From Nitrososphaerota archaeon (lineage in GTDB: Archaea > Thermoproteota > Nitrososphaeria > Nitrososphaerales > Nitrosopumilaceae): DNA of 53,406 nucleotides. Position numbers and translations under genes: made by a program. Positions within the stretch are counted from its first letter, which is position 1. Each line of letters begins with the position of its first letter. Below are positions 1 to 53,406 of this stretch, in pieces. A model generated the notes under the pieces. It did not search any database, was not told the DNA's origin, and saw nothing but the letters and a program-made list of their open reading frames with translations. Where the stretch lies: contig JAGWHQ010000010.1 in NCBI GenBank assembly GCA_028866655.1, positions 1 to 53,406 on the forward strand. The letters are read 5' to 3'.

Positions 1-173
1 GATAAATGAAATTATCTCTTAAGATTTAATTGAATAGTGATAAAATTCTCGCTCATGAAAACCTAAAACATCTTTTGATGATCACGATAGCAGAATTCAA
101 CATGAAATTTCTACAATTTCATTACATGTTAACATAAAACGATTTTATATAACAAAACTAGGTAGAATACATA

Positions 174-353
174 ATGCAAATACCGTTTGGACTTTTAATT
201 TTAATTGGATGTCTATTAATTGGAATCTACATTGTGAGTGATTACCTACTACCAAATGTAATTTGCAAAGTCATCCCTCATAATAGTATCAAATCACAAA
301 TGGGTGAATACAATTCAAACATACTTGGCGAAGTATGTTCTGGAATAGGATAG
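174..353 (+). CDS. small membrane protein, 59 aa, function unknown
   Basis: This short reading frame opens with ATG and ends with TAG. The first 20 or so residues (MQIPFGLLILIGCLLIGIYI) are strongly hydrophobic and form one probable membrane segment. The rest is a short polar tail with two cysteines (in VICKVI and EVCSGIG). I do not recognise the family. It stands alone in an accessory stretch next to decayed genes. The hydrophobic start, rather than homology, is the reason to believe it is real. Confidence 0.4.
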   Translation: MQIPFGLLILIGCLLIGIYIVSDYLLPNVICKVIPHNSIKSQMGEYNSNILGEVCSGIG

Positions 354-392
354 AATTGTACTTTTCCAACTTAATAAGCAGATTCATGCGTC

Positions 393-579
393 ATGATTAA
401 AATAAAAAGAATCTATGAAAAACATTCTTCAGAGGATGGTTATCGAATCTTAATTGATAGACCATGCCATGAGTGATTTCAAAAGCCAATGCCATGTTGA
501 AGTATAGTTTAAGGAAATAGCATCAACTGATCATTTACAAAAATGGTTTTCTCATGATCCGAAGATGATATTCATTTAA
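393..579 (+). pseudogene. DUF488 family gene remnant (frameshift plus stop)
   Basis: Translation from ATG 393 gives MIKIKRIYEKHSSEDGYRIL then IDR, which matches the usual start of DUF488 proteins (pattern IKRxYExPSxEDGYRxLVDRLWPRG). After that the frame breaks near 460-476. A second frame then continues with CHVEV, an in-frame TAG at 505-507 where the family usually has Trp, and FKEIASTDHLQKWFSHDPK, also typical of DUF488. The gene stops about halfway through the family length. At the HDPK segment it runs straight into nitroreductase-type coding sequence. I read this as a dead gene with at least one frameshift, one nonsense change and a 3' deletion. Confidence 0.7.
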
Positions 580-631
580 AGAAGATTCCATTGAAGAATC
601 AAAACTAAATCAAATACTTGAAGCATGTAAT

Positions 632-1045
632 ATGGCTCCATCCTCAGGGGGTTTGCAGACATTTGAAATCTATCAGATCAAGAACAAGGAAATTAAAGAG
701 AAGCTAGTTTCAGCTGCAAAAGACCAAACCTTTGTTGCGCAAGCTCCTTTGTTGCTTGTTTTTTGTACTAATCCCTCTAGATCTGTTGAACGGTTTGGAG
801 AAAGGTCACAACTGTTTTCTGTTCAAGATGCTACCATATCTACAGCATATGCACAACTTACAGCACATGTGTTAGGATTATCTACTGTATGGGTTGGTGC
901 ATTTGATGAAAAGAAAGTATCCGATATATTGAAACTACCTATAGAACAAAAACCAATAGCAATACTTCCTATCGGTTATGAAAATGAAAAGCCAAAAGAG
1001 AAGACAACAAGAGGAATTAAAGATATACTTCACATCATAGAGTGA
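632..1045 (+). CDS. nitroreductase family protein, 5'-truncated (likely decaying)
   Basis: The protein resembles the FMN-dependent nitroreductase fold: APSSGGLQTFEIY near the start, then a central QDATISTAYAQLTAHVLGL helix and a C-terminal ILPIGYENEKPKE segment. Family members have about 20-35 more residues upstream, including an Arg-rich FMN-binding RRSIRxF stretch. In-frame homology does continue upstream of ATG 632 (YSFKEDSIEESKLNQILEAC), but an in-frame TGA at 566-568 and the DUF488 remnant replace the missing N terminus. Without the FMN-binding N terminus the 137-residue product is unlikely to be a normal enzyme. It could still be translated from ATG 632, so I keep it as a CDS with doubt. 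Confidence 0.6.
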   Translation: MAPSSGGLQTFEIYQIKNKEIKEKLVSAAKDQTFVAQAPLLLVFCTNPSRSVERFGERSQLFSVQDATISTAYAQLTAHVLGLSTVWVGAFDEKKVSDILKLPIEQKPIAILPIGYENEKPKEKTTRGIKDILHIIE

Positions 1046-1076
1046 CATGGTAAGAAAAATTTCATATTCAGAGGTA

Positions 1077-1607
1077 ATGCGTGTATAACTACTGAATTTT
1101 AAAATACTCACAATATTAGGAGTTTTAGCTTCTGTTGTAATAGTATCTACTACATATTTTATTCCACATAGTTACAGGACTGAAACAGTCAACCCAGTTA
1201 ACACAACAACAAGTTTCAATCAAACCGCAATGTTAGAACGTGGCAATGTTGCAATGGGCTTTAACCAGAGCATGATACATCATCACTTTATGGCTACCAC
1301 TACAGGCGGTGAGATCATGATAATGTCAACAAACATGAGTGATGCTAATACCATTAATGAAATTAGATCTCATGTCAAAGAGATACAGTACGAGTTTTCT
1401 CAGGGAAATTTTACAAAACCATTCTATATCCATGCCCAAGATGTTCCAGGCACTGATATTATGACTACAAAGAAGGATTTGATCCAATATTCTGTAAAAG
1501 ATGTTGATGGAGGCTCCATTCTAATCCTTACCACCAACGATACTGAATTACTCAATGCTATACAGCAGTTCATGAATTTTCAATCTAGTCAACACATGAG
1601 ACATTAA
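1077..1607 (+). pseudogene. exported protein of unknown family, with a stop at codon 4
   Basis: A GAGGT ribosome-binding motif precedes ATG 1077, but the frame reads Met-Arg-Val-stop (TAA 1086-1088). After the stop the same frame continues without interruption to 1607. It encodes a hydrophobic anchor (FKILTILGVLASVVIVSTTY), a Thr-rich linker and a soluble domain of about 120 residues with HHHF, a TTGGEIMIM strand and an HMRH tail. No ATG, GTG or TTG start lies between the stop and ATG 1230; only CTG 1092 could restore the anchor. Either the gene is recently broken, or it uses a non-standard start, or a shorter cytosolic form begins at 1230. Family not recognised. Confidence 0.45.
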
Positions 1608-1687
1608 AAGTTAGAAAAACTCGAGTCTGCAAGACGGTATAATTTGAAGTGTTGAGTTTGAGTGTCTCATAAATTATTTGCTTATAG

Positions 1688-2161
1688 TCAATGCTGTCTC
1701 ATTTGTTTCATGAATTCTTCTCCGGCTTTTTTAATCTCGTCAACAGTCATGTCTTTTTTGTGAGTTACAATGCTCCAGACATGTCCAAAAGGATCCAAGA
1801 TTGAACCAAATCTATCACCCCAGAAAGCATCCATCATGGGCGTTTTTGATTTTGCCCCTGCAGAAATAGCCTTGTTATAGGTCTCATCTGCATTTTGAAC
1901 ATATAGAAAAATTCCATTTGTTGTTCCTCCTACAGATTGTGGTGACATGCATCCCATTTGAAGATATTCGTCATTTAGCATAATAATTGAATCACCTATT
2001 TTTATTTCGGCATGCATTATGCTTTTCCCATCTGGACCTAGAAACCTCATCTTTTCCTGCGCTCCAAATGCTTTTTTGTAAAACTCTATTGCATCCGATG
2101 CTCCTTTTACAGTCAAAGTTGGAGTCACACTGTGATATCCATCCGGAATTGGTTTTACCAC
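1688..2161 (-). CDS. VOC superfamily (PhnB/glyoxalase-like) protein
   Basis: This 157-residue protein has the two beta-alpha-beta-beta-beta halves of the vicinal oxygen chelate fold. The first half begins HSVTPTLTVKGASDAIEFYKK and includes IMHAEIKIGDSIIML. The second carries DRFGSILDPFGHVWSI, the usual metal-ligand and DPFGHxW signature of the PhnB/YdcH-like subgroup. These proteins are metal-dependent isomerases, dioxygenases or resistance proteins, and the substrate cannot be read from sequence. It is a single gene, with the next minus-strand gene about 215 bases upstream, so it probably has its own promoter. Confidence 0.8.
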   Translation of the reverse strand: MVKPIPDGYHSVTPTLTVKGASDAIEFYKKAFGAQEKMRFLGPDGKSIMHAEIKIGDSIIMLNDEYLQMGCMSPQSVGGTTNGIFLYVQNADETYNKAISAGAKSKTPMMDAFWGDRFGSILDPFGHVWSIVTHKKDMTVDEIKKAGEEFMKQMRQH

Positions 2162-2216
2162 AACGGTTTTTTCTGAAAATAGACTTTAAACTTTACTACA
2201 AATTTATTTTACAGAT

Positions 2217-2262
2217 TCTAATCCTGTGAGTCTTGATACAAAAATAAAGCGGGCTCAGGTGT
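2217..2262. repeat. imperfect copy of the tRNA-Arg 3' end and flank
   Basis: This stretch closely matches 4843-4890 (roughly 80 percent by eye): both read AAyCCTGTrAGTCTTrATACA, then AAAwTAAAGCGGGC. In the second copy the GCGGGC block is the 3' end of the tRNA-Arg gene on the minus strand. So a piece of tRNA acceptor end plus its downstream flank is present twice in direct orientation, about 2.6 kb apart. This is the arrangement left by integration into a tRNA gene or by a flank duplication. No integrase lies between the copies. Confidence 0.5.
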
Positions 2263-2321
2263 GTTTGAATTCATATGTAATATGGAAACCCTGAATTTCT
2301 GTAAAAAAAATCAATACAAAA

Positions 2322-2373
2322 TGTACAGTAAGATAATCATATCTAGCTACAAAACTTCTTCTCATAATTTTTA
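2322..2373. repeat. dispersed imperfect repeat, copy A
   Basis: It shares the words CAGTAAGATA and TAGCTACAAAACT (13 identical bases), followed by a TAATTTTT run, with copy B at 3878-3932. It lies at the 3' end of the DUF1059 gene. Two related copies lie within 1.6 kb. The origin is unknown; it may be part of a duplicated 3' untranslated region or terminator. Confidence 0.45.
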
Positions 2374-2376
2374 GGC

Positions 2377-2580
2377 TCAAAACCATGATTTGTGAATGTT
2401 AGCCTTGATTTTATTCCTCAATTCATCTGTAATCTCTTCTGGTTTCATTCCGTGATCATTTTTTGCATGATTTGCACATTGTGACAAGATGTCATCTTCT
2501 GTCTTGCCTTTAGCTACAAAACTGCACTCAAATCCAACATCTTTGCATTTGAACTTTAGCATAACTGATTTTATTTTCAT
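2377..2580 (-). CDS. DUF1059 domain protein
   Basis: This 67-residue protein fits the DUF1059 family: FKCKDVGFECSFVAKGKTED, then CANHAKNDHGMKPEEI. Two cysteines in the first strand pair (C11 and C18) and the Cys-x2-His-x3-DHG segment are typical. The family is small, widespread and of unknown function. It is a monocistronic gene, length normal. Confidence 0.8.
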   Translation of the reverse strand: MKIKSVMLKFKCKDVGFECSFVAKGKTEDDILSQCANHAKNDHGMKPEEITDELRNKIKANIHKSWF

Positions 2581-2747
2581 ATCATTATAAGGTTTGAGTC
2601 CTGTGAAGCTCGATCATAATTTGAATTCAAGTACCTCATGGAACCAAGACACCACATTATGTTACAACCGAATAGAAAAGATGTCACCTTACTGACAAGG
2701 TAGAAATGAAGAAAAGATTATTATGATAAAATGGCTGTTTGTAAAAT

Positions 2748-3227
2748 GTGTCCCAAGCTACAATAGAGACCAACTTTGGAAACATTGTTTTTGAACTATT
2801 ACCAAATTATGCTCCTGAGACCGTAAGGAATTTTGTCAAACTGGCCAAGTCCAATTTTTATGACGGCATACTTTTCCACAGAATAATACCCGGATTCATG
2901 ATTCAGGGAGGAGATCCAAATACAAAACAACCAGACAAAAGCAGTTGGGGGATGGGAGGACCTGGATATTCCATAAAGGCAGAATTTAATTCCAAACCCC
3001 ACGTGAGAGGTATTGTCTCCATGGCAAGGTCCGACGACCCAAACAGTGCGGGTTCACAGTTTTTTATAGTAACAGGCGACAGCACATTCCTTGACGGCCA
3101 GTATACAGCGTTTGGCGAGGTAAAGAGCGGCATGAATGTTGCAGACACAATTGACCACCTCCCAAGAGGTAAGAATGACTGCCCAAATCAAGAGGCTAAA
3201 ATCCTTCGAATCACAATCTCTGAGTAG
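2748..3227 (+). CDS. ppiA: cyclophilin-type peptidyl-prolyl cis-trans isomerase
   Basis: The 159-residue protein is a complete single-domain cyclophilin. It shows the active-site loop FHRIIPGFMIQGGDP (residues about 44-58), the GSQFFIVTG strand and LDGQYTAFGEV near the C terminus. Family members catalyse isomerisation of Xaa-Pro bonds during protein folding. There is no signal peptide, so it should be cytoplasmic. The gene is flanked by small accessory genes and has no operon partner. The ATG start fits the family N terminus (ATIETNFGNIVFEL). Confidence 0.93.
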   Translation: MSQATIETNFGNIVFELLPNYAPETVRNFVKLAKSNFYDGILFHRIIPGFMIQGGDPNTKQPDKSSWGMGGPGYSIKAEFNSKPHVRGIVSMARSDDPNSAGSQFFIVTGDSTFLDGQYTAFGEVKSGMNVADTIDHLPRGKNDCPNQEAKILRITISE

Positions 3228-3255
3228 ATACAAACCTTTTCTTAATTTTTTATTT
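3222..3255. repeat. dispersed imperfect repeat, copy C
   Basis: It shares GAGTAGxTACAAAxCT and the 15-base word CTTAATTTTTTATTT with copy B (3878-3932). This copy begins inside the last codons of the cyclophilin gene and supplies its stop codon (TAG), so the gene's 3' end appears to have been built from, or copied into, the repeat. Confidence 0.4.
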
Positions 3256-3366
3256 CAAATTTGTGTTTGGCAAAATTATGATTTATTGTGAATTTTCTAT
3301 GAATATCAGAATTGATAATCATTCTATGTTACTAAATACAGCAATAGTGTAAAAGGTACGATCAAA

Positions 3367-3705
3367 ATGGAATGTAAAGACGAATCGTGTAACATAGAAA
3401 CCAATCAATCATGTGGATGTTCCTCAATGTCATCTCATGGTCATTGTGGATGTGGTAGCGGACATGATTCATCGCACATGGCAAAAATGTACAAACACGC
3501 ATTTTTTGAGGCTATGCATCAAGCCAAGGTAGAACACATCAAGAAGAGAATAGAGGCAACAATGGGACCTACACTTGACAAGACTGCAGAGGCAATAGTG
3601 GAATCATTTGTCAAGATTTGGCAATCCAAAATGCAGGATGCTGAAATCATGAAAGATATGGAATCAAAACTGAAACGGATTATTTCCGAAGCAACTAAGG
3701 GATAA
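3367..3705 (+). CDS. Cys/His-rich small protein, function unknown
   Basis: The protein has two parts. Residues 1-37 are rich in Cys, Ser, Gly and His (C3, C8, C16, C18, C27 and C29, plus several His), a probable metal-binding tail. Residues 38-112 are predicted helical and amphipathic (MYKHAFFEAMHQAKVEHIKK and ESFVKIWQSKMQDAEIMKDM). I do not recognise a named family. A metal carrier or sensor role is only a guess from composition. Its stop is followed by an A/T-rich run, then by a perfect palindrome about 75 bases downstream. Confidence 0.65.
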   Translation: MECKDESCNIETNQSCGCSSMSSHGHCGCGSGHDSSHMAKMYKHAFFEAMHQAKVEHIKKRIEATMGPTLDKTAEAIVESFVKIWQSKMQDAEIMKDMESKLKRIISEATKG

Positions 3706-3778
3706 AAAAGCAATTTTTCCCTTTACCCTTTTTGTGCGTAAAATTGTGCTACACAAATTATCATACGTTATGATTTGT

Positions 3779-3794
3779 CGGACTTGCAAGTCCG
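3779..3794. other. perfect 16-base palindrome
   Basis: CGGACTTGCAAGTCCG reads the same on both strands, and GATT/AATC continue the symmetry outside three mismatched bases. It lies downstream of the Cys/His-rich gene. It could be a transcription-end hairpin or an operator. A second short hairpin (CTGACAGTCAG) lies about 35 bases further on. Confidence 0.5.
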
Positions 3795-3877
3795 AATCTT
3801 AAACTTGAGCCTAGGGGTTCTCTTGCTGACAGTCAGTACGAGTCCGGGACATTTTGTGAGTAAAACTTGACAGAAAG

Positions 3878-3932
3878 TGTGCAGTAAGATATTTGAGTAG
3901 CTACAAAACTCCTTTCCTTAATTTTTTATTTT
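3878..3932. repeat. dispersed imperfect repeat, copy B
   Basis: This copy matches both others: CAGTAAGATA and TAGCTACAAAACT are shared with copy A (2322-2373), and CTTAATTTTTTATTT with copy C (3222-3255). It lies just beyond the 3' end of a small minus-strand membrane protein gene. A weaker relative (CCTAATTTTTTATCATA) occurs near 4138-4154. Confidence 0.45.
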
Positions 3933-3938
3933 AGAAAT

Positions 3939-4073
3939 TTATGAACGGCGAGTTTTTTTCTTCTTTCTATTTTTACTAGATTTGTAGGCAAAAAAGCCAA
4001 GCGTTATCCCAATAATAATAGTAACTACAACCATACCCATCAAAATTGATGGACTGACATGAGAAGCATCCAT
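3939..4073 (-). CDS. small single-pass membrane protein, 44 aa
   Basis: The ATG-initiated frame encodes a short polar N terminus (MDASHVSPS), one clear membrane helix (ILMGMVVVTIIIGITLGFF) and a strongly basic tail (KSSKNRKKKKTRRS). The topology should follow the positive-inside rule, with the tail in the cytoplasm. Function unknown. Compositional bias and the clean helix-plus-basic-tail design support a real gene despite its length. Confidence 0.55.
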   Translation of the reverse strand: MDASHVSPSILMGMVVVTIIIGITLGFFAYKSSKNRKKKKTRRS

Positions 4074-4181
4074 AGAAATCAGGTATTAAAACCAAGTTAA
4101 TTAAGATTCTAATTGAATATCTGTAAAAATTCCATTTCCTAATTTTTTATCATAAACAATTACAATCTAGCTAAAAAATTA

Positions 4182-4355
4182 TTATAATTTAGAAACGTCT
4201 CTTTCTATTTTTTTGCCTTCTTTATCTACAAAGTAGTAGGTATCATGGCCATCATTTTCAAAATGTAATGTGAAGCTCTCGTCTAAATCGTCCAATGTAT
4301 CTCCCCTGACTTGAAATCCACATTCAACACAAATTCCCCTCATGTCCCTAGTCAT
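4182..4355 (-). CDS. small CxxC protein, 57 aa
   Basis: The ATG-initiated frame encodes MTRDMRGICVECGFQVRGDT, followed by an acidic stretch and HFENDGHDTYYFVDKEGKKI. A single CxxC (residues 9-12) and two histidines could bind one zinc ion alone or in a dimer. The predicted pattern is beta-rich. I cannot name a family. It sits between two other very small genes of the accessory region. Confidence 0.55.
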   Translation of the reverse strand: MTRDMRGICVECGFQVRGDTLDDLDESFTLHFENDGHDTYYFVDKEGKKIERDVSKL

Positions 4356-4552
4356 GTTACTTTTTTATTTTATCATTTCTTACTATTAAACAAGATCTAG
4401 ATTTTCAGTAATGATTACAATATGAGATTACAGACCAACCTTTCAAACATATGAATCTGAGTTCAGGTCCTGTAAAATTAGGGGTGTTTTAATGAAAATT
4501 AATTGATGTTGCGCCTTAATACAATCAAGATGAAAAATGTATTGAAAGGCAT

Positions 4553-4759
4553 TTGATTAGTGAGTCTTGGTTAAAAAAAATAATTATTATTCTAGGAGTA
4601 ACATCATTTGTAATAGCTTTACATTATTTTGGACTTTTAGGGAATCATCACATATTGCCCATATCTTGGGAGTTAAGGAGCATGCTGATTACAGGAGTAA
4701 CTGCAATCATAGGATTTTTAGCTTACATCTTTAAATTTGGACAATTTAAGAAAAGATAA
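4553..4759 (+). CDS. small two-helix membrane protein, 68 aa
   Basis: TTG at 4553 starts a protein with two hydrophobic segments: KIIIILGVTSFVIALHYFGL, and MLITGVTAIIGFLAYIFKFG after a short loop. Basic residues occur at both ends (KK and QFKKR), suggesting both termini are in the cytoplasm. Family not recognised. No neighbour suggests a role. Confidence 0.5.
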   Translation: MISESWLKKIIIILGVTSFVIALHYFGLLGNHHILPISWELRSMLITGVTAIIGFLAYIFKFGQFKKR

Positions 4760-4879
4760 ACAATTTAGTTTTCTTTCTTAACCGCAATTTTTACTGTGAC
4801 GTTTTACTTGTATTTTGAATTAAAGTAATCCACTTGTTATCACGGTTCAAACCCTGTAAGTCTTAATACAAAATTAAAG

Positions 4880-4954
4880 CGGGCCCGGGGGGACTCGAAC
4901 CCACGACCTGACGCTCCGCAAGCGTCCGCACTATCCAAGCTGTGCTACGGGTCC
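4880..4954 (-). tRNA. tRNA-Arg (anticodon GCG)
   Basis: The minus strand folds into a full cloverleaf: D stem GCAC/GTGC, anticodon stem GACGC/GCGTC with loop TTGCGGA (anticodon GCG, reading CGC), and T loop TTCGAGT. The discriminator is G and CCA is not encoded. Two mismatches stand out: A3-C70 in the acceptor stem and U50-C64 in the T stem, both caused by bases in the 3' half. A TATA-like element lies about 27 bases upstream, so it is probably transcribed. Confidence 0.88.
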
Positions 4955-4979
4955 ACAGATAAAATTCAATATTGTCCCG

Positions 4980-4989
4980 TTATAATACA
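4980..4989 (-). promoter_or_regulatory. TATA-like box of the tRNA-Arg gene
   Basis: On the minus strand the sequence TGTATTATAA lies about 26-35 bases before the first base of the tRNA, the spacing expected for an archaeal TATA box of a stable RNA gene. Assigned from position and A/T composition only. Confidence 0.45.
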
Positions 4990-5010
4990 TTTCAAAAACA
5001 CTGAAAAAAT

Positions 5011-5718
5011 CTATGCGACTTCTTTTTCAGCCTTTTTTACAAAGACATAGTTCATTACAAGTCCTGCAATTATTGCACCAACTATTGGAGCTATCCAATA
5101 CATCCAGTCATAGTCCCAGTAACCAGAAATGAGTGCAGGACCAAATGTTCTTGCAGGATTCATACTTGCACCTGTAAGTGGTACACCTACCAAGTGTAGC
5201 AAAAATATCATTCCACCTATTGCAAGACCATACATTCCTGCCGGTGCTTTTTTGTGCACTGCAGTCATGAAAATTACTGTAACCAAGAAGAATGTGAAAA
5301 TAACTTCAAGTGTAAATCCAGATACCACACTACCGTTCAAGATTGCACTAGGTCCTCCCTGGGTTCCAAAGTGTACCTTGTCTCCAAGAACAGGAAATAT
5401 TGCCTTGAGTGTTGCTGCTGCAACAATTGCACCGATTAACTGAAACACAATATATGCAATTCCGTCCTTGATGTTGATTCTCCTAGTAACTAGCATAGAT
5501 ATAGTAACTGCAGGATTGATGTGGCATCCTGAAACATGGCCAAATGTGTAAACCATCAATCCAATTGCTGCACCATGTGCAAGTGCTATTACAACAAGTG
5601 ATTGAATTGTTAGAGTAGAGCCAAAATATGCAACTGAAAGTATGATAGCTAATGGTCCAAAGAAGACAAGAGCATATGTCCCTATTGCTTCTGCAAGCCA
5701 TGCACGCGGATTAACCAT
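5011..5718 (-). CDS. aquaporin (MIP family channel)
   Basis: The protein is a full MIP channel with six membrane helices and two pore half-helices carrying the NPA boxes: CHINPAVT in the first half and SMNPARTFGPAL in the second. Both are intact, including the Arg after the second box that helps form the selectivity filter. It transports water or small neutral solutes; which one is not decidable here. I start it at ATG 5718 (MVNPRAWLAEAIGTYALVFF) rather than the longest frame. That is where the family N terminus begins, and it leaves about 90 bases for the divergent promoter shared with the peroxiredoxin gene. Confidence 0.9.
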   Translation of the reverse strand: MVNPRAWLAEAIGTYALVFFGPLAIILSVAYFGSTLTIQSLVVIALAHGAAIGLMVYTFGHVSGCHINPAVTISMLVTRRINIKDGIAYIVFQLIGAIVAAATLKAIFPVLGDKVHFGTQGGPSAILNGSVVSGFTLEVIFTFFLVTVIFMTAVHKKAPAGMYGLAIGGMIFLLHLVGVPLTGASMNPARTFGPALISGYWDYDWMYWIAPIVGAIIAGLVMNYVFVKKAEKEVA

Positions 5719-5808
5719 CAACCACCTGACCTCTAAATATACAATATAAAACATTCGAAAACAATCTAGACAAAAAATAAGTAGGGATCGCATACAGTAC
5801 ATCTTTAG

Positions 5809-6267
5809 ATGTTATCAGAAGGAGATCAAGTTCCAGATTTTGCACTAAAGGACGCAGAAGGCAAGACCGTGAAAAAATCAGATCTCAAGGGCAAAAAATA
5901 CGTAGTCTATTTTTATCCTAAAGATTTCACCCCTGGATGTACAACAGAGGCTGCCGAATTTGCCCAAGATTACAAAAAATTCAAGACATCAGGAATTGAG
6001 ATAATAGGAATCAGCCCAGATGACGAAGAGTCTCACAAAAAATTCGGTGAAAAGATGAAGGTTCCATTCATCTTGCTTGCAGACACTGAAAAAGATATAG
6101 CAAAGAAATTTGGTGTATGGGGCAAGAAACAATTCATGGGCAGAGAATACATGGGTGTAAACAGGTCAACTTTTCTAGTAGACGAAAAAGGAAAAATATT
6201 CAAAGTTTTTGAAAAAGTAAAACCTGCAGGACATGCACAAGAAGTGCTAGATGCCTTTAAGAATTAG
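5809..6267 (+). CDS. bcp: thiol peroxidase, Bcp/PrxQ type
   Basis: This 152-residue peroxiredoxin contains the active-site segment DFTPGCTTEAAEF, with peroxidatic Cys at about residue 44, and later VNRSTFLVDEKGKIFKVF. PrxQ enzymes reduce hydrogen peroxide and organic peroxides using thioredoxin. Many have a second Cys five residues on (TPGCTxExC). Here that place is Ala (CTTEAA) and no other Cys is present, so the enzyme should work as a 1-Cys peroxiredoxin needing an outside thiol. It is divergent from the aquaporin gene and overlaps the next convergent gene by 4 bases. Confidence 0.92.
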   Translation: MLSEGDQVPDFALKDAEGKTVKKSDLKGKKYVVYFYPKDFTPGCTTEAAEFAQDYKKFKTSGIEIIGISPDDEESHKKFGEKMKVPFILLADTEKDIAKKFGVWGKKQFMGREYMGVNRSTFLVDEKGKIFKVFEKVKPAGHAQEVLDAFKN

Positions 6268-6863
6268 GCTTTGAATCCTGCTGGAAGTGTTGTTCTGAAA
6301 GTAGATTTTGGTTTTGGAGGTTCTGCAGCTGGTTGTGGTCCAGTACTTGTGGAACTACCAGTGAACTGTTTGTCCATTGGATGATATGATAATCTCTTTC
6401 TTGTTGCAAAATACTTGTTGCCAGTATAACCTGTTGAGCTAATGTGTGCATATGCAGGTGCTACTTCTCCTGCAGATGGTTCTTGTGGATGAGATGTTGT
6501 TGTTTCTGGTGCTGGTTTTGGTGCTTCTGCTGGTTTCATTCCGGCTGGAAGTGTACCATGAGTTGGACCTGATGCAGCTGGTCTTTGTTGTGGTTTTGGT
6601 TCTGGTGCTGGTGCAGGTTTTGTTTCGGCTGGTTTCATTCCGGCTGGAAGTGTACCATGAGTTGGACCTGATGCAGCTGGTCTTTGTTGTGGTTTTGGTT
6701 CTGGTGCTGGTGCAGGTTTTGTTTCGGCTGGTTTCACCTGAGATGATAAATTAGCAAGCTTTGCTTCAAGCTGTGCTATCTTTGCTTCTAGTTCGGCAGT
6801 GTTAGATCCTTCTGTAACTTTTTTAGTAGAACGTGGTTTTTTTGGCTGTGATTCTTTAGACAT
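6264..6863 (-). CDS. disordered Pro/Ala-rich repeat protein, function unknown
   Basis: The protein begins with a basic segment (SKESQPKKPRSTKK) and a short coiled coil (ELEAKIAQLEAKLANLSSQV). A long low-complexity region rich in Pro, Ala, Glu and Lys follows, then a more ordered tail (GYTGNKYFATRKRLSYHPMD). The middle holds two identical 33-residue units (KPAETKPAPAPEPKPQQRPA, then ASGPTHGTLPAGM). The TLPAG motif recurs at the C terminus (TTLPAGFKA). It has no signal peptide. It may be a scaffold or tether with short linear motifs, but I do not recognise the family. Confidence 0.65.
   Translation of the reverse strand: MSKESQPKKPRSTKKVTEGSNTAELEAKIAQLEAKLANLSSQVKPAETKPAPAPEPKPQQRPAASGPTHGTLPAGMKPAETKPAPAPEPKPQQRPAASGPTHGTLPAGMKPAEAPKPAPETTTSHPQEPSAGEVAPAYAHISSTGYTGNKYFATRKRLSYHPMDKQFTGSSTSTGPQPAAEPPKPKSTFRTTLPAGFKA
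6529..6726. repeat. two perfect 99-base tandem repeats inside a coding region
   Basis: Units 6529-6627 and 6628-6726 are identical base for base by eye, and a third partial unit begins at 6727. The length (33 codons) keeps the reading frame. Identity at silent positions points to a recent duplication or ongoing homogenisation. Confidence 0.9.
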
Positions 6864-6963
6864 GTAGTAGTTGTGAGATATGGCAGTTTATTTACATTTT
6901 GATCAAGCTCAGATTTGGTAATTTCGTAGAAGTTTTATAAGAAGCAGGCACGTCTTTTAGGCA

Positions 6964-7341
6964 TTGGACGACTTTGAAAGGGAATATCCAGGCTTTGACT
7001 GGAAAAACACCCCAGCATACCAGCACCCAGGCGGAAGAAACTGCCCATGCCCCAAGCATGAATACATTCGAGAACAGATAGGAGTTGCAAAGACTGTAAG
7101 CCAGACTTCAAAGGAGCCAAGCAATATCACACTAAAGTTTTGTCCAGATCACTATAACGTATACCTAAAAGAAGTAATTCCATCCATGCCTCTAAAGTAT
7201 AGAATCTTGACAAAGATTGCACTCAAGATAGGTGCAATCAAGATTGAGCAATTAAAGTACATGCAATCAGACCAATGCTTTTACTGCAAATTTGGTTCTG
7301 GTGGACATGACAAGAAGAATGAACTTCCACCGATTTTCTAA
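6964..7341 (+). CDS. conserved Cys-containing protein, function unknown
   Basis: The TTG-initiated 125-residue protein has three possible metal-binding clusters: NCPCPKHEY near residue 27, KFCPDHYNVYLKE near residue 58, and QCFYCKFGSGGH near residue 105. The spacing could make a zinc site or an iron-sulfur site. The remainder looks like a compact mixed fold. I cannot name it. It converges with the next gene, overlapping it by 4 bases. Confidence 0.65.
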   Translation: MDDFEREYPGFDWKNTPAYQHPGGRNCPCPKHEYIREQIGVAKTVSQTSKEPSNITLKFCPDHYNVYLKEVIPSMPLKYRILTKIALKIGAIKIEQLKYMQSDQCFYCKFGSGGHDKKNELPPIF

Positions 7342-7589
7342 ACAGGACTAATCAAGACTTTGGGTTTGTTTGGAGTGTCATGATGACATCTCTTTCCACA
7401 TAGAGGACAGGTAATCCTGTCAAGAAATATGCATTGACAGATATGTGATTTCATATAGCTATCAGCAGTCTTTGAATATTCTCCTGTTCCATTACAGAAA
7501 GAACATTGTGTATCAAGAAGAGCAATTTTCCCCTGACCTCCACAAACTGTGCATTTTTCGTCTCCCAACTTGATGGCATTTTGCGCCAT
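7338..7589 (-). CDS. zinc-finger protein with DnaJ-type CxxCxGxG motifs
   Basis: This 83-residue protein has CTVCGGQGK and CSFCNGTGE, the two half sites of a DnaJ-type central zinc finger. A CQC and a CPLCGKRCHH cluster follow. It lacks a J domain. Such free-standing DnaJ-type fingers may bind unfolded protein or serve as small chaperone partners, but that is inference. It starts at ATG 7589, divergent from ubiD. Confidence 0.7.
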   Translation of the reverse strand: MAQNAIKLGDEKCTVCGGQGKIALLDTQCSFCNGTGEYSKTADSYMKSHICQCIFLDRITCPLCGKRCHHDTPNKPKVLISPV

Positions 7590-7680
7590 AGCATAATTAA
7601 AGTTCTCTAGTGTGGCGCTTTTTTAAAAAACTAGTCAGTATCCTAGTTAAGCTTATACAAGATACAAATCCAGCAAATGT

Positions 7681-9123
7681 GTGCCCATTGAGGATGTAAC
7701 AGAGTTTATCGAAAAACTAGAAAAAGCTGGAGAGCTCAAAAGGGTAAAAACCCAAGTGGATTCAAATCTAGAGATTTCAGAAATTCTCAGTAGAGTAATG
7801 TATGCAAATGGTCCTGCAATAGTTTTTGAAAATATAAAAAATTATGATACCCCAATACTTGCAAATGCATTTGGTTCAATCAAGCGACTTGAAATTGGAC
7901 TAGAGATGCAAGACTTCACAGAAATTGGTCAAAGAATTGTTGACATGACAAGAATGGAGATGCCAACAGGAATTTTAGACAAGCTGAAAAAACTTCCAGA
8001 GCTGTCAAAGATGACAGACATTGCACCCAAGTTGCAAAAGAGCGGTCCAGTCACTGAAGTAATAGATGAGACACCATCATTTGACAAGATTCCAATTTTA
8101 AAAACATGGCCAAAAGATGCAGGCAAGTTTATCACGTTTGGCTTGATTGCAACAAAGCATCCCGAGACTGGCGTGAGAAATCTCGGTGTGTACAGGATGC
8201 AGATCATAGACAGCACTCATGCATTTATGCACTGGCAAAAACACAAGCGCGGTGCACATCATTATGATATCAAAAAAGATTCTGGAAACAAGATAGAAGC
8301 TGCAGTAATAATTGGCTCTGACCCTGCAACAGTATTTTCTGCAGTGGCTCCAGTACCAGAAGGACTAGACAAGTATCTTTTTGCAGGAATTACAAGAAAG
8401 ACAGGAATCAAGACTGTAAAATGCAAAACAGTAGACCTCGAGGTTCCTGCCAATGCAGAGATTGTACTAGAGGGATATGTGGACCCATCAGACATTAGAA
8501 TGGAGGGACCATTTGGAGACCATACAGGATACTATACACCACAAGAACCGTACCCAGTGTTTACACTAACTGGAATTATGCGAAGACAAAAACCAATTTA
8601 CCTTACTACCATAGTTGGCAAGCCAATCTTAGAGGACGCATACATTGGCAAAGTAATAGAGCGTTCATTTTTGCCACTCATCAAAATGTTTCATCCAGAG
8701 GTTGTGGATTTTGCAATGCCAGCTTCTGGATGGTTCCAGGGCATGGCAATAATTTCCATCAAGAAGAGATATCCAGGACAAGCCAAAAAAGTAATGATGG
8801 GTCTTTGGGGAATGGGCCAGCTTGCGCTGACAAAATTCTTTGTTGTAGTAGATGAAGATGTCAATGTTCATGATTTCAATGATGTCATATGGGCAATTAC
8901 TACAAGGTCAGATGCTGCAAGGGATACGGTAATAATTAACAACACTCCAACAGACACACTTGACCCAGCATCTCCTTTTGTAAACTTGGGCTCCAAGATT
9001 GGAATTGACGCAACACAGAAAACAAAGGAAGAAGGATTCCAAAGAGAGATTCAAGAACTTGTAAAATCAGATGAAACCACAAAGAATCTAGTTGATTCCA
9101 AATGGTCTAGTTACGGCATCTAG
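7681..9123 (+). CDS. ubiD: UbiD family decarboxylase
   Basis: The 480-residue protein is a full-length UbiD, the prenylated-FMN-dependent decarboxylase family. It has FENIKNYDTPILANAFGS near the start, the conserved EGPFGDHTGYYTPQEPYPVF block (residues about 283-302) and a DPASPFVNLGSKIGIDAT tail. GTG 7681 is the start. In ubiquinone or menaquinone synthesis UbiD paralogues remove the ring carboxylate. With an MqnC-like gene converging on its 3' end (4-base overlap) and a chorismate gene cluster next door, the late menaquinone (futalosine) decarboxylase role is the likeliest. Other aromatic acids are possible. A UbiX partner is not in the window. Confidence 0.88.
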   Translation: MPIEDVTEFIEKLEKAGELKRVKTQVDSNLEISEILSRVMYANGPAIVFENIKNYDTPILANAFGSIKRLEIGLEMQDFTEIGQRIVDMTRMEMPTGILDKLKKLPELSKMTDIAPKLQKSGPVTEVIDETPSFDKIPILKTWPKDAGKFITFGLIATKHPETGVRNLGVYRMQIIDSTHAFMHWQKHKRGAHHYDIKKDSGNKIEAAVIIGSDPATVFSAVAPVPEGLDKYLFAGITRKTGIKTVKCKTVDLEVPANAEIVLEGYVDPSDIRMEGPFGDHTGYYTPQEPYPVFTLTGIMRRQKPIYLTTIVGKPILEDAYIGKVIERSFLPLIKMFHPEVVDFAMPASGWFQGMAIISIKKRYPGQAKKVMMGLWGMGQLALTKFFVVVDEDVNVHDFNDVIWAITTRSDAARDTVIINNTPTDTLDPASPFVNLGSKIGIDATQKTKEEGFQREIQELVKSDETTKNLVDSKWSSYGI

Positions 9124-10238
9124 TGGACTCGTACAACATTGTAGAAGTTGTCTCGCTCTTCTACTTCGTAACCAATTTGCTTTACCGCTTGGATTATTTT
9201 TGCACCAGTAAGTTCAGTTGAGCGAGCTCCAGTGCAAGAGACCACTTCTTCTCCAAGAAGCGTTCCACCAAAATCGTCTGCACCATACTGCAGAGCCATT
9301 TGTGCCATGGCAACACCGTTTGTAAGCCAAGAAGATTGTATGTGTGGAATCAAATCATTGTACATTATTCTAGATATTGCAATCATCTTCAAGAGTTGTG
9401 TCCCTCCTGCAGGATATTTTACAGTCTCTTGTTTTTGCATCAGAGTATTGTTTGGCTCAAAGCTCCATGGAATAAAGGCCATGAATCCATTTGTCTTTTC
9501 CTGCAGTCTTGCAATTTTCATAAAGTGTTCTGCAACATCATCTCGTGTTTCCACATGACCGTACATCATTGTAGCAGATGCAGGAATTCCCATAGTGTGA
9601 GCTTCTTCCATTATTCTAATCCATGTATCACTTGAGATCTTTTTTGGACTGATGATTTTTTTTACTTCATCAACTAGAATTTCTGCACCAGCACCTGGAA
9701 TTGATTGCATTCCGGCTTCTTTGAGTCTTGATAAGACCTCTTTTGTGCTAGTGTGTTCAACTTTTGATATCATGTCAACTTCAGAAGCTGACAAGCCATG
9801 AACTCCAACTGAAGGGAATTTTTTTCTTATCAACCTAAACGCGTCTTCAAAATATTCAATCTTAAGAGATGGATTGTGTCCTCCTTGAAACATTACTTGA
9901 GTTATACCAAACATCTCCCAAGCTGCCTTGACTCTAGATTCTATCTTGTCTAGTGTTACAGTATAGGATTCTTCATGACCCGGAGGTCGATAAAAGGCGC
10001 AAAACTTGCAATCGGTGATACACACGTTTGTATAATTTAGAATCATATTGTTTACAAAAGAAGAACGTCGTCCAAACTTTTTTCTTGTAAGATATCCAGC
10101 AACAAGTCCCATCAAGTGTACATTATCAGAGTCTAGCAATCTCTTGCATTCTTCGATTCCAGGCCTGATACCAATCAAGGAATTCTCCAAAATGTCACCA
10201 ATTTCTGAATGATGAAGCTGTTCTGTAAGTTGGCTCAA
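9120..10238 (-). CDS. mqnC: radical SAM enzyme, MqnC-like (dehypoxanthine futalosine cyclase)
   Basis: The protein carries the radical SAM cluster CITDCKFC (C73, C77, C80; CX3CX2C) in the context NVCITDCKFCAFYRPPGHEE, typical of the MqnC/MqnE/CofH group. The following QGGHNPSLKIEYFED and HGLSASEV segments fit best with MqnC, which cyclises dehypoxanthine futalosine on the way to menaquinone. CofH (F420 synthesis) is the main alternative. TTG 10238 is the start. It faces ubiD tail to tail and is followed upstream by chorismate synthesis genes, whose product feeds the futalosine route. Confidence 0.82.
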   Translation of the reverse strand: MSQLTEQLHHSEIGDILENSLIGIRPGIEECKRLLDSDNVHLMGLVAGYLTRKKFGRRSSFVNNMILNYTNVCITDCKFCAFYRPPGHEESYTVTLDKIESRVKAAWEMFGITQVMFQGGHNPSLKIEYFEDAFRLIRKKFPSVGVHGLSASEVDMISKVEHTSTKEVLSRLKEAGMQSIPGAGAEILVDEVKKIISPKKISSDTWIRIMEEAHTMGIPASATMMYGHVETRDDVAEHFMKIARLQEKTNGFMAFIPWSFEPNNTLMQKQETVKYPAGGTQLLKMIAISRIMYNDLIPHIQSSWLTNGVAMAQMALQYGADDFGGTLLGEEVVSCTGARSTELTGAKIIQAVKQIGYEVEERDNFYNVVRVH

Positions 10239-10452
10239 TTGACTGTTTTTTCTCTTTAGCGTATTTAATCGTTTGAGAACAAAATGACCTTGGTTTTCAT
10301 CTCACATCCGAAAAAGTTTGGGGTACATTAAAAATTAATTTCAAAAAAATCACGATTTATCTTTTTGATAATTTTTCCCAGTTGCCAGACTTGTAAATTC
10401 TTGTCCATTTTTCCCGCTATTTTTAAGTAGGGCACACCAACGATTAACACCA

Positions 10453-11241
10453 ATGGTAACAGGCCACCAGATTCGAATGAATCGTATTTTACGCAATGGC
10501 AAAATGCTCTGCATTCCGATGGACCATGGAATATCAAGTGGCCCACTAAAAGGAATTGAAGATCCTTATGCATTGATTTACAATTGCCAGCATTTTGGTC
10601 TTACATCAGTCATCATCAACAAAGGAATTCTCAAAAACTTGCCAAAACCAACCAAGATTGGATTAATTGTACATTTCTCAGGCAGCACTTCACTATCTGT
10701 TTTCCCAAATAGGAAGATGTTGACAGGCTCTGTTGAAGAAGCATTACGACTTGGTGCAGACGGAGTTTCATTACATATCAACATTGGAGGAAAAGAAGAA
10801 CCAGAAATGATAGAACAACTCGGCAGAATTGCTGATGACTGTCACAAATGGAGTATGCCTCTTTTAGCAATGATGTATCCTAGAGGAGAGAATATCAAAA
10901 ATCCACACGACCCAGAGATAGTGGGCCATGTTGCAAGAATTGGAGCAGAGTGTGGTGCAGATATTGTAAAAACACTTTACACTGGAGATGTCGATTCATT
11001 CAAGAAAATAGTCAAGAGCACACCAGTACCTGTTGTAATAGCTGGCGGTCCAAAGGCAAAGACAGACAAGGACATATTGCAAATGACTGAAGAGGCAATG
11101 GAGGCAGGCGCCAAGGGAGTAACATATGGAAGAAACATCTTTGAACACAAGGACCCAGGCAAGATGACTCATGCTCTTTCCGCAATAATATTTAGAAAAG
11201 AAACAGCAAAGGAAGCTGCAAAGTACATTGAGCAAAAATAG
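10453..11241 (+). CDS. 2-amino-3,7-dideoxy-D-threo-hept-6-ulosonate synthase (ADH synthase)
   Basis: This 262-residue class I aldolase-like enzyme belongs to the archaeal family that makes ADH, the first step of the archaeal shikimate pathway (MJ0400 type). Visible landmarks are MDHGISSGP (residues 23-31), MMYPRGE and the Schiff-base lysine region DIVKTLYTG (K173). The barrel ends with AGGPKAKTD and GAKGVTYGRNIFEH. It overlaps the next gene, DHQ synthase II, by 14 bases, so the two first pathway steps are translationally coupled. Bacterial DAHP synthase is not seen, consistent with this route. Confidence 0.93.
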   Translation: MVTGHQIRMNRILRNGKMLCIPMDHGISSGPLKGIEDPYALIYNCQHFGLTSVIINKGILKNLPKPTKIGLIVHFSGSTSLSVFPNRKMLTGSVEEALRLGADGVSLHINIGGKEEPEMIEQLGRIADDCHKWSMPLLAMMYPRGENIKNPHDPEIVGHVARIGAECGADIVKTLYTGDVDSFKKIVKSTPVPVVIAGGPKAKTDKDILQMTEEAMEAGAKGVTYGRNIFEHKDPGKMTHALSAIIFRKETAKEAAKYIEQK

Positions 11242-12283
11242 AGAATTAATTATTGCCCCAAAAGTTTCAAGGGGCCAGCTTGGCAAATTTTTATCCGAGA
11301 TAGAAAAAGAAGGAATCAAAACTGTAAGTCTAGACCCAGCTTGGCTCAAGGGAATCAAGACCAAAGTTTCTACAGTGCATACCTCGATAAATGCAGATTA
11401 TGTCATAGTTGACAAGGTTACAAAGATCAAAGGCAAAAAAATAGGAATGAAGTTCAAGGTTCTATCAAATGCAGATATTGAAAAGATACTCCAGTTTGCA
11501 AAGGCAGGACTAGACTTTGTCATAATAGAGGTGATGGACTGGAAGATAATTCCACTAGAGAACATAATTGCAAAGCTGCACAAGATTCACACCGAAGTAT
11601 TTGCAGTAGCAAACACCCCCGATGAGACCCGCAAGATGTTTTCAATATTAGAGATAGGTGTTGATGGTGTGATATTTTCAACTGGCTCTATAAATGAGGT
11701 AAAAGAGTCCATGGTATATCTCGGGACAAAGAACTTTGATCTAAGACCTGCCAAGATTTTAGAAATTAAAGAGGTAGGAAATGGGGAGCGTGTTTGTGTA
11801 GATACAGCATCCATCCTAGGACGGGGAGAAGGAATGCTGATTGGAAGCAGATCCAATTTCCTTTTCTTGGTACACAATGAATCAGTTGGCTCGTCATTTA
11901 CTTCACCAAGACCTTTTAGAGTAAACGCAGGTGCAGTACACTGTTACACTTTATCCCCAGATGGAACAACAAATTATTTGTCAGAGCTGGAAACAGGCTC
12001 TGAAGTTCTAGTTATTAATTCACATGGCAAGGCAAGAAGAGCTACAGTTGGTCGCTCTAAAATAGAAAGCAGGCCAATGTTGATGATAAAGGCACAGATT
12101 GGAGATGAGGTCGGTGGAATCATTGCACAAAATGCAGAGACCATACGATTTGTACGTCCAAATGGTCACCTAGTATCAGTTACACACCTAAAGAAAGGAG
12201 ACATTGTACTAGCATATTCCAAGCCAGCAACTGGAAGACATTTTGGCATGGAAGTAGATGACGAATATATCGTAGAAAAGTAA
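11228..12283 (+). CDS. 3-dehydroquinate synthase II (archaeal type)
   Basis: The 351-residue protein matches the archaeal DHQ synthase II family (MJ1249 type), which oxidises and cyclises ADH to 3-dehydroquinate using NAD. Typical segments are KGKKIGMKFKVLSNADIEKI, GRGEGMLIGSRSNFLFLVHN (residues about 198-217) and SFTSPRPFRVNAGAVHCY. TTG 11228 lies within the last codons of the ADH synthase gene. It forms a two-gene unit with that gene; the next pathway gene (aroD) is 2.3 kb away. Confidence 0.93.
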   Translation: MSKNRELIIAPKVSRGQLGKFLSEIEKEGIKTVSLDPAWLKGIKTKVSTVHTSINADYVIVDKVTKIKGKKIGMKFKVLSNADIEKILQFAKAGLDFVIIEVMDWKIIPLENIIAKLHKIHTEVFAVANTPDETRKMFSILEIGVDGVIFSTGSINEVKESMVYLGTKNFDLRPAKILEIKEVGNGERVCVDTASILGRGEGMLIGSRSNFLFLVHNESVGSSFTSPRPFRVNAGAVHCYTLSPDGTTNYLSELETGSEVLVINSHGKARRATVGRSKIESRPMLMIKAQIGDEVGGIIAQNAETIRFVRPNGHLVSVTHLKKGDIVLAYSKPATGRHFGMEVDDEYIVEK

Positions 12284-12324
12284 GTCCTAAAAAATTATTA
12301 TACACCATTTCAACAAGAAAAGCT

Positions 12325-12486
12325 ATGAGCCTTCATTGCAACATTTGTGTAACAGAAATAAATGAAAATGATGTCGAGTCACATATCAATTCCTCAAGCC
12401 ATCTTGAAAACAAGTCAAAAATTTCTTCAAGTAGCAAAGGCTCTGACAAGAGTGTAGCTGCCATGTGGCTAAAATCATTTGTATAA
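12325..12486 (+). CDS. C2H2 zinc-finger micro-protein, 53 aa
   Basis: The ATG-initiated frame encodes MSLHCNICVTEINENDVESH, then INSSSHLENKSKISSSSKGS and a short hydrophobic end. C5, C8, H20 and H26 give a CX2CX11HX5H pattern, close to a classical C2H2 finger. The rest is Ser/Lys-rich. Function is unknown; nucleic acid binding is the usual guess for single C2H2 fingers in these archaea. Confidence 0.6.
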   Translation: MSLHCNICVTEINENDVESHINSSSHLENKSKISSSSKGSDKSVAAMWLKSFV

Positions 12487-12559
12487 GATACCATTACAGA
12501 TGAAATTTGTATCAAACTGTACGCTAGCAAACTTTTTTTTAAAAATAAAAAAGATATGT

Positions 12560-12763
12560 TTACTCGAATTTCTTTTTTAGCTGGACTATCTCAGCCATCT
12601 CGTCTTTGAGATGTTTTTTCAAAAGAGATTCATGTTCTCGTTTATGCCTCCAGTACAAGTTCATCATTGATTGTCTGGATCGTGCATGTTTCAATGCAGC
12701 AGTATATTTTCTGTGGCTTTTCTCAACAATTCGAAAATATGACTTGCTGTTAGAAGTAACCAT
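12560..12763 (-). CDS. small basic helical protein, 67 aa
   Basis: The protein is very rich in Lys, Arg and His (SHRKYTAALKHARSRQSMMN, YWRHKREHESLLKKHLKDEM) and is predicted all-helical. It lacks cysteines, a signal peptide and membrane segments. It starts at ATG 12763, 59 bases downstream of the DNA methyltransferase gene on the same strand, so the two may be co-transcribed. A nucleic acid-binding role would suit its charge but is unproven. Confidence 0.5.
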   Translation of the reverse strand: MVTSNSKSYFRIVEKSHRKYTAALKHARSRQSMMNLYWRHKREHESLLKKHLKDEMAEIVQLKKKFE

Positions 12764-12822
12764 ATGAAGAATTTTGATTCTTAATAGATAACCTTTCCTA
12801 TCTAGTTAGACTAGAACAGGTG

Positions 12823-13674
12823 TTATAGTGATATTGGTTTTTTCCAGTTAGGAACAAGCTGCATCTTACGAAGAGACGGCGGTTCCAAGGTTCGCTTTTG
12901 TGCAATTTTGACATATTTTGCGGACTTGTCAACTCCATGATATTTCCTGTGAAGAAATCTTGCCATCTTTGTAGTTTGGCCACTTCCAACAAATGGATCA
13001 AGAACAATGTCTCCAACATTGCTATACAGCTGAATCAAGCGATACGGTATCTCTTCTGGAAATGCAGCAGGATGAAATTTTCTGTAACTTGGAGGCATTG
13101 GAGCAATGTGCCAGACAGAGTTTGCAATCTCTTTTTTCATCAAATCATCAAGCACTAGTTTGCTTTTCTTGTCTTTGACGTTGTGAAATGGCATCTTTCG
13201 AAGAATGATAATCTGCTCATGCATGATATTGGGATAATAGTATGTCGGATACGGATGTTGGACTGTAACCCTGAATCTTTTTTTTCCTCCAGTAACTTTA
13301 TTCCAGATTATCTCTTCAAAAAAACTCCAACCTATCTCTTTTTTTGTCAATTCTACAAGAAGTAATGCAGGTAAAGGAAGTTTGTTTTTGCCTTCAATTA
13401 TTTCGTTGCCTATAACAATACAACAAAATCCACCAGGTTTTGTTACACGGTACACTTCAGAGAAGATGGTGCGCATCTCTTCAAGCCAGTCCCCAATCGA
13501 GGTCTCAACTGTTCCACGATACCACTTTTCAGTATCTTGATGTTCTTGATAGTTTATGGCATTGTGATAAGGGGGTGATGTAACTGTTAACGCAATTTTA
13601 TTGTCAGGCAAGTGCGATAGATCTTTAGAATTAGCGACAACAATGGAGTTTGGTTTCCACACTACATCCCTCAA
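12823..13674 (-). CDS. DNA methyltransferase, N4-cytosine/N6-adenine type (orphan)
   Basis: The 283-residue enzyme has the catalytic motif IV TSPPY at residues 32-36, before the SAM-binding motif I DPFVGSGQT starting near residue 226, the order of beta-class amino-methyltransferases. SPPY (rather than DPPY) favours N4-methylcytosine. The middle holds VYRVTKPGGFCCIVIGNEII. No endonuclease or specificity gene is adjacent, so it is an orphan. Its partner could be a far-off nuclease, or its mark could serve regulation or repair. The recognition sequence cannot be read. Confidence 0.88.
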   Translation of the reverse strand: MRDVVWKPNSIVVANSKDLSHLPDNKIALTVTSPPYHNAINYQEHQDTEKWYRGTVETSIGDWLEEMRTIFSEVYRVTKPGGFCCIVIGNEIIEGKNKLPLPALLLVELTKKEIGWSFFEEIIWNKVTGGKKRFRVTVQHPYPTYYYPNIMHEQIIILRKMPFHNVKDKKSKLVLDDLMKKEIANSVWHIAPMPPSYRKFHPAAFPEEIPYRLIQLYSNVGDIVLDPFVGSGQTTKMARFLHRKYHGVDKSAKYVKIAQKRTLEPPSLRKMQLVPNWKKPISL

Positions 13675-13745
13675 TCATTTTGATATTTAACAGTTGTAAA
13701 AATAAAAGAATTATTCTAGCATAAAATTAAATCAAAGAAAATCAC

Positions 13746-13772
13746 CTAAAACATGTACTTGACATGTTTTAG
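13746..13772 (-). terminator. hairpin directly after the alba gene
   Basis: CTAAAACATGT and ACATGTTTTAG form a perfect 11-bp stem around the 5-base loop ACTTG (27 bases). On the minus strand it begins 4 bases after the alba stop codon and is followed by T-rich sequence. It probably ends or stabilises the abundant alba transcript. Confidence 0.65.
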
Positions 13773-13776
13773 ACAA

Positions 13777-14073
13777 TCATGCGTTTTTTTGTACTTCTAT
13801 TTCTATAGTTGATACGTTTCTTGATCTTCCATCTAGTGATTCAAGATGTTCGGATCCTATACGAATTTGTCCTATAGAGTATCCAGAGTTGTCAGTTCTT
13901 CGTGCAATTATTTGTGCAACATCTACTGCTCTACCTATGCTAAGCCCTCTTGCCTTTATTGAGACCTTTGGGTTGTTAGCCAGTTGTATGAGCGCAGATG
14001 TTACGTATGCCATAATAGGCTTTTTTCCGATGAAGACAACGTCTTTTGTGTCATGTGATGTGTCTGAACTCAT
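13777..14073 (-). CDS. albA: Alba, chromatin protein
   Basis: This 98-residue protein is a typical Alba, a dimeric DNA/RNA-binding chromatin protein. It has VFIGKKPIMAYVTSALIQL (residues 13-31; the paired lysines K17-K18 sit where Alba contacts nucleic acid and is acetylated). KARGLSIGRAVDVAQIIARR and the C-terminal STIEIEVQK strand follow. The N terminus has about ten extra polar residues. The gene is monocistronic, with a strong hairpin right after its stop. Confidence 0.93.
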   Translation of the reverse strand: MSSDTSHDTKDVVFIGKKPIMAYVTSALIQLANNPKVSIKARGLSIGRAVDVAQIIARRTDNSGYSIGQIRIGSEHLESLDGRSRNVSTIEIEVQKNA

Positions 14074-14290
14074 AGATACTCTCTAAAGTGATCGTTTCAT
14101 AAAAGTTTCTTCCATTATCACGTTTCAGCCAAATGTCACGTCCATCCGAAATGACACCTCACGAACATGAATAATTTCAACAGTGGTCAAGAAAGATAAG
14201 AGACAGATCATTTGACGAATAAAAAATTGAGATCATGTTTATTTCATTTAGATAGATGGATGCTAATCTAAATATACTAGTAGAATGTAG

Positions 14291-14614
14291 ATGCAATTAA
14301 TGTCCAACCAACAAATTAAGATCGGTTTGGTCGCATTAGCATTAGTAACCATAATGGTTTTTGCAACAACATTACCTGCGGTAAATGCACTTACACCAAG
14401 TACAGTGTATCCAAAGTACTCACAGAAAACAGACAGAACTGCAGGCGGACAACATATTTGTGGACAAACATTATGTTCACCAGATACATGGTCCAAGATG
14501 AGCCAAAAACTTCTTGATGCACAACGCGATCCTAGCAAATGTATGGATTCATTGAAAGGATGGATGTATTGTACACAACCATCCATGAGCATGCCAAAGA
14601 ACTCAACCAAATAA
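14291..14614 (+). CDS. small exported four-Cys protein, function unknown
   Basis: A signal peptide is clear: a basic start, the core IGLVALALVTIMVFATTLPA, and a likely cut after AVNA. The mature part of about 73 residues has four cysteines (HICGQTLC, then SKCMDSLKGWMYC), which may form two disulfides outside the cell. Met-rich and Ser-rich ends are present. Family not recognised. It lies 13 bases before aroD on the same strand and may be co-transcribed with it. Confidence 0.65.
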   Translation: MQLMSNQQIKIGLVALALVTIMVFATTLPAVNALTPSTVYPKYSQKTDRTAGGQHICGQTLCSPDTWSKMSQKLLDAQRDPSKCMDSLKGWMYCTQPSMSMPKNSTK

Positions 14615-14627
14615 GTGCCAAAAACTC

Positions 14628-15308
14628 ATGGTATCCAAGGTCTGCGTAACAATTGCAGCATCCAGTCCTACAAAAGTATCAAGCGAGTTAAAGCATGCTC
14701 TTACCAAGTCAGACTATGCAGAACTCCGATTAGATTTTTTAAAACCAAATCAAGTTCCTTTTTGTTTAACTCTAGTTAGAAGATACCTTAAGAGGTGTGT
14801 ATGCACATTACGCCCTGTCTCAGAAGGCGGAAAATTTTCAGGCAGTGAAAAAGAAAGGATCTCAATATTAAAACTAATTTCAGAGTTTGAGCCATATCTT
14901 TTGGATGTAGAGTACAACACGTTAAAGAAAAACAAGGAACTGTCAAGATATCTTCAAAGTACAAAAACCAGAATACTGGTATCATGGCATGATTTTACAA
15001 AGACTCCAAATGAGCAGACCCTAAAATCAATGCTCAAAAAAATGTCCAAGTTTTCAAATAACATAAAAATTGTAACCACCTCAAAAACAATCGAGGATAC
15101 AATACGAATTCTTTCTCTTTACAAATCACACCCAAAAAATATCAGTCTAATTTCTTTTGCAATGGGAGATTATGGTAGAATGTCAAGAATTTTGTGTACA
15201 AAACTTGGCAGTCCATACACCTATGTCTCCCTAGGCAAGCCAGTTGCCCCAGGCCAATTTAGTCTAAAAGAGATGAAACGCATTTTGTCTCTAGATGACA
15301 AAAACTAG
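14628..15308 (+). CDS. aroD: 3-dehydroquinate dehydratase, type I
   Basis: This 226-residue class I enzyme converts 3-dehydroquinate to 3-dehydroshikimate through a lysine Schiff base. Landmarks are AELRLDFL (substrate-binding Glu/Arg), RPVSEGG, the catalytic histidine in SWHDF and the lysine in NIKIVTTSKT, followed by FAMGDYGRMSR and a PGQFSL tail near the C terminus. It uses the product of DHQ synthase II encoded 2.3 kb upstream. Confidence 0.93.
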   Translation: MVSKVCVTIAASSPTKVSSELKHALTKSDYAELRLDFLKPNQVPFCLTLVRRYLKRCVCTLRPVSEGGKFSGSEKERISILKLISEFEPYLLDVEYNTLKKNKELSRYLQSTKTRILVSWHDFTKTPNEQTLKSMLKKMSKFSNNIKIVTTSKTIEDTIRILSLYKSHPKNISLISFAMGDYGRMSRILCTKLGSPYTYVSLGKPVAPGQFSLKEMKRILSLDDKN

Positions 15309-15316
15309 AAACATTT

Positions 15317-15568
15317 TCAGTCTGATTTTTGCTCAAAGAATCTTTTTACAAAGTGTGACTCGGCTTTTTTTATCCTTGAGGAATCAGCCACCTCGTGAGC
15401 CATGTTTACAAGATCATTTTGGGTCAAATCAGTGATTACCGCATCTTCTTTTTCAGACTCGAGAGAGTATTCAATATCATTTAAGACATCAATGTTATCA
15501 TCAAGTGCCTTGATACATTCATCAAGTAGATTGGCAAAATCATCCTTGTCTTTCAACATTTCCATCAA
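15317..15568 (-). CDS. acidic helical small protein, function unknown
   Basis: The 83-residue protein is acidic and predicted helical (DDFANLLDECIKALDDNIDV, LNDIEYSLESEKEDAV), ending with a more basic stretch (IKKAESHFVKRFFEQK). It lies on the opposite strand between aroD and a membrane zinc-ribbon gene, with no obvious link to aromatic synthesis. Family not recognised. Confidence 0.6.
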   Translation of the reverse strand: MMEMLKDKDDFANLLDECIKALDDNIDVLNDIEYSLESEKEDAVITDLTQNDLVNMAHEVADSSRIKKAESHFVKRFFEQKSD

Positions 15569-15651
15569 TACAGTTTACATTAATTAATTGATCTGTGATG
15601 TACAAAATACCAATGATACCCTTATTATAAAAGAAACACGAAAAAGATACC

Positions 15652-15933
15652 GTGAACCCAAAAGTGTCTCAAAATAACATGCCACGAAATGTAGTGATTT
15701 TAGCTACAATAGTGACAATATTACTTGGCATGTTTAGGCTAGTATTATTTTTGATACTAGTGTGGGTTGCAGCCATAGTATTCATCATAATATACCAATA
15801 CAGTTCAACTAGAACATCTAAAGGTAATTTTGTTTGTCTAGATTGCGCTACGTTACATCAAGACTCGGCATGTCCAAAATGTGGTTCAAGACTCAAGAAA
15901 ATATATTCTCAGAGCGACAAGTACGGAATCTAG
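15652..15933 (+). CDS. membrane protein with C-terminal zinc ribbon
   Basis: GTG 15652 starts a 93-residue protein with a hydrophobic region long enough for one or two helices (NVVILATIVTILLGMFRLVL, FLILVWVAAIVFIIIYQY). A small zinc ribbon follows: CLDCATLHQDSACPKCGSRL, two CxxC pairs 12 residues apart. The ribbon should face the cytoplasm. Its position just before aroE is conserved only by guess. No function can be assigned. Confidence 0.65.
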   Translation: MNPKVSQNNMPRNVVILATIVTILLGMFRLVLFLILVWVAAIVFIIIYQYSSTRTSKGNFVCLDCATLHQDSACPKCGSRLKKIYSQSDKYGI

Positions 15934-15998
15934 AATATTTCAAATAATATCCACATGTTCCCTAATCGCTTAAATCACGATTCATCAGGTAGAAAACA

Positions 15999-16820
15999 AT
16001 GACCAAGACCTATGCCATCATAGGAGATCCAATAGATCATTCATTTTCGCCTGCACTGCACAATGCTGCTTTTTTATTTTTAGGCCTTGATTGCACATAC
16101 ATTGCATATAGAATTCCAAAGGGAGAATTAGAATATGGAATTGAAGCGCTAAAAAAAATCAATATTGCAGGATTCAATGTTACAATCCCCCACAAAGTGG
16201 ACATGATGAAATTTCTCGACGAGTCAGACAATGAATGCAAAGTAGTTGGTGCCACAAATACCGTAGTCAATGAAAACGGCCGTTTCAAGGGCTATAATAC
16301 AGATGTTGATGGATTCTTGGATCCAATAAAACAGAGAAAGATTGATTCCAAAGGTTCTGATGTTTTGCTAATCGGAGCAGGAGGAGCAGCAAGAGCAATC
16401 ATTGCAGGATTTGCCAAAGAAAAAGTTCGTAGAGTCACTATAACAAACAGAACCCGCGAAAGAGCAGAAGAATTAGTCAAGTTTGCCCAAGGTCTAGGAC
16501 TAGAATCAGATTATCTTGATCTCGAGTCAGCAGGAGATGCAGTCAACAAATACAAGTTTCTAGTAAATGCTACATCAGTCGGACTGAAAGGAATTGGATG
16601 TCCCATATCTACCAGAAACATCTGTAAAGAGTCCATCGTATACGATATTGTCTATTTACCAGTAGAAACACCTTTGATCGATCAGTCAAAGAATCAAGGT
16701 GCGACCATCATATATGGGTGGGAAATGCTTCTTGCTCAAGCGATGAAGTCATTCGAGATTTGGACTGGCAAGCCTGCACCACAGCAAGCCATGAAATTAA
16801 CCCTGCTTGGGAGATTCTAG
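15999..16820 (+). CDS. aroE: shikimate dehydrogenase
   Basis: This 273-residue enzyme reduces 3-dehydroshikimate to shikimate with NADPH. It shows the substrate-site SFSPALHN (residues 15-22), the catalytic lysine in NVTIPHK (K66), the aspartate in GYNTDVDGF (D102) and the nucleotide loop GAGGAARAI (about 127-135), followed by NRTRERAEEL, with Arg/Thr after Asn typical of NADP binding. The shikimate kinase gene starts 2 bases after its stop, in one operon running to tyrA. Confidence 0.95.
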   Translation: MTKTYAIIGDPIDHSFSPALHNAAFLFLGLDCTYIAYRIPKGELEYGIEALKKINIAGFNVTIPHKVDMMKFLDESDNECKVVGATNTVVNENGRFKGYNTDVDGFLDPIKQRKIDSKGSDVLLIGAGGAARAIIAGFAKEKVRRVTITNRTRERAEELVKFAQGLGLESDYLDLESAGDAVNKYKFLVNATSVGLKGIGCPISTRNICKESIVYDIVYLPVETPLIDQSKNQGATIIYGWEMLLAQAMKSFEIWTGKPAPQQAMKLTLLGRF

Positions 16821-16822
16821 AG

Positions 16823-17677
16823 ATGAGTAAAATAAAAGCAAGTATGCATGGTGCAGTTTCAATTGTCAATGCCATTGCCACAGGTAAAGGCGCAACACTT
16901 GGCATATCACTTGGAATTGAAGCAATTGTAGAAACCCAGCCTGGAAAGGGAATAATATTTGAAAACAATGAATCAAACCTTAGTTCACGTTTAATACGAA
17001 ATGTTGTTGAGACATCAGTTCCAAAATCAGAACTTGAAAAAAACAAGATAACAATTTTTGTAAAATCAGAAATTCCTTCAGGATATGGATTAAAGAGTTC
17101 AAGTGCAATCTCATCAGTCGTATCACTTGCATGTGCAAAGATATTCAGACCAAAAGCAACTGATCTTGATATCCTAAAAGATGGTGTAAATGCATCCATC
17201 AAATCAAAGGTAAGCATAACAGGTGCATTTGATGATGCATGTGCATGCTACTTTGGAGGATTTGTAGTAACAGACAATTCCAACATAAAAATAATAAAAT
17301 CAGAAAAAGCATCAGAAGACCTGACTGCAGTAATTTTCATTCCCAAGTCTAGAAGAAGAGGCAATGTGAAAAAACTAAAGATTCTAAGCGGTGTTTTCGC
17401 ACAAGCATGGGATCTTGCCAACAAATCAGACTATTGGAATGCAATGACACTCAATGGCCTTGCAACGTCAGCCATTTTAGGTTCAGAGCCAAAAATTCTA
17501 ACGGATTTGTTAGACAGTGGCGCATTGGGAGCATCAGTATCTGGCAACGGACCCTCAATAGCAGCAGTGGTAAAAAACGATAAAGTGTCAAGCATAAAAA
17601 AAGTATTTGCATCCCAAGAAGGAAGTATCATCGTATCACCAATAAACAACAAAAAGGCTGAAGTTTATGAAATGTAA
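16823..17677 (+). CDS. aroK: shikimate kinase, archaeal GHMP type
   Basis: The protein belongs to the GHMP kinase superfamily, not the bacterial AroK/AroL family. It carries the ATP loop IPSGYGLKSSSAISS (residues about 84-98), AFDDACACYFGG and the third GHMP motif GASVSGNGPSIAAV. It phosphorylates shikimate. I place the start at ATG 16823, which gives the usual MSKIKASMHGAVSIVNAIAT N terminus. A longer frame exists but would run into aroE. It overlaps aroA by 11 bases. Confidence 0.94.
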   Translation: MSKIKASMHGAVSIVNAIATGKGATLGISLGIEAIVETQPGKGIIFENNESNLSSRLIRNVVETSVPKSELEKNKITIFVKSEIPSGYGLKSSSAISSVVSLACAKIFRPKATDLDILKDGVNASIKSKVSITGAFDDACACYFGGFVVTDNSNIKIIKSEKASEDLTAVIFIPKSRRRGNVKKLKILSGVFAQAWDLANKSDYWNAMTLNGLATSAILGSEPKILTDLLDSGALGASVSGNGPSIAAVVKNDKVSSIKKVFASQEGSIIVSPINNKKAEVYEM

Positions 17678-18929
17678 AGTAGACAAATCCACATTATCAG
17701 GAACGATATCATGTCCCCCAAACAAGAGTTATTCCCATAGAGCGATATTTCTTGCATCACTTGCAAATGGGAAAAGCACGCTAGGAAATGTTCTACTCTC
17801 AAGGGACACCCTTGCAACAGTAAATGCATGCAAAGCATTTGGAGCAAAAATAAAAATCAGCGACTCTACTGTAACAGTTGAAAGCACTGGAGAAATAATT
17901 CCACAGACTAGCCAAATTGATGCATCAAATTCAGGTACAACTATTAGAATCGCAACAGCAATTGCTTCTCTTGCTGATAAAAAAATAACACTCACTGGTG
18001 ATTCTAGTTTACAAAAAAGACCGATGCAACCACTCTTAGATGCATTAACACAACTTGGAGTAGAGTGCACATCAACTGATGGTAAACCTCCTGTCACTGT
18101 AAAAGGCAGATCAGATGGTGGAAACACCCACATATCAGGTTCAATCTCAAGTCAGTTCATCTCTGCGCTTTTTATCTCAGGTCCAAAAATGAAAAATGGA
18201 ATCACATTAGAAATAGATGGGGAACTTGTTTCAAAGCCATATCTTGATGCCACCATTGCCACAATGAAAAAATTTGGTGTTACAGTTGATGCAATATCAC
18301 CATACAAAAAATACGATATAACAAACCAAAAATATAGACCATCAGATTTTGTAGTTCCGTCAGATTTTTCAAGCATGGCACTTTTACTTTCTGCAGCAGT
18401 ACTGTTAGGGAATAACATGTCAATTGATGCATCTTTGGGAGACTTGCCACAGGGAGATCGAGAGATATTGTCATATCTGGAAAGACTTGGAGTCAAGATA
18501 AACTTGGGAGAAAAAATAACGCTGGTTTCTCCAAAACTTCTCAATGGAGGAAGGTTTGACCTTTCAAACAATCCCGATTTACTTCCACCAATGGCAATTC
18601 TTGCTCTAAAAACATCAAAGCCAATTGAGATTTACAATGTAAAACATGCAAGATTCAAAGAAACTGACAGGATAGCAATTTTGGCAAAAGAGCTTGCAAA
18701 GATTGGGATAACAGTAACAGAGAAAGAGGACGGATTGATTTTAGATGCCCCAAAGACTCTCAAGGGTGCAGAGCTAGAATCATCAGATGACCATAGACTA
18801 TTCATGGCGTTTGCCATAGCAGGCATGTTTGTTGGAGATTGCACTGTAACGGATCCTGATTCTGTTGATGTCTCATATCCAACATTTGTAGAAGACATGA
18901 GAAAGATTGGCGCAAATCTTACAATTTGA
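17667..18929 (+). CDS. aroA: 3-phosphoshikimate 1-carboxyvinyltransferase (EPSP synthase)
   Basis: The 420-residue enzyme joins shikimate 3-phosphate and phosphoenolpyruvate. Substrate-binding motifs are intact: CPPNKSYSHRAI near residue 15, SNSGTTIRIATAIAS near 89, QKRPMQPLLDAL, KHARFKETDRIA, and the C-terminal SSDDHRLFMAFAIAG. It is the middle gene of the aroE-aroK-aroA-aroC operon and begins inside the aroK 3' end. Confidence 0.96.
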   Translation: MKCKVDKSTLSGTISCPPNKSYSHRAIFLASLANGKSTLGNVLLSRDTLATVNACKAFGAKIKISDSTVTVESTGEIIPQTSQIDASNSGTTIRIATAIASLADKKITLTGDSSLQKRPMQPLLDALTQLGVECTSTDGKPPVTVKGRSDGGNTHISGSISSQFISALFISGPKMKNGITLEIDGELVSKPYLDATIATMKKFGVTVDAISPYKKYDITNQKYRPSDFVVPSDFSSMALLLSAAVLLGNNMSIDASLGDLPQGDREILSYLERLGVKINLGEKITLVSPKLLNGGRFDLSNNPDLLPPMAILALKTSKPIEIYNVKHARFKETDRIAILAKELAKIGITVTEKEDGLILDAPKTLKGAELESSDDHRLFMAFAIAGMFVGDCTVTDPDSVDVSYPTFVEDMRKIGANLTI

Positions 18930-18996
18930 ATTTTCAAATAATTCCAAAGCCTGTAATTCCTAGAAGGATTATAAGCACGTAAAAGAGAATTTCATC

Positions 18997-20094
18997 ATGT
19001 CTTCAAGCAGCATAGGACAGCGTTTTGTTTTTACAAGTTTTGGCGAAAGTCATGGCAAGTGTATTGGTGCAACAGTAGATGGTTGCCCAGCAGGATTAGA
19101 GATTTCAGAAAACGACATTCAAGTCATGCTAGATTTACGCAAGCCAGGTCAGTCCATCATCACTACCCAGAGAAAAGAAGACGACAAGGTAGAGATTCTT
19201 TCAGGAGTGTACAAGGGACACACTACAGGAGCTCCAATTACAATGATCATTTGGAACAAGGATCAGCATTCAAAAGATTACGACAATCTCACTTTCAAAC
19301 CAAGACCTGGACACTCTGATTATCCAGCATTTGTAAAGTATAGCGGATTTAATGACATCAGAGGGGGAGGTAGATTTTCAGGAAGACTGACTGCCACATT
19401 TGTAATGGCAGGAGCAATAGCAAGAAAATTACTTGCAAAGACACTAGGGATTGAAACTTTTTCGTATACTTGTCAAGTGGGAACTGTAAAAATGAAAGAG
19501 CATGCAACAATGAAGATGAAAAATGCAGTGTATAGTAATGAAGTAAGATGCCCTGACCCAAAAATTGCAGTAAAGATGCGTGAAACAATTCTTACGGCAA
19601 GACGAAAGGGAGACTCGATAGGAGGCGTCGTCGAATCACTAACAGTAAATTTACCAGTAGGACTTGGAGAGCCAATCTTTGGCTCACTTGAATCAGACCT
19701 AAGCAAGGCGCTATTTTCAATTCCTGCCGTAAAGGGCGTAGAATTTGGATCTGGTTTTCACGGTTCCACCTTGCATGGCTCTGAGAATAATGATGAATTT
19801 ATAATCAAAAATGGAAAAATTCAAACTAAAACCAACAACGCAGGAGGCATACTGGGTGGAATATCTACAGGCATGCCAATTGTCTTGCGAGTGGCATTCA
19901 AACCTGCATCATCAATAGCAAAAAAACAACAAACTGTCGATCTTCATACAAAGAAACCATCTTCCCTAATAGTTCAAGGAAGACATGATCCATGCGTAGT
20001 TCCTCGTGCACCGCCGGTAATAGATTCACTAGTATCAGTTGTGCTCGCAGACCATGCAATCAGAGCAGGGCTTATTCCGCCAGTCATCAAGTAG
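18997..20094 (+). CDS. aroC: chorismate synthase
   Basis: The 365-residue enzyme eliminates phosphate from EPSP to give chorismate, using reduced FMN. Signature blocks are GESHGKCIGATVDGCPAG (residues about 16-33), GGGRFSGRLTATFVMAG (about 127-143) and RHDPCVVPRAPPV near the C terminus. A 67-base gap separates it from aroA. The next gene (chorismate mutase fusion) starts 3 bases after its stop. Confidence 0.96.
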   Translation: MSSSSIGQRFVFTSFGESHGKCIGATVDGCPAGLEISENDIQVMLDLRKPGQSIITTQRKEDDKVEILSGVYKGHTTGAPITMIIWNKDQHSKDYDNLTFKPRPGHSDYPAFVKYSGFNDIRGGGRFSGRLTATFVMAGAIARKLLAKTLGIETFSYTCQVGTVKMKEHATMKMKNAVYSNEVRCPDPKIAVKMRETILTARRKGDSIGGVVESLTVNLPVGLGEPIFGSLESDLSKALFSIPAVKGVEFGSGFHGSTLHGSENNDEFIIKNGKIQTKTNNAGGILGGISTGMPIVLRVAFKPASSIAKKQQTVDLHTKKPSSLIVQGRHDPCVVPRAPPVIDSLVSVVLADHAIRAGLIPPVIK

Positions 20095-20097
20095 GAA

Positions 20098-21465
20098 ATG
20101 TCAGACATTAACAAATTACGCGACAAGATAGACAAGATTACATTTGATGTCATCAGATTACTCAAGGAAAGAAATGATATAGCAAAAGAAATTGGAAATT
20201 TAAAAAATAATCTTGGCATTGGAGTGACAGATGAGGAAAGAGAGAACCAATTACGCTCCAAAGTTCGCTCATTATGCAAAGAGATAGGGCTTGACGAAAA
20301 GATTGCAATGACAATGTTGAATTTTCTATTAAACGAGTCTGTCAAGATCCAGTCAGTAGACAAACAGACACACATGTCAGTATTTTTGAAAGCAAAAAAA
20401 CTGGAGAAAGAAGGAAAAAAAATAATCCACATGGAAGTAGGTGAGCCAGATTTTCTTCCGCCAGAGATTGTACGCAATGCATTGTCTGAAGTCTATTCCA
20501 AAGGATATACAAAATATGGAGACTCAAAAGGAATGTCAGATTTCAGAGAGGTACTTGCAAAATATGTCACAGAAAAATTTGGTACCGGAACAACGGCCCA
20601 GAATATTCTTGTATCTCCAGGAGCACGTTTCTCAGTATTTCTTGCAATCTCTAGTCTACTCAGCCCTGGAAATGAGATCATAGTAATTGAGCCGGCATGG
20701 CCTGCATACAGAGATAATGCTCTCAATTCAGGAGTCAAGGTAAGAACAATACATACAACACTTGAAAACAAGTGGGAGCCAAAAATAGAGGACATTAAGA
20801 ATATCATAAATGAAAATACCAGAATGCTAGTTCTCAATTATCCAAACAATCCAACCGGCAAGATTCTCCCAGTGGTACTACAGGACCAGATAATGAAATT
20901 AGCAATGGAAAATAACTTGTACGTGTTAAGTGACGAGATTTATTCATCATATGCAAACAAACCATGGAAAAGCATCCTCACTTATGGATACAGCAAATCC
21001 ATAGTAACCCAGTCATTTTCAAAATCACATGCAATGACAGGCTTTAGAATCGGTTATGCGATATCAAGTCCAGAAATAGTAGAAAAAATGTCAAAACTCC
21101 AGGCTCTTGCATTGACAAATGTTTCAGAGCCCATCCAGTATGTAGCCATGAAGGCATTAGAGGCAGACACAACTGGAAATACTGCAACCATTAAAAACAG
21201 GTTAGAATACATACTAAAAAAAGCAAAAACGATGCAATTGGACTTTGTAGATCCAGACGGAGCAATGTACTTGTTTGCAAAGGTAAGACAAGAGAACTTT
21301 GATTCAATAGATTTTACAAACAGGCTTTTAGACATGGGGGTGGCAATAGCACCAGGAGAAGGATTTGGAAATTATCAAGGATTTGTCAGAATATCGGCTT
21401 GTCAGCCAGAAGATACACTTAATCAGGGAATGCAAATAATAGAGGAAAGGTTGAAAACAAAATAA
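20098..21465 (+). CDS. fused chorismate mutase (AroQ) and class I aminotransferase
   Basis: Residues 1-90 form an AroQ-type chorismate mutase: LRDKIDKITFDVIRLLKERN, then IAKEIGNLKN and an all-helical remainder. Residues about 105-455 form a PLP-dependent fold-type I aminotransferase with GEPDFLPPE, NYPNNPTGK, SDEIYSSY and the PLP lysine in SFSKSHAMTGFRIGY (K about 309). The pairing suggests that chorismate is rearranged to prephenate, which the second domain may then transaminate to arogenate; alternatively it transaminates the keto acids. TyrA follows with a 1-base overlap. No prephenate dehydratase is in the window. Confidence 0.92.
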   Translation: MSDINKLRDKIDKITFDVIRLLKERNDIAKEIGNLKNNLGIGVTDEERENQLRSKVRSLCKEIGLDEKIAMTMLNFLLNESVKIQSVDKQTHMSVFLKAKKLEKEGKKIIHMEVGEPDFLPPEIVRNALSEVYSKGYTKYGDSKGMSDFREVLAKYVTEKFGTGTTAQNILVSPGARFSVFLAISSLLSPGNEIIVIEPAWPAYRDNALNSGVKVRTIHTTLENKWEPKIEDIKNIINENTRMLVLNYPNNPTGKILPVVLQDQIMKLAMENNLYVLSDEIYSSYANKPWKSILTYGYSKSIVTQSFSKSHAMTGFRIGYAISSPEIVEKMSKLQALALTNVSEPIQYVAMKALEADTTGNTATIKNRLEYILKKAKTMQLDFVDPDGAMYLFAKVRQENFDSIDFTNRLLDMGVAIAPGEGFGNYQGFVRISACQPEDTLNQGMQIIEERLKTK

Positions 21466-22319
21466 TGAAAAAAAAGATTGCAATAATTGGCGCAGAGGGC
21501 CAGATGGGAAAATGGTTTTCCAAGTATTTTCTTGAAAAAGATTATGATATCATAGGATACGACTCTGAGAAAGAGATTTTGAACAAGTCTGTTACAAAGG
21601 CACAGTCGCTTGTAGGAGCCATCCTAACAGCAGATTATGTCATCTTATGCATTCCAGTAAAACGCACACCTGAAACAATAAGACTGATTGCAAAAGAGAT
21701 GAAACGCGATTCTTATTTGATAGATATCTCTTCGCTTAAAACAAAAACTGCCGCAGCACTTTCCAAGATACCAGACAAGGTAAATCCAATATGCATTCAT
21801 CCAATGTTTGGCCCTGGAACTAAAAAGCTAAAGGGTCAAAACATAATATCAATTCCAATTCGCGATGCAAAAAAAGAAATGGCAGTTACAAAATCATTAT
21901 TTGAAGAAGCAAATTTTGTCCAGATTGATGCAGCAGAACATGATAAAAAAATAGCAATTGTACTTGGAATGCCACATCTAGTAAACTTGGCACTTGCCAA
22001 CATATTTGCAAAGGAAGAAAATTTTGCTCTAGTTGAAAAAATGGCTGGAACTACTTTCAAAGCCCAAAAACTTCTCACTACAGGTATCATGACAGAACCA
22101 CAAGAACTCATCGAAACAATAATCTCAAATCCCGAAATTCGAAGATATGCAGAAGAGTTTTGGAAAGACATTGGCAGAATGCTTATTTTAATTCAAGAAA
22201 ACAAGACTGAAGAAATGATCAAGTACATCTCAAGTGCAAAGGAGAGACTGGCAAAGAATGTTGATCTTGACGAAGCATACAAGAAGCTTGTTACAATGGT
22301 AAGTTCTGTAGAAAAATAA
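21465..22319 (+). CDS. tyrA: prephenate (or arogenate) dehydrogenase
   Basis: The 284-residue enzyme has the nucleotide-binding loop IIGAEGQMGKWF (residues 7-18) and an acidic residue after the second strand (D33 in GYDSEKE), which suggests NAD use. The catalytic-site segment CIHPMFGPG (H112) follows, then a helical dimerisation domain. It makes 4-hydroxyphenylpyruvate from prephenate, or tyrosine directly from arogenate. Coupling to the mutase-aminotransferase gene (TAATG overlap) places it in the tyrosine branch. No ACT domain is present. Confidence 0.93.
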   Translation: MKKKIAIIGAEGQMGKWFSKYFLEKDYDIIGYDSEKEILNKSVTKAQSLVGAILTADYVILCIPVKRTPETIRLIAKEMKRDSYLIDISSLKTKTAAALSKIPDKVNPICIHPMFGPGTKKLKGQNIISIPIRDAKKEMAVTKSLFEEANFVQIDAAEHDKKIAIVLGMPHLVNLALANIFAKEENFALVEKMAGTTFKAQKLLTTGIMTEPQELIETIISNPEIRRYAEEFWKDIGRMLILIQENKTEEMIKYISSAKERLAKNVDLDEAYKKLVTMVSSVEK

Positions 22320-22724
22320 TTGAAATCTACAAAAATAGTTACATCTTTTTTAATCCAGGACGACAAGTATCTAATTTTAAAACGAAGTAACAAAGTAAGA
22401 ACAATGAAGGATCTTTGGGCAGGTATCAGTGGCATCATAGAAGGTCATGAAGAACCACTATACAGAGCAAAAAGAGAGATATTGGAAGAGACAGGTATTA
22501 CTGAAAATCAAATTACTCTCATCAAGGCAGCGTCTCAAATGAGAACAGACTCTCCCCAATATGAAAATCATGAATGGTTAATCTTTCCATTTTTGTTTGC
22601 AGTCAAAGAACACAAAATAAAATTAAACTGGGAAAACTCTGAATATCAATGGATTACACCTACAGATTTACCAAAATTTCAAACAGTACCTAGTCTTGAT
22701 AAAGTGCTATCCAGTCTGCTGTAA
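22320..22724 (+). CDS. NUDIX hydrolase
   Basis: The NUDIX box is complete: GIIEGHEEPLYRAKREILEE followed by TG (residues about 39-60; the pattern GX5EX7REUXEEXGU). The protein has 134 residues, normal for a minimal domain. Substrate unknown; such enzymes hydrolyse nucleoside diphosphate-linked compounds. TTG 22320 directly follows the tyrA stop, so it is the last gene of the aromatic operon. It overlaps the end of thiC on the other strand by 18 bases. Confidence 0.88.
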   Translation: MKSTKIVTSFLIQDDKYLILKRSNKVRTMKDLWAGISGIIEGHEEPLYRAKREILEETGITENQITLIKAASQMRTDSPQYENHEWLIFPFLFAVKEHKIKLNWENSEYQWITPTDLPKFQTVPSLDKVLSSLL

Positions 22725-24035
22725 CTTTTCTACTTCGGTTGCAGTAAATCTCTGCTGTGGAAGCATGATGTAAACACAAGCGCCTCCACACATGGTACAT
22801 GGAACTGTGTTGCCCTTTAGTTGTCCACTTCGTGCATGGATACGAGACGCTTCTTCTGGATCAATTGATAATGCAATTTGTTTTTCCCAGTTCAGAGTTC
22901 TTCGAGCTTCAGTCATCTCCATATCCCACTTGATTGCCTTGTCTCGTAGCTTGACCAAGTCTCCAGCATGTGCTGCAATTCTATATGCAATCAGTCCTGC
23001 CTTGACTTCTTCTGCATTAGGTAATGCAAGATGTTCTGCCGGAGTAAGATAACACAATAGGTCTACACCTTCACTTGCAGAGATTGCTGCACCAATGGCA
23101 CTTGCTATATGATCATGTCCAGAGGCTACATCTGTCACCAAAGGTCCTAACACATAGTATGGCACTTCACCAATTAGAGATTTAGCTAATCTTACATTTG
23201 CTGCAACTTCGTTGAGTGGAACATGTCCAGGTCCCTCAACCATTACTTGAACATCTTTTTCATGTGCAATTTTTGTAAGTCGTGAAATGTTGATCATTTC
23301 TTGTACTTGAAGTTCATCATGAGAATCAAGAATAGAACCAGGTCTTAGTGCATCTCCCAAGCTAAAAGTAACATCATATTTTCTTGCAATCTCTATGAGA
23401 TAGTCAAAGTGTTCATAGTATGGATTTTCCTTGTCATACTTTAGCATCCATGCAGCTGTGATAGTACCGCCCTTGCTTACTATACCAGCATGTCTTTTTA
23501 CTGCAAGAATACGTTTTGCAATATCCTTTGTTATTCCAGAATGAATTGTAGTATAGTCAACTCCATCTTTTACATTACGCTCAAAGGCATTGAGAAAATC
23601 ATCTTCTGTTATATCAAGAGGATTCTTGTGTTTTTCAACGCCATAATTGTATGCCTCATAGACAGGCACAGTTCCAAACGCTATTGGTGCAGCTTCTAAC
23701 AGCCTTCTTCTAAATACACCGACATCTCCTCCGTCGCTTAGATCCATTATAGTATCAGCATGATATTTTATTGCAACTTCAGCTTTCTTGACTTCCTCTT
23801 CCAAGTTCTGGTTTAGAGTAGAATTTCCAATGTTTACATTTACCTTGGTCTTCATTCCTTTTCCTATTCCAACCACTCGGATCTTTTGCGGGCGGAAATT
23901 GTTATGAGGAATTATAATGGAACCATTTGCAATTTTTGGCATTAGCCAGTCTAGTGTCACATCTTCATCGCGTGCGACTGCCTTCATTTCATCTGTAGCA
24001 ACACCCCTTCGGGCGGCATTCATCTGAGTACTCAA
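22707..24035 (-). CDS. thiC: phosphomethylpyrimidine synthase
   Basis: ThiC turns aminoimidazole ribotide into HMP phosphate, a radical SAM rearrangement in thiamine synthesis. The 442-residue protein shows MVEGPGHVPLNEVAANV, YYVLGPLVTDVASGHDHI, a GVDLLCYLTPAEHL segment and the C-terminal cluster CTMCGGACVY, a CX2CX3C form seen in archaeal members. It is divergent from thiDN, with 55 bases between the starts, so the next two pathway enzymes share a promoter region with it. I saw no TPP riboswitch there. Confidence 0.95.
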   Translation of the reverse strand: MSTQMNAARRGVATDEMKAVARDEDVTLDWLMPKIANGSIIIPHNNFRPQKIRVVGIGKGMKTKVNVNIGNSTLNQNLEEEVKKAEVAIKYHADTIMDLSDGGDVGVFRRRLLEAAPIAFGTVPVYEAYNYGVEKHKNPLDITEDDFLNAFERNVKDGVDYTTIHSGITKDIAKRILAVKRHAGIVSKGGTITAAWMLKYDKENPYYEHFDYLIEIARKYDVTFSLGDALRPGSILDSHDELQVQEMINISRLTKIAHEKDVQVMVEGPGHVPLNEVAANVRLAKSLIGEVPYYVLGPLVTDVASGHDHIASAIGAAISASEGVDLLCYLTPAEHLALPNAEEVKAGLIAYRIAAHAGDLVKLRDKAIKWDMEMTEARRTLNWEKQIALSIDPEEASRIHARSGQLKGNTVPCTMCGGACVYIMLPQQRFTATEVEKLQQTG

Positions 24036-24090
24036 TTTACTATTTTTAGCCAGTAATTGGATTTAAACGTGAGTTTCTAAACCTTAGATC

Positions 24091-25416
24091 ATGAATATTT
24101 TGTCCATTGCGGGCTCTGATCCTTCCTCAGGCGCAGGCATTCAAGGAGACATGAAGACATTTCATGCATTTGGAGCATACGGCTTAAGTGTAATTACTGC
24201 AGTTACAAGTCAGAATACAAGAAAATTTTTTGATGTAGTACCAATCACACCATCTCTTGTAAAAAGTCAGATAAGATCAATTCTTGAAGATTTTCACTTG
24301 GATGCAATAAAGATAGGAATGGTTTACGATAAAGATACCGTCAGAGTGATACACTCTGAACTTGAAAAAATTAAAATTCCAATAATTCTTGATCCCATAT
24401 TCAAATCAACTACAGGCGGAGAACTTCAGACAAGAAATGCTTTTCTAGATTTCAAAAAATTGCTCATCCCCACATCATATATCATCACTCCAAATGTACC
24501 AGAGGCTGAAAAGATTACAGGTCTTAAGATCAAGTCGTTAAATGATATGAAAAGTGCTGCAAAAAAGATTCAAAAAATTGGTGCAAAAAATGTCATAATA
24601 AAAGGCGGACACTTTTCTTCAGGCTCTAAGGTTGTAGATGTTCTTTTAGATGACAAGAAATTTTACATCTTCTCTCATGATAGATTAAAACTTGAAAACC
24701 ATGGAGGTGGATGTACTTTTTCAGCATCCCTGTGTGCAAACATTGCAAGAGGAAAAAAATTGCCAGATGCAGTAGATGTAGCACGCCTTTTCACAGTAGA
24801 GTCAATGAAGAGGGCCGTAAAGATTGGAAAAGGTCTTGCAATAACCATGCACGCAAAAGGTGATGAATTGGAAGACCATCTATCAAATGCAATATCAGAA
24901 TTTTGCTCAATTAGTTCCATCTACGAACACATTCCAGAATGCCAGACAAATTTTGTCTATTCATTGTCAAGACCATCTTCCCTAAATGACATAATGGGAT
25001 TGGAGGGAAGAATTGTCAAGACAGGAAAACATGTGACTATTGCAGGCCACCTCAAGTATGGCGGCTCTAAACATGTGGCATCAGCAGTATTAGAAATGTC
25101 AAAAAAGTTTCCAGCCATCAGATCTGGCCTGAATCTCAAGTATGACAAAAAAACAATAGAAAATGCAATATCAAGAGGACTAGAAGTTTCATCATATGAT
25201 AGAAGTGCAGAGCCATCAGAAATCAAGAAAAAGGAAGGAGGTACGGTATCATGGGGCATCAAGGCAGCAATAAAGAACAAAAAGACACCGCCAGACATTG
25301 TGTTTCACACTGGCGATTTTGGAAAAGAATCCATGATCATAATTTTTGGAAAAAATCCAGAAGATATTCTAAGAAAGACTTTGAAGATAACAAAGTCTTT
25401 TCATCCTTCAACATAA
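24091..25416 (+). CDS. thiDN: ThiDN: HMP/HMP-phosphate kinase fused to thiamine-phosphate synthase ThiN
   Basis: Residues 1 to about 255 are ThiD (SIAGSDPSSGAGIQGDMKTF at the start, ITPNVPEAEKITG, NVIIKGGH, and the NHGGGCTFSASLCANIARGK anion-hole loop). Residues about 265-440 are the ThiN domain (HVTIAGHLKYGGSKHVASAV, AISRGLEVSSYDRSAEP, PPDIVFHTGDFGKE), which replaces ThiE as thiamine-phosphate synthase in many archaea. The fusion phosphorylates HMP twice, then couples it to the thiazole. It is divergent from thiC. Confidence 0.95.
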   Translation: MNILSIAGSDPSSGAGIQGDMKTFHAFGAYGLSVITAVTSQNTRKFFDVVPITPSLVKSQIRSILEDFHLDAIKIGMVYDKDTVRVIHSELEKIKIPIILDPIFKSTTGGELQTRNAFLDFKKLLIPTSYIITPNVPEAEKITGLKIKSLNDMKSAAKKIQKIGAKNVIIKGGHFSSGSKVVDVLLDDKKFYIFSHDRLKLENHGGGCTFSASLCANIARGKKLPDAVDVARLFTVESMKRAVKIGKGLAITMHAKGDELEDHLSNAISEFCSISSIYEHIPECQTNFVYSLSRPSSLNDIMGLEGRIVKTGKHVTIAGHLKYGGSKHVASAVLEMSKKFPAIRSGLNLKYDKKTIENAISRGLEVSSYDRSAEPSEIKKKEGGTVSWGIKAAIKNKKTPPDIVFHTGDFGKESMIIIFGKNPEDILRKTLKITKSFHPST

Positions 25417-25441
25417 ATACCAGAAATCCAGAATGCTTTAC

Positions 25442-26143
25442 ATGAAAGCAGTCATTTTAGCTGGCGGTCTTGGTACAAGACTTCAACCATATACCATATT
25501 TCTCCCAAAAGCAATGCTCCCACTTGGAGAAAAACCGCTTTTAGAGCACCTCATAGAATGGGTCAAGCAAGGAGGAGTTGACGAGTTTGTGCTGTGTGTT
25601 AGTTACCTAAGAAAGACAATTGAGGATTATTTTGAAGACGGTAGCAGATTTGGTGTAAAAATAGAATATGCAGTTGCAAATAGACCTCTTGCCACAGCAG
25701 GCCAACTAAAGACTGCGGAAGAATTCATTGATGATAGTTTTGTTTGTCTATATGGTGATTCGATATTTGATTTCAATCTAAAAAGCATGATAGAAAGTCA
25801 TCGCAGAAAAAAATCTTTTGTCACAATGGGTTTGTCAGAATACAAGACCAAATTACAATACGGATTCATAGAAATGGATAAAGCTAACAAGGTAAAGGCA
25901 TGGCGTGAGAAACCAGAGGTTAAAGGAAATATCAATATCGGTTGCTACATCATGGAGCCAGGCATATTCAAGTTCATACCTGCAAACAAGCCATATGGCA
26001 TGGATGATGTAATACGCAGCGCAATAGCCAAGAAAAACAAGGTAAGCGGACATCTCGTAAAGAACGGTTTTCTTGATATCGGAGACAAGGCATCATACAG
26101 AAGAGCATATCAACAATACATTACCAGGCTAGGTCGGATTTAG
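25442..26143 (+). CDS. sugar-phosphate nucleotidyltransferase
   Basis: The 233-residue protein begins with the nucleotidyltransferase signature MKAVILAGGLGTRLQPYT and PKAMLPLGEKPLLEHL, followed by LYGDSIFDFN (metal-binding Asp) and REKPEVKGNINIGCYIM. This is the core of the glucose-1-phosphate thymidylyl/uridylyl/mannose-1-phosphate guanylyl family; the sugar and nucleotide cannot be fixed. I use ATG 25442 since the family starts right at MKAVILAGG. The GNA1-like acetyltransferase gene follows after 10 bases, suggesting amino-sugar nucleotides. Confidence 0.9.
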   Translation: MKAVILAGGLGTRLQPYTIFLPKAMLPLGEKPLLEHLIEWVKQGGVDEFVLCVSYLRKTIEDYFEDGSRFGVKIEYAVANRPLATAGQLKTAEEFIDDSFVCLYGDSIFDFNLKSMIESHRRKKSFVTMGLSEYKTKLQYGFIEMDKANKVKAWREKPEVKGNINIGCYIMEPGIFKFIPANKPYGMDDVIRSAIAKKNKVSGHLVKNGFLDIGDKASYRRAYQQYITRLGRI

Positions 26144-26153
26144 ACCCAAAAGC

Positions 26154-26600
26154 ATGGCAGCTATTAAGATACGTAAATTACAAAAAAAAGACATCTTCAA
26201 TGGATTTTTACTTTCTCTTGATTCCCTTAGAAAATCAAGTTATATCAAACCAGGCAAAGCCAATGCAATCTTTGACAAGATTTCAAAAAACCCACACCAG
26301 GTAATCTATGTCGCAGTCGAGGATTCTAAAGTAATAGGTGCTGCAAGCATTTTGATTGAACAAAAGTTCATTCATGATGGAGGAAAGGTGGGCCACATTG
26401 AAGATGTGGTAGTAAGAAAAGAATTTCAAGGCAAAGGAATTGGAAACCAAATAGTTACTGCACTCTTAGAATATGCCCAAAAACAAGGATGTTACAAAAC
26501 AATTCTTGATTGTACAGACGAATTGATTCCATTTTATAAAAAAATGGGATTCAAGCGCCATTCAAACTCAATGCGATTTGATCATCCGTCAAAAAAGTAA
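26154..26600 (+). CDS. GNAT acetyltransferase resembling glucosamine-6-phosphate N-acetyltransferase (GNA1)
   Basis: The GNAT fold is clear, with the acetyl-CoA loop EFQGKGIGNQI (residues about 87-97). The segments GHIEDVVVRKEFQGKGIGNQ, KQGCYKTILDCTDELIPFYK and MGFKRHSNSMR closely resemble eukaryotic GNA1, which makes GlcNAc-6-phosphate on the way to UDP-GlcNAc. Bacteria and most archaea use other routes. Pairing with a sugar nucleotidyltransferase supports the role. It converges with the next gene over 19 bases. Confidence 0.8.
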   Translation: MAAIKIRKLQKKDIFNGFLLSLDSLRKSSYIKPGKANAIFDKISKNPHQVIYVAVEDSKVIGAASILIEQKFIHDGGKVGHIEDVVVRKEFQGKGIGNQIVTALLEYAQKQGCYKTILDCTDELIPFYKKMGFKRHSNSMRFDHPSKK

Positions 26601-27010
26601 TCTCTTTTTGGCATGGGTTTTAGCTTGAACAACAATGCACCTATTGCAATCACAGGAATAGCAGATATTGAAAATACAATAGGTGAGAGGGTAAGTTCTG
26701 GTACAATGTATGCAGATATGATCTTTGGCATCAGAGTACTAACATAAAACATTCCAACAATAGTAACTATGCCACCAGCTATGAGTAACGAACCTACAAA
26801 TCTAGAGCCATATTTTCGTGCAAGCATGAAAGATATTCCTGCAAGAACAAGTCCCGGAGCTACACTGATAGAAATGAATTCCTTAACTTCGGAAGACGGG
26901 TCAATGTCATAAGCAGGATGTGAAAGATAAACGCTAATTGAAATCATTTGAGCTACAAACATAACAAGCATGCCAAAACTTGCAACTGCTATCCACTTTT
27001 CAACTGCCAC
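26582..27010 (-). CDS. membrane protein with four helices, function unknown
   Basis: The GTG-initiated 142-residue protein has four hydrophobic segments: WIAVASFGMLVMFVAQMISI, ISVAPGLVLAGISFMLA, FVGSLLIAGGIVTIVGMFYV, and ISAIPVIAIGALLFKL near the C terminus. A basic tail (KPMPKRDYFFDG) should lie in the cytoplasm. Short membrane proteins of this layout are common in these archaea, and no family function is known to me. Confidence 0.7.
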   Translation of the reverse strand: MAVEKWIAVASFGMLVMFVAQMISISVYLSHPAYDIDPSSEVKEFISISVAPGLVLAGISFMLARKYGSRFVGSLLIAGGIVTIVGMFYVSTLMPKIISAYIVPELTLSPIVFSISAIPVIAIGALLFKLKPMPKRDYFFDG

Positions 27011-27054
27011 GACTACTCAGCTAGCAGCTCAATAAATAAACCAAATGATTGACT

Positions 27055-28071
27055 TTAAACTATTCCAACAAGATTAGCAAGTTCTTTTCTGCATGCAGAA
27101 CCAAGTTCTTCTGCAGCTTTTTCAGGAGTCACTTTATTGAGAAACACTCCATATCCTCTTTCAAGTCCAGACCAAGGATCAGCTTGTGGATAAACTTCAA
27201 TGTGCCAGTGAATCTGTCTGTTGTTCTTCTTTTCTGGTGAAAGATGAAAGACCATATTGTATGACAAGTTTTTCATAGTATTTGCAAGTCCGCCCAACGT
27301 AGCGCGTAAAATTAGAGAGAGATCGTTTATCTCTTTTTGTGTTATCTTGGAAAAACTTGTTATGTGTTTTTTTGGATAAATCCAGAATTCGTATGGATGT
27401 GATGGAGCCCATGGGCAAAAAGCAAGAAAGCCTTCTGTCTGCAGTATTTGTCTTGGTCCACCAGTTTCAGTACCAACAGTTTGGCACATTGGACATATTC
27501 CTTTTTCGTTTAGTATCTTGTGTGCAGCTTCTGCCTCTAGTTCTATAACAGGAGGTATAGTTGAAAATGTTACAATGTTTAGATGTGCATGAGTAGTAGA
27601 ACCGCCTGCTTCTTTTCCATGGTCTACATATATTGAAACATATGTCACACCGCGTTGTGTGTACAACCATCTAAGTCTGTCTTGAATTACAACAAGCACG
27701 TTTGACCATTGCTCAGTTGATATGCTTGCCAGAGAATCTTTGTGTTTTTCAGAAGCAACAACAACATAATGATATCCATAGGCCGGTTCGCTGTAAAGCG
27801 GTCTATCACTATAGGAATTTTCAGATGTTGTTGTAACAATAGGATTTTTACTTTCAAATACCCGAACTGACCAATTTTGAACATAGTTATCTTCTGTATC
27901 TTGTAGTCGTTGCAGCATTCCATCTTTTGCCACAAGAGAAAGTGTTGACGGGTTTGTCAGGGATTCATTCCCAGGGCAGTATGGACATTTTTTTGAATCA
28001 ACTGCTGGGTGTGTTTCAGGAGATGTGATCACAAAGCGATCAATAGAATAATCCTTCCTTAAATCCCCCAT
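27055..28071 (-). CDS. galT: galactose-1-phosphate uridylyltransferase-like protein
   Basis: The 338-residue protein has the GalT architecture in the HIT superfamily. A CPYCPG zinc pair (residues about 29-34) is followed by a second pair CPMC. The N-terminal half carries HAHLNIVTF, and the C-terminal half carries IHWHIEVYP, whose central His normally forms the UMP-enzyme bond in GalT (HxH pattern). It may act on Gal-1-P or another sugar phosphate. It lies 44 bases from a membrane protein gene on the same strand. Confidence 0.85.
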   Translation of the reverse strand: MGDLRKDYSIDRFVITSPETHPAVDSKKCPYCPGNESLTNPSTLSLVAKDGMLQRLQDTEDNYVQNWSVRVFESKNPIVTTTSENSYSDRPLYSEPAYGYHYVVVASEKHKDSLASISTEQWSNVLVVIQDRLRWLYTQRGVTYVSIYVDHGKEAGGSTTHAHLNIVTFSTIPPVIELEAEAAHKILNEKGICPMCQTVGTETGGPRQILQTEGFLAFCPWAPSHPYEFWIYPKKHITSFSKITQKEINDLSLILRATLGGLANTMKNLSYNMVFHLSPEKKNNRQIHWHIEVYPQADPWSGLERGYGVFLNKVTPEKAAEELGSACRKELANLVGIV

Positions 28072-28137
28072 ACCTCCTAGATTTTGGATCTAGCAATTTA
28101 AAACCTTTGCAAAGATCGGAAATAAACACAGATGCAG

Positions 28138-28176
28138 TACCATTTTGACACATATTGCGTCAGAATACCATTTTGA
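28138..28176. repeat. short direct repeat upstream of the hemerythrin-like gene
   Basis: TACCATTTTGA occurs at 28138-28148 and again at 28166-28176, 28 bases apart, inside the divergent region between galT and the hemerythrin-like gene. This could be a pair of regulator half sites on the same helix face or chance in A/T-rich DNA. Confidence 0.25.
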
Positions 28177-28224
28177 TAAAAAAATTAAAACTTAAATTGG
28201 AAGATCAGATCGTTGAAACTGTTC

Positions 28225-28779
28225 ATGTCTACAGAATCATTAAGACGAGATCATGCTTTGATTGAAAAAGTACTAAAGTCAATGTGGTCAACCATACCAT
28301 TACTCAAATCTGGAACTGTCATACCAGAGCCAATCCTCAATCAAGTAATTGATTTTTCAATAAATTTCACAGATGTTTGTCATCATGGAAAAGAAGAAAA
28401 TTCCCTCTTCCCAGAACTTGAAAAGAAGGGAATGCCAAGAAATTCAGGACCTATTGCAGTCATGTTGATGGAGCACGAAGTTACACGAAAGATAGGAATG
28501 AGGATGGAAACGTCTTCGAAGACATACCTGAAAACAGGTGATGCTACCCAGTTGATAGTAGACATGCAAGAATACATCAACCATGTAGTACAGCACATCT
28601 GGAAAGAAAATAACAGACTATTTGAAATGGCAGAGATGGCCCTTAGAAATGACACAGATCAAGTCAACAAGAGCCTCCAAGAGGTAGAAGATGCAAAACT
28701 CATGGAAATAGGCAAGAAAAGAGAATACTATGAAAAATTTGCAGACGAGTTTACAAAACAATTTCCACCTCAAGAATAG
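28225..28779 (+). CDS. hemerythrin-like HHE domain protein
   Basis: The protein is an all-helical HHE cation-binding domain. Metal ligands are visible as RDHALIEKVL (first His), VCHHGKEENSLFPELEKKG (HxxxE), LMEHEVTRKIG and YINHVVQHIWKENNRLFEMA. Such proteins bind a di-iron centre and sense or carry oxygen, or protect against nitric oxide. The C terminus adds a charged helical tail. I prefer ATG 28225 (MSTESLRRDHAL) to TTG 28213. It faces galT head to head. Confidence 0.85.
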   Translation: MSTESLRRDHALIEKVLKSMWSTIPLLKSGTVIPEPILNQVIDFSINFTDVCHHGKEENSLFPELEKKGMPRNSGPIAVMLMEHEVTRKIGMRMETSSKTYLKTGDATQLIVDMQEYINHVVQHIWKENNRLFEMAEMALRNDTDQVNKSLQEVEDAKLMEIGKKREYYEKFADEFTKQFPPQE

Positions 28780-28890
28780 ATTTATCAGAAAATTACCAAA
28801 GGACTTTTCTAGTACACATTTCTGAGAAAAATAGGAAAAGCAAATGTACAACACATCAAATTTTCACATACAAAAAAGAGAGAGTCATTC

Positions 28891-29325
28891 TTGACTGTAA
28901 AGACTGGCGACAAGGTCAAGATAGAGTACACAGGCACTCTAGAAGACGGAACAGTCTTTGATAGCTCAGTAGAGCATGGAACCCCCCTAGAGTTTGAAGT
29001 TGGCAGCGGACATGTGATAAAGGGATTTGATGATGCAACACTTGGAATGAAAGAAGGTGAGGAAAAGCAATTCAGTATCGAGCCTACTGATGCATACGGG
29101 GAACACGATCCAACTCTGGTCCAAAAGGTACCAAGAGAAGTATTTCCTCAAGATGTAGAACTTGTTCCCGGACTATTGTTTGAAGCAGGACTTCCCACAG
29201 GAGAAAAAGTACCTGCAACAATAACTGAAGTACAAGAAGGAGTTGTAACAGTTGATCTAAACCACCCTCTTGCAGGAAAGAAACTTAATTTCAAGATCAA
29301 AGTGTCAACAATAATATCTTTCTAG
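28891..29325 (+). CDS. FKBP-type peptidyl-prolyl isomerase, SlyD-like
   Basis: The 144-residue protein has the FKBP part (VKIEYTGTLEDGTVFDSS and GHVIKGFDDATLGMKEGEEK) with an inserted IF chaperone domain (about residues 70-120, EVFPQDVELVPGLLFEAG) and a closing strand VDLNHPLAGKKLNFKIKV. This is the arrangement of short archaeal FKBPs and SlyD, without the metal-binding His tail of SlyD. It assists folding in the cytoplasm. TTG 28891 is the start, preceded by a GAGAGAG stretch. Confidence 0.92.
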   Translation: MTVKTGDKVKIEYTGTLEDGTVFDSSVEHGTPLEFEVGSGHVIKGFDDATLGMKEGEEKQFSIEPTDAYGEHDPTLVQKVPREVFPQDVELVPGLLFEAGLPTGEKVPATITEVQEGVVTVDLNHPLAGKKLNFKIKVSTIISF

Positions 29326-29361
29326 TTTTGCACCACTTGATGTAATGATATAATTTTAGAA

Positions 29362-29393
29362 AAATTATTTGTCATGATATCATCAAATAATTT
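29362..29393. terminator. 32-base interrupted palindrome between FKBP and apgM genes
   Basis: AAATTATTTG and CAAATAATTT form a perfect 10-bp stem. Between them lies TC and the self-complementary ATGATATCAT, giving a nearly continuous A/T-rich hairpin. It starts 36 bases after the FKBP stop. It may mark transcript ends or be a repressor site for apgM; the weak A/T stem makes both uncertain. Confidence 0.4.
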
Positions 29394-29460
29394 GAAAATT
29401 TAGATCGCTTGAAAAATCAAGGTTTATGTGTGATACCAAAAAACTCTGTTTTGTAGAATA

Positions 29461-30741
29461 ATGGACAATTCCGATATCCATATGATATACGTTCTTCTTG
29501 ATGGCATAGGAGATCTACCTCACCCAGATCTTAAAGGTGCTACACCACTAAGTTATGCAAAAACTCCCAATTTAGACAAACTTGCAAGAAATGGAGCTAT
29601 TGGAGAAGTAATTTCAGTCGGCAAAGGCATAGCCCCACAATCAGATATTGCAGTTTTCAATATGCTAGGATACAAATTTGAAAATACACAATATGTTGGA
29701 AGAGGAGTCATCGAGGCAATTGGAATAGGCATTGATTTTAAAAGCGGTGACTTGGCATTGCGAGGAAACTTTGCAACTGTAAATGATGAGAGAATAATTA
29801 CAGATAGAAGAGCTGGAAGAAACATCGAGAAAGAAGATGCATCTGCAGTTGCACACGAAGTAGAAACAAAGATCAAGTTTTCAAATCCAAAAGCATCAGT
29901 TGTTGTAGCCCCAACAGTTGGACATAGAGTAATTGTAAGAATAAGATGCGACGGTGTATTTCTCACACCTGAGATAAGCAACACAGACCCAGCATATGCA
30001 AGAATAGGAGGTATGGGAGTTGCCAAGGCAGTAGGTGATTACATGAAAGTAGAAAAATCATTGCCATTAAACGAGTCTGAGGGTGCCAAGATTTCGGCAT
30101 CATTTGTAAACGAGTTTACAGACAAGTCCCTTCAGATCATGAAAGACAGTGCTGTGAATAAAAACAGAAAAGACCATGGAAAGAAGATGTTAAATTCCAT
30201 ATTATTACGTGATGCAGGAAATGAATTTCCAAATGTTGTTCCAATAAATGACTTGCACCAAATGCAGTTTTCATGTATAGTTGACATGCCAGTAGAGATT
30301 GGAATTGCAAATGTCTTGAAGATGAAATCATTTAGTGCAGGAGGACTGACAGATTATGAAGAAAAGGCACGTGTTGCAGCCAAAGCAATGGAGACTCAGA
30401 ATGCAATCTATGTCCACATCAAGGGACCAGACGAATTTGGTCATGACGGAGATGCCGTAGGCAAGATGCAGAACATAGAAGAGATAGACCAGCGATTCTT
30501 TGGCACGCTTCTTGCCAATATCGATACATCAAAAGTTGCAGTTGTGATATCAGGAGATCATTCCACACCGTGCATAAACAAAAGTCACAGTGATGACCCG
30601 GTTCCAGTTCTAGTATCAGGTGACTTTATCAAAAAGGATGGAACAACAAGATTTACAGAAGAGCAGGCAAAGAAAGGCAAAATTGGTCTACTCATGGGAG
30701 CAGACGTAATCAAGACAGCAGTAAAGATGATCAAATCATAA
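29461..30741 (+). CDS. apgM: phosphoglycerate mutase, cofactor-independent archaeal type
   Basis: The 426-residue protein belongs to the archaeal iPGM family of the alkaline phosphatase superfamily. Metal and catalytic motifs are visible: IYVLLDGIGDLPHP (first Asp), APQSDIAVFNMLGY (the serine nucleophile region), HIKGPDEFGHDGDAVGKM and VVISGDHSTPC near the end. It interconverts 3- and 2-phosphoglycerate in glycolysis/gluconeogenesis. ATG 29461 fits. It overlaps the convergent DUF309 gene by 11 bases. Confidence 0.94.
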   Translation: MDNSDIHMIYVLLDGIGDLPHPDLKGATPLSYAKTPNLDKLARNGAIGEVISVGKGIAPQSDIAVFNMLGYKFENTQYVGRGVIEAIGIGIDFKSGDLALRGNFATVNDERIITDRRAGRNIEKEDASAVAHEVETKIKFSNPKASVVVAPTVGHRVIVRIRCDGVFLTPEISNTDPAYARIGGMGVAKAVGDYMKVEKSLPLNESEGAKISASFVNEFTDKSLQIMKDSAVNKNRKDHGKKMLNSILLRDAGNEFPNVVPINDLHQMQFSCIVDMPVEIGIANVLKMKSFSAGGLTDYEEKARVAAKAMETQNAIYVHIKGPDEFGHDGDAVGKMQNIEEIDQRFFGTLLANIDTSKVAVVISGDHSTPCINKSHSDDPVPVLVSGDFIKKDGTTRFTEEQAKKGKIGLLMGADVIKTAVKMIKS

Positions 30742-31279
30742 ACGGTCCCATAGATTTTGAAGATATCATCATTGCCACTGTTTTCTGGAACTTGTCTACA
30801 TCAATTTCATGATACATCCCAGAAACATTAGAAAATTTCTCCATTGCTCTTTTCATGATTGAAAGACAAATATCATTTTCATATTTCTCATAGTGAACTA
30901 ACGCAGCTGCAACCAGAATTATTCCTTGAACAAGATCTTTTTCTTTCTCATGTGTGTTTTTCCAGACACCTTCGAGGACTTCGTGGCATTCCCAGTATCG
31001 TTCATCATTAAAGTATTGTCTTGCTCTTTTTAGAGCATCTTCTTTCTCGATTTTTTCCTCGACAACAGGTCTTGCATCATAAAGAGATCCAATTGCTTTG
31101 AATTTTTCTACAACTATATCCAGATGTTCTTTTTGTACAGACACATCAAACTCTAGATATTTTGTTGAAACCCTCATGTCCCTCACAATTACATGCATTT
31201 GTGAAGTTAACTGATCAGCTTTTGCAAGTAGTGCTTTGGCATCAATTGGAACATAACCTGAGTTTTTCAGGTGAACCAT
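30731..31279 (-). CDS. DUF309 domain protein
   Basis: The C-terminal half (about residues 90-180) holds the DUF309 motif: ALKRARQYFNDERYWECHEV, LEGVWKN and LVQGIILVAAALVHYE, with the typical paired His/Glu around ECHEVLE. The N-terminal half (KALLAKADQLTSQMHVIVRD) is a less conserved helical/strand segment. The family function is unknown. ATG 31279 is chosen over GTG 31291. It is divergent from the S24e gene. Confidence 0.8.
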   Translation of the reverse strand: MVHLKNSGYVPIDAKALLAKADQLTSQMHVIVRDMRVSTKYLEFDVSVQKEHLDIVVEKFKAIGSLYDARPVVEEKIEKEDALKRARQYFNDERYWECHEVLEGVWKNTHEKEKDLVQGIILVAAALVHYEKYENDICLSIMKRAMEKFSNVSGMYHEIDVDKFQKTVAMMISSKSMGPFMI

Positions 31280-31341
31280 AAACCTGTCCACGAATTTTTT
31301 ACATATTGATTTCTTAAATTGTTATCTAGAAGCCGTTAAGA

Positions 31342-31348
31342 TTTATAT
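31342..31348 (+). promoter_or_regulatory. TATA box of the S24e-S27ae operon
   Basis: TTTATAT lies 26-32 bases before ATG 31374, so transcription should begin at or within a few bases of the start codon. The messenger is probably nearly leaderless, as is usual in these archaea. Confidence 0.55.
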
Positions 31349-31373
31349 GAACTATTAAAAGGACTTGGAATAC

Positions 31374-31724
31374 ATGTCAATGATTGAAGTTACCCGAGAT
31401 GTAAAGAACCCCTTACTGTCAAGAAGGGAAATTACATGTAATTTCAAAGGCCTTTCTGGTAGACTCAAAAAACTAGAGGCAGTAGACATGATTTCAAAAA
31501 AATTCAATCTAGAAGGAAAAATTGTAATACCAATATTGTTGAAAAACGAAACTGGAAGACCAGTGGTGTCAGGAAGTTTCTACGTATACGAAGATGAAAA
31601 ACTTGCCAAGGAGCATCTCAAGACTGCAGTCTTTGCAAGAATTGAGAAAGCAAAAGGTGCAGCTGCCAAAGCAGAAGGCGAAGCATCTGCAGAACAAGCT
31701 GAAGCAAAGGAAGAGAGCAAGTAA
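31374..31724 (+). CDS. rps24e: ribosomal protein S24e
   Basis: S24e is a small-subunit protein shared by archaea and eukaryotes. The sequence shows MIEVTRDVKNPLLSRREITC, the RLKKLEAVDMISKKFNLEGK helix and SGSFYVYEDEKLAKEHLK. The C terminus has an Ala/Glu/Lys-rich extension (AKGAAAKAEGEASAEQAEAK), common in this lineage. ATG 31374 is preferred to TTG 31365. Its stop overlaps the S27ae start by one base. Confidence 0.94.
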   Translation: MSMIEVTRDVKNPLLSRREITCNFKGLSGRLKKLEAVDMISKKFNLEGKIVIPILLKNETGRPVVSGSFYVYEDEKLAKEHLKTAVFARIEKAKGAAAKAEGEASAEQAEAKEESK

Positions 31725-31897
31725 TGGCAGGCAAGAAAGGTTCTAGTCCATCAGTCTACAAATATTACAAAGTTTCTGGCGACAAGGTAGAAAGAACAAA
31801 GAGAGAATGTTCAAGATGCGGCAAGGGTGTGTTCATGTCAAACCACAAAAATAGACGAAGTTGTGGCAAGTGCGGTTTTACCGAATTTAACCAATAA
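31724..31897 (+). CDS. rps27ae: ribosomal protein S27ae
   Basis: The 57-residue protein is a complete archaeal S27ae. YKYYKVSGDKVERTKRECSR leads into a zinc ribbon with CSRCGKG and, 16 residues on, CGKCGF. It belongs to the small ribosomal subunit; in eukaryotes the homologue is fused to ubiquitin, which is absent here. It starts within the S24e stop (TAATG) and ends one base before the 3' end of the convergent metalloprotease-like gene. Confidence 0.95.
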   Translation: MAGKKGSSPSVYKYYKVSGDKVERTKRECSRCGKGVFMSNHKNRRSCGKCGFTEFNQ

Positions 31898-32677
31898 CTA
31901 GTATAGTTTCTTCTTTTTAATACGCAAAGTCTTTTGTTCTATTTGATCTAGTTTTTGCAATAGAGTTGCATCAATTGTTGTGTTTGCAATCACAGATGCC
32001 GGAATCTTGGCAATGTTTGTGTCCATTGTTATGTTTATGGTCGGAAGACCCTTTTCTATCCAAAGTTTCATCACCTTGTCTTCTAGCTTATAGTCTCGAA
32101 ATCCCTCTGGAAATTTTGTAGTAATATGTAACAGCAAGGTTTTGTCATCAAAGACTGCTTTTGGTTCAGAGAGTCTAGTAGAATCTGAATAACTACTCTC
32201 AAAGAGATTACCACTTAGCTCATCTGAGACAATATCCATCTTGGATATTTTTCTTATCAATTCTAGATAGTGCAAAAATTCGTGTGCTAGGATGGCATGT
32301 ATGGTTCCCTTTAGACCATATGCAACAAGCGGAGCAGTGATTTGTATTATGATGTTTAGTGTATCATTAGAAACAACAGGAATTGTTCTTGCAAACAGTA
32401 TCCCATAATCAAAAGAGCCTGCAGATGGATGAGATACAACGACAGATGGTTCTACATATGCAAGCGGAAAATTAATTCCCGATGCTTTCTCTATTCTCTT
32501 TATCCCAGACAGAGCTATTTCAAATCTCTCTACTATCAACTCGTAAACCTTGTCAGGAATTAATCCATTTTTGTGAGCTTCATGTACTCTAAGTAAAGGA
32601 TCCAATCCAACAAGATTGAATTTGACGATAATAAAAGTTTGACACAAAAAGACAGATTTCAAATAGTTTTGTTGCAA
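31898..32677 (-). CDS. putative zinc metalloprotease (HEXXH protein)
   Basis: The protein has HAILAHEFLHYLELI, a full HEFLH zinc-protease motif in a helix. A small helical domain precedes it, and a strand-rich stretch (SAGSFDYGILFARTIPVVSN) with Tyr/Phe follows the N-terminal part. The C terminus (DATLLQKLDQIEQKTLRIKK) is helical and basic. No signal peptide is obvious, but the N terminus is uncertain because several TTG codons could start it. It is probably a cytosolic minigluzincin-like protein; the target is unknown. It directly abuts the S27ae gene tail to tail. Confidence 0.65.
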   Translation of the reverse strand: MQQNYLKSVFLCQTFIIVKFNLVGLDPLLRVHEAHKNGLIPDKVYELIVERFEIALSGIKRIEKASGINFPLAYVEPSVVVSHPSAGSFDYGILFARTIPVVSNDTLNIIIQITAPLVAYGLKGTIHAILAHEFLHYLELIRKISKMDIVSDELSGNLFESSYSDSTRLSEPKAVFDDKTLLLHITTKFPEGFRDYKLEDKVMKLWIEKGLPTINITMDTNIAKIPASVIANTTIDATLLQKLDQIEQKTLRIKKKKLY

Positions 32678-32718
32678 TCAAGAGATTCGATCAGAATCAT
32701 TACAATTACGCAAAAAAT

Positions 32719-33867
32719 TCAGTTACTTGACACTATTTTATGAAAATCAAATGTTGTGCACTTGCATGCATTTTCAAGCAACATGCTTATGCTTGGCTCT
32801 ACATTGTTTCCAGTTACAAGTCTCTTCAGAGGTATTCCCCCATCCAATGTCATAAGAACAGTAAATGATTTTGTATCCAGTTTTTTCACCTTGATGTCAT
32901 AGATTTTTTTTTGATTCTTCCATGGAACATTTTCACTTATTGTAATAGGCATCTCTTTGAGACCTCCTAGCACATCTAGTGCATCAGGTGCCAGGTCTTT
33001 TTCAGCTGTTATCTCCAGCACAACATCTGTCTTGAATTTTATCTGGTCAGTAGGAATCTTGGATACAGTTCTCAAGTTAAGAATAGAGACATTGCCAATC
33101 TTTACCTTTTTTGGTATTGTCACTTTTCTTTTGTGTGGATTTATCATCTTGACAAAAAACGGCCTCCCGTTTCCAAGAACAAGACTTGATTGGTCTTCAC
33201 TTCCTATCCAAGTTATTTTGGCTTGTTGTGCACCAAATTTTTCAAATAGAAACTTGGCAATGTATCCTTCAACACTATTGAACTCAGATATTCCATGAAA
33301 GTCACAAACAAAGCACCCCTTTCCATCACACCTATTGCAGGATGTTTGCTTTTGTGGAATGCCTCTTTCTTCTTTTGTGTATCTTCCTTGCAAGAACAAT
33401 GCCTTTGGTTTTATGTCGCACTGGTCTTTTTTGAAATCAATTGTGAATACAATGTCAGGGCTTTGATAATCAACTTTGGTCCTAGTTTTTTTGCCAAACT
33501 GTTTTCCCATCTCTCTTGTTACATCGCTTTTTATTCCAGCAATGCCTCTAAGTTTGAATTTGGAGCGTACAATATCATCTCGGTCTAAAATGGAAGGCTT
33601 GAGAATTGCACCAATAAGAAATGTAGAAAATTCGTATTCTTTTGACATGTCAAGAATTTTTTTCAAGAATGTGTCAAGTTCAGGCATCAAGTTCTTGCAA
33701 AGATAGCACGATTTTGGCTTGCTTTGTTTTGTAATTTTTCGAATTTTCTCTCCAAGATTTTTGTGAGAGACTAATCGCAATTTGCTTGCAAACATTCTTC
33801 CAAGACAATAATCACATAGACGATATTCTTTTAAGATTTGTCTAGTCTCTTCAATTACTAGATCCAT
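32719..33867 (-). CDS. pus10: tRNA pseudouridine synthase Pus10
   Basis: Pus10 makes pseudouridine at tRNA positions 54 and 55 in archaea. The N-terminal THUMP-like half has two zinc pairs (CDYCLGRMF and CYLCKN), then a second Cys set (CNRCDGKGCFVC). The catalytic half has the aspartate-bearing SSLVLGNGRPFFVKMINPHK region, with ERGIPQKQ before it, and ends with LMTLDGGIPLKRLVTGNNVEPS. ATG 33867 (MDLVIEETRQIL) is chosen over an upstream TTG. The gene is between two minus-strand genes with short gaps. Confidence 0.9.
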   Translation of the reverse strand: MDLVIEETRQILKEYRLCDYCLGRMFASKLRLVSHKNLGEKIRKITKQSKPKSCYLCKNLMPELDTFLKKILDMSKEYEFSTFLIGAILKPSILDRDDIVRSKFKLRGIAGIKSDVTREMGKQFGKKTRTKVDYQSPDIVFTIDFKKDQCDIKPKALFLQGRYTKEERGIPQKQTSCNRCDGKGCFVCDFHGISEFNSVEGYIAKFLFEKFGAQQAKITWIGSEDQSSLVLGNGRPFFVKMINPHKRKVTIPKKVKIGNVSILNLRTVSKIPTDQIKFKTDVVLEITAEKDLAPDALDVLGGLKEMPITISENVPWKNQKKIYDIKVKKLDTKSFTVLMTLDGGIPLKRLVTGNNVEPSISMLLENACKCTTFDFHKIVSSN

Positions 33868-33933
33868 CTTGGTTTTTTTCAACAGTGCATCAAGTAACCA
33901 AACAAGGTGTTTTAATCCTAATTATGAACGACT

Positions 33934-34605
33934 CTACCAAGGGTATAGCCTTCTGGAAGATTCCTTGTCTGAAACACTTATGGCTTTGGTTGGACATGTT
34001 TGTGCGGCATCAAGAATTTTTTCAGAGCTTGCCCCGCACTCGTTGATTACCTTAGATTTTGGGTTTACCTTGACATTTTTTTCAACCCTAAATACAGAAG
34101 GTACAATGGTTTCACAGCTGCAACATGCTATGCATTTGCTAGGATCAACATTTACAGAGACAGAAATGTCAGTGTCAACACGTATGGGTTCAGTCTCAGG
34201 TTTTGTCTCCGATTTTACTCTATCATAATAATCCCAGAAAGTTTTCTCATATCTTGCCCAGAAATCTTGGTATTCATTTTCAGCATATCCAGTATGCTTT
34301 GTCCAGTCTTCATTTGGATTTCTATCAGATTTTCTTGCACCCCAAGAATATTTCCCAGCAAATCCAGAATTTTTCTTAGAATCTTGATTATATTTTTCAG
34401 AAGATTTTGCTACACGGCTCTTGTATTCAGCACGAAGTGTTTGATATGCTTCAGTTATTGCCTTGAATTTAGTACTTTCTTGATCCAAAGAGTTCTTGTC
34501 GGGATGATATTGTAAGGCCAGTTTTCGATAGGCCGATTTTACATCTTTTATTGAGACTCCTTCTTGGAGGCCTAGCACCTGATAACACTGGTAGGTGTTC
34601 AACAA
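33934..34605 (-). CDS. J-domain protein fused to a ferredoxin domain
   Basis: Residues 1-65 are a J domain ([20 protein letters not shown], then [11 protein letters not shown] with the HPD motif and [11 protein letters not shown]). A Tyr/Trp/Lys-rich linker follows. Residues about 150-215 form a single-cluster ferredoxin: [19 protein letters not shown] and [12 protein letters not shown]. The J domain would recruit DnaK-type chaperones; the ferredoxin binds a 3Fe-4S or 4Fe-4S cluster. A redox-linked or Fe-S-assembly co-chaperone is a reasonable guess. No DnaK gene is nearby. TTG 34605 is the start. Confidence 0.88.
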
Positions 34606-34653
34606 GATGTTTTAGGTTATACAATTCAAGATATTTAGACACATCTCAAGGTA

Positions 34654-35979
34654 CTAGCCTAATCCCATCTTTCTGAGCATGCCTTGCATTTGGCGTCCCT
34701 TGGAAGCTTTCATCATGGTTTTAGAGTTCTTGTACGCCTTGAGAAGTTCTTTCACTTCATGTTCTGGCCAACCAGAACCTCTTGCTATTCTTTTCACTCG
34801 AGATGCATTTATCAAATCAGGATCAGACTTCTCATCCTTTGTCATTGACTGGATGATATAGCGCCATTTTTCCATGCGTTGCTCTTGTTGTTCAACTTGA
34901 TCTTCTTTTACCATTCCAGAAAAGCCTGGCATGTTCTCCAAGATGTTGCGCAGTCCTCCGGCCTTTGTTGCTTCTTCAATTTGAAAATAGAAATCCTCCA
35001 TATTCATTTTGCCGTGTGAAATTCTCTTTAGTCTATCTTCATTACCTTCTGTCTCCAGTCTTTTTGCCATGTCAAGTAATGCTTGAATATCTCCCATGCC
35101 AAGCATCCTTCCAACAAATCTAGTAGGAGAGAATTTTTCAAGATCATCAATTCGCTCACCTGTTCCAATGTACATTATTTGTGCACCAGTAGCAGCAGCT
35201 GCTGCAAGGGCACCTCCGCCTTTTGCACTGCTGTCCAATTTTGTTATTATGATTCCACCTACTGGAACTGTCTTGTGAAATGCTTCTGCTTGGTTATAGC
35301 ACTGTTGTCCAATTGTTCCATCAATTATCAATAATGCAAGATCAGGATTTGCAACGGCACCAATTCTAGTCATTTCCTCAAGAAGATCTTTTTCTTCCTT
35401 GTGTCTTCCTGCAGTATCTATTAGAATGATATCAAAATTTTGTCCCTCAAAATGTTTTAGGCCATTTTTTACAATTTCAGGCGAGTCCTTGTTCCCTTCC
35501 TCACCATATACCTCTACGTTTGTTTTCTCACACATTGTTTTGAGTTGTGTGAGTGCACCAGGTCTATACGTATCAGCACCAACAACTGCAACTCTATACC
35601 CTTGTCTTGTCAAAAGTTTTGCAAGCTTTGAGGTTACTGTAGTCTTTCCACTGCCTTGTATTCCAAGCATCAAAACCTTGTTTACCTTACCAGGCTGGAA
35701 GACATATTGTTCTTCAGTGCCAAGAAGTTTTGAGAGCTCTTCGTATAGAATCTTTACAATGTGATCTTTTCTAGACAATCCAGGCGGAGGAGTCTCCTTG
35801 ACTGAGCGTTCCTCAAGATTCTTTGTTATTTGAAAGACAAGTTTTACATTCACATCAGATTGTAACAGTGCTCTTTGGATGTCTTTTGAGAGTTCCTTGA
35901 TGAGACCTTCATCAACTGCAGAAGAGTTTACTATTTTCTTTAGTGCAGCTCTAAGACCAGTCTTTAAGCCATCTAGCAT
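34654..35979 (-). CDS. srp54: signal recognition particle protein SRP54
   Basis: The 441-residue protein has the N domain, the GTPase G domain (GIQGSGKTTVTSKLAKLLTR, DTAGRHKEE, TKLDSSAKGGGALAAA) and a Met-rich M domain (MPGFSGMVKE, GSGWPEHEVKELLKAYKNSK, MMKASKGRQMQGMLRKMG). It binds signal sequences and SRP RNA and brings ribosomes to the membrane. It is in an operon with dph6 upstream (TAATG overlap). SRP19 is encoded about 7 kb away at 42105. Confidence 0.96.
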   Translation of the reverse strand: MLDGLKTGLRAALKKIVNSSAVDEGLIKELSKDIQRALLQSDVNVKLVFQITKNLEERSVKETPPPGLSRKDHIVKILYEELSKLLGTEEQYVFQPGKVNKVLMLGIQGSGKTTVTSKLAKLLTRQGYRVAVVGADTYRPGALTQLKTMCEKTNVEVYGEEGNKDSPEIVKNGLKHFEGQNFDIILIDTAGRHKEEKDLLEEMTRIGAVANPDLALLIIDGTIGQQCYNQAEAFHKTVPVGGIIITKLDSSAKGGGALAAAAATGAQIMYIGTGERIDDLEKFSPTRFVGRMLGMGDIQALLDMAKRLETEGNEDRLKRISHGKMNMEDFYFQIEEATKAGGLRNILENMPGFSGMVKEDQVEQQEQRMEKWRYIIQSMTKDEKSDPDLINASRVKRIARGSGWPEHEVKELLKAYKNSKTMMKASKGRQMQGMLRKMGLG

Positions 35980-36686
35980 TACTTTTCTAAAACGGCCTCG
36001 GTTATTTCAAATCTTCCTCTATAGCCATCCCAGATCTTGTTTGCTTTTATTATTTTAATTGGAGAATAAAACAACGGACAGTCAATCACAAAGGTTTCAG
36101 CCTCTCCACCCTCAAAAGCCAAGTTAAAACCATACTTGATAGATAATTTTTCAAGTTGTTCCACGTCGTCTTTTGTTATCTCTTTTCCGAGCCATGTTTG
36201 ATTTAGTCCTGCAGACATTACACTTGTCACAATGAATTTGAATTTAGATTCTAGTAATTCTTGCAAATATTTTTTTTGATCAATATGCCACAGCGGCGAT
36301 ATTATTTCGAGACCCAGATTATTTCCAATTCTATCAAAACGTATCTTCTGGTAATCACTAAACAATCCACCATGAACAATCCCATTTATCCCAAAATCTT
36401 TTTTTGCCCTCTCCAACAAATTTTGTAATGCATCCAGTTCAGATTCAGGATTAGTTGTATCAATTTGAGATACAATTTGAGGTATTTTCATTGCTTTGGC
36501 CTGCAACGCTGTAGATGAAATGTTTGGATAGTGCAAAAGATGACTCTCTTCTGATTGTGGAACCATAGAAACAAGACATGAAACATCATGGCCTTGGCTC
36601 TTGACTTTGTAAATAGCATAGGTACTATCCTTTCCGCCTGAAAAAAGAGACGCTAGTTTCAACAAGCTCACAACATTTCCAATCAA
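35979..36686 (-). CDS. dph6: diphthine-ammonia ligase (Dph6 family)
   Basis: The PP-loop ATPase signature LASLFSGGKDSTYAIYKV lies near the N terminus. The C-terminal half has VHGGLFSDYQKIR, PLWHIDQKKYL, AGLNQTWLGKEI and FEGGEAETFVIDCP, the set that defines the MJ0570/Dph6 family. The enzyme amidates diphthine to diphthamide on elongation factor 2. The start is uncertain: TTG 36686 directly follows the stop of the upstream mini-gene, and GTG 36671 is also possible. SRP54 and aIF5A are neighbours, a translation-linked group. Confidence 0.9.
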   Translation of the reverse strand: MIGNVVSLLKLASLFSGGKDSTYAIYKVKSQGHDVSCLVSMVPQSEESHLLHYPNISSTALQAKAMKIPQIVSQIDTTNPESELDALQNLLERAKKDFGINGIVHGGLFSDYQKIRFDRIGNNLGLEIISPLWHIDQKKYLQELLESKFKFIVTSVMSAGLNQTWLGKEITKDDVEQLEKLSIKYGFNLAFEGGEAETFVIDCPLFYSPIKIIKANKIWDGYRGRFEITEAVLEK

Positions 36687-36800
36687 TTAATTTTTTTCTA
36701 GTTCAGTCACACGTTTTAGGCAGTCTTGGCACAGGGCAAGATTATCCTTCAGTGTTGTCTCCACATTAGATGCCAGACAAACATGACATAGGCCTTTCAT
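36687..36800 (-). CDS. double-CxxC mini-protein, 37 aa
   Basis: The ATG frame encodes MKGLCHVCLASNVETTLKDN, then LALCQDCLKRVTELEKN. Two CxxC pairs 16 residues apart form a complete zinc ribbon or knuckle. The TAA stop is immediately followed by the TTG start of dph6, indicating translational coupling. The gene is below most annotation length limits. Function unknown; perhaps an accessory to Dph6 or to the ribosome. Confidence 0.65.
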   Translation of the reverse strand: MKGLCHVCLASNVETTLKDNLALCQDCLKRVTELEKN

Positions 36801-36850
36801 GTTTTATCAATACAGTTGTATTGTATAAACTGGTACTAATGAAAAGCCGA

Positions 36851-36916
36851 AGATGCTTCAATACTCATAATCTTCATCATAAAGTCAGTTGGCTTTTCTA
36901 GTCATCATCAGCATCT
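36851..36916 (-). ncRNA. C/D box sRNA; guide matches the elongator tRNA-Met anticodon loop (C34)
   Basis: On the minus strand, a 66-base RNA reads: stem AGATGCT, C box ATGATGA (36902-36908), guide CTAGAAAAGCCAA, D' box CTGA (36885-36888), spacer CTTT, C' box ATGATGA (36874-36880), guide AGATTATGAGTA (36862-36873), D box TTGA (36858-36861), closing stem AGCATCT. The 7-bp terminal stem is perfect. The second guide is complementary to TACTCATAATCT, i.e. a CUCAUAA anticodon loop; the fifth base from the D box pairs with C34 of the CAU anticodon. C34 2'-O-methylation of elongator tRNA-Met by C/D RNPs is known in archaea. The D box is TTGA instead of CTGA. It begins 4 bases after the aIF5A stop. 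Confidence 0.85.
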
Positions 36917-36920
36917 ATGA

Positions 36921-37328
36921 TTAACTTTTGATTCTTACTATAATAGTTCTATCCATGACTTTCCAGTATTCAACATCAACGCCTTGCAAAACTTTTTCCT
37001 TTATTTCATCTTCAATTTGTTGTGCGTCAAAGACTTCAAACGTTTCAGAGTCCATGATTTGTACACTGGTTGGAGTTTTTGAAATTATAGAACCCACTCT
37101 TTTATCAATGAGAGGAACTTGAACTTGAGCGCTTACAGGTGAGACGTGAGAATATTTTTTCTTGTCAAATATTCCGACTCCGACAATTCTTGCTTTAGCT
37201 GCACCGTGTTTTCCTGGTTTACTTGTATCATATTCAACTATTTTGCATGGCTCCTCATTTGGACCGCTTACTGGAAGCAATATGTAGGAACCAATTTTTA
37301 GTGCACCAAGCTCAGACGGCTTACTCAT
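36921..37328 (-). CDS. eif5a: translation factor aIF5A
   Basis: The 135-residue protein is a complete archaeal IF5A. The N-terminal SH3-like domain has the modification loop EYDTSKPGKHGAAKARIV, with K40 the site of hypusine or deoxyhypusine. The C-terminal OB domain follows (GSIISKTPTSVQIMDSETFE). It helps ribosomes through difficult peptide bonds. ATG 37328 (MSKPSELGALKIGSYILLPV) is chosen over a TTG two codons upstream. A C/D box sRNA lies right after its stop, probably processed from the same transcript. Confidence 0.95.
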   Translation of the reverse strand: MSKPSELGALKIGSYILLPVSGPNEEPCKIVEYDTSKPGKHGAAKARIVGVGIFDKKKYSHVSPVSAQVQVPLIDKRVGSIISKTPTSVQIMDSETFEVFDAQQIEDEIKEKVLQGVDVEYWKVMDRTIIVRIKS

Positions 37329-37413
37329 CACCAAAACAGAATTTAGCAGAGTATATAACTTTTCTATTATTAGATTTACAATTTGATCTCTTGAAATGAA
37401 TTTGCCAAAAACT

Positions 37414-38064
37414 CTATTTCAGTCTCTCAATTACAGACAGGTTAAGAAGACTGGTCATTCCAATTCCTTTTCTTTGTACTTCTTTTCTTGTTTTCTCGCA
37501 ATACTTGTGATCAGCTTGATGCTTATTGTCACTTGTCACTTCAAGAACTATGAGATTTCCTTCATATGGAAAAGTGAATTTTTGAATCTGACTGGTAGAC
37601 AATTTAAGATTTCCAAGCTCTGCCCTTCTGACTCGATGACGCTTTGCTACGATGAAGCTAAGATCTGATATATCAGACATGGTATCCCCATGTTCAAGAT
37701 AGTATATTGAAACAAGATTTAGACTGTCACCAGTTAGTCTCTCAAACAATTCATCATTTTGTGTAAACACAAATGTAGGAGTAGCCAGATTGCATTTTTC
37801 AACTTCAGTCATTACTTGGGAACGATCCTTGAATCTAGCAAGAAGATATGTGTTAGAGTGGGACGGAAAATATGCACGACCGTCTTCTGAAAATGTAGCT
37901 GTTACAAAATACATGTCATTGATAAAAGTAGATTTTTGGAAACTGTTTCTTAGAGTGTTAAAATCATTATTTTGCAAATAAGGTACACAAACATATCCAC
38001 CTTCAGACGTAGCCCCCGACACAGTATCGAGACTTTCTTTCCTGTTTATATGTAATTTGATCAA
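37414..38064 (-). CDS. protein of unknown family, 216 aa
   Basis: The protein has alternating strands and helices with no signal peptide or membrane segment. Notable stretches are SEDGRAYFPSHSNTYLLARF, DLSFIVAKRHRVRRAELGNL and the C-terminal KTRKEVQRKGIGMTSLLNLS. Three separated cysteines do not form an obvious metal site. I do not recognise a domain. It stands between aIF5A and tRNA-Tyr on the minus strand with its own upstream region. Confidence 0.6.
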   Translation of the reverse strand: MIKLHINRKESLDTVSGATSEGGYVCVPYLQNNDFNTLRNSFQKSTFINDMYFVTATFSEDGRAYFPSHSNTYLLARFKDRSQVMTEVEKCNLATPTFVFTQNDELFERLTGDSLNLVSIYYLEHGDTMSDISDLSFIVAKRHRVRRAELGNLKLSTSQIQKFTFPYEGNLIVLEVTSDNKHQADHKYCEKTRKEVQRKGIGMTSLLNLSVIERLK

Positions 38065-38119
38065 TCAAAAATTTAGCATATGGCTCGAAAATTTTTTAAA
38101 AAAATTGAATTATCGATAG

Positions 38120-38129
38120 TTATTTAATA
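38120..38129 (+). promoter_or_regulatory. TATA box of the tRNA-Tyr gene
   Basis: TTATTTAATA lies 25-34 bases before the first tRNA base, the expected place for an archaeal TATA element. Assigned by position and composition. Confidence 0.55.
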
Positions 38130-38153
38130 CGAAAAAACTGCGTGAGAAACAGT

Positions 38154-38275
38154 CCCACGCTAGCTCAGCCTGGTAGAGCTTCCGGCTGTAGTGGTTGGCC
38201 AGCGGCTAACCGTCATTTCAGCCTATCAGGCTTACAGAAACCGGGTTGTCGCAGGTTCAAATCCTGCGCGTGGGA
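38154..38275 (+). tRNA. tRNA-Tyr (anticodon GTA) with a 48-base intron
   Basis: Exons fold into a full cloverleaf: acceptor CCCACGC/GCGTGGG with C1-G72 typical of archaeal tRNA-Tyr, D arm GCTC/GAGC, anticodon stem TCCGG/CCGGG, and T arm GCAGG-TTCAAAT-CCTGC. The discriminator is A and CCA is encoded (38276-38278). The intron is 38192-38239, between positions 37 and 38. Exon CTGT pairs with intron ACAG, leaving bulges AGT and AAA cut after the second base, as the bulge-helix-bulge rule predicts. Confidence 0.93.
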
Positions 38276-38319
38276 CCATTATCATAAACTTCAAAAAGTA
38301 AGCTGTTCAGATACAAATC

Positions 38320-38826
38320 ATGTCAGATGACAAAAATTGGTCCACATTAGACGAAGTTGATCAAAAAATAATTAACATTCTCAACAAAAATGCAAGAACC
38401 CCTTCAAAAGAGATTGCAACAGAGCTAAGAAATTCCGGAGTAGATGTATCCGATAGAACCATACGAAAAAGAATTGAAAGATTAGAAAAAAACGGAATCA
38501 TAAAAGGTTACAAGGCAGTCTTGAGCGGAATCTCTTCAAATGATCAATTCGAGGTATTGTTTCTCAAACTCAAAATAACAAGATCCATGGAAAATACAAC
38601 AGAGGCAATAAAAAATTACATCAAAACTTTACCAAACTATCTTTTTGTCGCCACAGTAGATGGAGACTGGAACATGATTACAGTATTGAGAATAGAGGGA
38701 ACTGAAAAGAATCCATCTGCAAGAATAGTAGAAAAATTCTCAGACCAAATCATAGATTACAAGATGGGCGGGATTCAGATAAAGGATGTAAATCTTCTCA
38801 ACATGTCAATGTTGTTGCTTACTTGA
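38320..38826 (+). CDS. Lrp/AsnC family transcription regulator
   Basis: Residues 10-65 form the winged helix-turn-helix (LDEVDQKIINILNKNARTPS, KEIATELR, VSDRTIRKRIERLEKNGIIK). The C-terminal ligand-binding/oligomerisation domain runs to the end (LFVATVDGDWNMITVLRIEG). Family members sense amino acids or energy state and regulate metabolic genes. It starts 42 bases after the tRNA-Tyr CCA and overlaps the convergent TPR-receiver gene by 8 bases. Its target is unknown. Confidence 0.9.
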   Translation: MSDDKNWSTLDEVDQKIINILNKNARTPSKEIATELRNSGVDVSDRTIRKRIERLEKNGIIKGYKAVLSGISSNDQFEVLFLKLKITRSMENTTEAIKNYIKTLPNYLFVATVDGDWNMITVLRIEGTEKNPSARIVEKFSDQIIDYKMGGIQIKDVNLLNMSMLLLT

Positions 38827-39562
38827 TTTCAGACAATCTGGTTGCATCAAGCGCATTCTTTAATTCATTTATCGAGAAGGGTTTTTGAACAAACGCTGTA
38901 GAACCAAAACCGATAGTCTTTCTAACACGCGGTGTTGATTTTTCGTCAGCAGTTATCAATATGATGGATAGATCAGGTTTTGATTCAAGCAGAGTCTTTG
39001 CAATCACATCTCCTTTTATGTCAGGCAAGTCCATGTCAAGCAATATAATCGGATTTTGTTTTGATTTGACAAGTTTTGTTATAAGATCAAGTGCTGATTT
39101 TCCATCATCAACTGTTTGGATATCATCATATCCCAATTGCTGCAGAAAACTTTCTAGTCGTAGTAAAATTGCAGGGCTGTCATCAACTAGTACAATCGGC
39201 CTTTTCTCTTCAACTAGTTCAATAGTATATTTTTGCGCTTCTTCAAATGCTTTCCTTGCATCATCATAACGACCAATCCTAAGAAAACATCTAGCTGCGC
39301 ACTGGTATGCATAGTTTGAATTATGTTTGTCCTTTTTTGCAAGTTTCAAATAAAACTTGGCTGCTTCAGCAAGTTCATCTTTTTTCTCCTTTCCTTGTTT
39401 TGATTTACACTCTGATGCAAGTATGAGATACAATCCTGCACGATAGTTGTTGTTTTTCATTTCCTTTTGTGCAAGATCCATGAACATGTTGTGAGCTGTC
39501 ATATTTTGATCATTTTTCAGATATGTACATGCCAGATCAAATTTCTCTAGATCTTCTTCCAT
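38819..39562 (-). CDS. TPR-type helical domain fused to a response-regulator receiver domain
   Basis: Residues 1 to about 120 are helical repeats of TPR type (AAKFYLKLAKKDKHNSNYAY, CAARCFLRIGRYDDARKAFE). Residues about 125-247 form a complete receiver: acidic pair in IVLVDDSP, phospho-acceptor Asp in ILLDMDLPDI, Thr in LITADEKS, Lys in FVQKPFS. No DNA-binding output domain is present, so signalling must act through protein contact. ATG 39562 is used; the longer frame would cover the divergent promoter. It is head to head with scpA (120 bases). Confidence 0.88.
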   Translation of the reverse strand: MEEDLEKFDLACTYLKNDQNMTAHNMFMDLAQKEMKNNNYRAGLYLILASECKSKQGKEKKDELAEAAKFYLKLAKKDKHNSNYAYQCAARCFLRIGRYDDARKAFEEAQKYTIELVEEKRPIVLVDDSPAILLRLESFLQQLGYDDIQTVDDGKSALDLITKLVKSKQNPIILLDMDLPDIKGDVIAKTLLESKPDLSIILITADEKSTPRVRKTIGFGSTAFVQKPFSINELKNALDATRLSEIK

Positions 39563-39682
39563 TACCAGCACTATACAGGATCGAGTATAATATTTGATTT
39601 GTGTAAGAGGAAAACTCTTGACTTGAACTAAGAAAAGAGTAGATAACACATGTATTATAAACAAAAATAGAGCAGTAATAGA

Positions 39683-40342
39683 GTGAGCAAGGAAAACCCT
39701 AGCGTAGGCATTTCGCAACCTCCTGTAAACATACTGTTTAGCCCACTAGATGTCTCAAAAAAAGATGTATGGAGTATTGACGTAGTACGCATTCTAGAGA
39801 TTTTGATCAAGATTCTAGGTCAGGCAGACAAGAAAGATCTTCGAGTTGCAGGAATTGCCGCATTGTCTTCTGCAATGATACATAGGATGAAAGTGGAAAG
39901 CATCTTTGCACTGCAAAAGGCAGCAATGGAGAAAAAACCCCTCACCCAGAGAGAAGATGTCGATATCGAAGTGATAAACATGCCATACAGGCATGAATCC
40001 ACATATCCAGTAACACTAGATGAGTTGTTATCAGTTCTTGAAAACCTTATTGGAACAATAGCAAACCCGCGTTCAAGCAGAAGGCAATTAGAATTTGAGC
40101 CAGTCCAAGCACCTAATTTCGATGATTATTTCATCTCTCTTGAGAAAATAATAGGTCAGTATGAGGAGCTAATAATGAACAAGATAAGGGCTACAGGCTT
40201 TGGCTCATTCAATGCAATAACATCAGAACTGGAACTCATTGATACAATCAGATGCTTTTTTGCCATTTTATTTTTGGCTCGAGACATGAAAGTGGATCTA
40301 GAGCAGACAGAAGACGACATAGTAGTCTCTCTGATAAAATAG
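39683..40342 (+). CDS. scpA: segregation and condensation protein ScpA (kleisin)
   Basis: The 219-residue protein matches archaeal ScpA: VNILFSPLDVSKKDVWSIDV, VRILEILIKILGQADKKDLR, AGIAALSSAMIHRMKVESIF, and the C-terminal winged helix ending ELIDTIRCFFAILFLARDMK. Kleisins bridge SMC heads in the condensin-like complex. GTG 39683 is the start. ScpB follows after 70 bases on the same strand; an SMC gene is not in the window. Confidence 0.9.
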   Translation: MSKENPSVGISQPPVNILFSPLDVSKKDVWSIDVVRILEILIKILGQADKKDLRVAGIAALSSAMIHRMKVESIFALQKAAMEKKPLTQREDVDIEVINMPYRHESTYPVTLDELLSVLENLIGTIANPRSSRRQLEFEPVQAPNFDDYFISLEKIIGQYEELIMNKIRATGFGSFNAITSELELIDTIRCFFAILFLARDMKVDLEQTEDDIVVSLIK

Positions 40343-40412
40343 AAATTTACAATCAGATCAACACTAAGTAGGAATTTCATTTAAGTATGCTTTAGCATAC
40401 AGGATGTTGTAA

Positions 40413-41000
40413 ATGGGCAAGATAGAAGACGATGATGCAATGGCAAGACTAGAGGCCGCATTATATTCAGCAGGAAGGCCATTAACCATAGAAGAATTGA
40501 TCAGGGCATCAGGAACAGAGTCCAGAACCAAGACTTTGGCCATAATGACAAATCTTGTCAAAAAAACAAAAACAGTCTTCAAGGCAATCGAGGTTGCAAG
40601 CTTGCCAGACGGATCATATGTATTTCAGCTAAAACCAGAGTTTAACACAGTAATTAGAAAATACGCCTCAAAACCACTCTTGCCCACAGCCACACTCAAG
40701 ACACTATCATATATTGCATACATGCAGCCTGTTTCCTCAAAAAGGCTGGTAGAAGTAAGAGGATCCGGAGTATACATGCATCTAAAATTATTACAACAGT
40801 TGGACTATATCGAACACCAAAATGTCGGTAGACTGAAAATCTACAACACCACTGAAAAATTCCAGAAATATTTCGGCATACAGGGAGACAAGGATCTACT
40901 CAAACAAAAGCTGTTTACAAAAGTAAGAAGCCCAAGTCAGGCCATAGAACAGCAAGCACCCCAAGCATCCACCGAGCCTTTGACCCAAACAAGTCAATAA
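40413..41000 (+). CDS. scpB: segregation and condensation protein ScpB
   Basis: ScpB is the second non-SMC subunit of the condensin-like complex and is built of two winged helices. Seen here are MARLEAALYSAGRPLTIEEL at the start and LKTLSYIAYMQPVSSKRLVE, VRGSGVYMHLKLLQQLDYIE in the second domain. The C-terminal 25 residues are a Gln/Pro/Thr-rich disordered tail. It partners the ScpA gene just upstream. Confidence 0.92.
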   Translation: MGKIEDDDAMARLEAALYSAGRPLTIEELIRASGTESRTKTLAIMTNLVKKTKTVFKAIEVASLPDGSYVFQLKPEFNTVIRKYASKPLLPTATLKTLSYIAYMQPVSSKRLVEVRGSGVYMHLKLLQQLDYIEHQNVGRLKIYNTTEKFQKYFGIQGDKDLLKQKLFTKVRSPSQAIEQQAPQASTEPLTQTSQ

Positions 41001-41109
41001 CCGTTCAGAAATAATATCTCCACCTGTAAATGGTATAAATTAGAGAGAATGCCTTCTGTGGAAATCTACGCCAGTTTTTTAAAGTTTGAAGATTGAAGAA
41101 TAATATATT

Positions 41110-41589
41110 TTGAAAACAAGAGATAAGATCTACGTAATAGTTCCATCAACGTTGTTAGGTCTGACTCTAATTATACTCGTATTCAATAATTACATCATAG
41201 AATATCTACCGCCTAACGTTTTTGCGGTATATCCTCTTTGGTCATGCTGGCCAAGTAACGGAATTTACATTGGAGGGCCAGATCTCATTAAAGATATACA
41301 TTTTCTTAATGAAAAGAGGAGTTATCGCATTGGAGATGACATCAATCCGAGTCTAGTGTATACCGCATCTAATGGCATCATTGCACCAAATATGTACATT
41401 AAAAATTCCTTGAATCAAACAGTCTGGCATTATGACATGCATACACTAAAGAAAGGTTGTGGTTTGACATTGCATTATAATCTGCAAGATCTAACAGAAC
41501 CACCAAGACTTAACCAAACAGGTCAGTATGAAATGTTTGCAGGTGCACTAGACAAGTTTACATCATTTAGATTCTCTGTGATTCCTTAA
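41110..41589 (+). CDS. membrane-anchored extracytoplasmic protein, function unknown
   Basis: TTG 41110 starts a protein with one N-terminal hydrophobic anchor (IYVIVPSTLLGLTLIILVF) and an outer domain of about 130 residues containing two Cys (WSCWPSN and KKGCGLTL) that could form a disulfide, plus several possible N-glycosylation sites (NQTVW, NQTGQ). The predicted fold is beta-rich. Family not recognised. No operon partner. Confidence 0.6.
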   Translation: MKTRDKIYVIVPSTLLGLTLIILVFNNYIIEYLPPNVFAVYPLWSCWPSNGIYIGGPDLIKDIHFLNEKRSYRIGDDINPSLVYTASNGIIAPNMYIKNSLNQTVWHYDMHTLKKGCGLTLHYNLQDLTEPPRLNQTGQYEMFAGALDKFTSFRFSVIP

Positions 41590-41688
41590 GTTACTTGAAA
41601 TGAAAACTCTGCTCGACGTATATTTTTATCAAATTTGTTGAAATTAAAAAGGAAAAAGCAGTAGAAAATTAATACCTTGAATCTCACA

Positions 41689-41698
41689 TTTATATTTA
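41689..41698 (+). promoter_or_regulatory. TATA box of the S8e-SRP19 operon
   Basis: TTTATATTTA lies 22-31 bases before ATG 41720, so the transcript should start at or very near the start codon (leaderless). Confidence 0.55.
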
Positions 41699-41719
41699 GA
41701 GATACTTTATCGAGTCAAC

Positions 41720-42100
41720 ATGAAGAAATCTGTTGAAAATCTTGCAACAAGTAAGATTACTGGTGGTAGAAGATATCCCCTCAGATCAAGACGAAAATAT
41801 GAAATTGACAGATATTCAGTAGAAGCAGTTCCAGGAGAACAAGTAACTATAACCCGCAAGACAAGAGGAGGAAATCAAAAAACATCATTGAAGACAACAG
41901 ATGTTGTCAACTTGACAGTTCCAGGTTCCAAGGTTAAGAAATTAAAGATTCTCAAAGTATTAAAAAATCCGTCAAACAAAGACTATGAAAGACGTGGAGT
42001 AATTTCCAAAGGCGCAATTTTAGAAACCGAAGCAGGTCAATGCAGAGTAATTTCAAGACCTGGTCAAGACGGCGTAGTAAATGCAATCTTGATAAAGTGA
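41720..42100 (+). CDS. rps8e: ribosomal protein S8e
   Basis: The 126-residue protein is a complete archaeal S8e: SKITGGRRYPLRSRRKYEID, a KTRGGNQKTSLKTTDVVNLT segment, KKLKILKVLKNPSNKDYERR and an ITKGAILETEAG-like segment (here VISKGAILETEAGQCRVISR). It is a small-subunit protein found only in archaea and eukaryotes. SRP19 follows after 4 bases, so the two are co-transcribed. Confidence 0.95.
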   Translation: MKKSVENLATSKITGGRRYPLRSRRKYEIDRYSVEAVPGEQVTITRKTRGGNQKTSLKTTDVVNLTVPGSKVKKLKILKVLKNPSNKDYERRGVISKGAILETEAGQCRVISRPGQDGVVNAILIK

Positions 42101-42104
42101 TAAG

Positions 42105-42404
42105 ATGAAGGATTACGAACATGTCGTAATCTGGCTTGACTATTTCAATAAAACTATTACAAAGAAAATGGGTAGAAAAGTTTCTCGAGAAAAGAGCATT
42201 TTTGACCCATCGTTAAACGAATTGATTGCTGCTGCCAAGGCTGCAGGACTTGAACCAACAGAGACAAATGATCAAGTCAGATTTCCAAGACGACCATATG
42301 TAAGGTCTGGGTACATCACACTTGCAAAGGCCAAGCCAAAATCTAAAATGATTTCTGCAATTTCTGAAAAACTAGTTTCAAAAAGAGCCAAACAATCCAA
42401 GTAA
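42105..42404 (+). CDS. srp19: signal recognition particle protein SRP19
   Basis: SRP19 binds the SRP RNA tips and lets SRP54 join. The 99-residue protein has VVIWLDYFNKTITKKMGRKV, SREKSIFDPSLNELIAAAKA and the FPRRPYVRSGYITLA loop, as expected. The C terminus is Lys-rich. It is coupled to S8e upstream. Confidence 0.93.
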   Translation: MKDYEHVVIWLDYFNKTITKKMGRKVSREKSIFDPSLNELIAAAKAAGLEPTETNDQVRFPRRPYVRSGYITLAKAKPKSKMISAISEKLVSKRAKQSK

Positions 42405-42463
42405 ATATCCATTATAGCTTGCAGCTAAAGTAATGTTGACAGAACCATATTGATAACAGTATT

Positions 42464-42748
42464 TTGTTGAGAATTCAATTGCAGGAGGTAGGCGAAGTAT
42501 TGCATCTAGCGAGTAGCGGTAGAGTCATCATTAGACTCACAAAACATCTAAGAGATAACCAGATAGTCGTAGACAACTCTGGAGTCAAAGTCGCCAAAGT
42601 ATCAGAAATGATAGGTCCTGTTGATGCACCTTATGCGTCGGCAGTTCCGCTTACCAACAACATAAAAAAACAAATCGGAAAGAAGGTTTTCATCGTTGAA
42701 GAAACTCCTGTGATGAGACCAAAACGATTCAAAGGAAGAAGAAGATGA
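42464..42748 (+). CDS. gar1: H/ACA RNA-protein component Gar1
   Basis: The 94-residue protein has the Gar1 beta-barrel (GEVLHLASSGRVIIRLTKHL, then VSEMIGPVDAPYASAVPL, where the GPV-x-PY motif is typical) and a short Arg/Lys tail (RPKRFKGRRR). Gar1 joins Cbf5, Nop10 and L7Ae in H/ACA pseudouridylation complexes. TTG 42464 is the start. It overlaps the TFB gene by 4 bases (ATGA), so translation is coupled. Confidence 0.9.
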   Translation: MLRIQLQEVGEVLHLASSGRVIIRLTKHLRDNQIVVDNSGVKVAKVSEMIGPVDAPYASAVPLTNNIKKQIGKKVFIVEETPVMRPKRFKGRRR

Positions 42749-43707
42749 CCACAATAACAGAATTACAAACACATTGCCCGGAATGTCGTTCTAATTTGAT
42801 TGACGACACTCACAGTGGCGAGAAGATTTGTTCAGGCTGTGGATTGGTCGCAATGGAACAGATGCCAGATTATGGAATTGAATCAAGAGCAACAAATCCT
42901 GAAGAAAAAATGAAGTTGACAAGAGCATCAGGACAGACAAGTTATGCACAACATGATTTGGGAATCAGGACAGAGATTGCAATGGGAACAAAAGACTTCA
43001 GTGGAAGAACAATATCAAGTGACATGGCAAATCAGATGTACAACCTAAGAAAATGGCAAACTAGGATAAGGGTTGCATCTCCAGAAGAGCGAAGACTAGC
43101 AAACATTTTGGCAAAGATAGGAGAAACATGTCATGCCCTATCACTGCCAAGAAATGTCATAGAGTCAGCGTCCATGATATACAGAAACTTCCAAGGACAG
43201 GCAGATGCAAAAGGCAAATCAGTTGCTTGCATGTCTGCTGCAACAATTTACATGGCATGCAAACAATGCGATGTAGTAAGATCCCTTGACGAGATCTGCG
43301 CCGCAACAGGAAGTTCAAAGGAAGAAAAGCTCAATGTCAAACTGACAGCAAAATACTATAGAACACTTGTGATGGAACTTGGTTCTAAGACAGCACCTAC
43401 AGTAACTCTTGAGAAATACATATCAAAAATAGCAAATCTGGCAAAGCTTGAAGTTCGTGTAGAAAGACTTGCTGCAGAAATTGCAGAAAAGACGTCAGAT
43501 CATAGTCTTGCAGACGGAAAGGCACCAAATGGGTTGGCTGCTGCATACTTGTACATAGCATCAACCCTTCTTGGACAGAGCATCCTTCAAAGAGATGTCT
43601 CGAGTGTTGCAGGAATAACTGAGGTCACAATAAGAAACAGATGCAAGGAAATTCTCACGGCATACAAGATGAAAGTGACATTACGGCAATCAATAGTTAA
43701 GAACTAA
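42745..43707 (+). CDS. tfb: transcription initiation factor TFB
   Basis: The 320-residue protein has the N-terminal zinc ribbon (CPECRSNLIDD, CSGCGLV), a B-finger/linker, and two cyclin repeats (ILAKIGETCHALSLPRNVIE and EISKIANL-like second repeat with KAPNGLAAAYLYIASTLLG). It recruits RNA polymerase to the TBP-TATA complex. These archaea usually carry several TFBs; this is one of them. It is coupled to gar1. Confidence 0.96.
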   Translation: MTTITELQTHCPECRSNLIDDTHSGEKICSGCGLVAMEQMPDYGIESRATNPEEKMKLTRASGQTSYAQHDLGIRTEIAMGTKDFSGRTISSDMANQMYNLRKWQTRIRVASPEERRLANILAKIGETCHALSLPRNVIESASMIYRNFQGQADAKGKSVACMSAATIYMACKQCDVVRSLDEICAATGSSKEEKLNVKLTAKYYRTLVMELGSKTAPTVTLEKYISKIANLAKLEVRVERLAAEIAEKTSDHSLADGKAPNGLAAAYLYIASTLLGQSILQRDVSSVAGITEVTIRNRCKEILTAYKMKVTLRQSIVKN

Positions 43708-43747
43708 CTCTCTTTCTTATTTTTATATTTAATAAAAAACTAGATTT

Positions 43748-44053
43748 TCAGCCAGCTATGGTAGTTCTTGTCAGATATCCCAGATTTACCACAGAGTGAC
43801 ATGTCATATGTTGTTGAGGAGACGTTTTTTTGCTACACATCTTGCATATTTTTTGTATTGTTTTTCTGCACTGGCTGCACCAAAGATGTTTTGCAAGTTC
43901 GCCTCCACAAGTTCTACAGCTCTCATCAGGCATTATACAATCACACTTGATACGTAGATCTTTGCTTTTAGCAGAGTGCAAATAGATCCAGTAGTATACC
44001 ATAGAATTCATTGGTAATTCCATGGTAAACATTCCATATGCCGTACATGACAA
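43748..44053 (-). CDS. Cys-rich zinc-binding protein, function unknown
   Basis: The 101-residue frame contains CRTCGGELAKHLWCSQCRKT and ICKMCSKKTSPQQHMTCH, a pair of CxxC-type zinc sites, after a region with CDCIMPDESC. The first 20 residues look like weak filler, and a later ATG (MELPMNSMVYYWIY or MVYYW) may be the true start. Likely a zinc-ribbon protein; function unknown. Confidence 0.55.
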   Translation of the reverse strand: MSCTAYGMFTMELPMNSMVYYWIYLHSAKSKDLRIKCDCIMPDESCRTCGGELAKHLWCSQCRKTIQKICKMCSKKTSPQQHMTCHSVVNLGYLTRTTIAG

Positions 44054-44102
44054 ATCATATGATAAATAATAGAGAAAATAAAAAGAAAAGGAAAGAGATC
44101 CT

Positions 44103-45269
44103 TTATGGATACGACCAGAGCTGTTGACCGTTGAATTTTATTTCAGAAATACCCTTCTCATCTATGTCTTGTATTGCACTTGGTAGTGGTACATACAATA
44201 GTTTTGGAGCGTATTGCTGTCCGTCTGTTACAAACCAGTAAAGCATGTGTACAAGATCCTGTGCCTTTTGCTGTGTCATTCCCTTGAGTTGTTCAAGGTT
44301 TGGATTCACCAATAGATAGGTGAATGTTGCAATTGGGTATGCATTTGGTCCAGGTGCATCATTGATGGAGACATTACTCCATACCCCATCAGCTGCTGGC
44401 AATGATGATATTGCTCCAGATGCGGCTGCTGCAGTTGTTGTCAAATTAGCATCAAGGAATGCAGTCTTGTCATGGTTCTGAATATAGGCATATGTCATTG
44501 GAATCTTTGAAGATAGCAATTTGTTAGTCTTGGCATATGCCAATTCTACATATCCTACAGATTCTGGAACTTTCTTTACTATTGCAGCAACTCCTGCGTT
44601 GCCTGAGCCACCCATTCCGGTTGGCCATGGAACAGATGTAGAGTGTCCTACTTTTGCGCTCCAATCAGAGCTAACTTGTGAAAGATAGCTAGTGAATGCA
44701 AATGTTGTACCGGACCCATCAGATCTGTGAACAAGAATTATCTTGTTTCTATCATCCTGTAATGCTTTTGCAATTGTTGGATCAGTTTGTAGGTTTACAA
44801 TAGCTGGGTCATGCCAGTAAATGATCTGACCCAAGAAAATTTTTGCTATTACATCTCCAGTTAACAAGAGCCCATTTTTCTGAACTCCTGGAAGATTGTA
44901 TGTAACAACTATTGCGCCCATAGACTCTGGAATGGTTAATGTTCCTTTTGGAGCCTTTTTGATATCTGATGCTTGCAAAGGTGCATCGGTTCCTGCAAAG
45001 TTTACTTTCTTGGCGGTATACAGCTTAATGCCTGCTCCACTACCAATTGGTTGGTAATTCAACGTAATTCCGGGATATAGATCATGATATTGTACTCTCC
45101 ATTTGTCAATTATTGGAAATGCGAAAGTTGATCCCGCTGCATTGTAGTTGAACTTGTCACCATCAGCAGGTGCTGGCGGTGGCGTAGTGTCTGCATGTGC
45201 ATTAAGAACAGTTGTCGGCATTATTAGAACTAGCATCAATGCTAATCCTAACAAGATTTTATTTGTCAT
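44103..45269 (-). CDS. pstS: phosphate ABC transporter substrate-binding protein PstS (paralogue 1)
   Basis: A signal peptide (ILLGLALMLVLIMPTTVLNA) is followed by the PstS fold: AAGSTFAFPIIDKWRVQYHD, YQPIGSGAGIKLYTAKKVNF, GTDAPL, and the phosphate-contact segment HRSDGSGTTFAFTSYLS. It ends at QLWSYP and has no C-terminal anchor, so it may be free or held by partners. I use ATG 45269; the longer frame lacks a reason. It is the last gene of the minus-strand phosphate block and is a diverged copy of the next gene. Confidence 0.93.
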   Translation of the reverse strand: MTNKILLGLALMLVLIMPTTVLNAHADTTPPPAPADGDKFNYNAAGSTFAFPIIDKWRVQYHDLYPGITLNYQPIGSGAGIKLYTAKKVNFAGTDAPLQASDIKKAPKGTLTIPESMGAIVVTYNLPGVQKNGLLLTGDVIAKIFLGQIIYWHDPAIVNLQTDPTIAKALQDDRNKIILVHRSDGSGTTFAFTSYLSQVSSDWSAKVGHSTSVPWPTGMGGSGNAGVAAIVKKVPESVGYVELAYAKTNKLLSSKIPMTYAYIQNHDKTAFLDANLTTTAAAASGAISSLPAADGVWSNVSINDAPGPNAYPIATFTYLLVNPNLEQLKGMTQQKAQDLVHMLYWFVTDGQQYAPKLLYVPLPSAIQDIDEKGISEIKFNGQQLWSYP

Positions 45270-45454
45270 CAAATGGTTGTGAAAGATTTGTTTATTTACA
45301 TATAATCGACATAGATCACGTAAATAGCTATACTCTATGTTGACATATGTAATTCGCTTTTTGATCAACATATCCTATGAAGAATTATTATTACACAAGA
45401 GATTCAAAAATAAATACTAGAAAGTTTTCGTACAATAAAAAAAAGAAAAGAGTT

Positions 45455-46639
45455 TTAGATTTTTGGATTAAATCCAATTCTAGATTTTGATGAAACTGCA
45501 ATTATAGATACAATTGCAATTGCAAGAACTAGAGCTGCGACTGGACCAAATTCTGGAACTGCTCCTCCAGAAAATGACACTTCAGCAAGTCCAGCTTCAT
45601 CAATCTTCTTTATCGAATCTGGCAGAGGCACGTACAACAAACCTGAAGCATATTGTTGACCATCACCGATTATCCAGTTAAGAAAATCAAGTACTTGTGT
45701 GGACTTGTCTTGTGTTTCCCCATTTACGGTACTCAAATCCTTGTATATCATCACATAAGTTAGTGTTGATATAGGATATGAGTTGCTTCCGGGTTGACTT
45801 ACTATAGACACTTGACTCCAATCTCCGTCTGCAGAAGGTAAGTTTGTACCAGCTGCTGCAGCATCTGCTGCTACACTATCAAGAGTGGGTTCCACAAATG
45901 CATTACCATCAGCGTTTTGGACAAATGCATATGTCATTTTATTTTGGAAGACATATGCCAATTCCACATATCCAACGGCATATTGTGTAGTTTTCACAAT
46001 GTTTGCCACTCCTGCATTTCCTTGACCTCCAGTACCAACTGGCCATGGCACGGACTTTCCTTGACCTACCTTAGTCTTCCAATCTGGACTGATCTTTGAG
46101 AGATAATCAGTGAACGCATATGTTGTTCCAGATCCATCAGATCTGTGTGCTACCACTATTTTTTGATTAGGTAGACTTGTTCCAGGATTAAGATTGACTA
46201 TTGCAGGATCATTCCATGAGGTAATATTCCCCATAAAGATCTGTGCAATTACAGGTCCTGTCAGTTTTAGTCCCTTATCAATTCCAGGAAGATTATAGGC
46301 AATTGTTATTCCACCTATCGATTCCGGAATTGTAAGTACGCCAGGAGCATTTTTCATATCAGTTGCAGACAATGGTGCATCAGATGCTCCAAAGTCCACA
46401 CTTTTTTGCTCCAAGAGCTTTATTCCTGCGCCACTACCAATTGATTGATAGTTCAACGTGATCTCGGGATGTATTTTGTTGTATTCAACTCTCCAGTTAT
46501 CCATCAATGGAAACACGAAGGTTGATCCTGCCCCTGTGATTGTATAAGATTGACTAGTCTGTGCACTTGCATGCATCGACATTGCGGGCACTAATAGGAT
46601 TAACATCAATGTAAATCCCATAATGACTTTTTTAGTCAT
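45455..46639 (-). CDS. pstS: phosphate ABC transporter substrate-binding protein PstS (paralogue 2, PEFG anchor)
   Basis: The protein has a signal peptide (VIMGFTLMLILLVPAMSMHA) and PstS motifs GAGSTFVFPLMDNWRVEYNK, YQSIGSGAGIK and HRSDGSGTTYAFTDYLS. Its C terminus is VPEFGPVAALVLAIAIVSII followed by a basic tail, the PEFG-CTERM type sorting/anchor signal known from Nitrososphaerota. It should therefore be fixed to the outer membrane face. A CTATATAG palindrome lies 62-75 bases upstream of the ATG. Confidence 0.94.
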   Translation of the reverse strand: MTKKVIMGFTLMLILLVPAMSMHASAQTSQSYTITGAGSTFVFPLMDNWRVEYNKIHPEITLNYQSIGSGAGIKLLEQKSVDFGASDAPLSATDMKNAPGVLTIPESIGGITIAYNLPGIDKGLKLTGPVIAQIFMGNITSWNDPAIVNLNPGTSLPNQKIVVAHRSDGSGTTYAFTDYLSKISPDWKTKVGQGKSVPWPVGTGGQGNAGVANIVKTTQYAVGYVELAYVFQNKMTYAFVQNADGNAFVEPTLDSVAADAAAAGTNLPSADGDWSQVSIVSQPGSNSYPISTLTYVMIYKDLSTVNGETQDKSTQVLDFLNWIIGDGQQYASGLLYVPLPDSIKKIDEAGLAEVSFSGGAVPEFGPVAALVLAIAIVSIIAVSSKSRIGFNPKI

Positions 46640-46700
46640 AGGGACAACAGGAAATGTATTCTATTTACCTTTGGTCAACATAGTTTTCATATTAATTAAT

Positions 46701-46714
46701 AATCTATATAGATT
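46701..46714. promoter_or_regulatory. candidate phosphate-regulon operator upstream of pstS
   Basis: AATCTATATAGATT is a perfect 14-base palindrome 62-75 bases upstream of the anchored pstS start. Its core CTATATAG recurs upstream of pstC and twice upstream of DUF47-pit. It may be an operator, or it may overlap a TATA element. Confidence 0.5.
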
Positions 46715-46746
46715 AAAATTTGTAAAATGAATTTTTCAAGTCGTAT

Positions 46747-47373
46747 CTAATGATACGTTCTTGCGCCTGTAACAATATAACTTACAGAGTCGCCTACAAA
46801 TGCAGCATGATCAGCCATTCGTTCCATGTATCGAAGAACCAGTGCATCAGCAAGTGCACATTTGACACTGCTCAATGTTATCAACATTGGTAAATGCTTG
46901 TTATAGTATTTATCAACAAGATCTTCATCAGTTCTTAGCTCCTTGGCTTTTTCCAAATCAAGTGTTGCAAAACATTCCACAGCAAGTTTAACCATCTGTT
47001 TTATTTCACCTGATAAAGTGTAGATAACTTCATTTTTACAATCAGAAAGATCTCCAAAAGTATCTCGGACTAGTGTTATATCATATGCATATCTTCCAAG
47101 TCTAGTAAATCCGTATGAAATTTCAAGTGAAGATCGTATTAGTCTAAAATCACTTGCTACTGGTTGATATCTCAAAATCATGTCAAATGTTAATTCACCA
47201 ACTTTATCGTATAGATCCATCATTTGGCTTGAGAGAGAGTGTACCTCTTTTCGTGCGTTTTGCCCACCCAAGTAGGCATCAATTGCAAGATTTGTACAGC
47301 GAATGGAAAGATCGCACATTTGCTTCATCATTTCAGATAAATTTGATAGATGTGGATCTATGAGACGTGTCAT
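46747..47373 (-). CDS. phoU: phosphate transport regulator PhoU
   Basis: The 208-residue all-helical protein is a canonical PhoU with two three-helix bundles: LSNLSEMMKQMCDLSIRCTN in the first, VIYTLSGEIKQMVKLAVECF in the second. Acidic metal-binding patches occur at the ends (DEDLVDKYYNK, RYMERMADHAAFVGDSVSYI). PhoU restrains Pst transport when phosphate is plentiful. It follows pstB after 2 bases in the operon. Confidence 0.93.
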   Translation of the reverse strand: MTRLIDPHLSNLSEMMKQMCDLSIRCTNLAIDAYLGGQNARKEVHSLSSQMMDLYDKVGELTFDMILRYQPVASDFRLIRSSLEISYGFTRLGRYAYDITLVRDTFGDLSDCKNEVIYTLSGEIKQMVKLAVECFATLDLEKAKELRTDEDLVDKYYNKHLPMLITLSSVKCALADALVLRYMERMADHAAFVGDSVSYIVTGARTYH

Positions 47374-47375
47374 AA

Positions 47376-48185
47376 TTATCCAAACTGTCCTTGAACATAC
47401 TTGGCAGTTATCTCATTTCTAGGATTCTCAAAGATTTGTTTAGTCTCACCAAATTCTACCAAATCTCCAAGATACATAAATCCAGTATAGTCAGAGACCC
47501 TAGTTGCTTGTTGCATGTTATGTGTGACAATAATTATGGTGTATTCTTTTTTCAACTCTTGTATCATTTCTTCAATTTTTTGAGTTGCGATTGGATCAAG
47601 AGCAGATGCAGGTTCGTCCATCAAGAGGACTTCTGGCTGTATGGCAAGCGCTCGTGCTATGCACAAGCGTTGTTGTTGTCCTCCGGAGAGACTCATGCCC
47701 GGTTTCTTCAAGTCATTTTTAACTTCATTCCAAAGTGATGCCATCTTGAGACATCCTTCTACTACCTCATCAATTATTTTTTTGTCTTTTACGCCGTTAA
47801 GTTTCAATCCACATGCAACATTGTCATAAATTGACATGGTAGGAAACGGATTTGGTTTTTGAAATACCATCCCTATCTTTCTTCTATTTATTATTGGGTC
47901 CACCTTGTTAGAATAAAGATCTTCTCCATCAAGCAAAACTTTTCCAGTTAGTGTTGCATTCTTTGTAAGCTCATGCATTCTGTTCAAGCATCTAAGAAAT
48001 GTTGTCTTTCCACAACCAGAAGGTCCAATGAGTGCAGTAACTGCCCTGTCCCGGAATTTCATTGAAACATTTTTGACTGTAACAATTCCATCATAACTTG
48101 CAGAAATATTTTCTGCAATGAGTTTGTATTTTATATCTTCAGTAGAATTATCTTTCAATGGAACTTTAGTCATTGTCTCCATCAT
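47376..48185 (-). CDS. pstB: phosphate ABC transporter ATP-binding protein PstB
   Basis: The ATPase has Walker [13 protein letters not shown], the ABC signature [16 protein letters not shown], Walker [14 protein letters not shown] and the switch histidine in [10 protein letters not shown] begin it at ATG 48185, which overlaps the pstA stop by one base (TAATG). The longer frame has a Cys/Tyr-rich lead with no match to the family. It energises phosphate uptake with PstA/PstC. Confidence 0.95.
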
Positions 48186-49102
48186 TATACACTTCCTAGT
48201 TTTCTGAACTTTAATAGTGTTTGCCCTTTCTTTTGTAAGAATAAATATCTCACACCAATATTTATTGAAAGAACAATAATTATCAAAATGAATGCACCAC
48301 CCCACCCTTGAGCTACTGCACTATCATATGGAAGAGATGACAGTCTCCAAATTCGAAGTGGCAGTGCATCAACTGGTCCACTGAAATCTTGTATGAACTG
48401 ACTGCTACCAAGAATTGTAAATACAAGTGGTGCTGTCTCTCCAGCAATTCTTGCAACAGATAACAAAATTCCTGTAACAAGACCACTTCTTGCACTACTA
48501 AGTACGATTGTAAAAACTACTTTCCATCTTCTAATTCCTAGCGCATATCCTGCTTCCCTATATGTAACAGGCACTAGCTTCAGCGATTCCTCAGTTGTTC
48601 GCATTATAATAGGCAACATGATAATAGAAAGAGCAAAAGATCCGGCCCAAACAGAAAAGTCTCCAAAAGTCAAAACAATCAAGACAAATGTAAATACACC
48701 AATTACAATTGTTGGAAATTCTGCAAGAACGTCGTTAAAAAATCTCACAGTTCTTCCATATCTATTGTTACCATATTCTGAAAGAAATATCCCTCCCATA
48801 ACACCGACTGGAACACCTATGAGACTAGATAATCCAATAAGTACCAGAGTTCCTTGAATGGCAGGACCTATTCCACCTGGATCATCACTTCCCACTGCTC
48901 CAGGTACTTGAGTAAGAAATTCCCACGATAAAGCACTTGCACCATTACTAAAGACATTGACTAGTATAGCGATAAGTGGTACAATTGCAACCAACACGCA
49001 CACAAAGACTGCACCTTTGACTATTTTGTCCAGAACAAGTCTTCTACCAACGTTATAGCGAAAGTGTTTTCTAAATTCTGTTCTTTGTTCAACAGTTATC
49101 AT
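48185..49102 (-). CDS. pstA: phosphate ABC transporter permease PstA
   Basis: The 305-residue permease has about six membrane helices, beginning [20 protein letters not shown]. The conserved cytoplasmic loop ([20 protein letters not shown]) contacts PstB, and is followed by [20 protein letters not shown], a PstA hallmark. It overlaps pstC by 4 bases (ATGA) and pstB by one. Confidence 0.95.
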
Positions 49103-50076
49103 GCCAGTACTGCCCCCTCATGTGATTTGACTACTTTAGAAACAAGAAGATGTGCAACTACATTTATGGCAAAAGCCATCATGAATAAAATTAGTCCAAC
49201 ACCAATGAGTGCAGCTAAATGAAGACCGCCTTGAGAAGCTTCTGCAAACTCATTTGCCATTATACTTGCTAATGTTTGTCCTGGCGCAAATAGTGAAGAT
49301 GGAAAAGCAGCTGCACCTGTTGCGTTTCCTATTAACATTGTAACTGCCATTGTTTCCCCTACAGCTCTTCCAAGACCTAGTATTGTAGCACCAATTAATC
49401 CAGATTTTGAATATGGTAAAACTGCAATTCTAAAAACTTCCCATTTTGTTGCACCAAGCATGTATGCAGCTTCACGCTGACTGTTAGGTACTGCCAACAT
49501 TATTTCTTTTGAGATAGAAGCAATTGTAGGAACAATCATGATGGCAAGAACTACACTTGCAGTGAAAATATCTAATCCAAATGGAGTTCCAGCAAATATT
49601 ATACTCTGATCACCAAATAAATTATGTAGTGGTACTTCGATCCAATTTTGAATATAGGTTCTAAAAACAAGAAGGCCCCACAATCCATACACTACACTTG
49701 GTACTGCTGCAAGAAGTTCTATAACCATGGCAAGAGGAGTTCGAAGCAGTTTAGGTGCAAGCTCAGAGAGAAACATGGCTATACCAAAGCTTAGCGGTAC
49801 CGAGATTGCCATGGCAATTCCAGCATTAACCAGAGTACCCATTATGTAAGGTGCTGCACCATAAGACTCTCTACCTTCAACAGAATTCCAGTCGGAACCT
49901 GTAAGAAAGGAGATTCCTTCCTGTTGCCAAATTTGAGCCGAACCCGTAGTGAGGTTAATTACAATCATTGCTATAATCACCAGAACGTACGTAGCAGCTC
50001 CAATAGCAACATATTTGAAAATTTTATCAGTAATAGACGATCCTTTCTTCATTTTAACAGATATCATGTAACACAT
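49099..50076 (-). CDS. pstC: phosphate ABC transporter permease PstC
   Basis: The 325-residue permease has six membrane helices, the first at YVAIGAATYVLVIIAMIVIN. It has the long extracytoplasmic loop with LTGSDWNSVEG, the coupling loop EAAYMLGATKWEVFRIAVLP and the RAVGETMAVTMLIGNA segment typical of PstC. ATG 50076 or ATG 50067 (MISVKMKKGSS) may start it. It is the first gene of the pstC-A-B-phoU operon. Confidence 0.95.
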   Translation of the reverse strand: MCYMISVKMKKGSSITDKIFKYVAIGAATYVLVIIAMIVINLTTGSAQIWQQEGISFLTGSDWNSVEGRESYGAAPYIMGTLVNAGIAMAISVPLSFGIAMFLSELAPKLLRTPLAMVIELLAAVPSVVYGLWGLLVFRTYIQNWIEVPLHNLFGDQSIIFAGTPFGLDIFTASVVLAIMIVPTIASISKEIMLAVPNSQREAAYMLGATKWEVFRIAVLPYSKSGLIGATILGLGRAVGETMAVTMLIGNATGAAAFPSSLFAPGQTLASIMANEFAEASQGGLHLAALIGVGLILFMMAFAINVVAHLLVSKVVKSHEGAVLA

Positions 50077-50142
50077 TTGGTTGCCAAATTAGATATGAGA
50101 GAATCGACCATAATTTCTTAGATTTCATAGTTATATGGTGAA

Positions 50143-50150
50143 CTATATAG
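50143..50150. promoter_or_regulatory. candidate phosphate-regulon operator between pstC and the AbrB-PhoU gene
   Basis: The palindromic core CTATATAG lies 67-74 bases upstream of the pstC ATG, nearly the same distance as the pstS site, and 56-63 bases upstream of the divergent AbrB-PhoU start. It could serve both directions. Confidence 0.45.
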
Positions 50151-50205
50151 ATATACATAGAACAGGGAGACAAGTGCTTTAACTATAAGAAGTACAATTC
50201 ATGCA

Positions 50206-51258
50206 TTGTCAGAAGTACTAAATGATAAAGAGGTTAGAAAACTACAACTTGTAGGTGGATCCACGTATGTTTTATCGTTGCCAAAAAAATGGGTTGACGA
50301 ATTGAAACTAAAAACAGGAGATCCCGTTTCAATAGTTAAAAATGTAAACAAATCGCTTTCAATATTACCAACACAGAATTATTCAATTCCAAAGATTTCT
50401 AAATCAAAGACAATCATAAGTCAGAAAGATTCGGTTGAATCAATCCAAAGAAAAGTCATTGCAATGTACTTGGCAGGCTATCAGATCATAGAAATACATG
50501 CAAAGGGAGGAAGAATACAGATAGAACACAAACAAGCAATAAGAGATCTCGTAAGAAAAAACATGATAGGAACAGAGATAGTTGAAACCACTCCAGAATC
50601 TATCACAATTCAAATTTTAACCAGCCTTCCAGAACTTTCAATAAGTGATGCGCTCAAGAGGATGTTTTTACTCACATCAACGATGCACAGACAAGCAATT
50701 GATGCACTAAAAGAAATGGACGTCGAGTCTGGCGAAGAGATAACTCATCTTGATGATGAAGTAGATAGATTCAGTTTGTACATACTACGAAACTTGACAC
50801 TTGCAGTTGAACATGAAAAGATCCTTCGAGATATTGGACTCAAAAAACCATCAGACTGCATCAGTTATAGAATTGTAGTCAAGTCGATTGAAAGAATTGC
50901 AGATCATGCAGTCTCAATTGCAAGTAGAATAAAATTCCTAAAATCAACTTTAGAGCCAGCACTAATACAAAAGGTAACACGTCTAAGCGAAGACTCTCTG
51001 AAGGTCTTCGAAGACTCGATCTTGGCTCTAAATAAAAGAGATTATGCCCTTGCTGACAATGTTGCCTCAAATGCACATAGAATAGCTGAAAAAGAACAAG
51101 AGTTCACAGACAGTCTAGAAGAATCAAAAAAATATTCCAGCATTATCAAGTTTGTACTAGAAGATATTCGCAGAACGGCAGAATATTCAAGCGATATTGC
51201 AGAAGCAGTCATTAATGAAACAGTACAAGATGTAAGTTCAGAGAACAGTTCACCCTAA
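50206..51258 (+). CDS. PhoU-domain regulator with N-terminal AbrB/SpoVT domain
   Basis: Residues 7-52 resemble the AbrB/SpoVT DNA-binding fold (KLQLVGGSTYVLSLPKKWVD, then ELKLKTGDPVSIVKN). Residues about 150-340 are a helical PhoU-type region (MFLLTSTMHRQAIDALKEMD and VVKSIERIADHAVSIASRIK). A protein like this could sense phosphate status through the PhoU part and bind DNA through the N terminus. It is head to head with pstC, with a CTATATAG palindrome in between. TTG 50206 is the start. Confidence 0.88.
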   Translation: MSEVLNDKEVRKLQLVGGSTYVLSLPKKWVDELKLKTGDPVSIVKNVNKSLSILPTQNYSIPKISKSKTIISQKDSVESIQRKVIAMYLAGYQIIEIHAKGGRIQIEHKQAIRDLVRKNMIGTEIVETTPESITIQILTSLPELSISDALKRMFLLTSTMHRQAIDALKEMDVESGEEITHLDDEVDRFSLYILRNLTLAVEHEKILRDIGLKKPSDCISYRIVVKSIERIADHAVSIASRIKFLKSTLEPALIQKVTRLSEDSLKVFEDSILALNKRDYALADNVASNAHRIAEKEQEFTDSLEESKKYSSIIKFVLEDIRRTAEYSSDIAEAVINETVQDVSSENSSP

Positions 51259-51282
51259 AATAGGCAGATCATAGGCGTTTTC

Positions 51283-51311
51283 ATCTATATAGATTCTATT
51301 TCCTATATAGG
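51283..51311. promoter_or_regulatory. candidate phosphate-regulon operator pair upstream of DUF47-pit
   Basis: Two perfect palindromes, ATCTATATAGAT (51283-51294) and CCTATATAGG (51302-51311), have centres 18 bases apart and share the CTATATAG core of the sites upstream of pstS and pstC. They lie 36-64 bases upstream of the DUF47 start. Confidence 0.5.
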
Positions 51312-51346
51312 TCATGTATTTATCTATGAATCTTAGGAGGAACTAC

Positions 51347-51979
51347 ATGGCCCAATGGTTATCATGGATAAAATCAAATGATAAGGAAATCATTGCAATA
51401 TTAAACGATCTTGCAAGCAAGGCAGAAGAATCTGCAAAACTGTTGGTTGAATTATTTACAGACTTTGATAAACTGATCCAGATTCATGAAAAGATTGAAG
51501 CAATAGAAAAAGAAGCTGACAAACTTACACATTCCATCTTTGAAGAATTAAACAAGACATTCATCACCCCACTTGACAGGGAAGATATTTCCAGAATTGC
51601 CTCAAAGACTGATGATATCATAGATTACATAGAAGGAATATCTGGACGACTGATTGGTTTTAAAATCAAAGTTACTCCTCCGCACATGTTGGAGATAGCA
51701 AAAGAGATCCACAATTCTACAAAGGAAATCAATTTCATGATTACAAAATTAAACAAAGTAAAGGCAGACAAGTCAATAATTGAACACTGTCGTACCATAA
51801 ATGAACAAGAGCATCGTGTTGATGCGATATATCGCAAAGCAATGGGAGAGTTGTTTGAAACAACAGATGTCATCAACATAATCAAGATGAAAGATACCTA
51901 TGAAGCACTTGAACATGCTTCAGACAGGTGTTTAGATGTTGCAGATTCGATAGAGGACATCGTTCTCAAATACACATAG
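51347..51979 (+). CDS. DUF47 (PhoU-like) PiT accessory protein
   Basis: The 210-residue helical protein is a DUF47/TIGR00153 member, related to PhoU and normally encoded next to PiT permeases. Typical stretches are DKLIQIHEKIEAIEKEADKL, THSIFEELNKTFITPLDRED and ALEHASDRCLDVADSIEDIV. I choose ATG 51347 because an AGGAGG ribosome-binding site lies 6 bases upstream; the longer frame would swallow it. pit follows after 9 bases. Confidence 0.9.
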   Translation: MAQWLSWIKSNDKEIIAILNDLASKAEESAKLLVELFTDFDKLIQIHEKIEAIEKEADKLTHSIFEELNKTFITPLDREDISRIASKTDDIIDYIEGISGRLIGFKIKVTPPHMLEIAKEIHNSTKEINFMITKLNKVKADKSIIEHCRTINEQEHRVDAIYRKAMGELFETTDVINIIKMKDTYEALEHASDRCLDVADSIEDIVLKYT

Positions 51980-51988
51980 GTATTTGAT

Positions 51989-52978
51989 ATGATTGAACTG
52001 GCGATTGGAGCAATATTAGTTGCACTAGTTTTTGATTTTCTCAACGGCTTTCATGATGCCGCAAACTCGATTGCAACAATAGTTGGAACAAGAATCCTGA
52101 GACCTTTGCATGCAGTCACATTGGCAGCTGCTGCTAATTTTATAGGCCCGTTTCTTTTCGGAGTGGCAGTTGCAACAACAATAGGAAAAGGAATCATAAA
52201 TCCAGATTTTGTTACCCTCAACATAATAATTGGCGCTTTGGCCGGAGCCATAGTCTGGGACATCATAACATGGCTACTTGGATTACCCACATCTAGCAGC
52301 CATGCACTAGTTGGAGGAATCATAGGAGCAGGAATAGCAGGAGCAGGCTCACATGTGTTGATACTAGATGGAATTCAAAAGGTCGCAATAGGAATTCTGG
52401 TTTCGCCAATTGCAGGTTTTATTGCCGCATTTGCAACTGGACTAGCTATAATGACAATATTTGCAAAAGCAAAACCACATGCAGTAAATTCCGCATTTGG
52501 TAGATTACAATTGGTTTCGGCAACATACTTTTCATTAACTCATGGAGCAAATGATGGACAAAAAACAATGGGAGTCATTGCTTTGATTTTACTAACTCAG
52601 GGAGTGATCACAAAATTTAGTGTTCCATACTATGTTATCATAATGGCGGCACTAGCAATAAGTCTCGGTACTTTCTTTGGAGGGTGGCGCATAGTAAAAA
52701 CAATGGCAGTAAAGATTACACAGCTTAGACCCTACCAAGGTTTTGCAGCAGAGACTAGTGCAGCCAGCATACTTGCAACTCTTGCATGGCTTGGAATTCC
52801 TGCAAGTACTACACATGCAATTTCTGGGAGTATAATGGGAGTAGGAGCAGTAAGAAGAATGTCTGCAGTTAGATGGGGCATTGGAAAAAGAATTGTATGG
52901 GCATGGATAATTACCATACCTGCCAGTGCAGCAGTATCATTTGTCATAATGCTTTTCATAAAGGCAATATCTCATTGA
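51989..52978 (+). CDS. pit: PiT family inorganic phosphate permease
   Basis: The 329-residue membrane protein has the two PiT repeats: FDFLNGFHDAANSIATIVGT in the N-terminal half and SLTHGANDGQKTMGVIAL in the C-terminal half. Several glycine-rich membrane helices and two SSSHALVGG/STTHAISGS-like loops are also visible. It is a low-affinity phosphate (or metal-phosphate) symporter, complementing the high-affinity Pst system next door. It is in an operon with DUF47. Confidence 0.95.
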   Translation: MIELAIGAILVALVFDFLNGFHDAANSIATIVGTRILRPLHAVTLAAAANFIGPFLFGVAVATTIGKGIINPDFVTLNIIIGALAGAIVWDIITWLLGLPTSSSHALVGGIIGAGIAGAGSHVLILDGIQKVAIGILVSPIAGFIAAFATGLAIMTIFAKAKPHAVNSAFGRLQLVSATYFSLTHGANDGQKTMGVIALILLTQGVITKFSVPYYVIIMAALAISLGTFFGGWRIVKTMAVKITQLRPYQGFAAETSAASILATLAWLGIPASTTHAISGSIMGVGAVRRMSAVRWGIGKRIVWAWIITIPASAAVSFVIMLFIKAISH

Positions 52979-53090
52979 TGTTAAACTTCATGTAAACAAC
53001 ATGACAACAAATTCTAGAATTTCCAACTACATTGTTACATCATCAATAATTACTAGAACTTAAAAGAAACAACGTATTACATACAACAAA

Positions 53091-53406
53091 ATGAAAAAAT
53101 CAATGATCAACAAGAACACATTTCTTAGAAAATTTAAAAAGATTTCAGACAACTTTTGTCAAAAGTTAGAAAAGTACATTGCAGACTCTAATGATGAGAA
53201 TATCCACGATATCAGAGTATCAATTAGACGTCTAGAAACATCATACAGAATCCTTCCAAAGAATATAAGAAAACAAGAAAGAATCAGAGAATATGTAAAG
53301 TATGCAAAGAAACTTTTCAAGATAAATGCGAAGATAAGAGACTATGACATCATTTGTGCAAACATGGAATTGCATCATTCCAATAAGACGAAGGATTTGG
53401 TTTCTG
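53091..53406 (+). CDS. CHAD domain protein (partial, runs off the window)
   Basis: The ATG-initiated frame stays open to the window end. NIHDIRVSIRRLETSYRILP is the CHAD signature (HDxRVxxRRLR), followed by YAKKLFKINAKIRDYDIICA, which matches the LGxxRDxDV pattern. CHAD domains are helical bundles rich in His/Arg that bind polyphosphate. Directly following a phosphate permease, a polyphosphate-linked role is likely. At least 105 residues are visible; no CYTH domain precedes it. Confidence 0.82.
   Translation, partial: MKKSMINKNTFLRKFKKISDNFCQKLEKYIADSNDENIHDIRVSIRRLETSYRILPKNIRKQERIREYVKYAKKLFKINAKIRDYDIICANMELHHSNKTKDLVS

Follow-up and report, generated by a model that had tools for sequence, protein, structure and literature searches.

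We consider it highly likely that a short region of the window (the whole stretch of DNA analysed, 53,406 nucleotides of a Nitrosotalea-like MAG) encodes a dual-guide archaeal C/D box sRNA, with C34 of elongator tRNA-Met and C2510 of 23S rRNA as its targets and a probable TATA promoter of its own. The nearest named loci belong to Ca. Nitrosotalea. In the proposed mechanism the D guide would pair with bases A31 to U41 in the anticodon arm of elongator tRNA-Met and put C34 in the N+5 position relative to the D box, and an L7Ae/Nop5/fibrillarin particle would 2'-O-methylate this base, with a possible effect on decoding by the tRNA or on its protection. The D' guide would pair with domain V of 23S rRNA beside the peptidyl-transferase centre and position C2510 for 2'-O-methylation, and the sRNA would probably be transcribed from its own TATA promoter within the last codons of aIF5A.

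Read on the minus strand from 36916 to 36851, the sRNA is AGATGCT-G-ATGATGA-CTAGAAAAGCCAA-CTGA-CTTT-ATGATGA-AGATTATGAGTA-TTGA-AGCATCT (Table 1). All four C/D sRNA boxes (RUGAUGA and CUGA type) are present together with a 7-bp k-turn-forming stem, and the original prediction of this stem, of C, D', C' and D boxes and of guides of 13 and 12 nt was correct to the base, as was its 4-base gap between the aIF5A stop codon (36921-36923) and the stem. Beside the D and D' boxes lie guides of about 10-13 nt that are complementary to tRNA or rRNA, with the target base at N+5. A three-base bulge (GAT) is followed by the C and D boxes, in exact k-turn geometry apart from the first base of D, which is U: the box is TTGA compared to the consensus CTGA, and UUGA would make G-U the first pair of the k-turn.

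Table 1. Positions and basis of assignment of the sRNA, its parts and the neighbouring features in the window
Feature	Position	Strand	Basis or remark
C/D box sRNA, 66 nt stem to stem	36851..36916	(-)	Sequence; model R1; homologues at aIF5A loci
Terminal stem, 5' strand AGATGCT	36910..36916	(-)	Partner of 36851-36857; compensatory changes, all 7 pairs
C box ATGATGA	36902..36908	(-)	Sequence; invariant or nearly so in A1
D' guide CTAGAAAAGCCAA	36889..36901	(-)	Positions 3-10 (GAAAAGCC) pair with 23S GGCUUUUC; N+5 = C2510
D' box CTGA	36885..36888	(-)	Sequence; conserved
C' box ATGATGA	36874..36880	(-)	Sequence; conserved
D guide AGATTATGAGTA	36862..36873	(-)	Pairs with elongator (pre-)tRNA-Met UACUCAUAAUCU; N+5 = C34
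D box TTGA	36858..36861	(-)	Sequence; xTGA directly 5' of the stem in all aligned relatives
Terminal stem, 3' strand AGCATCT	36851..36857	(-)	Same basis as the 5' strand
3' flank GGCTTTTC	36841..36848	(-)	Reverse complement of the D' guide core; mimics the 23S target
TATA-like element ACTATTATA	36939..36947	(-)	-31..-23 from the sRNA, within aIF5A codons Thr-Ile-Ile; position matches ACTAAAATA in relatives
aIF5A gene	36921..37334	(-)	Upstream neighbour; Pfam IF5A-like_N 3.3e-18; ORF
37-aa zinc-ribbon-like ORF (MKGLCHVCLASN...)	36687..36800	(-)	Between sRNA and Dph6; relatives at L146, L149, L155, L156, L202
Diphthamide synthase-type ATP-pyrophosphatase (Dph6-like)	35979..36686	(-)	Pfam Diphthami_syn_2 1.1e-59

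The covariance model R1 detected the sRNA in its own genome with E = 5e-21 and in 304 of the 400 genomes of the class, a few weak matches among the 304 having other guides. Within the same family 206 of the 221 listed genomes gave a match, and other families were also represented. Stem, boxes and both guides were kept in 42 of 43 aIF5A loci; the D'-C' spacer varied freely in length and sequence, while boxes and guide cores were constant. Compensatory conservation in relatives had been proposed as a check of the prediction, and compensatory changes were found in all 7 pairs of the terminal stem across the class, with 97.5 % of cells paired and two-sided changes in 69 cells compared to 13 in shuffles, none of 500 shuffles being as high. 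Based on the class-wide matches and the stem covariation, the sRNA is far from chance.

The original prediction directed the D guide at C34 of elongator tRNA-Met. The elongator tRNA-Met gene of the same genome, the only one found there, lies at G000:C93:12195-12288 (-); its precursor contains TACTCATAATCT and is complementary to the D guide over 12 of 12 bases, with C34 opposite the fifth base before the D box (N+5). The runner-up among the 30 tRNAs of the genome was the initiator tRNA, with a run of 7 compared to 12, and it is the C34 of elongator, not initiator, tRNA-Met that is placed at N+5, as in Cm34 guides of the sR-tMet type. rRNA was rejected as a target of this guide (run of at most 6). 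Guide and target are conserved together: the guide core GATTATGAG is kept among relatives, and the same target arm of the tRNA is present in every one of the 33 Nitrosotalea-type genomes that gave a match and in 18 more of the family that belong to other genera. A pattern search did not find the contiguous tRNA-Met target in Nitrososphaeraceae.

The tRNA-Met precursor reads ...CCAG-TCCACACAAAAGGGTAAT-ACTCATAATCTGG..., the middle part being an intron. As the intronless homologue L215 (genome G059) reads CCAG-ACTCATAATCTGG, the best position for the intron is between 30 and 31, with A31 then paired to U39; ARAGORN placed it elsewhere. The placement relies on the intronless homologue because no convincing bulge-helix-bulge fold was predicted for the precursor. 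With the intron at 30/31, the whole 11-nt target A31-U41 lies on the 3' exon and should therefore be readable before or after splicing, and splicing would thus be neither required nor harmful. Only guide position 1 changes its partner, from the last U of the intron in the precursor to G30 in the spliced tRNA. A preference for the pre-tRNA based on this position was considered and dropped, since the base at position 1 differs freely between relatives and is paired in only some of the genomes.

The target of the second guide had been left as unknown, with the form TTGGCTTTTCTAG. At full length this form was rejected: its best near-match lies outside 23S, and the GGCTTTTC part alone pairs. The tRNAs of the genome were likewise rejected as targets of the D' guide (run of at most 6). 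The 16S and 23S genes are absent from the MAG assembly, and the D' target was therefore read from the 23S of relatives. When the 23S and 16S of N. devanaterra were scanned with the guide core GAAAAGCC, the best contiguous match was 23S GGCUUUUC. The match GUCGGCUUUUCCC is at position 2612 of this 23S, where N+5 is the C of GGC and the target is GUCGGC/UUUUCC (slash after the methylation-site C). In the guide of the window, positions 3-10 (8 contiguous bases) and position 1 are paired, and position 2 is mismatched. The target base, placed by the invariant GAUGUCGGCU, is what we take to be C2510 in E. coli numbering. Yeast snR73 guides Cm2959, and this site and human 28S Cm4506 are presumably both equivalent to the predicted D' target, C2510 of E. 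coli. The human site is guided by SNORD35A (PMC8393311).

Comparison between families further supports this assignment. All 23S matches in f1, the family of the window, read GGCTTTTCC, and those in all other families GGCTCTTCC. The D' guide is GAAAAGCC or GGAAAAGCC in genomes of f1; in f3, f18, f21, f22 and others it is GGAAGAGCC. The resulting pairs are GGAAAAGCC with UUUU in the family of the window and GGAAGAGCC with UCUU elsewhere. The D' guide and its predicted 23S target have changed together between families, and it is this co-variation, along with the best rRNA match, that assigns the second guide to C2510.

The D' half is retained at loci where the D half differs (L169, L180, L185 and L176), and the two halves therefore appear to evolve as modules. 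Among weak matches from other families (L176, L178, L179, L181, L182 and L186), a D guide GATCTTGAG replaces GATTATGAG; this guide would fit C34 of tRNA-Leu(CAA). The L176 RNA combines it with the same D' guide for 23S C2510, which suggests swapping of the tRNA half. At L188 (genome G146) the D' guide is retained and the D guide is replaced by CTCAATTTTGT, and it is possible that the tRNA-Met target has been lost or changed in one genus. A second likely C/D sRNA was observed in the genome of the window (G000:C3:10190-10221 (+), locus L125), with boxes and a short stem, GCAG/CTGC; its D guide pairs at 13 of 16 positions with 23S UUACCCCAGGGAUAAC.

The original prediction also held that the sRNA is processed from the aIF5A transcript. 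The two are on the same strand, the sRNA follows the aIF5A stop by 4-16 nt in Nitrosotalea-type loci, and according to a review most archaeal C/D sRNAs have no promoter of their own and come from longer transcripts (PMC7994747). Nevertheless, we find it unlikely that the aIF5A mRNA, through processing, is the sole source of the sRNA and that ACTAAAATA is mere aIF5A coding sequence. A TATA-like box is centred near -26 of the sRNA, in the last aIF5A codons, and in f1 genera without a directly adjacent aIF5A, ACTAAAATA at -30..-22 is all that the otherwise unrelated upstream sequences have in common. Over 11 loci without adjacent aIF5A, an information peak extends from -29 to -22, with little elsewhere. 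The region from about -30 to -22 is the usual place of the archaeal TATA box. Where aIF5A is adjacent, the element forms the codons Thr-Lys-Ile (ACT AAA ATA), or ACT ATT ATA in Nitrosotalea and in the window. Non-adjacent aIF5A genes of the family have codons there other than exact ACT AAA ATA (0 of 7, compared to 9 of 15 adjacent genes; Fisher p = 0.017, indicative only, as the genomes are related, and obtained with L084 left out). At L084 no sRNA follows, yet ACT AAA ATA is present, and counting it would give 1 of 8. Apparent remnants of an aIF5A C-terminus (TKIMRIKG at L199 and TKIMQITS at L196, each ending at a stop) precede the sRNA at two loci where the rest of the gene was not found; they look like a fossil aIF5A C-terminus kept as the sRNA promoter, which also speaks against processing as the only source. 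Because the TATA-like element stays in position where unrelated DNA replaces aIF5A, a promoter of its own is indicated. The sRNA most likely has such a promoter, to which read-through from aIF5A may add, and we prefer this reading to processing from the aIF5A transcript.

The distance between the D guide and the D box is not the same at all loci. In one Nitrosotalea subclade (L065-L069, L075, L076, L079, L080 and L087) the D spacer is 13 nt, the guide lies one base further from the D box and strict N+5 would be U33; at L081 and L082 the spacer is 11 nt and strict N+5 would be A35. The tRNA-Met target is unchanged in these loci where it was found. Spacers of two lengths facing the same tRNA would be expected if the D guide were functional with a relaxed register, with U33 or A35 methylated in some lineages, or if it acted as a tRNA chaperone only. 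The exact C34 register in the window and in nearly all other genera makes this quite unlikely, and a guide for methylation of C34 is the reading that we retain.

The order aIF5A-sRNA-Dph6 on one strand is common across the genera of f1, the Dph6-like gene is downstream of the sRNA in most genera, and in f21 and f22 the sRNA is directly 5' of Dph6. The order of aIF5A, sRNA and diphthamide synthase is old and common. The zinc-ribbon-like ORF was seen in Nitrosotalea-type genera only, with its own TATA-like TTATAC upstream in relatives. In many genomes 20-60 nt separate the stretch from the start of the Dph6-like gene, and L7Ae k-turn control of mRNAs has been reported in archaea (PMC5539422). 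Even so, a conserved regulatory element of the aIF5A or diphthamide-synthase mRNA (e.g. an L7Ae-binding k-turn leader) with no free guide is a very improbable reading of the stretch: no part of it is better conserved than the two guides, which follow their targets and would be superfluous in a k-turn leader, and neither neighbour was detected at Nitrososphaeraceae loci such as L163, L166 and L170.

Just behind the stem of the sRNA, GGCTTTTC or a close variant is found in most Nitrosotalea-type loci (L046-L088), and it is absent in most other genera. The 3' flank of the window, TCGGCTTTTC, agrees with 23S at 10 of 10 positions, and the exact GGCTTTTC flank has a shuffle p of about 0.0005-0.005 per locus. 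Judged by its sequence, the flank could serve as a terminator, as a decoy or in precursor pairing, all of which are possible. In a wider and more speculative interpretation, which we put forward tentatively and would not expect to hold in full, the locus would be an ancient translation-modification island, in which aIF5A, the dual tRNA/rRNA guide and diphthamide synthase have been together since early in the class, the promoter in the last aIF5A codons and the protein constrain each other, and GGCTTTTC acts in cis in some lineages to control how the sRNA matures or how active it is.

In Rfam 15 only sub-threshold C/D matches were found: the best had 24 bits with a gathering threshold of 41, sR41 had 23.4 bits with a threshold of 54, and the range for sR41, sR2 and sR3 was 17.8-23.4 bits compared to thresholds of 41-54. 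The archaeal C/D sRNAs sR41, sR2 and sR3 share the box architecture of the window sRNA but differ in their guides. In agreement with what the original prediction gave as known, Cm34 of elongator tRNA-Met made by C/D RNPs is described for Haloferax, Pyrococcus and human (PMC4033218, PMC7994747, PMC6601510). The sR-tMet of Haloferax volcanii (Joardar et al. 2011, as cited in PMC4033218 and PMC6601510) is, when compared by its description, from another lineage, and the RNA of the window is distinguished by the intron at 30/31 of its target tRNA and by a second guide directed at 23S. In Pyrococcus a C/D sRNA targets tRNA-Met at its wobble base (D'Orval et al. 2001, according to the summary in PMC7994747), and both it and the window sRNA aim at anticodon position 34. 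The tRNA-targeting sRNAs of Pyrobaculum use one guide, the other having no target (PMC7994747), whereas the other guide of the window sRNA has a conserved 23S target. Human SNORD97/SCARNA97 are C/D guides for Cm34 of elongator tRNA-Met(CAU) (PMC6601510); these guides are eukaryotic and are likened to the window sRNA by target alone. A literature search found no paper on C/D sRNAs of Nitrosopumilales; seven small RNA genes are named, with no further description, in the paper on the N. devanaterra genome (PMC4836417). A motif scan of a few stretches of the genome gave no match to C/D proteins, which says nothing of the whole genome. As far as Rfam and the literature found show, three features are new: the class-wide thaumarchaeal family, its combination of a tRNA target with one in 23S, and the probable promoter within the aIF5A reading frame.

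C/D sRNAs have been described mostly in hyperthermophiles and haloarchaea. The present sRNA is kept across ammonia-oxidising archaea, nearly all from moderate environments, and both of its guides could be assigned: one to the decoding letter of the methionine tRNA and the other to a spot beside the catalytic centre of the ribosome. The assignments predict Cm34 in tRNA-Met and Cm2510 in 23S rRNA for cultured Nitrosotalea, Nitrosopumilus and Nitrososphaera, and a coding sequence that doubles as a promoter is a further testable claim. A single RNA would combine an rRNA guide with a tRNA guide, and some families appear to have swapped the tRNA half while retaining the 23S half.
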